From the NCBI GenBank assembly GCA_002392655.1, contig DGHK01000064.1:21877-45047 (forward strand): a DNA stretch of 23,171 bases. The letters run 5' to 3'. Position numbers and translations under genes: made by a program. The stretch comes from Lachnospiraceae bacterium UBA3850. Its GTDB lineage: Bacteria > Bacillota > Clostridia > Lachnospirales > Lachnospiraceae. Below the pieces are notes generated by a model. The model had not been told where the DNA came from and made no database searches. It was given only the letters and a program-made list of their open reading frames with translations. Positions 1 through 23,171 of the stretch are shown one piece after another (within the stretch, counting starts at the first letter, position 1; every line of letters starts with the position of its first letter).

Positions 1-28
1 ACGCTCTATCCAGCTGAGCTAAGCACGC
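1..28 (-). tRNA. tRNA, partial (5' half only; isotype probably Arg)
   Basis: Read on the minus strand, the first 28 bases form the 5' part of a tRNA: acceptor strand GCGTGCT, then TA, D-stem GCTC, a loop ending GGATA, D-stem GAGC, and the start of the anticodon stem. The anticodon lies outside the window, so the isotype is not directly visible. The D-arm resembles firmicute tRNA-Arg genes, which is an inference from memory. A good promoter lies just upstream (59-88). Confidence 0.85.
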
Positions 29-58
29 ATATCTAGATGCCCTGAAGACATCTAGAAG

Positions 59-88
59 ATATTACCACTTATGCATCACACGTGTCAA
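59..88 (-). promoter_or_regulatory. Sigma-A-type promoter of the tRNA
   Basis: On the minus strand a perfect -35 TTGACA (83-88) is followed by an 18-bp spacer and -10 TAATAT (59-64). The start point would fall near 52, about 24 nt before the mature tRNA 5' end. The rest of the 29-123 gap holds an 8-bp inverted repeat (32-39/49-56, TCTAGATG/CATCTAGA) without a T-run, and no terminator for the gene upstream. Confidence 0.7.
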
Positions 89-123
89 GGATTTATTCGA
101 ATCAACTCTTTATTTATTTTATT

Positions 124-1335
124 TTAATTCTGAATCGGATGATGAGCTCCAAAAGAGTTTTCAGAAAGAGGAATAAATGTATATCCGTTGGATAGCGCCC
201 ATGGAATAAAGGTCTCCATAGCAGTAACTGTATAACTCTTAACATCGTGACAGAGAACAACACTTTCATTATGTCCCTTAACTCCATTCGCGATATTTCT
301 GAATACAACATCACTACTGGTAGTATCACCTGCATCACCACTGGCAACATTCCAGTCAAAATATTTGTACCCCTTCTGCCCGGCCTCTCTGGAAAGTCTC
401 GTCATTATTCCACTATTGAAACGACTCACGGAATTTGAGCTTCCACCCGGGAATCTGAATAGGTTGGTTCTTTCACCCGTCTGACCTACGATGACAGACT
501 GCATCTTCTCAAAGTCACTCCAATACGCAGCCTCACTTGCATATATCTGTCTGTAATTATGTGTAAAGGAATGTACTGCCACAGTATGTCCTGCATCATA
601 TTCCTTCTTTATACATCCCGCATAGCTTGGAAATGCAGACGTAACGAAAAACGTTGCTTTTACATCATACTTATCGAGTATTCCGAGAAGCCTGTCCGTA
701 TAAGGTCCGGGACCGTCGTCAAATGTCAGATAGATAATTTTACTATCATTTATCCACCTTCCCTTTGCATCCATCAGATACCAGTCATTTCCGTCCCATA
801 TCCAGTCGGTGCACATCCGTCCTTCCGAGTCAAAGTAGTACCAGTAGCCACCATCCTCAAGCCATCCGGTGTGCATGCTTCCGTCACCTACATAATACCA
901 GTAACGTCCGCTCTTTATCCATCCAGAGCACTCATTTCCGTTCTCGTCATAATATTTCCAGACGCCGCTTCTGAGCTGCCATCCTGTTGTACCCCAGGTA
1001 TCGGTCCAGACTCCATTTTCATCGACCCAATCATTTCCGATCCACATATATGTAGCAAGACGTCCATCCGGGAAGAAGAAATACCAGTAGCCATTTATAT
1101 TTTTCCAGCCGGTTGTCATATAACCATACCAGTCAAAATAGTACCAGGCTCCATCTATCTCCTTCCATGTCTCCCATGGATATGAACCGTCCTCCTGCTG
1201 ATACCACCAGCCCTCTGAGCTCTCCATCCATTGTCCTGCTGCATTCACCTCAAGCTTCGGAACATATAACAAGGATATTATAACTGCAAAAGAAACCACT
1301 ATACTCAGCAGTTTACGTTTTTTCAATTTTGTCAT
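124..1335 (-). CDS. Secreted cell-wall-binding polysaccharide deacetylase (NodB/CE4 family)
   Basis: Predicted extracellular CE4 deacetylase, which in this family removes N-acetyl groups from peptidoglycan or another polysaccharide. From the ATG at 1335 (403 aa): a signal peptide at about 1-33 (KKRK, then a hydrophobic core ending VNA), aromatic CWB repeats at about 34-195 (WYYF.. GYM.. GW modules), and a NodB domain at about 199-395. CE4 motifs are intact: TFDDGP (Asp206/Asp207), HSFTH (His255, His259), RFPGGS, DWNV and the late LCHD His363. The start is ambiguous. The Shine-Dalgarno (SD) AAGGGGG directly abuts ATG 1335, so the TTG at 1326, 9 nt from the SD, may be the true start (MKKRKLL...). 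A longer TTG start at 1350 has no SD. The gene lies only 25 nt after the DeoR-type regulator with no terminator between, so it may be the last gene of the fructose operon. Its exact substrate is unknown. Confidence 0.9.
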   Translation of the reverse strand: MTKLKKRKLLSIVVSFAVIISLLYVPKLEVNAAGQWMESSEGWWYQQEDGSYPWETWKEIDGAWYYFDWYGYMTTGWKNINGYWYFFFPDGRLATYMWIGNDWVDENGVWTDTWGTTGWQLRSGVWKYYDENGNECSGWIKSGRYWYYVGDGSMHTGWLEDGGYWYYFDSEGRMCTDWIWDGNDWYLMDAKGRWINDSKIIYLTFDDGPGPYTDRLLGILDKYDVKATFFVTSAFPSYAGCIKKEYDAGHTVAVHSFTHNYRQIYASEAAYWSDFEKMQSVIVGQTGERTNLFRFPGGSSNSVSRFNSGIMTRLSREAGQKGYKYFDWNVASGDAGDTTSSDVVFRNIANGVKGHNESVVLCHDVKSYTVTAMETFIPWALSNGYTFIPLSENSFGAHHPIQN

Positions 1336-1360
1336 CCCCCTTAAATTCAAGTTATATTAT

Positions 1361-2110
1361 TTAAGCTAATCTGATATCGACCGCGTTTCCGTAAACCTCA
1401 CCCGGAAACTTGTCTGTTATTATAACCGCTCCACCGAAATCGGCAAAGGTTACCGCTGACGATTTACCGAACTTATCATGATCAGCCAGGATAAATCGAC
1501 CGCCTGCCTGAGTGTTCTCTATAGCAACTCTTTTTACAAGTGCCTCTCTGACATCCGGTGTAGTAAAGCCAAGCTTCATATTCACACCGTTGGTTCCGAA
1601 AAAACCTTTTGTGAAATGATACTTCTGGATATGAAGTATGGCATCTGCACCAACTATAGCCTCGGTATTCTCCTTCAGCTCACCACCTATAAGCAGAACC
1701 TTGAGGCCTTTTCTGACAAGATCCTTTGCGTGACTTACCGCATTTGTAACATACGTCGCCTTTTTCTCACTTATGAACCCTGTCATATATTCTGTGGTTG
1801 TCCCGGAATCCAGATATACATAATCACCGGGAACAATAAGTGATGCGGCATACTGTGCGATCCGAAGCTTTTCATCCTTGTTGATCGACTCCTTCGTAAG
1901 AACTGAAAGCTCCTCTGATGATGGCGGTTTCTCAAGTGCTACCGCTCCGCCAAAGACCTTAACCAGCCTGCCCTCTCTACTGAGTGCAGTTATATCTCTT
2001 CTGATAGTCGATTCCGAAACACCCAGCTCGTCCTTCAGTTCCTGAACAGTTGCACTTTTTCTCTTGTTTACTTCTTCAAGAATTAATAACTTACGCTCTT
2101 CAGTAAGCAT
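1361..2110 (-). CDS. fruR: DeoR-family transcriptional regulator (FruR-type)
   Basis: Cytoplasmic sugar-phosphate-responsive regulator of 249 aa, the normal DeoR length. The N-terminal helix-turn-helix covers about residues 5-57, with the family signature SESTIRRDITALSREG and a following FGGA. The C-terminal ribose-phosphate-isomerase-like sensor domain includes YLDSGTTTEYM and IVGADAI. The SD GAGGTGGAG precedes the ATG by a few bases. It is sixth in the fru gene string, 27 nt after ptsI. In most fructose operons this repressor gene leads the operon; here it sits near the 3' end, so it would be made only when the operon is on. By family knowledge the effector would be fructose-1-phosphate. 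A likely target is the palindrome upstream of fruK (9245-9261). The function as FruR is inferred from context; DeoR membership is clear. Confidence 0.9.
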   Translation of the reverse strand: MLTEERKLLILEEVNKRKSATVQELKDELGVSESTIRRDITALSREGRLVKVFGGAVALEKPPSSEELSVLTKESINKDEKLRIAQYAASLIVPGDYVYLDSGTTTEYMTGFISEKKATYVTNAVSHAKDLVRKGLKVLLIGGELKENTEAIVGADAILHIQKYHFTKGFFGTNGVNMKLGFTTPDVREALVKRVAIENTQAGGRFILADHDKFGKSSAVTFADFGGAVIITDKFPGEVYGNAVDIRLA

Positions 2111-2137
2111 CTCTCCACCTCTTTTACTGCAATACTG

Positions 2138-3793
2138 CTATTCCAGTCCATTTTCTTTTTTGTACTCTGAGACATTTGTCTCCAGAACAACCTTCCTAAG
2201 TGGAAGAATCCTTCCCGGAGATACAGACAGTTCATCATATCCCATAGCGAGGAATTCTTTTGTGAGTGACAGATCAGATCCCAGTTCTCCGCAGATTCCT
2301 GCCCATGCTCCACCCTTATGTGCAGCATCAACGATTATCTTCAGCATCTTCATAATCGCCGGATGATGTGAATCATAGAATTCATCAAGGCTCTGATTCT
2401 GACGGTCAATCGCAAGTGTATACTGTGTCAGGTCATTGGTTCCTACTGAGAAGAAGTCAACCTCCTTCGCCAGATCCTCTGCTATCATAACGGAAGCCGG
2501 TGTCTCTATCATAACTCCAAGCTCGATATCCTTATCATATGGTGCTCCGGCAGCGTCTAACTCTGCCTTCACTCCTGCGACGATTTCCTTGATTTTCTTT
2601 ACTTCATCAACGGAAATAATCATCGGAAACATGATAGATATTTTTCCAAAAGCTGACGCACGAAGTATGGCTCTCAGCTGAGTTTTAAATATCTCCGGTC
2701 TTGTGAGACATATCCTGATGGCACGAAGTCCGAGTGCAGGATTCTCTTCTGCCGGAAGCTCGAAATAATCTGCCTGCTTATCAGCTCCTATATCAAGAGT
2801 TCTGATAATAACCTTCTTACCTGCCATAGTCTCAGCAACCTGCTTATATATCGCAAACTGCTCATCCTCTGTTGGATAATTATCTGAACCCAGATATATA
2901 AACTCTGATCTGAAGAGACCTATTCCACCGGCATCATTCTTAAGTGCAAGTCCCAGATCCTTTGTATTTCCGATATTTGCATAGATATTTATCTTCTGTC
3001 CGTCAAGAGTGATATTCTCTCTACCCTTTAGCTGCTCAAGAAGCGACTTCTTCTCCAGCTCCTTTTCAACTATCTTCTGTTTTTCTGCAAGTGTCTCCTC
3101 ATCCGGATCAACATATACCTTGCCTTCAAAGCCATCAACTATAGCTTCCCTGCCATCCATCTCATCCGTAAGCGGAATATCGCATCCGATTATTGCAGGG
3201 ATACTCATCGTCTTGGCAAGTATAGAGGTATGTGAATTGGCAGAACCATGAACTGTAACAAATGAAAGTATTTTGTCCTTATCCATCTGGACTGTCTCTG
3301 ATGGTGCCAGATCATCTGCCACAACAATTACAGGCTCATTGCTTTCTATTCCGCCTCCGCCTACGCCCATAAGTACATTTATGATTCTCTCTGATATATC
3401 CTTAACATCAGCAGCTCTGCCTCTGAAGTATTCATCCTCCATATCAAGGAACATCTTGCGGAAGTTGTCGCCTGTCTCCGCAACAGCAAACTCAGCATTA
3501 ACCATCTGCGTGCGAATGATATTCTCAACGGAATCTATAAAGTCTCCATCCTCAACCATCATCTGGTGAGCTTCAAATATCTCAGCGCCGGACTCTCCTA
3601 CTTCCTTTACAGCTTTATCATGAAGAACCTGAAGCTGCATAACTGCAGTATTTCTCGCTTCCTCGTACCTCAAGATCTCAGCCTCAGGATCCTCTATCTT
3701 CTCTCTTTTTACGAACTGCTCTGCCTTCTTATATACTGACAGTTTTCCTATAGCTACACCCTCAAAAACTGCCTTGCCTTCATAAATAATCAT
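2138..3793 (-). CDS. ptsI: Phosphoenolpyruvate-protein phosphotransferase (PTS Enzyme I)
   Basis: General PTS Enzyme I: autophosphorylates from PEP and passes the phosphate to HPr in the cytoplasm. It has 551 aa from the ATG at 3793, slightly shorter than the usual ~570. An N-terminal HPr-binding/swivelling domain carries the phospho-His segment HGSANSHTSILAKTM, and a C-terminal PEP-binding TIM barrel shows GIGLFRSEF, IRTLDIGADK, NPALGLRAIR, FPMI, VGTNDLTQY and the GICGELGSD Cys. The active-site segment reads HGSANSHT rather than the common GGRTSHT; the catalytic His is kept. A strong SD, AGGAGG, lies 11 nt upstream of the chosen ATG. Upstream in-frame GTG/TTG codons overlap or touch this SD and were rejected. 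It lies 17 nt after fbp and 27 nt before the regulator gene, so it is clearly in the operon. Confidence 0.95.
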   Translation of the reverse strand: MIIYEGKAVFEGVAIGKLSVYKKAEQFVKREKIEDPEAEILRYEEARNTAVMQLQVLHDKAVKEVGESGAEIFEAHQMMVEDGDFIDSVENIIRTQMVNAEFAVAETGDNFRKMFLDMEDEYFRGRAADVKDISERIINVLMGVGGGGIESNEPVIVVADDLAPSETVQMDKDKILSFVTVHGSANSHTSILAKTMSIPAIIGCDIPLTDEMDGREAIVDGFEGKVYVDPDEETLAEKQKIVEKELEKKSLLEQLKGRENITLDGQKINIYANIGNTKDLGLALKNDAGGIGLFRSEFIYLGSDNYPTEDEQFAIYKQVAETMAGKKVIIRTLDIGADKQADYFELPAEENPALGLRAIRICLTRPEIFKTQLRAILRASAFGKISIMFPMIISVDEVKKIKEIVAGVKAELDAAGAPYDKDIELGVMIETPASVMIAEDLAKEVDFFSVGTNDLTQYTLAIDRQNQSLDEFYDSHHPAIMKMLKIIVDAAHKGGAWAGICGELGSDLSLTKEFLAMGYDELSVSPGRILPLRKVVLETNVSEYKKENGLE

Positions 3794-3810
3794 TTCCAGC
3801 AACACCTCCT

Positions 3811-5775
3811 CTACATCATATAACCTTGTTCTGCACCCGTCTTTTCCTTAATCAACCCCAAGCTGTAACACTCCAGCAATTCTTCCAGATCAAATATCTG
3901 CTTACGTATCTCTTCACCCTTGTCCGTATCTTGAACCAGAAGACGTCTTCTCATCGTCTCTGTTACATATATCTCCGGGGTATTATCTCCGTCTTTATCA
4001 AACTCCCTATGCTCTGCAAGTGCCAGATGATGGGAGTTAAAAATAAGTGTATAGCCTGCGATTCCGGTCTTCGGATGATAAGCCTTTGATAGACCCCCGT
4101 CTATTACGTATAGCTTTCCTCCGGCCTTTACAGGCTTTTCCCCTTTTGCTACCTTAACCGGAACATGTCCGTTTATTATATGTGCCGTTTCCGGCTTCAT
4201 CTCAAACTCTTCAAATATCTTGTCGCAATATTCTTCCTTTTTAGAAAACTCATAATATGGATTATAGTTTTCCTTTGACAGTTTTTTATCCTCCAGGAAA
4301 ATGTGTTCGAAGGTCGCCATCCTGTCCTTTCCGAAAAGCGGAGAGACGGGACCCGCCCACAGATACCACATAAGATCAACGCTATCAGCCTTCTTCTCCG
4401 GCTCATCTATCTCGTCCAGAAAATAAGCATCTATGATCTTCTCCTGGAAAAAGTCCATAAGATCCTTTCCGGATCTGTTACCCTCTTTTGTTTTTATTAT
4501 CAGAAAATCACCCTTTTTATCCATCGGTATACATCCATGGAAAAGCAGGTTATTGTTACATATCTTGTACAAGCTTCCATGTGAATATAAAAATCTGACA
4601 TGCTTTTGCAGACGACGACTATGTAGAAAAGAATACTTTAGCGTTTCTACCAGAAGCTCCTCTTCTTTAGTGAGCTTATATGGATCCTTTGAATCTATAG
4701 TCGGGAAGTTTTTATCCCTCAGCTCGTACTCCTTATCACCGATAAGCACTGTTCCTTTTTCATAATCAATCTTATCGAGGAAAAGTCGTCTGTCCATAAA
4801 ATATTCAGGATGTCTCTTTATCAGCTGCCCCTCTAATTTCAGTTCTATGATAGTGATAGCCTTACACATCCTTGCGGCAAGCATCGGATCCACGGAATCG
4901 TACTTGTTATCATCGAGCAGATGTGGTCTGAAGCACTCACATTCATCATCCTTATAAACTGAATCGGCAAACATGGAAAGCGGTCTCAGATTTATACCAT
5001 AGCCGTCCTCAAGCACATCAAACGAATTATAATTTGTTGCAATCCTGAGAACTGTAGCTATACACGCAGTATTCCCTGCTGCTGCACCCATCCAGCTAAT
5101 ATCATGATTACCCCACTGGATATCTACATCCTGAAAACCGATAAGCTCATCCATTACATAATCAGCTCTTGGTCCTCTGTCAAATATATCTCCTATGATA
5201 TGCAGACTGTCTATCAGAAGCGTCTGAATCAGCTCCGAAAGAGCAACTATAAAATTATCCGCAGCCTTCACATCAGCCACAGCCTCAGCTATTTCCATAT
5301 AGTAAAGCTTTTTATCCGGCACAGATTCATCAGTATGAATCAGCTCATCTATCGCATAGCCAAAATCCTTAGGCAGCTTTTTTCTGACCTTTGATCTTGT
5401 ATACTTTGATGCCACCTCGCGACAAAGAGCGATCAGATGATGGATGGTATCCTTGTACCACCCATCACTTATCTCTCCTGACCGCCTCATTTCGGTTAAG
5501 ATTTCCCTCGGATAGTAGATAAGGCTCGCAAGCTTTTTCTTCTCCTCCTCGGTCATCTGACCACCGATTATATCCTCTATCTTGGCTCTGACTACACCGG
5601 ATGCACTTCGTATCAGATGAATGAAGCTCTCATACTCTCCATGAATATCCGAGAAGAAATACTCATTTCCCTTCGGAAGCGCGAGTATCGCTCTGAGATT
5701 GATCATCTCTGCCTGACAGCTTCCCGCCGTCGGAAACTCATGACTGAGCAGCTTCAAATAATCCAGATCCCGCAT
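3811..5775 (-). CDS. fbp: Fructose-1,6-bisphosphatase, class III (firmicute type)
   Basis: Gluconeogenic enzyme hydrolysing fructose-1,6-bisphosphate to fructose-6-phosphate; cytoplasmic metallophosphoesterase. Its 654 aa match the long class III enzyme of Bacillus and Clostridia. Metal-binding motifs appear in order: SDIHGEYESF (Asp43, His45), GDIFDRGPRAD, WGNHD, LLFHGC, INGHVPVKVAKG and YVIDGGLSKAYHP. The start ATG is preceded by GAGG with a 7-nt spacer. It sits between ptsH (28 nt) and ptsI (17 nt). Its presence in a fructose PTS operon makes metabolic sense: fructose imported as F1P and phosphorylated by FruK enters metabolism at FBP, bypassing F6P, so cells on fructose need an FBPase to supply F6P for wall and nucleotide precursors. 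That role is inference; the enzyme family assignment is secure. Confidence 0.97.
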   Translation of the reverse strand: MRDLDYLKLLSHEFPTAGSCQAEMINLRAILALPKGNEYFFSDIHGEYESFIHLIRSASGVVRAKIEDIIGGQMTEEEKKKLASLIYYPREILTEMRRSGEISDGWYKDTIHHLIALCREVASKYTRSKVRKKLPKDFGYAIDELIHTDESVPDKKLYYMEIAEAVADVKAADNFIVALSELIQTLLIDSLHIIGDIFDRGPRADYVMDELIGFQDVDIQWGNHDISWMGAAAGNTACIATVLRIATNYNSFDVLEDGYGINLRPLSMFADSVYKDDECECFRPHLLDDNKYDSVDPMLAARMCKAITIIELKLEGQLIKRHPEYFMDRRLFLDKIDYEKGTVLIGDKEYELRDKNFPTIDSKDPYKLTKEEELLVETLKYSFLHSRRLQKHVRFLYSHGSLYKICNNNLLFHGCIPMDKKGDFLIIKTKEGNRSGKDLMDFFQEKIIDAYFLDEIDEPEKKADSVDLMWYLWAGPVSPLFGKDRMATFEHIFLEDKKLSKENYNPYYEFSKKEEYCDKIFEEFEMKPETAHIINGHVPVKVAKGEKPVKAGGKLYVIDGGLSKAYHPKTGIAGYTLIFNSHHLALAEHREFDKDGDNTPEIYVTETMRRRLLVQDTDKGEEIRKQIFDLEELLECYSLGLIKEKTGAEQGYMM

Positions 5776-5803
5776 AGTTATACCTCATGACTAAAAGAAT
5801 CTA

Positions 5804-6061
5804 TTACAGATTAGCCTCTAAGAACTCCTTAACTGCAGCACACTCTGCTTCCTCATCAGGTCCATCGAAGGAGAACTTAACTGTATCTCCCTGCTTAGCT
5901 CCGAGTGACATGATGCCCATAACTCCCTTGAAAGCAACTTCCTTATCACCCTTAGCTACCTTGACAACTGACTCATAATTTTTAGTCATCTTGAAAAGAT
6001 CTGTTGCAGGTCTTGCGTGTATACCATGTACATCCTTAATTGTGTATTCAAAACTTACCAT
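5804..6061 (-). CDS. ptsH: PTS phosphocarrier protein HPr, lacking the regulatory Ser46
   Basis: Small (85 aa) cytoplasmic phosphocarrier that moves phosphate from Enzyme I to EIIA. The active-site motif is complete: GIHARPATDL with His15. The second conserved region reads FKGVMGIMSLG, where the firmicute consensus is KSIMGVMSLG, so the HPr kinase target Ser46 is Gly (codon GGA at 5926-5924). By known biology this protein could carry phosphate from PEP but could not become HPr-Ser-P, the CcpA corepressor and PTS brake. It lies 57 nt after fruA and 28 nt before fbp. The SD GGGAGG has a 7-nt spacer. It is the mirror image of Crh, which keeps Ser46 but loses His15. It could be a fructose-dedicated paralogue or the only HPr of this organism; the window cannot tell. 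Confidence 0.95.
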   Translation of the reverse strand: MVSFEYTIKDVHGIHARPATDLFKMTKNYESVVKVAKGDKEVAFKGVMGIMSLGAKQGDTVKFSFDGPDEEAECAAVKEFLEANL

Positions 6062-6118
6062 TTTGTTACCTCCCTTTTTACATATAAATTTACATATTTA
6101 TTTTAATCGTCTGTTCAT

Positions 6119-8209
6119 TTACTGCTCTACCGGCTTCTTTATCATTCCCAGCATGAAGCAGGTTACTATTGATCCGACTAACCACGCCACTATGTACATG
6201 AGCGGATTACCTACGGTTGCGAATACGAATACTCCACCGTGTGGTGCCATAAGAGTACATTTGAAAAGTGCTGCTAAAAATCCTGCTACACCTGCTCCTA
6301 CCATTGTACATGGAATAACATGAAGCGGATCAGCTGCTGCAAATGGGATAGCACCCTCTGTGATAAATGAAGCACCCATAACTACATTTGATACTGCAGA
6401 GCCTCTCTCTGCCTTTGTAAACTTCTTCGGGAATATCCAGCATGCAAGTGCGATACCTACCGGAGGAACCATACCACCAACCATGATAGCTGCCATAGCT
6501 ATGTAGCAAGCCTCAACCTTCGGATCACTGCTTGAAATTCCCTGTGCCATATACTGTGATGCGGTTGCCAGCATACCTGTACCGAATACATATGCTGCTT
6601 TGTTGATAGGACCACCCATATCGATAGCCATCATTGCACCCAGAATCAGTCCGAGAACTGTTATCATACCTGCATCTGAGATAGATGTAAGCATATTTGA
6701 CAGACCTGTGTTTGCAAGTCCGATAAGCGGATTCAGTACGAAACACATGATGATTCCCTCAAGGAATATACCAACGAGTGGATATATCAGTGTAGGCTTA
6801 AGTCCATCAAATGCTTCAGGAAGCTTTGAGCAGACCTTCTGAATTCCAAGAACCAGGAAACCTGCAAGGAAACCTGCAACTATACCTCCAAGGAAACCTG
6901 AGACAGTGTTACCACCATCAGGCTGCTGGAAAGCAAACTTTGATAAAAACTCACTAAAGCCTCCGAGTGGCTTTCCATCTACAAGAGCTCCCTCTGCAAA
7001 TGTGAAGCTTGAAAGCACTGCATTTCCGCTGGATGCGAGCATACCACCGACGAAACCAACTGCAAGACCCGGTCTGTCAGCTATAGCATAAGCGATGTAT
7101 CCGGCAAGTACCGGAACCATAAGTCCCATTGAAAGTCCACCGATATACTTAAGCAGTGCTGCCAGAGGTGTGATACTACCGAAGTCTCCTCCACCTGATG
7201 CACCGTAGCCTGCTATTGTATCAATAAGAAATGCAAGTGCTACGAGGATACCACCACCGATAACGAATGGAAGCATATGTGAAACACCACTCATGAGCCA
7301 GGTATAAACCTTATGTCCTGTTCCGCCTGATCCGCCGTCCGATGAACCGGATTCAGAAGCTGCTGAATCACTCTCACCCTCAAATATACTTGCAGTTCCT
7401 GCCTGAGCTATTCCCATAAGCTCATCAGCCTTATTGATTCCATCTGCAACCTTTCTCTGGATAAGCTTCTTACCCTTGAAACGATCCATAGGAACCTTTG
7501 CATCTGCTGTTACTATTACACAGTCCGCTGCAGCGATATCATCAGCTGTAAGCTCATTCTTTGTTCCTGAAGATCCTCTTGTCTCGATCTTGATCTTGAT
7601 TCCTGCTTTTTCAGCTGCCTTCTCAAGACCTTCAGCAGCCATATATGTATGAGCAATTCCTGTAGGACATGATGTAACTGCTACAACCTTGAGACTTCCT
7701 GAATTATCATCAGCTATTGAGGTTTCTGCCAGACTCTCATCCACACTTCCTCTTTCCTCATCAGCCTTGTCGATAATATCAAGGAACTCATCCTCACTCT
7801 TTGCCTCGATGAGGTTCTTTCTGAAATCCTCATCCATGAGCATCATTGAAAGCTTTGAAAGCACATCAAGATGCACATTATCCTCTGTATCAGGAGCTGC
7901 TATAAGGAAAAGTATATTTACAGGCTCATCATCAAGTGCCGCGTACTCAACTCCATCCTTTATTACCATTGCTGCAAGTCCCGGCTGCTCGACACAGTCA
8001 CCCTTGCCGTGAGGTATAGCGATTCCCTCACCTACACCTGTAGTACTTTCTTCTTCTCTGGCATAAACAAGCTTTTTATAGGCTTCTTTATCCTTAAGCT
8101 TACCGCTTGCATCCATGAGGTCTACTGCCATATCGAGACATTCATTCTTTGTCTTCGGAGCAGCATCAAGACTTATGCTTTTCTTATCTAGAAGATCAAT
8201 TATCCTCAT
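6119..8209 (-). CDS. fruA: Fructose-specific PTS EIIABC permease
   Basis: Imports fructose and phosphorylates it to fructose-1-phosphate. All three PTS domains are in one 696-aa chain, in the order IIA-IIB-IIC. IIA (about 1-150) has the phospho-His motif GIAIPHGK with His67. IIB (about 173-270) has the phospho-Cys motif TSCPTGIAHTYMAAE with Cys181. A Ser/Gly-rich linker (about 280-296) leads to the membrane IIC domain (about 300-690), which has many hydrophobic segments including GGGILVALAFLI and PHGGVFVFA near the end. The SD GGGAGGG lies 6 nt before the ATG. An out-of-frame ATG in the spacer reads ATGAAATGA, a two-codon reading frame that ends at the true start. The gene lies 37 nt after fruK and is followed by ptsH. 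Confidence 0.96.
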   Translation of the reverse strand: MRIIDLLDKKSISLDAAPKTKNECLDMAVDLMDASGKLKDKEAYKKLVYAREEESTTGVGEGIAIPHGKGDCVEQPGLAAMVIKDGVEYAALDDEPVNILFLIAAPDTEDNVHLDVLSKLSMMLMDEDFRKNLIEAKSEDEFLDIIDKADEERGSVDESLAETSIADDNSGSLKVVAVTSCPTGIAHTYMAAEGLEKAAEKAGIKIKIETRGSSGTKNELTADDIAAADCVIVTADAKVPMDRFKGKKLIQRKVADGINKADELMGIAQAGTASIFEGESDSAASESGSSDGGSGGTGHKVYTWLMSGVSHMLPFVIGGGILVALAFLIDTIAGYGASGGGDFGSITPLAALLKYIGGLSMGLMVPVLAGYIAYAIADRPGLAVGFVGGMLASSGNAVLSSFTFAEGALVDGKPLGGFSEFLSKFAFQQPDGGNTVSGFLGGIVAGFLAGFLVLGIQKVCSKLPEAFDGLKPTLIYPLVGIFLEGIIMCFVLNPLIGLANTGLSNMLTSISDAGMITVLGLILGAMMAIDMGGPINKAAYVFGTGMLATASQYMAQGISSSDPKVEACYIAMAAIMVGGMVPPVGIALACWIFPKKFTKAERGSAVSNVVMGASFITEGAIPFAAADPLHVIPCTMVGAGVAGFLAALFKCTLMAPHGGVFVFATVGNPLMYIVAWLVGSIVTCFMLGMIKKPVEQ

Positions 8210-8246
8210 TTCATTCCCTCCCTTGTTTTGTTAAGTCACCACTGAC

Positions 8247-9152
8247 TCATTCTACAGTTTTATATACTGCCATTACTTCTTCTTTGGTTGCGAGGTATTC
8301 TGAAAATGCACTTGCTGATCCAGTACTGAGTCCCATCTTGAATGCATGTAGCAGATCACCTTCGGTGAGATAGCCTGCTATAAATCCGGCTACCATGGAG
8401 TCTCCGGCACCAACTCCGTTTACGAGTTTACCCTTCGGAGCTTCTCTCATATATACCTGTCCATCCGAACTGACAAATACCGCTCCTTCTCCTGCCATGG
8501 AAATGATCACGTTCTCTGCACCCATTTCCAAAAGCTTCTTTGCGTATGGTACTACGCTTTCTCTGGTTTCAAGCTTGACTCCAAATATCTCGCCCAACTC
8601 ATGATTGTTTGGTTTGATAAGAAAAGGTTTGAATTTAAGTACGTTCACCAGAAGATCCTTTGTAGCATCTACAACTATCCTTATCCCCCGTCCACTAAGA
8701 TGTTCGATAATGTCGCTGTAGATAGTTTCAGGCATAGTAGCCGGTATGCTTCCCGCGAGCACCAGTGTGTCACCCTCCTCTATCTTGTCCAGCTTTTCAT
8801 AAAGCCTGCTGACATCTTCTTCGGAGATATCAGGTCCCATTCCGTTTATCTCTGTTCCGTCGATTGATTTAAGCTTGAGATTGATTCTTGAGCAGCCGTT
8901 TTCCAGGCGGATTTCCTCAGATCTGATTCCACTCTCCTGTACACGTCTGGTTATCTCATCTCCTACAAACCCTGCCGAAAAGTATATAGCAGAATTCTCG
9001 ATACCCAGATTACTTAGTACGATGGAAACATTTATTCCCTTTCCACCTGGCAACATAAGCTCAGACTCAGTTCTGTTGGTCAGTCCCAGCTTAAAGTCAT
9101 CAACCGTCACAATATAATCCAGAGATGGGTTAAATGTTACGGTATAAACCAT
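8247..9152 (-). CDS. fruK: 1-phosphofructokinase (PfkB family)
   Basis: Phosphorylates fructose-1-phosphate with ATP to fructose-1,6-bisphosphate; first gene of the operon. The 301-aa PfkB/ribokinase-fold protein starts MVYTVTFNPSLDY, typical of FruK/LacC. The substrate-binding signature GGKGINVSIVLSNLG lies near residue 40, and the ATP/anion-hole motif NGVGAGDSMVAGF near the C-terminus has the catalytic Asp at about 251. A longer frame exists upstream (to 9212), but the family start and a good SD (GGAGG, 8-nt spacer) fix the ATG at 9152. Two candidate promoters and operator-like palindromes lie at 9184-9261. Pairing with fruA is the classical fructose operon core. Confidence 0.95.
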   Translation of the reverse strand: MVYTVTFNPSLDYIVTVDDFKLGLTNRTESELMLPGGKGINVSIVLSNLGIENSAIYFSAGFVGDEITRRVQESGIRSEEIRLENGCSRINLKLKSIDGTEINGMGPDISEEDVSRLYEKLDKIEEGDTLVLAGSIPATMPETIYSDIIEHLSGRGIRIVVDATKDLLVNVLKFKPFLIKPNNHELGEIFGVKLETRESVVPYAKKLLEMGAENVIISMAGEGAVFVSSDGQVYMREAPKGKLVNGVGAGDSMVAGFIAGYLTEGDLLHAFKMGLSTGSASAFSEYLATKEEVMAVYKTVE

Positions 9153-9183
9153 AGTATCTACCTCCGTTAAACTTGATAAACCT

Positions 9184-9212
9184 AGTATACAATCAAAATC
9201 AATCACATTCAA
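9184..9212 (-). promoter_or_regulatory. Promoter of the fru operon
   Basis: On the minus strand, -35 TTGAAT (9207-9212), a 17-bp spacer and -10 TATACT (9184-9189) precede fruK, with a start point near 9177 and about 25 nt of leader. A second possible promoter lies upstream: -35 TTGCAC (9247-9252), 17 bp, -10 TATATG (9224-9229). Its -35 is inside the palindrome at 9245-9261. Confidence 0.65.
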
Positions 9213-9214
9213 TC

Positions 9215-9261
9215 AGTATTGTGCATATACTTTTTTCGATTTTGTTGTGCAACTTGCACAA
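9215..9261 (-). promoter_or_regulatory. Probable fru operators: perfect 17-bp palindrome plus a partial one
   Basis: TTGTGCAACTTGCACAA (9245-9261) is a perfect inverted repeat around a central C. A second element, AGTATTGTGCATATACT (9215-9231), has perfect 5-bp arms and shares TTGTGCA with the first. The two centres (9253 and 9223) are 30 bp apart, about three helical turns. The DeoR-type product of the same operon is the obvious candidate to bind, but this is inference. Confidence 0.55.
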
Positions 9262-9299
9262 ATGTTTAACTATAAAGTATTATTTTATTGTATAAATTG

Positions 9300-9330
9300 A
9301 AAAACAGTCAGATTTTTTCTGACCGTTTTT
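9300..9330 (-). terminator. Intrinsic terminator after the ydcF-like gene (works either way)
   Basis: A 12-bp stem (9300-9311/9319-9330) has a core GTCAG/CTGAC and A/T-rich flanks that give a T-run in both directions. On the minus strand the only imperfect pair is a G-U wobble. It lies 31 nt after the stop of the DUF218 gene and upstream of the fru control region, so it insulates the fru operon. Confidence 0.8.
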
Positions 9331-9360
9331 CATATATTTGCTCATCTTTATTTAATCACT

Positions 9361-10407
9361 TTAAAACTGACTGTATATCATATAGAAGGTAAGCCCCAGC
9401 ATTGCCACATATCCAGCAGCCAGCATTATGGCATGTTTCTTCTCCGCATGGATTGCTATATATTCACGGATAAGCGCACTGGGCCAGTAATAGAAAGCAA
9501 CATGGCTTCCGATACCGGTACATTTGAGATTACATTTTCTCGCATAGCGAAGAGCTCTGTAAACATGATAGTTGCTGGTGACAAGCGCCACATCTTCACC
9601 ATGATTATCCTGCTCAATTATATTCATAGAAAACTTTATATTTTCCAAAGTCGTAGTCGACTTATCTTCGAGTATTATATCCTCTTCGGGAATTCCTTTT
9701 TCAATCAGGTATCTCTTCATGGCTTCCGCTTCGGAGATGCTTTCATCGGATCCCTGTCCGCCGGATGGAATGATCTTCGTCGGAGTATCATCCTTCCTGT
9801 AAACATCTATGGCCTTGTCGATACGATTTCCCAGAAGTCTCGGAACCCTGTCACCGTCCAGAAGTCCGGCACCATGAATGATTATATAATCGAAGTTCTT
9901 CCTTTTCGGAATTATCTGAAGGAAAACAACATATATCATAAACACCAGAAATGAAACAGAGAAATAAATCACAGACAAACTGATAAAAAGATCTATAATT
10001 GTACGGCCGTTCAGATAATAGTCTCTGACCGGGTCTTCGCTATAGTAAGAAGTCACATCACGTATCGCCATGGAAACAGTTGCAATCTCGCCCACAAGGA
10101 TCATAACGCCTAATCCAAGGGAGAGCATGTGTGCCAGACGCCGGCCTTCTTTCTTAATCATGACGAAACCATTTATAATAAGGAAAAACGGGACGATAAG
10201 AATTGCGATCAGCGTGGCATCAAAAAGAATAACCGTAATTATCCTGCCTACATCTCCTCCGACAGCCCAAAGGAAAGGAAAAATTGAAAGCATAGCAAGA
10301 ATCATCAGATAACAGTTACGATATCTGCTTCTGTCTTTTTCGAACATATAGATGAATGCGCCACAGCACATGGCCATAAATACAAATGTAAATAAAAGAG
10401 TCCGCAC
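9361..10407 (-). CDS. YdcF/DUF218-family membrane protein
   Basis: Membrane protein of 348 aa from the GTG at 10407. The N-terminal half has about five hydrophobic segments (for example near residues 3-21, 31-48, 53-80, 90-110 and 138-165). A cytosolic or surface DUF218 domain follows, with the family pattern YIIIHGAGL, IPSGGQGSDE, SEAEAMKRYL, STTTLENI and VTSNYHVYRA, then one more C-terminal helix. Proteins of this family (YdcF, SanA, ElyC) are linked to envelope metabolism; the precise reaction is not settled. The open frame extends to a GTG at 10488. That extension lies in a terminator hairpin and contains a strong promoter (TTGCTT-17-TATATT), so I place the start at 10407, where AGGA motifs precede GTG and the chain begins with the usual helix followed by EKDRSRYRN. 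Confidence 0.85.
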   Translation of the reverse strand: MRTLLFTFVFMAMCCGAFIYMFEKDRSRYRNCYLMILAMLSIFPFLWAVGGDVGRIITVILFDATLIAILIVPFFLIINGFVMIKKEGRRLAHMLSLGLGVMILVGEIATVSMAIRDVTSYYSEDPVRDYYLNGRTIIDLFISLSVIYFSVSFLVFMIYVVFLQIIPKRKNFDYIIIHGAGLLDGDRVPRLLGNRIDKAIDVYRKDDTPTKIIPSGGQGSDESISEAEAMKRYLIEKGIPEEDIILEDKSTTTLENIKFSMNIIEQDNHGEDVALVTSNYHVYRALRYARKCNLKCTGIGSHVAFYYWPSALIREYIAIHAEKKHAIMLAAGYVAMLGLTFYMIYSQF

Positions 10408-10448
10408 GTTCCTGCTTTCCTTTCCGGTAGTTTTTTTTCGCCTTATAG

Positions 10449-10477
10449 AATATAACAGAATAAAGAGGAATAAGCAA
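10449..10477 (-). promoter_or_regulatory. Promoter of the ydcF-like gene
   Basis: Minus strand -35 TTGCTT (10472-10477), spacer of exactly 17 bp, -10 TATATT (10449-10454); start point near 10442. It abuts the hairpin at 10478-10508, so termination of the upstream gene and initiation of this one are back to back. Confidence 0.65.
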
Positions 10478-10508
10478 GAAACCGCCACACTATTCGTGTG
10501 ACGGTTTC
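10478..10508 (-). terminator. Hairpin terminator after the riboswitch-controlled CWB gene
   Basis: A 13-bp stem (10478-10490/10496-10508) with loop TATTC lies 24 nt after the stop of the CWB gene. On the minus strand one pair is a T-G wobble and the stem is followed by TTGCTTATT. The sequence recurs almost exactly at 13218-13247 in the same orientation. Confidence 0.7.
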
Positions 10509-10532
10509 GATTTCACATATCAGTAAACAATT

Positions 10533-12311
10533 TTAATTACAATATCCGCTACTATCAAACCAGTAACTCGTTCCATCTATCCACAGATACTGATTTTTCG
10601 GGTACCATCCATTATCGCTATAGTACCATCCTTTACCGTCTAAATGCCAAGCTCCATTTACTGAATTCGGATCCATGGCACCATCTGAACCAAGCCAGCA
10701 ACCATCTCGATATTCTCCATAGTCCATATATCCATCAGATGTAAAGTAATACCAGCTACCATCTATCTTGAGCCACTGACTCGAAGGCCACCAACCAGAT
10801 TTATCCTCTACCCACCAGCCTAAGGCATTAGACATCCAGGAAAGTGAATAAGTCGAATCCCATATACCTGAATCACTAAACCAGCATCCATTATAATACT
10901 CATTTGAAGCCATATACCCATCTGGTTTAAAATAATACCAATTTCTATCTATTTTCAACCATTTATCATGTGGATACCAGCCCGACTCATCTTCAAACCA
11001 CCAGCCATTTTCATTACCTTTCCAAGAACCCTTATATTGATATGTCTGATTACCATCCTTATCATACCAATAACCATTTATCCATTCATCACTTATTTTT
11101 TCTTTAGAACTATTTTCACCGTTCTTATTATCTTCGTCTCCTTCCTGCTTCCCTTTAGACATATCCCGATCAGTAACTAAAAAAGTAGAATTATGATCTA
11201 TGTAAAAGCAACACCATTTATCAACTGAATCTATTTGCATATCACATTCTGCATTCTCTTCAAGTATATATTCATCGCCAACAACATGATATAGATTCAA
11301 TTTATAACTATCTCCATACCATAAATAATTGCTCTTTAGCTTTACTTCAGTTCTGCAAGGCAATTTTCCATTTTCAGGAAATATTACATCTATATCATCC
11401 ATCTTTCCGTCACTATCATTATCTACTGGATAAGCATTCACAAATCCACATATATCCTTTGTTTCCCCCTTTATATCCTTCCCATAGAATATCCAACGAT
11501 ATGATTCAAAATAAACAATCAATGCGATATCCTTTCCAGCTATATAATCAAAGACCTCCTTAGGTATTACTCTGTCACTATTTATATGCATGGATGTATC
11601 ATCATCTTCTTCATATCCATAGTATATTCCAACTTTTTTTCCTTCAGGTACAGTTTTTACTTTTTCTACTAAGTCTGGATCTCCAACACTTATTTTTTTA
11701 TAAAATTCAGTATCATCTATTATTTCAAATGAAGGCGATTCACATACAACTTCATCTCCATTCATTAATTTATCACCAACTGTAACATCCGATTCTTTAA
11801 GCACTTTTCCTGTTTGTTCAAAATTGTACCATTTTTTATAATGTCTTCCTTCTATCCCTCTTCCTTCATAATCAAAATCTATTCCATAGCTGAGGCTTAG
11901 TGTTTCTTCCCCTTTTTTTAACTCAACATCGATACTTCCAATCATGTATTCGCCTATATCCCAGCTTTGATCAAATGGCACATCTACAGATACTCTTCCA
12001 TCATGAATCTCCTCTCCATTTGCGAGCCATTGTCCCCACATACAAAATGACGGATCATATATATCTGGATCCATTCGAACAAAATATATACCCACTTCCT
12101 CAACCTTATATTCTCCAGCATCGAGCTCAACATATGCAGTGATTCGCCCAGGTAAATGTGTACTCTTGTCAGATAAACTAACACTCTTTATCACATTTGG
12201 ACTCTTTTCAGCATATACCCTGCCTGTTAACACCCCGAATACATTCATCCATACAATAAAACATGTCAATAACACCGCTAACACTTTTCTTGTTCGTACC
12301 AATTTTTTCAT
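10533..12311 (-). CDS. Secreted cell-wall-binding repeat protein, c-di-GMP riboswitch-controlled
   Basis: Predicted surface protein of 592 aa with no recognised catalytic domain. It has a signal peptide (MKKLVRTRKVL, hydrophobic stretch, VYA at about 35). The unrecognised, acidic, beta-rich-looking region runs from about 37 to 390 and includes an EF-hand-like loop DNDSDGKMDDID. A charged linker follows, then aromatic CWB repeats from about 405 to the C-terminus (GWWFEDESGWYP, WLKIDRNWYYF, GYM units). The open frame runs back to 12428 through the riboswitch, but SD AAGGGG with a 7-nt spacer and the signal peptide fix the ATG at 12311. The first two-thirds are visibly more AT-rich than the neighbouring operons, suggesting separate ancestry. 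Expression should depend on read-through of the terminator at 12349-12375. Adhesion or matrix function is plausible for a c-di-GMP-controlled surface protein but is inference. Confidence 0.9.
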   Translation of the reverse strand: MKKLVRTRKVLAVLLTCFIVWMNVFGVLTGRVYAEKSPNVIKSVSLSDKSTHLPGRITAYVELDAGEYKVEEVGIYFVRMDPDIYDPSFCMWGQWLANGEEIHDGRVSVDVPFDQSWDIGEYMIGSIDVELKKGEETLSLSYGIDFDYEGRGIEGRHYKKWYNFEQTGKVLKESDVTVGDKLMNGDEVVCESPSFEIIDDTEFYKKISVGDPDLVEKVKTVPEGKKVGIYYGYEEDDDTSMHINSDRVIPKEVFDYIAGKDIALIVYFESYRWIFYGKDIKGETKDICGFVNAYPVDNDSDGKMDDIDVIFPENGKLPCRTEVKLKSNYLWYGDSYKLNLYHVVGDEYILEENAECDMQIDSVDKWCCFYIDHNSTFLVTDRDMSKGKQEGDEDNKNGENSSKEKISDEWINGYWYDKDGNQTYQYKGSWKGNENGWWFEDESGWYPHDKWLKIDRNWYYFKPDGYMASNEYYNGCWFSDSGIWDSTYSLSWMSNALGWWVEDKSGWWPSSQWLKIDGSWYYFTSDGYMDYGEYRDGCWLGSDGAMDPNSVNGAWHLDGKGWYYSDNGWYPKNQYLWIDGTSYWFDSSGYCN

Positions 12312-12348
12312 TAAAAATCCCCTTCTCTCTCCAATACATTTTTGAAAC

Positions 12349-12375
12349 AAAAAAGCGCCACTCCACGTGACGCTT
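12349..12375 (-). terminator. Riboswitch expression-platform terminator
   Basis: On the minus strand AAGCGTCAC (12375-12367), loop GTGGA, GTGGCGCTT (12361-12353), running straight into a T-run (12354-12349): a 9-bp stem with one wobble pair. It lies 50 nt after the aptamer and 37 nt before the start codon of the CWB gene, so it would stop transcription in the leader. Its 5' arm can instead pair with the aptamer core. Confidence 0.88.
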
Positions 12376-12424
12376 CTCATATAATAATCATATACTACTT
12401 CTAAAACTCCCTCGATTATCATTT

Positions 12425-12494
12425 GCAACCGGCTACCATAAATACTACTCCTTAGGCCCTTGGCTTTGCGTCACATGATTTCCCATGCTTTGCC
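12425..12494 (-). ncRNA. Cyclic di-GMP-I riboswitch (GEMM-I) aptamer
   Basis: The minus strand matches the GEMM-I core in order. GGCAAAG opens it, followed by a P2 stem capped by a GAAA tetraloop, the invariant GACGCAAAGCC, then GGCCTAAGG, and P3 closing with TATGG and GCCGGTTGC. CCTAAG (12451-12456) and TATGG (12436-12440) form the standard 11-nt tetraloop receptor that docks the GAAA loop. The base before CAAA that contacts the ligand (G20 in the Vibrio Vc2 aptamer) is G, as in c-di-GMP sensors, not A as in the cGAMP-sensing variants. It lies in the leader of the CWB gene at 10533-12311. Confidence 0.93.
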
Positions 12495-12506
12495 TTTATA
12501 TGCTAT

Positions 12507-12535
12507 ATATTACCATATCAATCTCAATACATAAA
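12507..12535 (-). promoter_or_regulatory. Possible promoter of the riboswitch transcript
   Basis: Minus strand -10 TAATAT (12507-12512), 17-bp spacer, weak -35 TTTATG (12530-12535). The start point would be near 12500, a few bases before the aptamer, which fits. The -35 is poor, so another promoter is possible. Confidence 0.4.
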
Positions 12536-12586
12536 CTATTATTTTGGTTATTTTCAACATTCACACAATCATCAAAGACTTGTCCC

Positions 12587-12615
12587 TTGACGATAGTACC
12601 ATTATATAGTACTAT
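12587..12615 (+). promoter_or_regulatory. hicAB promoter with overlapping inverted repeat
   Basis: -35 TTGACG (12587-12592), 17-bp spacer, -10 TACTAT (12610-12615). An inverted repeat ATAGTAC (12593-12599)/GTACTAT (12609-12615) covers the spacer and the -10, as expected for autorepression by the HicB antitoxin. The predicted start point is at or within a base of the hicA GTG (12622). The 310-bp gap 12312-12621 thus holds the riboswitch, its terminator and this divergent promoter. Confidence 0.7.
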
Positions 12616-12621
12616 TAAGTC

Positions 12622-12876
12622 GTGAATAATAAAGCAATAAAAACGTACAATAACATATATAAAAATCCTATCCAATCAGATATTAGTTGGAAGGATATAG
12701 AGAAGCTGTTTTTGGCATTAGGCGCAACTATTTCCGAAGGAAATGGTTCCAGAGTTCGTGTAATGTTAAATGGTGCAATGGCGGTATTCCATCGTCCGCA
12801 CCCTGAAGGCAATACAGACAAAGGTGCAATAAAGTCAGTTAGAAAGTTTTTAGAAAATGCAGGAGTACAATTATGA
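12622..12876 (+). CDS. hicA: HicA-family toxin (mRNA interferase)
   Basis: Small toxin of a type II toxin-antitoxin pair; HicA proteins cut mRNA through a dsRBD-like fold. The 84 aa include SDISWKDIEKLFLALGA, EGNGSRVRV, VFHRPHPEG and GAIKSVRKFLENAGV. This fits the HicA subfamily with an N-terminal extension and the HRPHP motif, where the classical GSHH is GSR. It starts with GTG, has no convincing SD, and the predicted transcription start coincides with that codon, so it may be leaderless. It overlaps hicB by 4 nt (ATGA). Toxin-before-antitoxin order is normal for hicAB. It is one of only two plus-strand genes in the window. Confidence 0.88.
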   Translation: MNNKAIKTYNNIYKNPIQSDISWKDIEKLFLALGATISEGNGSRVRVMLNGAMAVFHRPHPEGNTDKGAIKSVRKFLENAGVQL

Positions 12877-13214
12877 ACACAATGATTTACAAAGGTTTTG
12901 TTGGTAAAATTGAATATGATGATGACTTCAAAATCTTTACCGGTTCAGTCATTAACACTCAAACAGTCATTACATTTCAGGGCACTTCCGTCGATGAACT
13001 TCAAAAAGAGTTTCACCTATCTGTTGATGACTATCTTGAATGGTGTGAAGAGGAAGGAATAGCCCCCGAAAAACCATGTTCCGGTAAATTCAATGTAAGA
13101 TTATCCCCTTCTACTCATCAAAAAGCTATTAATAGTGCCAAGTCTCTTGGCATATCTCTCAATAAATTTGTAGAGAAAGCCATCGAAGATGAATTTGATC
13201 TTATGGAAGGATAA
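12873..13214 (+). CDS. hicB: HicB-family antitoxin
   Basis: Antitoxin partner of hicA, 113 aa. The N-terminal degenerate RNase H-like domain (KGFVGKIEYDDDFKIFTGSV ... VDELQKEFHLSVDDYLEWCEEEG) is the HicA-binding part of this family. A C-terminal ribbon-helix-helix (FNVRLSPSTHQKAINSAKSLGISLNKFVEKAI) is the DNA-binding part. The start ATG overlaps the hicA stop; the SD AGGAG is 7 nt upstream, inside hicA. It probably represses the pair through the inverted repeat at 12593-12615. A bidirectional terminator begins a few bases after its stop. Confidence 0.92.
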   Translation: MNTMIYKGFVGKIEYDDDFKIFTGSVINTQTVITFQGTSVDELQKEFHLSVDDYLEWCEEEGIAPEKPCSGKFNVRLSPSTHQKAINSAKSLGISLNKFVEKAIEDEFDLMEG

Positions 13215-13217
13215 ACA

Positions 13218-13247
13218 AGAAACCGCCACACTCGTGTGACGGTTTCT
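13218..13247 (+). terminator. Bidirectional terminator between hicB and the convergent uvr gene string
   Basis: A 14-bp stem (13218-13231/13234-13247) with a very short formal loop. On the plus strand it is followed by GTTTTATTTG and on the minus strand by TGTTTATCC. It lies 4 nt after the hicB stop and about 50 nt after the stop of the minus-strand gene at 13298, so it can end both transcripts. It is a near copy of 10478-10508. Confidence 0.8.
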
Positions 13248-13297
13248 GTTTTATTTGTAATCCTTTTAATTTATCCCATTAAGGGGTTCACTCCATG

Positions 13298-14026
13298 TTA
13301 TTTGGTTGCTCCGCAAGTGGAGCAGGTGTATTCTGCATCGTGGTGAACTGTATCATAACCAACAAGGACTTCGTCATAAGATACTTCATTATAAACAACA
13401 CCTCCACCACAGTTTGGACAAGGCACACCTTGTTCTTTTTCTGTGTCACAATCCGCACAGTAATAGTGAACTTTTTCTTTGTATTCATACTTAGGAACTT
13501 TTTCGTCCCAAGCATCTTTGGTACATACCCATGTATGAGTGTGAGTTCCGTTAGAAGAAGTATCAGAGTTTGATGTCATTTTTCCTGAAGCATCTACGTA
13601 ATATCCATCTATCGTCTCATTAACAGCCATATATCCGTTAGCTTTAAAGTAATAGCAGTTGCCATCTATCCAGAGCCATGTGCTTACCGGATACCATCCT
13701 GAAGCATCGGTATACCACCAGCCCTTGCTGTCACTTGCCCAGTAACCACCTGAATATGCAGTATTCCAGGTGCCGTCTGCGTTCAGCCAGCAGCCGTCAC
13801 GGTATTCGCTGTAATCCATATATCCGCTATCTAAGAAATAATACCAATATCCGTCTATCTCTCTCCAGCCATGGGCATATGTGCCATCCAGATCATACCA
13901 CCAGCCGGTGGCATCGCTCATCCATTTTCCACTGGCAATAGCATTTACCTCAGGAAGTGGATTACTGGATATAACAAAGAACATAATTAATAAGATTGCT
14001 GTAAAACCTAAAAGTTTCCTTTTCAT
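13298..14026 (-). CDS. Secreted CWB-repeat protein with C-terminal Cys-rich (zinc-ribbon-like) domain
   Basis: Exported 242-aa protein: signal peptide at about 1-32 (MKRKLLGFTAILL ... VNA), aromatic CWB repeats at about 33-150 (GWWYDLDGTYAHGW, GYWYYF, GWWYTDASGWYP), a short Ser/Asn linker, then a C-terminal domain with paired cysteines: WVC, YYCADC, PCPNCGGG and YTCSTCG, plus nearby histidines (HTHTW, VHHD). The spacing suggests one or two metal-binding ribbons, unusual for a wall-attached protein. Similar HTHxW/CxxC tails occur in some clostridial secreted proteins, but I cannot name the domain. The start ATG has the SD AAAGG at 8 nt. It is the last gene of the string from uvrB, 36 nt after its neighbour. 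Confidence 0.88.
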   Translation of the reverse strand: MKRKLLGFTAILLIMFFVISSNPLPEVNAIASGKWMSDATGWWYDLDGTYAHGWREIDGYWYYFLDSGYMDYSEYRDGCWLNADGTWNTAYSGGYWASDSKGWWYTDASGWYPVSTWLWIDGNCYYFKANGYMAVNETIDGYYVDASGKMTSNSDTSSNGTHTHTWVCTKDAWDEKVPKYEYKEKVHYYCADCDTEKEQGVPCPNCGGGVVYNEVSYDEVLVGYDTVHHDAEYTCSTCGATK

Positions 14027-14062
14027 CGTTTTTGCCTTTCTTTGTCACAATAAGTGGTCGCT

Positions 14063-14755
14063 TTACTTTATTTCCAGTATAGTATATACGAATCTTCGCG
14101 AACCATCTCCATATTCAGCCTCCAGTTCAAAGGTATCTCCTACCTTTAAACCTATAGCCTTATTTACATTTTTCATAATTACCTTCTCATCAACCATATA
14201 ATCAGAAAGATTAAAGCTTTCCTCATTCCTGCTGATAGTAATTGTCACTTTTTCTTCTCTAACCAGAACATTTTTTCTAGAATTAACAACCGCACCTGAC
14301 GCATAAGTCTTGAGATTAGCTACAATAGTATCACCGTATTTGGTCTTCTTTACCGGTGCTGTTGTCCAGGCTCCATCGTCTCCGACATAATCATTTCCTA
14401 TCCAGGTATTTACATCCATATAACCCGACGAATTAAAATGATACCACTTACCATCTATCTTAAGCCACTGATTTACCGGATACCAGCTTCCCGACTGGAA
14501 CCACCAGCCTCTGCCATTAGTCTGCCAGGAGCCATTCCACGAGGCATCATACCATCCGGCAGCATTCAGCCAATAGCCATCCCTGTATTCACTTTGTGCA
14601 TACCCCGAACCGGTATCATACCACCAGTTGTTTCCTGACGAAGACCATACCCATCCGGTTGCAGCATATGAATCACTTCCTCCAAATATAACCGCACTCG
14701 TAAAAACTGCCAACATAACAAGTACTAATCCTTTTTTACTGAGCTTCTCTTTCAT
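14063..14755 (-). CDS. Secreted CWB-repeat protein, 230 aa, unknown C-terminal domain
   Basis: Exported protein with a signal peptide at about 1-32 (MKEKLSKKGLVLVML ... SYA), CWB repeats at about 33-132 (NNWWYDTGSGYAQ, GRGWWFQSGSWYP, WLKIDGKWYHF) and a C-terminal region of about 95 residues that I do not recognise. That region looks beta-rich (VLVREEKVTITISR, IGLKVGDTFELEAEYGDGSRRFVYTILEI). Start ATG with SD AAGGAGG, 8-nt spacing. It lies 37 nt after the capA-like gene and 36 nt before the Cys-rich CWB gene; no terminator on either side, so it is probably in the uvr transcript. Function unknown. Confidence 0.87.
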   Translation of the reverse strand: MKEKLSKKGLVLVMLAVFTSAVIFGGSDSYAATGWVWSSSGNNWWYDTGSGYAQSEYRDGYWLNAAGWYDASWNGSWQTNGRGWWFQSGSWYPVNQWLKIDGKWYHFNSSGYMDVNTWIGNDYVGDDGAWTTAPVKKTKYGDTIVANLKTYASGAVVNSRKNVLVREEKVTITISRNEESFNLSDYMVDEKVIMKNVNKAIGLKVGDTFELEAEYGDGSRRFVYTILEIK

Positions 14756-14792
14756 TTAAGTCTCCTCCTTAATCGCCATTATAGTAAAAATA

Positions 14793-15980
14793 CTAAATCT
14801 GTGCCAGGATATACTGCTTCACATCCTCGAGCTTCGAATTCTTCCACTCACCCTTCTCTGCCGTCTTAGCAAGCGGATAAACAACTCTGAAATCAAGCGT
14901 CTCATATGGCATACGGTAAAGTCTGTTCGGATCCATAAAGTGTTCCTCCCACTCCTTCTCACCGTAGCTCTGATACTTTTCCGGATATAGGAACAGCTGA
15001 CGTTTCTTAATCGCAGAGATAAATGCTTTAGCCACTAGCGGTATCAGCCTGTCATATTCATCCTGCTGAATATCACGGAAGATACACGGAAGATCAGTTC
15101 CCGTCAGTTTGACTTTCTCCCTGTCCAGTCTGGAGCATATCGTATCAAATTTATACCCATCCTCAGAGAGTATAAGCTTCAGCACCATACCAACGTCCGT
15201 GTAAAGCTGCGTCCTCTGGTAATTCGTATCAAACAGAAAATTCCCTATCGAATAGAAAATAGCTTTACCCGGAAATGTTTCATAATTTGATATAACATGC
15301 GGATGATGTCCTACAACTATATCTGCTCCCATATCCAAAAACTTTATATATCTGTCCCGGATATACGGCATCGGCATCGATACAAACTCCTCCCCACCAT
15401 GAACGAGAACTATGCACCACCTGCACTTCTTCTTTATAATATCGATATTTGCCTGAATGGTTTCCATATCACTCCATTCAAGAATTCCGGGTTTATCCTC
15501 TCCGGCAGGCTTACAGCCCGGTCTGTATCCAACCGCAAAAACACCTACGCCGCCTGCTCCATCAAAGTATACCGGTCGCGCCGCTTCCTCCGGATTCATA
15601 CCTCCGCCTATAACCAGTGCACCGCTTTCCTTCGCATATTTAAGAGTTTCCTCAATCCCTCTAGGACCTATGTCTGAGATGTGATTATTATTGATACACC
15701 AGACATCAGCACCGATTTTTTTAAACAGACTAATTCCTTCCGGATGGGTTGTATGAAGCATTGCATCTGTCCCCTTCGCATCCGGATCCTGCTCGTATTC
15801 GGAAACCGCTCCCTCTACATCAATTATGACATGATCAGAAGCATTCATAAATTCCAGTATATCCTCTGAAATCAACTTCTCATCTTCCCATGCCTTATAC
15901 AAATATTTATCCAGTGCGATATCACCTGCAAAGGATATCGAAACCGCATCCTTCATATTATTTTCAAACAACTGTTTCAT
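14793..15980 (-). CDS. CapA-family (PGA_cap) putative metallophosphoesterase
   Basis: CapA/PGA_cap family protein of 395 aa with a calcineurin-like fold. Family motifs: [11 protein letters not shown] near the N-terminus, [43 protein letters not shown] and YSIGNFLFD. CapA takes part in poly-gamma-glutamate capsule synthesis in Bacillus, but most family members lack a known substrate. Here no capBC-like genes are nearby and there is no signal peptide or membrane anchor, so a capsule role is doubtful and the protein is probably cytoplasmic. The start overlaps the uvrA stop by 4 nt (ATGA) with GAGG upstream, which implies translational coupling to uvrA. Confidence 0.88.
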
Positions 15981-18805
15981 AGATACCTCTTCAGATACTT
16001 TCCGGTATAAGACTTCCTCTTCTTCGACACCTCTTCCGGCGTACCCATAGCTACGACAGTACCACCGCCGTTTCCGCCCTCAGGTCCCATATCAATTATG
16101 TAGTCGGCCTGCTTGATCACATCCATGTTATGCTCGATAACAACAACAGTATTCCCGCCATCCGCAAACTTCTGAAGTATCTGCAGGAGCTTTTTCACAT
16201 CATCAAAATGAAGTCCGGTCGTAGGCTCATCAAGTATATAGATCGTACTTCCGGTACTTCTCTTTGAGAGCTCAGTTGCAAGCTTTATACGCTGCGCCTC
16301 TCCACCGGAAAGTGTGGTCGAAGGCTGTCCGAGCTTGATATACCCAAGTCCAACATCCTGAAGCGTCTTTATCTTTCTGTAAATAGAAGGCACCGCCTCA
16401 AAGAAATCACAGGCTTCATCCACCGGCATATCCAGCACCTCGAAGATATTCTTACCCTTATACTTGACCTCAAGTGTTTCGCGATTATATCTCTTGCCGC
16501 CGCATACCTCACACGGCACATATATATCCGGAAGGAAATGCATCTCTATCTTATTTATTCCATCACCCTTACAAGCCTCGCACCTTCCTCCTGAAACATT
16601 GAAAGAAAATCTTCCCTTGTTATAACCCATAGTCTTCGCATCTCTCGTCTCAGCGAAGAGACCTCTTATCAGATCAAAAACACCTGTATAGGTCGCAGGA
16701 TTCGACCGCGGGGTTCTTCCTATCGGAGACTGGTCTATATCAATGACCTTGTCGAGAACATCATAACCGATTATATCATCATGCTTTCCGGGCTTTACCC
16801 TGGCACGATTCAGATCACGAAGCAGGCGTTTCTTCAAAACCTCATTGATGAGCGAGCTTTTTCCCGAACCCGAAACACCGGTTACTACCGTAAGCACCCC
16901 GAGAGGAACCTTAACATCTATGTTCTTCAGATTATTCTCTCTGGCGCCTTTTATCTCAAGCCATCCCGTAGGCTTTCTTCTCTCAGACGGTACGGGAATA
17001 ATCTCCTCACCACTCAGATACTGACCGGTGATAGATTTTTTATTTTTGATCAGGTCATCCACCTTACCTACAGCAACGACCTCTCCGCCATGAACTCCCG
17101 CTCTCGGTCCTATATCCACTATGTAATCTGCCGCTCTCATCGTCTCCTCATCATGCTCGACAACAATAAGTGTGTTGCCCAGTGACTGAAGTCTCTTGAG
17201 CGAAGCAATTAGTTTATCATTATCTCTCTGATGAAGACCAATTGAAGGCTCGTCCAGAATATAAGTAACTCCGACAAGTCCTGATCCTATCTGAGTAGCC
17301 AGTCTGATACGCTGTGCCTCTCCACCGGAAAGTGTCGCAGTCGCACGGCTGAGTGATAGGTAGTTCAGTCCTACATCTACCATGAACTTAAGTCTCGCTC
17401 TTATCTCCTTCAGGATATCACGACCGATCATCTCCTGCCTCTTGGTGAGCTCAAGGTTTTCCACATAATCTGACAGCTCATCTATCGGCATTTCCGTCAT
17501 ATCATATATATTCTTTTCTCCAATCGTAACAGCCAGAGAGGACGGCTTCAGCCTCTTTCCCCCGCAGACAGCACATGGAGTAAATGTCATATAAGACTCA
17601 TAGTCCGAACGCATCTCCTCTGAACCAGTGTACTTATAGCGTTCCTCTACATTTGCAATAAGTCCTTCAAAAGGATGGGTAAATGTACTTCTTCTGGATC
17701 TCTGACTATTATAATGTATAGTAACCCTTTTGCCCCTCGTTCCGTTTATTATAACATCCTTTGCCTCAGCCGGAAGATCCTTAAAGGGTACATCCATTGA
17801 AAAATCATACGCCTCAGAAAGTGCCACAAGAAGTGAGTGCGTAAAAGACTTCGGATCACCACTGGAAGCCCAGCCGGAAACTGCGATAGCTCCTTCATTC
17901 AGAGTTCTTGACTTATCCGGTATCATAAGATCCGGATCCAGCTTCCTCTCCCAGCCGATTCCGGTACATACAGGACATGCACCAAACGGATTGTTGAAGG
18001 AGAAGGATCTCGGTTCTATCTCATCTATGGAGATATTACAATAAGGACAGGAAAAGCTGTCAGAGAATGTATAAGTCTCACCGTCTATGACCTCTATCTT
18101 GACCGTTCCCTCAGCCTGCTTCAGTGCAGTCTCTATAGAATCAGCAAGTCGTCTCTCAATTCCTTCCTTTATCACGAGTCTGTCTACAACAATATCTATA
18201 CTGTGCTTGATATTCTTCTCAAGCTTTATCTCTTCGTCAAGTGTATACATATTTCCGTCAATTATAACTCTGACGAATCCGCTCTTCTTCGCTCTTTGAA
18301 GGAGCTTCTCATGTGTACCCTTTCTTCCTCTCACTACCGGAGAAAGCACCTGAAACTTTGTTTTCTCAGGCATATCCATAACCTGATCCACCATCTGATC
18401 CACTGTCTGTCGCTCAATTATTCTTCCGCAATTCGGACAGTGCGGTGTACCAACTCTCGCATAGAGAAGTCTCAGATAATCATATATCTCAGTTACCGTT
18501 CCAACAGTAGATCTGGGATTCTTATTCGTAGACTTCTGATCTATTGAGATTGCTGGCGAAAGCCCCTCTATCTTATCCACATCCGGTTTCTCTGCCTGTC
18601 CTAAGAACTGTCTAGCATAGGAGGACAGAGACTCCATATAGCGTCTCTGTCCTTCTGCATAAATCGTATCAAAAGCAAGCGAGGATTTACCCGAACCGGA
18701 TAGTCCCGTAAAAACAATAAACTTATTCCTGGGGAGCTTTACATCCACATTCTTAAGATTGTGCTCACGTGCACCTTGTACTGTTATATACTTTATCTCA
18801 CCCAT
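15977..18805 (-). CDS. uvrA: Excinuclease ABC subunit A
   Basis: DNA damage-sensing ATPase of nucleotide excision repair, 942 aa, full family length. Two ABC modules: first Walker [10 protein letters not shown] (about 34-42) and signature [16 protein letters not shown]; second [10 protein letters not shown] and [15 protein letters not shown] with [10 protein letters not shown]. Zinc-binding cysteine pairs are present: CPNCGR, CPYC ... CPVC, CAVCGG and CEAC ... CEVCGG. The SD AAAGGA lies 7 nt before the ATG. A small 5-bp hairpin (18820-18833) fills most of the 28-nt gap after the NlpC gene stop. It is separated from uvrB by a secreted-protein gene, whereas the two are usually adjacent in Firmicutes. 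Confidence 0.98.
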
Positions 18806-18833
18806 CAGATTATCCTTTCACGGAGCATTCCGT

Positions 18834-21047
18834 CTATTCGCATACTCCGTCCGCATTTACCCAGTAACCATCTACATAACTGCTGGTTACCAGATTTCCA
18901 TTCTCTCCAAAGTAGTACCATTTTTCATTTATTCTAAGCCACTGGGCAGCAGGCTGCCATCCTGCTGTATCCTCATACCACCAGCCGGCCTTGTTTCTTC
19001 TCCAGCCACCTCTTGGCTCATATCTGAGTGCTCCGTCTGCATCCAGCCAGTAATCATCTATCCACTCACTTGCAGCCATATATCCATCAGCTCTGAAGTA
19101 ATACCAGAGTCCGTCTATCTTCTGCCAGCTGCTAACCGGATACCAGCCTGAAGAATCCTCGAACCACCAGCCAGTCTCATTCTGCTTCCATGAACCCTTA
19201 GCTGCGTAGTCAGTCTTACCTGCCTCGTCGTACCACTGTCCGTCTATCCACTCACTCTTATGAGCAGGCTCAGCAGGCTTATCATCATCCTTTTTGTCAG
19301 GATCATCCTTCTTATCATCAGGATCATCCTTCTTGTTTTTTTCCTCATCGATTGCTGCCTTCTCAGCCTTTACTTTTTCAAGAGCCTCCTGAAGAGCAGT
19401 ATCTGCAGCAATAAGCTCCTCTGTACCAAGCTCAGCATCTTCAGAAGCCTTTACAGCCTCCTCGATTGCACTCTTCAGCTCCTCGGCTATCTCTGAATAA
19501 GCAGAATCAGACTTGATGCTTTCATAGAATTCCTTCGCACCCTTTATGGATTCATCCAGAGAATTCTGCGCTGCTTCCTTTTCTCTATCGATTGTATAAT
19601 CATAGTCATATCCCGGACTGTTTACACCGATATAAGGTATCTCCATGGTTGTTACAGAATCCAGCCAGGTTTGACCGTTAGGTCTTGTTATATCAATAGT
19701 ATTTATGATTACATTTCTTATTCTTGTTCCCTGACCGTCAGGTCTTGTTGCAGAGCTTACAGAGTTAATTACGTAGAAATATCCGTCTTCATGTCCCAGA
19801 TAAATCATCTCATGTGCGCCCCAAAGAAGAACACTTCCGATAGGCAGATTCTTCAGCAAAGTTTCCTTCTCTTCTTTGGTAAATGTACTTACATCGTACT
19901 TCTTTACCGGCTGGCTCATCTGGTTATTTGTATTTCTTCCGAGATTAAATCCAAAACAACGATATACATCTCTGACATATCCGGAGCAGTCGTTGGAAGA
20001 AAGCATTCCACCCCAGCCATATGTATTTCCAAGCATATTAAATGCAACATCTGCTATATTCTTATATGTAAGCGGAAGATAACCCTCACTCGTTTTAGTA
20101 TGCTGAGAAATAAGACAGAGCTTCTTTTCATAGGTTCCATCATCTTTTCTTGTTGGCATCCATACAACATGATTATAATAAGAAGACCTGTTTGATATAA
20201 CCTTGGTCCAGTCTTTCTGTTCAGCCAGTCTGAGGATAGTACCCATAGGAAGAACTTTTTTTGAGATCTCAGGATCTACTCGGGTCTCCTCTGTTGTAAC
20301 CTTGTCTCCATAGACAACAAGAACATTTTCAGGTTCAATATCCCAGGCATACAGCCACTCCTCTTTATCCTTACAAACAGCAACGTCTGATACCTTTACC
20401 CATCCTCTGCTGTGGGTTGTAACCGCATAATAGTAGAGACCATCAGCTGAAATGGATCTGATAACTACCGGCTCATTCATAAGAAGAGCAGTCAGATGAA
20501 TATAATCAAAATTATAATCCCACTGCTCATCGAGCACCATCATATCCGTCGGAAGAGCATTAAGTGTTGTTCTGGTTGTTACGACTCCATACATGACAGC
20601 CTGCTCTGTAGTTGCATTAGGATTCTGAGTATTCTCTATAACATCCGCAAAGGAATCCTTTGTCAGAACCTCTCCACCGTTTGTGTACATGGTGGAAGCC
20701 AGACTTAAGAAATAGTTCGAATCACTTATAGCACTATCCTTCAGCTGCTGATTAAGCACTGTTCCATCTACCGTTTCAGCTACATTTCTTATGTCACCAA
20801 CCCCCGTACCGGAGCCTGCTACAATATCTGCATTTATAGACTCTATCTCACTTATGTCCGCAAGAACTTCGTCAGGGTTTTCTACCTTCGAATACCAATA
20901 GGATGCTTTCGTCATCTCAGAAGTTACATGATCCATGTAGATCACCTCTGCCTCTGATCTGAAGCTTCCCGAAAGTACCATTGCAGAAGCAAGAAAAGTT
21001 GCAGTTATCCCATAAATCCTTCTCAAATAATTTTTCTTTCTTTTCAT
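18834..21047 (-). CDS. Secreted SH3 / NlpC-P60 endopeptidase with CWB repeats
   Basis: Probable peptidoglycan hydrolase (C40 peptidase), 737 aa. Layout: signal peptide at about 1-33 ([13 protein letters not shown] ... SEA), unassigned N-terminal helical region, SH3-type domain(s) at about 155-300 ([22 protein letters not shown]), NlpC/P60 domain at about 325-470 with catalytic Cys354 in [11 protein letters not shown] and His412 in [11 protein letters not shown], a helical acidic region at about 490-575, a Lys/Asp/Pro linker, and CWB repeats from about 600 to the end. The open frame extends to 21092, overlapping uvrB, but the signal peptide and SD AGGA with an 8-nt spacer place the start at 21047. 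It lies between uvrB and uvrA on one strand with no terminator, so a wall hydrolase would be co-transcribed with excision repair. Confidence 0.9.
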
Positions 21048-21081
21048 ATTCTCTATCCTAACCTTCAAATAATAATACACA

Positions 21082-23085
21082 TTATTTGTCATAATCCCTG
21101 AGCTTTATCTTGAGCTCTATCAGCTCATCTCTCAGGATAGCCGCCAGCTCAAAGTTAAGCTCAGCCGCCGCCTGATTCATCTTCTTGGTAAGTCTCTCTA
21201 TTTCCTTGCCAAGCTCTTTCTTATTCATAAGCTCCGGATCTTTTCCAACGCGGCTCTTCCTCTCTGCCGCTTCCTCCTCAGCAGCCTTAAGACTTGTTGA
21301 AATCAGTTCTCTTACTGCCTTACGAACAGTCTGAGGTGTGATACCATTCTCGTCATTATATTTCTGCTGTATCTCACGACGTCTGTTTGTTTCATCAATT
21401 GCACGCTTCATTGATTCTGTTATCGTATCTGCATACATTATAACGTGACCATCCACATTTCTCGCAGCACGTCCAATAGTCTGAATAAGCGATGTCTCTG
21501 AACGAAGGAAACCCTCCTTGTCCGCATCGAGTATCGCAACCAGAGTTATCTCCGGAATATCAAGACCTTCTCTGAGGAGATTGATTCCGACCAGTACATC
21601 GAAAACTCCAAGTCTCAGGTCACGCACTATCTCCATTCTCTCAAGTGTATCTATATCGGAGTGTAGATACTTGACCTTTACATCCAGGCCTCTCAGATAC
21701 TCTGTAAGCTCCTCTGCCATCCTCTTGGTCAGTGTTGTTACAAGCACCTTGTTACCCTTAGACACCTCACTGCTTATCTCGCTATATAAGTCATCTACCT
21801 GACCTGCAACGGGACGCACATCAATCTCAGGATCAAGAAGTCCTGTAGGTCTGATAACCTGCTCAGCTCTCGCCTCTTCATGCTCCTGCTCATATGGACC
21901 GGGTGTAGCAGATACATAAAGTATCTTATCTATCCTCTCCTCGTATTCCTCGAAATCAAGAGGCCGGTTATCCATCGCAGAGGGAAGTCTGAAACCAAAG
22001 TCGATAAGCGTTTCCTTCCTCTTCTTGTTTCCGGCATACATGCCTCTTACCTGAGGAAGTGTCTGATGCGACTCGTCCACTATCAGCAGATAGTCGTCTC
22101 CGAAGAAGTCGATAAGTGTATCCGGAGGATCGCCAGGCTTGCCTCCCGCCAGAATCCTCGTATAATTCTCTATGCCTGAACAGAATCCCGTTTCTCTCAG
22201 CATCTCCATATCGAACTCAGTTCTTTCCTGTATCCGCTGAGCTTCAAGGAGCTTATCATGAGACTTGAAGTAAACTATCCTCTCACGAAGTTCATCATCA
22301 ATCTCTTTAAGCGCCTTCTCCAGCTTCGACGGAGCGATCACATAATATGACGCTGGGAAGATACAAGTGAAATTCACATCCCTTTTTATCTCTCCCGTCA
22401 TAGGATCGAATTCAGAAATCCTGTCTATCTCATCTCCGAAAAACTCTATACGTATAGCTTCGCTATCCTTATTCGCCGGTATGATATCAACTGTATCCCC
22501 CTTGAAGCGAAATGTACTTCTTTTGAAATCCATCTCATTTCTGGTATACTGCATATCTACCAGTTCCTTTATCATAACATCTCTGTCAAGCGCCATTCCG
22601 GGTCTTAGTCCCAGCATCATGGATTTATAGTCCTCGGGATTGCCGATACCGTATATACATGATACAGAGGATACAACGATAACATCGTCTCTTTCGACAA
22701 GAGCAGACGTAGCACTGTGCCTCAGCATATCTATCTCATCATTAACAGATGAGTCCTTTGCTATATATGTATCAGTAGATGGAACATATGCCTCCGGCTG
22801 ATAATAATCATAGTAGGATACGAAGTACTCGACCGCATTCTCCGGGAAGAATTCCTTCATCTCACCATAGAGCTGCGCTGCCAGAGTTTTGTTATGGGAC
22901 ATGATGAGAGTTTTTTTACCAAGCGCCTTTATAACATTTGCCATAGTAAAGGTTTTTCCCGATCCCGTAACTCCAAGAAGCGTCTGATGCTTTTTTCCGT
23001 TTTTAAAATTTTCAACAATGGTTTTGATTGCTTCCGGCTGATCACCGGTAGGAGAAAACTCCGAATGCAGTTTGAAATCTGCCAT
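21082..23085 (-). CDS. uvrB: Excinuclease ABC subunit B
   Basis: DNA helicase-like subunit of nucleotide excision repair; loads onto damage with UvrA and recruits UvrC. 667 aa. Walker A GVTGSGKT (38-45), the damage-clamping beta-hairpin region [20 protein letters not shown], Walker B-type DESH, helicase motifs LREGLDIPE and [10 protein letters not shown], and a C-terminal UVR motif ([32 protein letters not shown], given here in outline) that binds UvrC. SD AAGGAG, 8 nt before ATG. Upstream only 28 bp separate it from the end of a group II intron; no LexA-box-like palindrome is visible in that gap. Confidence 0.98.
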
Positions 23086-23113
23086 ATATAAATCTCCTTA
23101 ATATATACAAAAA

Positions 23114-23171
23114 ATCGAGTAGGAGGAATTTCTCACAAGTGAGAAATTCCGACCTCTCACACCACCGTACG
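23114..23171 (-). mobile_element. Group II intron, 3' end (end of domain V and domain VI), partial
   Basis: The minus strand starts CGTACGGTG, like the 3' strand of group II domain V, then GGTGTGAGAGGTCGG and a 12-bp perfect stem (23125-23136/23139-23150). Below it GAGAGG (23158-23153) pairs with CCT and CTC, leaving a single bulged A at 23120, the expected branch-point. The intron would end GAT at about 23114, matching the usual AY 3' end. The catalytic part of domain V and the rest lie beyond the window. Confidence 0.75.

Follow-up and report, generated by a model that had tools for sequence, protein, structure and literature searches.

The stretch of DNA analysed here, the window, comprises 23,171 nucleotides from Lachnospiraceae bacterium UBA3850, whose genome assembly has 65 contigs totalling 2.69 Mb and a contamination of 5.4%. 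Its minus strand, on which the features described below lie unless stated otherwise, carries a c-di-GMP-I (GEMM-I) riboswitch aptamer at 12504-12421, followed by a terminator hairpin and a gene encoding a 592-aa protein. The aptamer matches Rfam model RF01051 over its whole length (model positions 1-87); the score of 66 bits exceeds the gathering threshold of 35, and the E value for a search sequence of 401 bases is 6.7e-13. This is the sole Rfam match within the window at gathering thresholds, and when 12300-12700 was searched with E values up to 1, RF01051 alone was reported, two weaker overlapping matches of the same clan being omitted. A preliminary description of the sequence had placed an aptamer of known class at 12425-12494, and the covariance model agrees, its match containing that interval in full.

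The riboswitch leader and its gene

The hallmarks of the class are present in the sequence and in the Rfam alignment. They include a GGCAAA 5' strand (12494-12489), a P1b hairpin (GCAUGG-GAAA-UCAUGU, 12488-12473) with a GNRA tetraloop at 12482-12479, the conserved core GACGC (12472-12468), and a receptor-like P2 (12456-12436). P1b, placed by the alignment, also forms in folded partial transcripts; the name is presumably that of the Vc2 aptamer, and the same hairpin was called P2 in the preliminary description. P2 was read from the sequence, and its strands CCUAAG (12456-12451) and UAUGG (12440-12436) resemble what we take to be the 11-nt GAAA-tetraloop receptor. The first G of GGC, which we assume to be the base that selects between c-di-GMP and cGAMP (G20 in Vc2 and G11 in Cd1; the position is treated in PMC9262584), is present in the window aptamer.

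Downstream of the aptamer, a spacer hairpin spanning 12422-12381 is predicted in both states of the leader, with AUGAUAAUC (12422-12414) pairing with GAUUAUUAU (12389-12381). It is followed by an intrinsic terminator hairpin with a U tract at 12378-12349, which was identified by the criteria of our own script together with folding; a consensus scan of 12200-12800 gave no terminator-like site. The terminator stem pairs AAGCGUCAC (12375-12367) with GUGGCGCUU (12361-12353), includes a U-G wobble and encloses the loop GUGGA, and the U tract occupies 12354-12349. Part of the 5' arm and three loop bases make up the putative antiterminator partner GCGUCACGUG (12373-12364). A probable ribosome binding site, GAAGGGG (12325-12319), lies apart from the terminator, and the open reading frame of the regulated gene runs from an ATG at 12311 to 10533. 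Unusual stability of the leader's own fold was not seen (z -1.66).

The 592-aa protein carries C-terminal cell-wall/choline-binding repeats (Pfam PF01473 and PF19127) and starts with a hydrophobic stretch that, judged by eye, resembles a signal peptide, while its N-terminal region gave no Pfam match. When residues 1-400 were compared with 5.8 billion proteins (5395 candidates scored), the protein itself and one weak match only were recovered, the latter with 29% identity over 48% of the stretch and a precomputed PF00395 domain. In a separate search of 60 relatives, the matches listed from other genomes begin at residue 352 at the earliest. Upstream of the aptamer, a possible, weak extended -10 promoter can be read from the sequence at 12535-12507 (TTTATG, 17 nt, TGG-TAATAT); a promoter scan gave a different minus-strand site (12527-12500), and its sites were no more numerous than in shuffles. 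A HicA/HicB toxin-antitoxin pair (PF07927, PF05534) is encoded on the plus strand at 12622-13214, divergent from the riboswitch leader.

Predicted pairing of the terminator arm with the aptamer core

The switching segment CAUGUGACGC (12477-12468), which consists of P1b 3' strand bases and the conserved GACGC, can form ten uninterrupted pairs, one of them G-U, with GCGUCACGUG (12373-12364). Both ten-mers and their continuous pairing are as the preliminary description had reported them, and an eleventh pair is possible between U12478 and G12363 (U-G). Length alone was rejected as a basis for significance, as a run of at least ten pairs is common when G-U is unrestricted: dinucleotide shuffling of the 75 nt that follow gave one in 1509 of 5000 cases. 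When no more than one G-U was allowed, a ten-pair run arose anywhere in 29 of 3000 shuffles and across the core in 6 of 3000. A core-spanning helix of equal or greater stability was reached in 3 of 3000, and in 1 of 3000 when the first 60 nt alone were shuffled. A stable core-spanning helix is thus rare, and the significance of the match comes from its stability and position rather than from length by itself. The pairing probabilities obtained for the window in this shuffle analysis are consistent with the folding of partial transcripts.

Partial transcripts were folded without ligand, in an energy model with no terms for the ligand, for tertiary docking or for the kinetics of the polymerase. 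In the ligand-free predicted fold, three bases of the core GACGC are unpaired and two lie within a two-pair helix, and P1b persists until the core complement emerges. At transcript end 12369 the antiterminator has a probability of 0.95 with P1b still at 0.997, which suggests that the core acts as a toehold. P1b has fallen to 0.001 at end 12363, the antiterminator stands at 0.99 at 12357, and the terminator reaches 0.94 at end 12354. The predicted capture contributes about -1.8 kcal/mol once the core complement alone has emerged, and about -6 kcal/mol after six further bases. Three leaders from the wider set described below (L027, L069 and L150) behave similarly, with -0.6 to -1.1 and then -5.0 to -5.8 kcal/mol, whereas capture by the end of the loop is predicted to be weak in L044, L163 and L168 (-1.4, -0.3 and -0.7 kcal/mol, respectively).

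At full length, the predicted fold has -37.0 kcal/mol versus -33.8 kcal/mol with the antiterminator forced. In the complete RNA the terminator is therefore the more stable state, by about 3 kcal/mol, so that the switch must be kinetic rather than an equilibrium choice. By computation, the pairings of the aptamer and terminator segments exclude each other and the terminator is compatible with the folded aptamer, the two being non-overlapping and both present in the minimum-energy structure. The mutually exclusive switch proposed in the preliminary description thus stands as far as pairing is concerned and is refined in being kinetic, given where the equilibrium lies.

It is probable, in our view, that the window holds a strand-exchange transcriptional OFF riboswitch under kinetic control, in which the terminator arm captures the core of the aptamer. 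Judging from the sequence and the Rfam model, the aptamer would fold first. As the nascent terminator 5' arm emerges, its GCGUC is computed to pair with the core GACGC, and branch migration by the next arm bases would then expel the 5' strand of P1b. The resulting helix of 10-11 bp would deprive the aptamer of its core and of its GAAA tetraloop while keeping the arm from its 3' partner, and the gene would consequently be read. With c-di-GMP bound, as expected for the known class, the core would be buried and the tetraloop docked; the toehold would then be blocked, leaving the arm free to form the terminator and the surface-protein gene off. The kinetic decision would fall between 12369 and 12354. 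The ligand effect and the OFF direction in the window are inferred by analogy, the class I c-di-GMP switches of C. difficile being described as transcriptional OFF switches in the excerpted text of PMC11477304.

Recurrence and co-variation in related leaders

RF01051 has five copies in the window's genome. Genomes with a match number 45 among the 61 in a set of relatives, 53 among the 61 in a set from the window's genus (52 when the cut-off is applied) and 57 among the 117 in an order-level sample. Among the matches listed, 178 leaders were gathered (numbered with the prefix L), 155 of them from the window's genus. A terminator was called by the script, under criteria of our own, in 145 of the 178; 132 passed a position filter and 130 were unique, of which 118 came from the window's genus and 12 from others. 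Left out of these counts were G035:C105, G020:C45 and G032:C140, the leader L185, which is almost without downstream sequence, and order-level matches beyond the 66 used. Because no full-length orthologue of the regulated gene was among the matches listed in 60 relatives, co-variation was assessed on these other riboswitch leaders.

The exact core complement lies in the terminator 5' arm or loop of 15 of the 130 leaders, from 11 genomes that all belong to the window's genus, and in 0 of the 12 leaders outside it. At the order level, a terminator was present in 36 of 66 leaders, and L359 alone had the exact core complement, with an extension of one pair. In the window's own genome, the window leader is the only one with the exact complement, which is absent in L002-L004 and has a near copy in L005. 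The latter, on contig C55 (1501-1640), is likewise a c-di-GMP-I leader and shares the layout of the window leader, but its arm is one base off the core complement, at a position that would pair in both the terminator and the antiterminator.

A pattern scan of named genomes found core-capture wiring in Eubacterium sp. RGIG8032, RGIG6042 and RGIG7096 and in Lachnospiraceae bacterium UBA2864 and Lachnospiraceae bacterium AC2031, three of the five records coming from water-buffalo or sheep stomach samples. All five belong to the window's genus, and their core complements are those of L216, L285, L290/L291, L305 and L306. A weaker form was seen in L276 ('uncultured Lachnospira'), where the core complement lies in a terminator-like hairpin with an extension of 3, and in L269 (Erysipelotrichaceae) the extension is 0. 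The places L217, L262, L274 and L312 were without a core complement in a terminator-like hairpin. The scan is unspecific, with 14 of 111 pattern places aptamer-like by a rough script.

For a comparison with permuted sequences, the 15 leaders were selected on the exact five-base core complement alone, and the extension of the pairing into P1b was then scored. Into the variable P1b 3' strand, 59 of 90 possible pairs extend, compared with 40.1 (sd 4.1) after permutation, a level reached in 0 of 20000 rounds. With one leader per genome (11), the figures are 45 versus 28.4 (2 of 20000). In L001, L027, L069 and L150 all six P1b bases are paired and the pairing ends at the tetraloop, while L013, L032, L149 and L168 extend by two pairs only. 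The stem ends two pairs past the core complement in 10 of the 15 hairpins, and the next four bases are loop. At these mostly terminator-loop positions (-3 to -6), the 15 leaders have 29 contiguous pairs compared with 20.1 (243 of 20000), and one leader per genome gives 23 compared with 15.6 (278 of 20000). A match between loop bases and P1b serves no evident purpose in the terminator, and this excess is therefore the strongest indication that capture has been under selection. In 10 of the 15 hairpins, the 3' arm reads GUGGCG, giving the terminator a U-G where the antiterminator has a U-A, which would help the antiterminator hold.

Aligned pair by pair, 85.5% of cells are paired versus 80.5% after shuffling (0 of 500), and slid versions of the alignment give at most 55.2%. 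The covariation score is 0.222 versus 0.141 in shuffles, where it was reached by 2 of 500, and 12 cells are changed on both sides compared with 5.8 (11 of 500). Such changes occur at 5 of 11 pairs and include a replacement of U-A by C-G at position -1 in three leaders. Two further measures do not rise above the shuffles: pairs with changes on both sides number 5, a count reached in 82 of 500, and further pair types number 12 (99 of 500). Co-variation of the ten-pair helix, on which the preliminary description had made its reading depend, is therefore seen in other leaders in the extension, the loop pairing and three of the five pair measures, and does not rise above shuffles in the other two.

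When the 22-nt switch segments were permuted across all 130 leaders, 17 leaders had at least eight core-spanning pairs versus 11.2 (sd 2.2) expected, with a maximum of 18 in 300 permutations. This excess is modest, probably because many leaders share a P1b 3' strand, there being 74 distinct segments among the 130, and the core-selected permutation is the more informative of the two. Predicted core capture exceeds 0.5 in 32 of 130 leaders, compared with 20.1 when arms were swapped (sd 2.5, maximum 26, 20 rounds). At the level of sequence and predicted pairing, core-capture wiring recurs and co-varies in related bacteria.

Capture may also take other registers. The arm fits its own aptamer better than those of other genomes, ranking in the top 5%, in 22 of 130 leaders, where 6.5 would be expected. 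Counted as leaders rather than evolutionary events, the strands captured in these 22 are the P1b 3' strand with the core in seven, the aptamer 3' strand in five, the P2 3' side in four, and the 5' GGCAAA strand, the P1b 5' strand and the P2 5' strand in two each. We give about even weight to the broader idea that the c-di-GMP-I aptamer has been rewired repeatedly in the genus, with terminators invading different strands, each matched to its own aptamer, and with core capture distinguished by a toehold at the ligand junction and specificity in the terminator loop. In a different capture register, the arms of L054, L056, L165 and L070 are complementary over 9-12 bases to the aptamer 5' strand around GGCAAAGCA, and in three of them variable flanking bases are also paired.

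The aptamers themselves vary as well. Variant cores occur in L029, L102 and L105 (GACTC) and in L091 and L094 (GACAC), and by eye the 5'-strand partner changes with the end of the core (GA-TC, GT-AC), so that a small inner core helix seems to co-vary in the genus. Tandem c-di-GMP-I aptamers, with starts about 110-160 bases apart, were observed in five genomes of other genera (G100, G172, G158, G096 and G136).

Alternative readings and known systems

A terminator arm may compete with a c-di-GMP-I aptamer by another route, as the antiterminator of Cd1 uses the aptamer 3' strand (G147-C87 and C148-G86 in the excerpted text of PMC9262584), and 3'-strand matches are found in other leaders of the window's genus, e.g., L084, L091 and L202. 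That the window leader is an OFF switch of this type, its match to the core being incidental, is nevertheless very unlikely, since the arm forms its best helix with the core (-21.0; duplex calculation -18.5) and predicted pairing with downstream bases is 0.14 for the aptamer 3' strand versus 1.0 for the core. It is also very unlikely that the terminator is constitutive or otherwise tuned, through pausing, translation or an antisense RNA, and that the complementarity is a by-product of composition or copying. GCGTC does rank fifth among the commonest arm pentamers, occurring in 16 of 130 arms, and swapped arms already capture the core in about 20 of 130. Yet contiguous matching to a leader's own P1b is above permutation, even when each genome contributes a single leader, and the excess includes loop bases that are superfluous to the terminator stem. 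The least probable of these readings is an ON switch, in which c-di-GMP binding would raise read-through. Such a switch would suit leaders from other families, e.g., L011, L023 and L036, where the terminator starts inside the aptamer 3' strand in the layout of pilM; in the window, however, aptamer and terminator are separate and fold together at minimum energy, as fits an OFF switch.

The preliminary description had also supposed that the organism uses c-di-GMP, and the genome supports this: it has 26 GGDEF matches, 25 of which pass the cut-off, together with 11 for EAL (two being adjacent pieces) and the five c-di-GMP-I aptamers. No Flagellin_N match was found in the same genome. Of the other four switches, judged by eye from the translations, that of L005 lies ahead of a secreted-looking protein and that of L004 ahead of a prepilin-like one, and L002 and L003 are followed by small helix-turn-helix-like proteins. 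Likewise by eye, a signal-peptide-like or membrane-spanning start is seen in the reading frame that follows 18 of the 32 leaders for which core capture is predicted. The window's switch also indicates that a bacterium without a flagellin match uses c-di-GMP to control surface proteins. Core capture would tie ligand binding very directly to gene control: the conserved ligand-junction bases are those that the terminator arm is predicted to grab, and occupancy and toehold would thus share one site. It would also be a natural design in which the terminator loop sets specificity, and, since it recurs with co-variation, direct tests could be made of the kinetic window, of the order in which the toehold acts and of the part played by the loop bases.

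Several described systems resemble the window's switch, as far as the excerpted texts cited here describe them. Cd1, of the C. difficile flagellar operon, belongs to the same class and is a transcriptional OFF switch, and its aptamer can form alongside the terminator, both in competition with an antiterminator whose transient stability gives way to later refolding (PMC9262584). Its antiterminator, however, takes the 3' strand with the ligand-pairing C87, whereas in the window the P1b 3' strand and GACGC, in the 5' half, would be taken (PMC9262584). The GEMM switch of Candidatus Desulforudis audaxviator is of the same class and has been modelled as kinetic, its antiterminator replacing the ligand-competent fold (PMC3280964); it could conceivably share the core-capture wiring. 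The pilM cGAMP riboswitch, a GEMM-I relative, shares a related fold and strand-exchange transcriptional control, but it acts as an ON switch, with an aptamer strand forming part of the terminator (PMC9262584). Bc1 of Bacillus thuringiensis is of the c-di-GMP-I class with a terminator-based platform, yet differs in having two terminators and an added translation effect, and core capture is not described in the excerpted text (PMC11218506).

More generally, strand-exchange riboswitches have a switching sequence common to aptamer and expression platform and work by toehold invasion, as proposed for the window (PMC10907184). This sequence lies most commonly in the first helix (PMC10907184), while the window's switch would use an inner hairpin strand and the conserved junction, the latter as toehold. 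In the open-access literature searched, as far as its excerpted texts extend, no description of core capture in the c-di-GMP-I class was found, although one may exist elsewhere. Terminator-based OFF control, strand exchange from a toehold and the aptamer class itself are established, and core capture appears to be a new wiring within this known riboswitch class.
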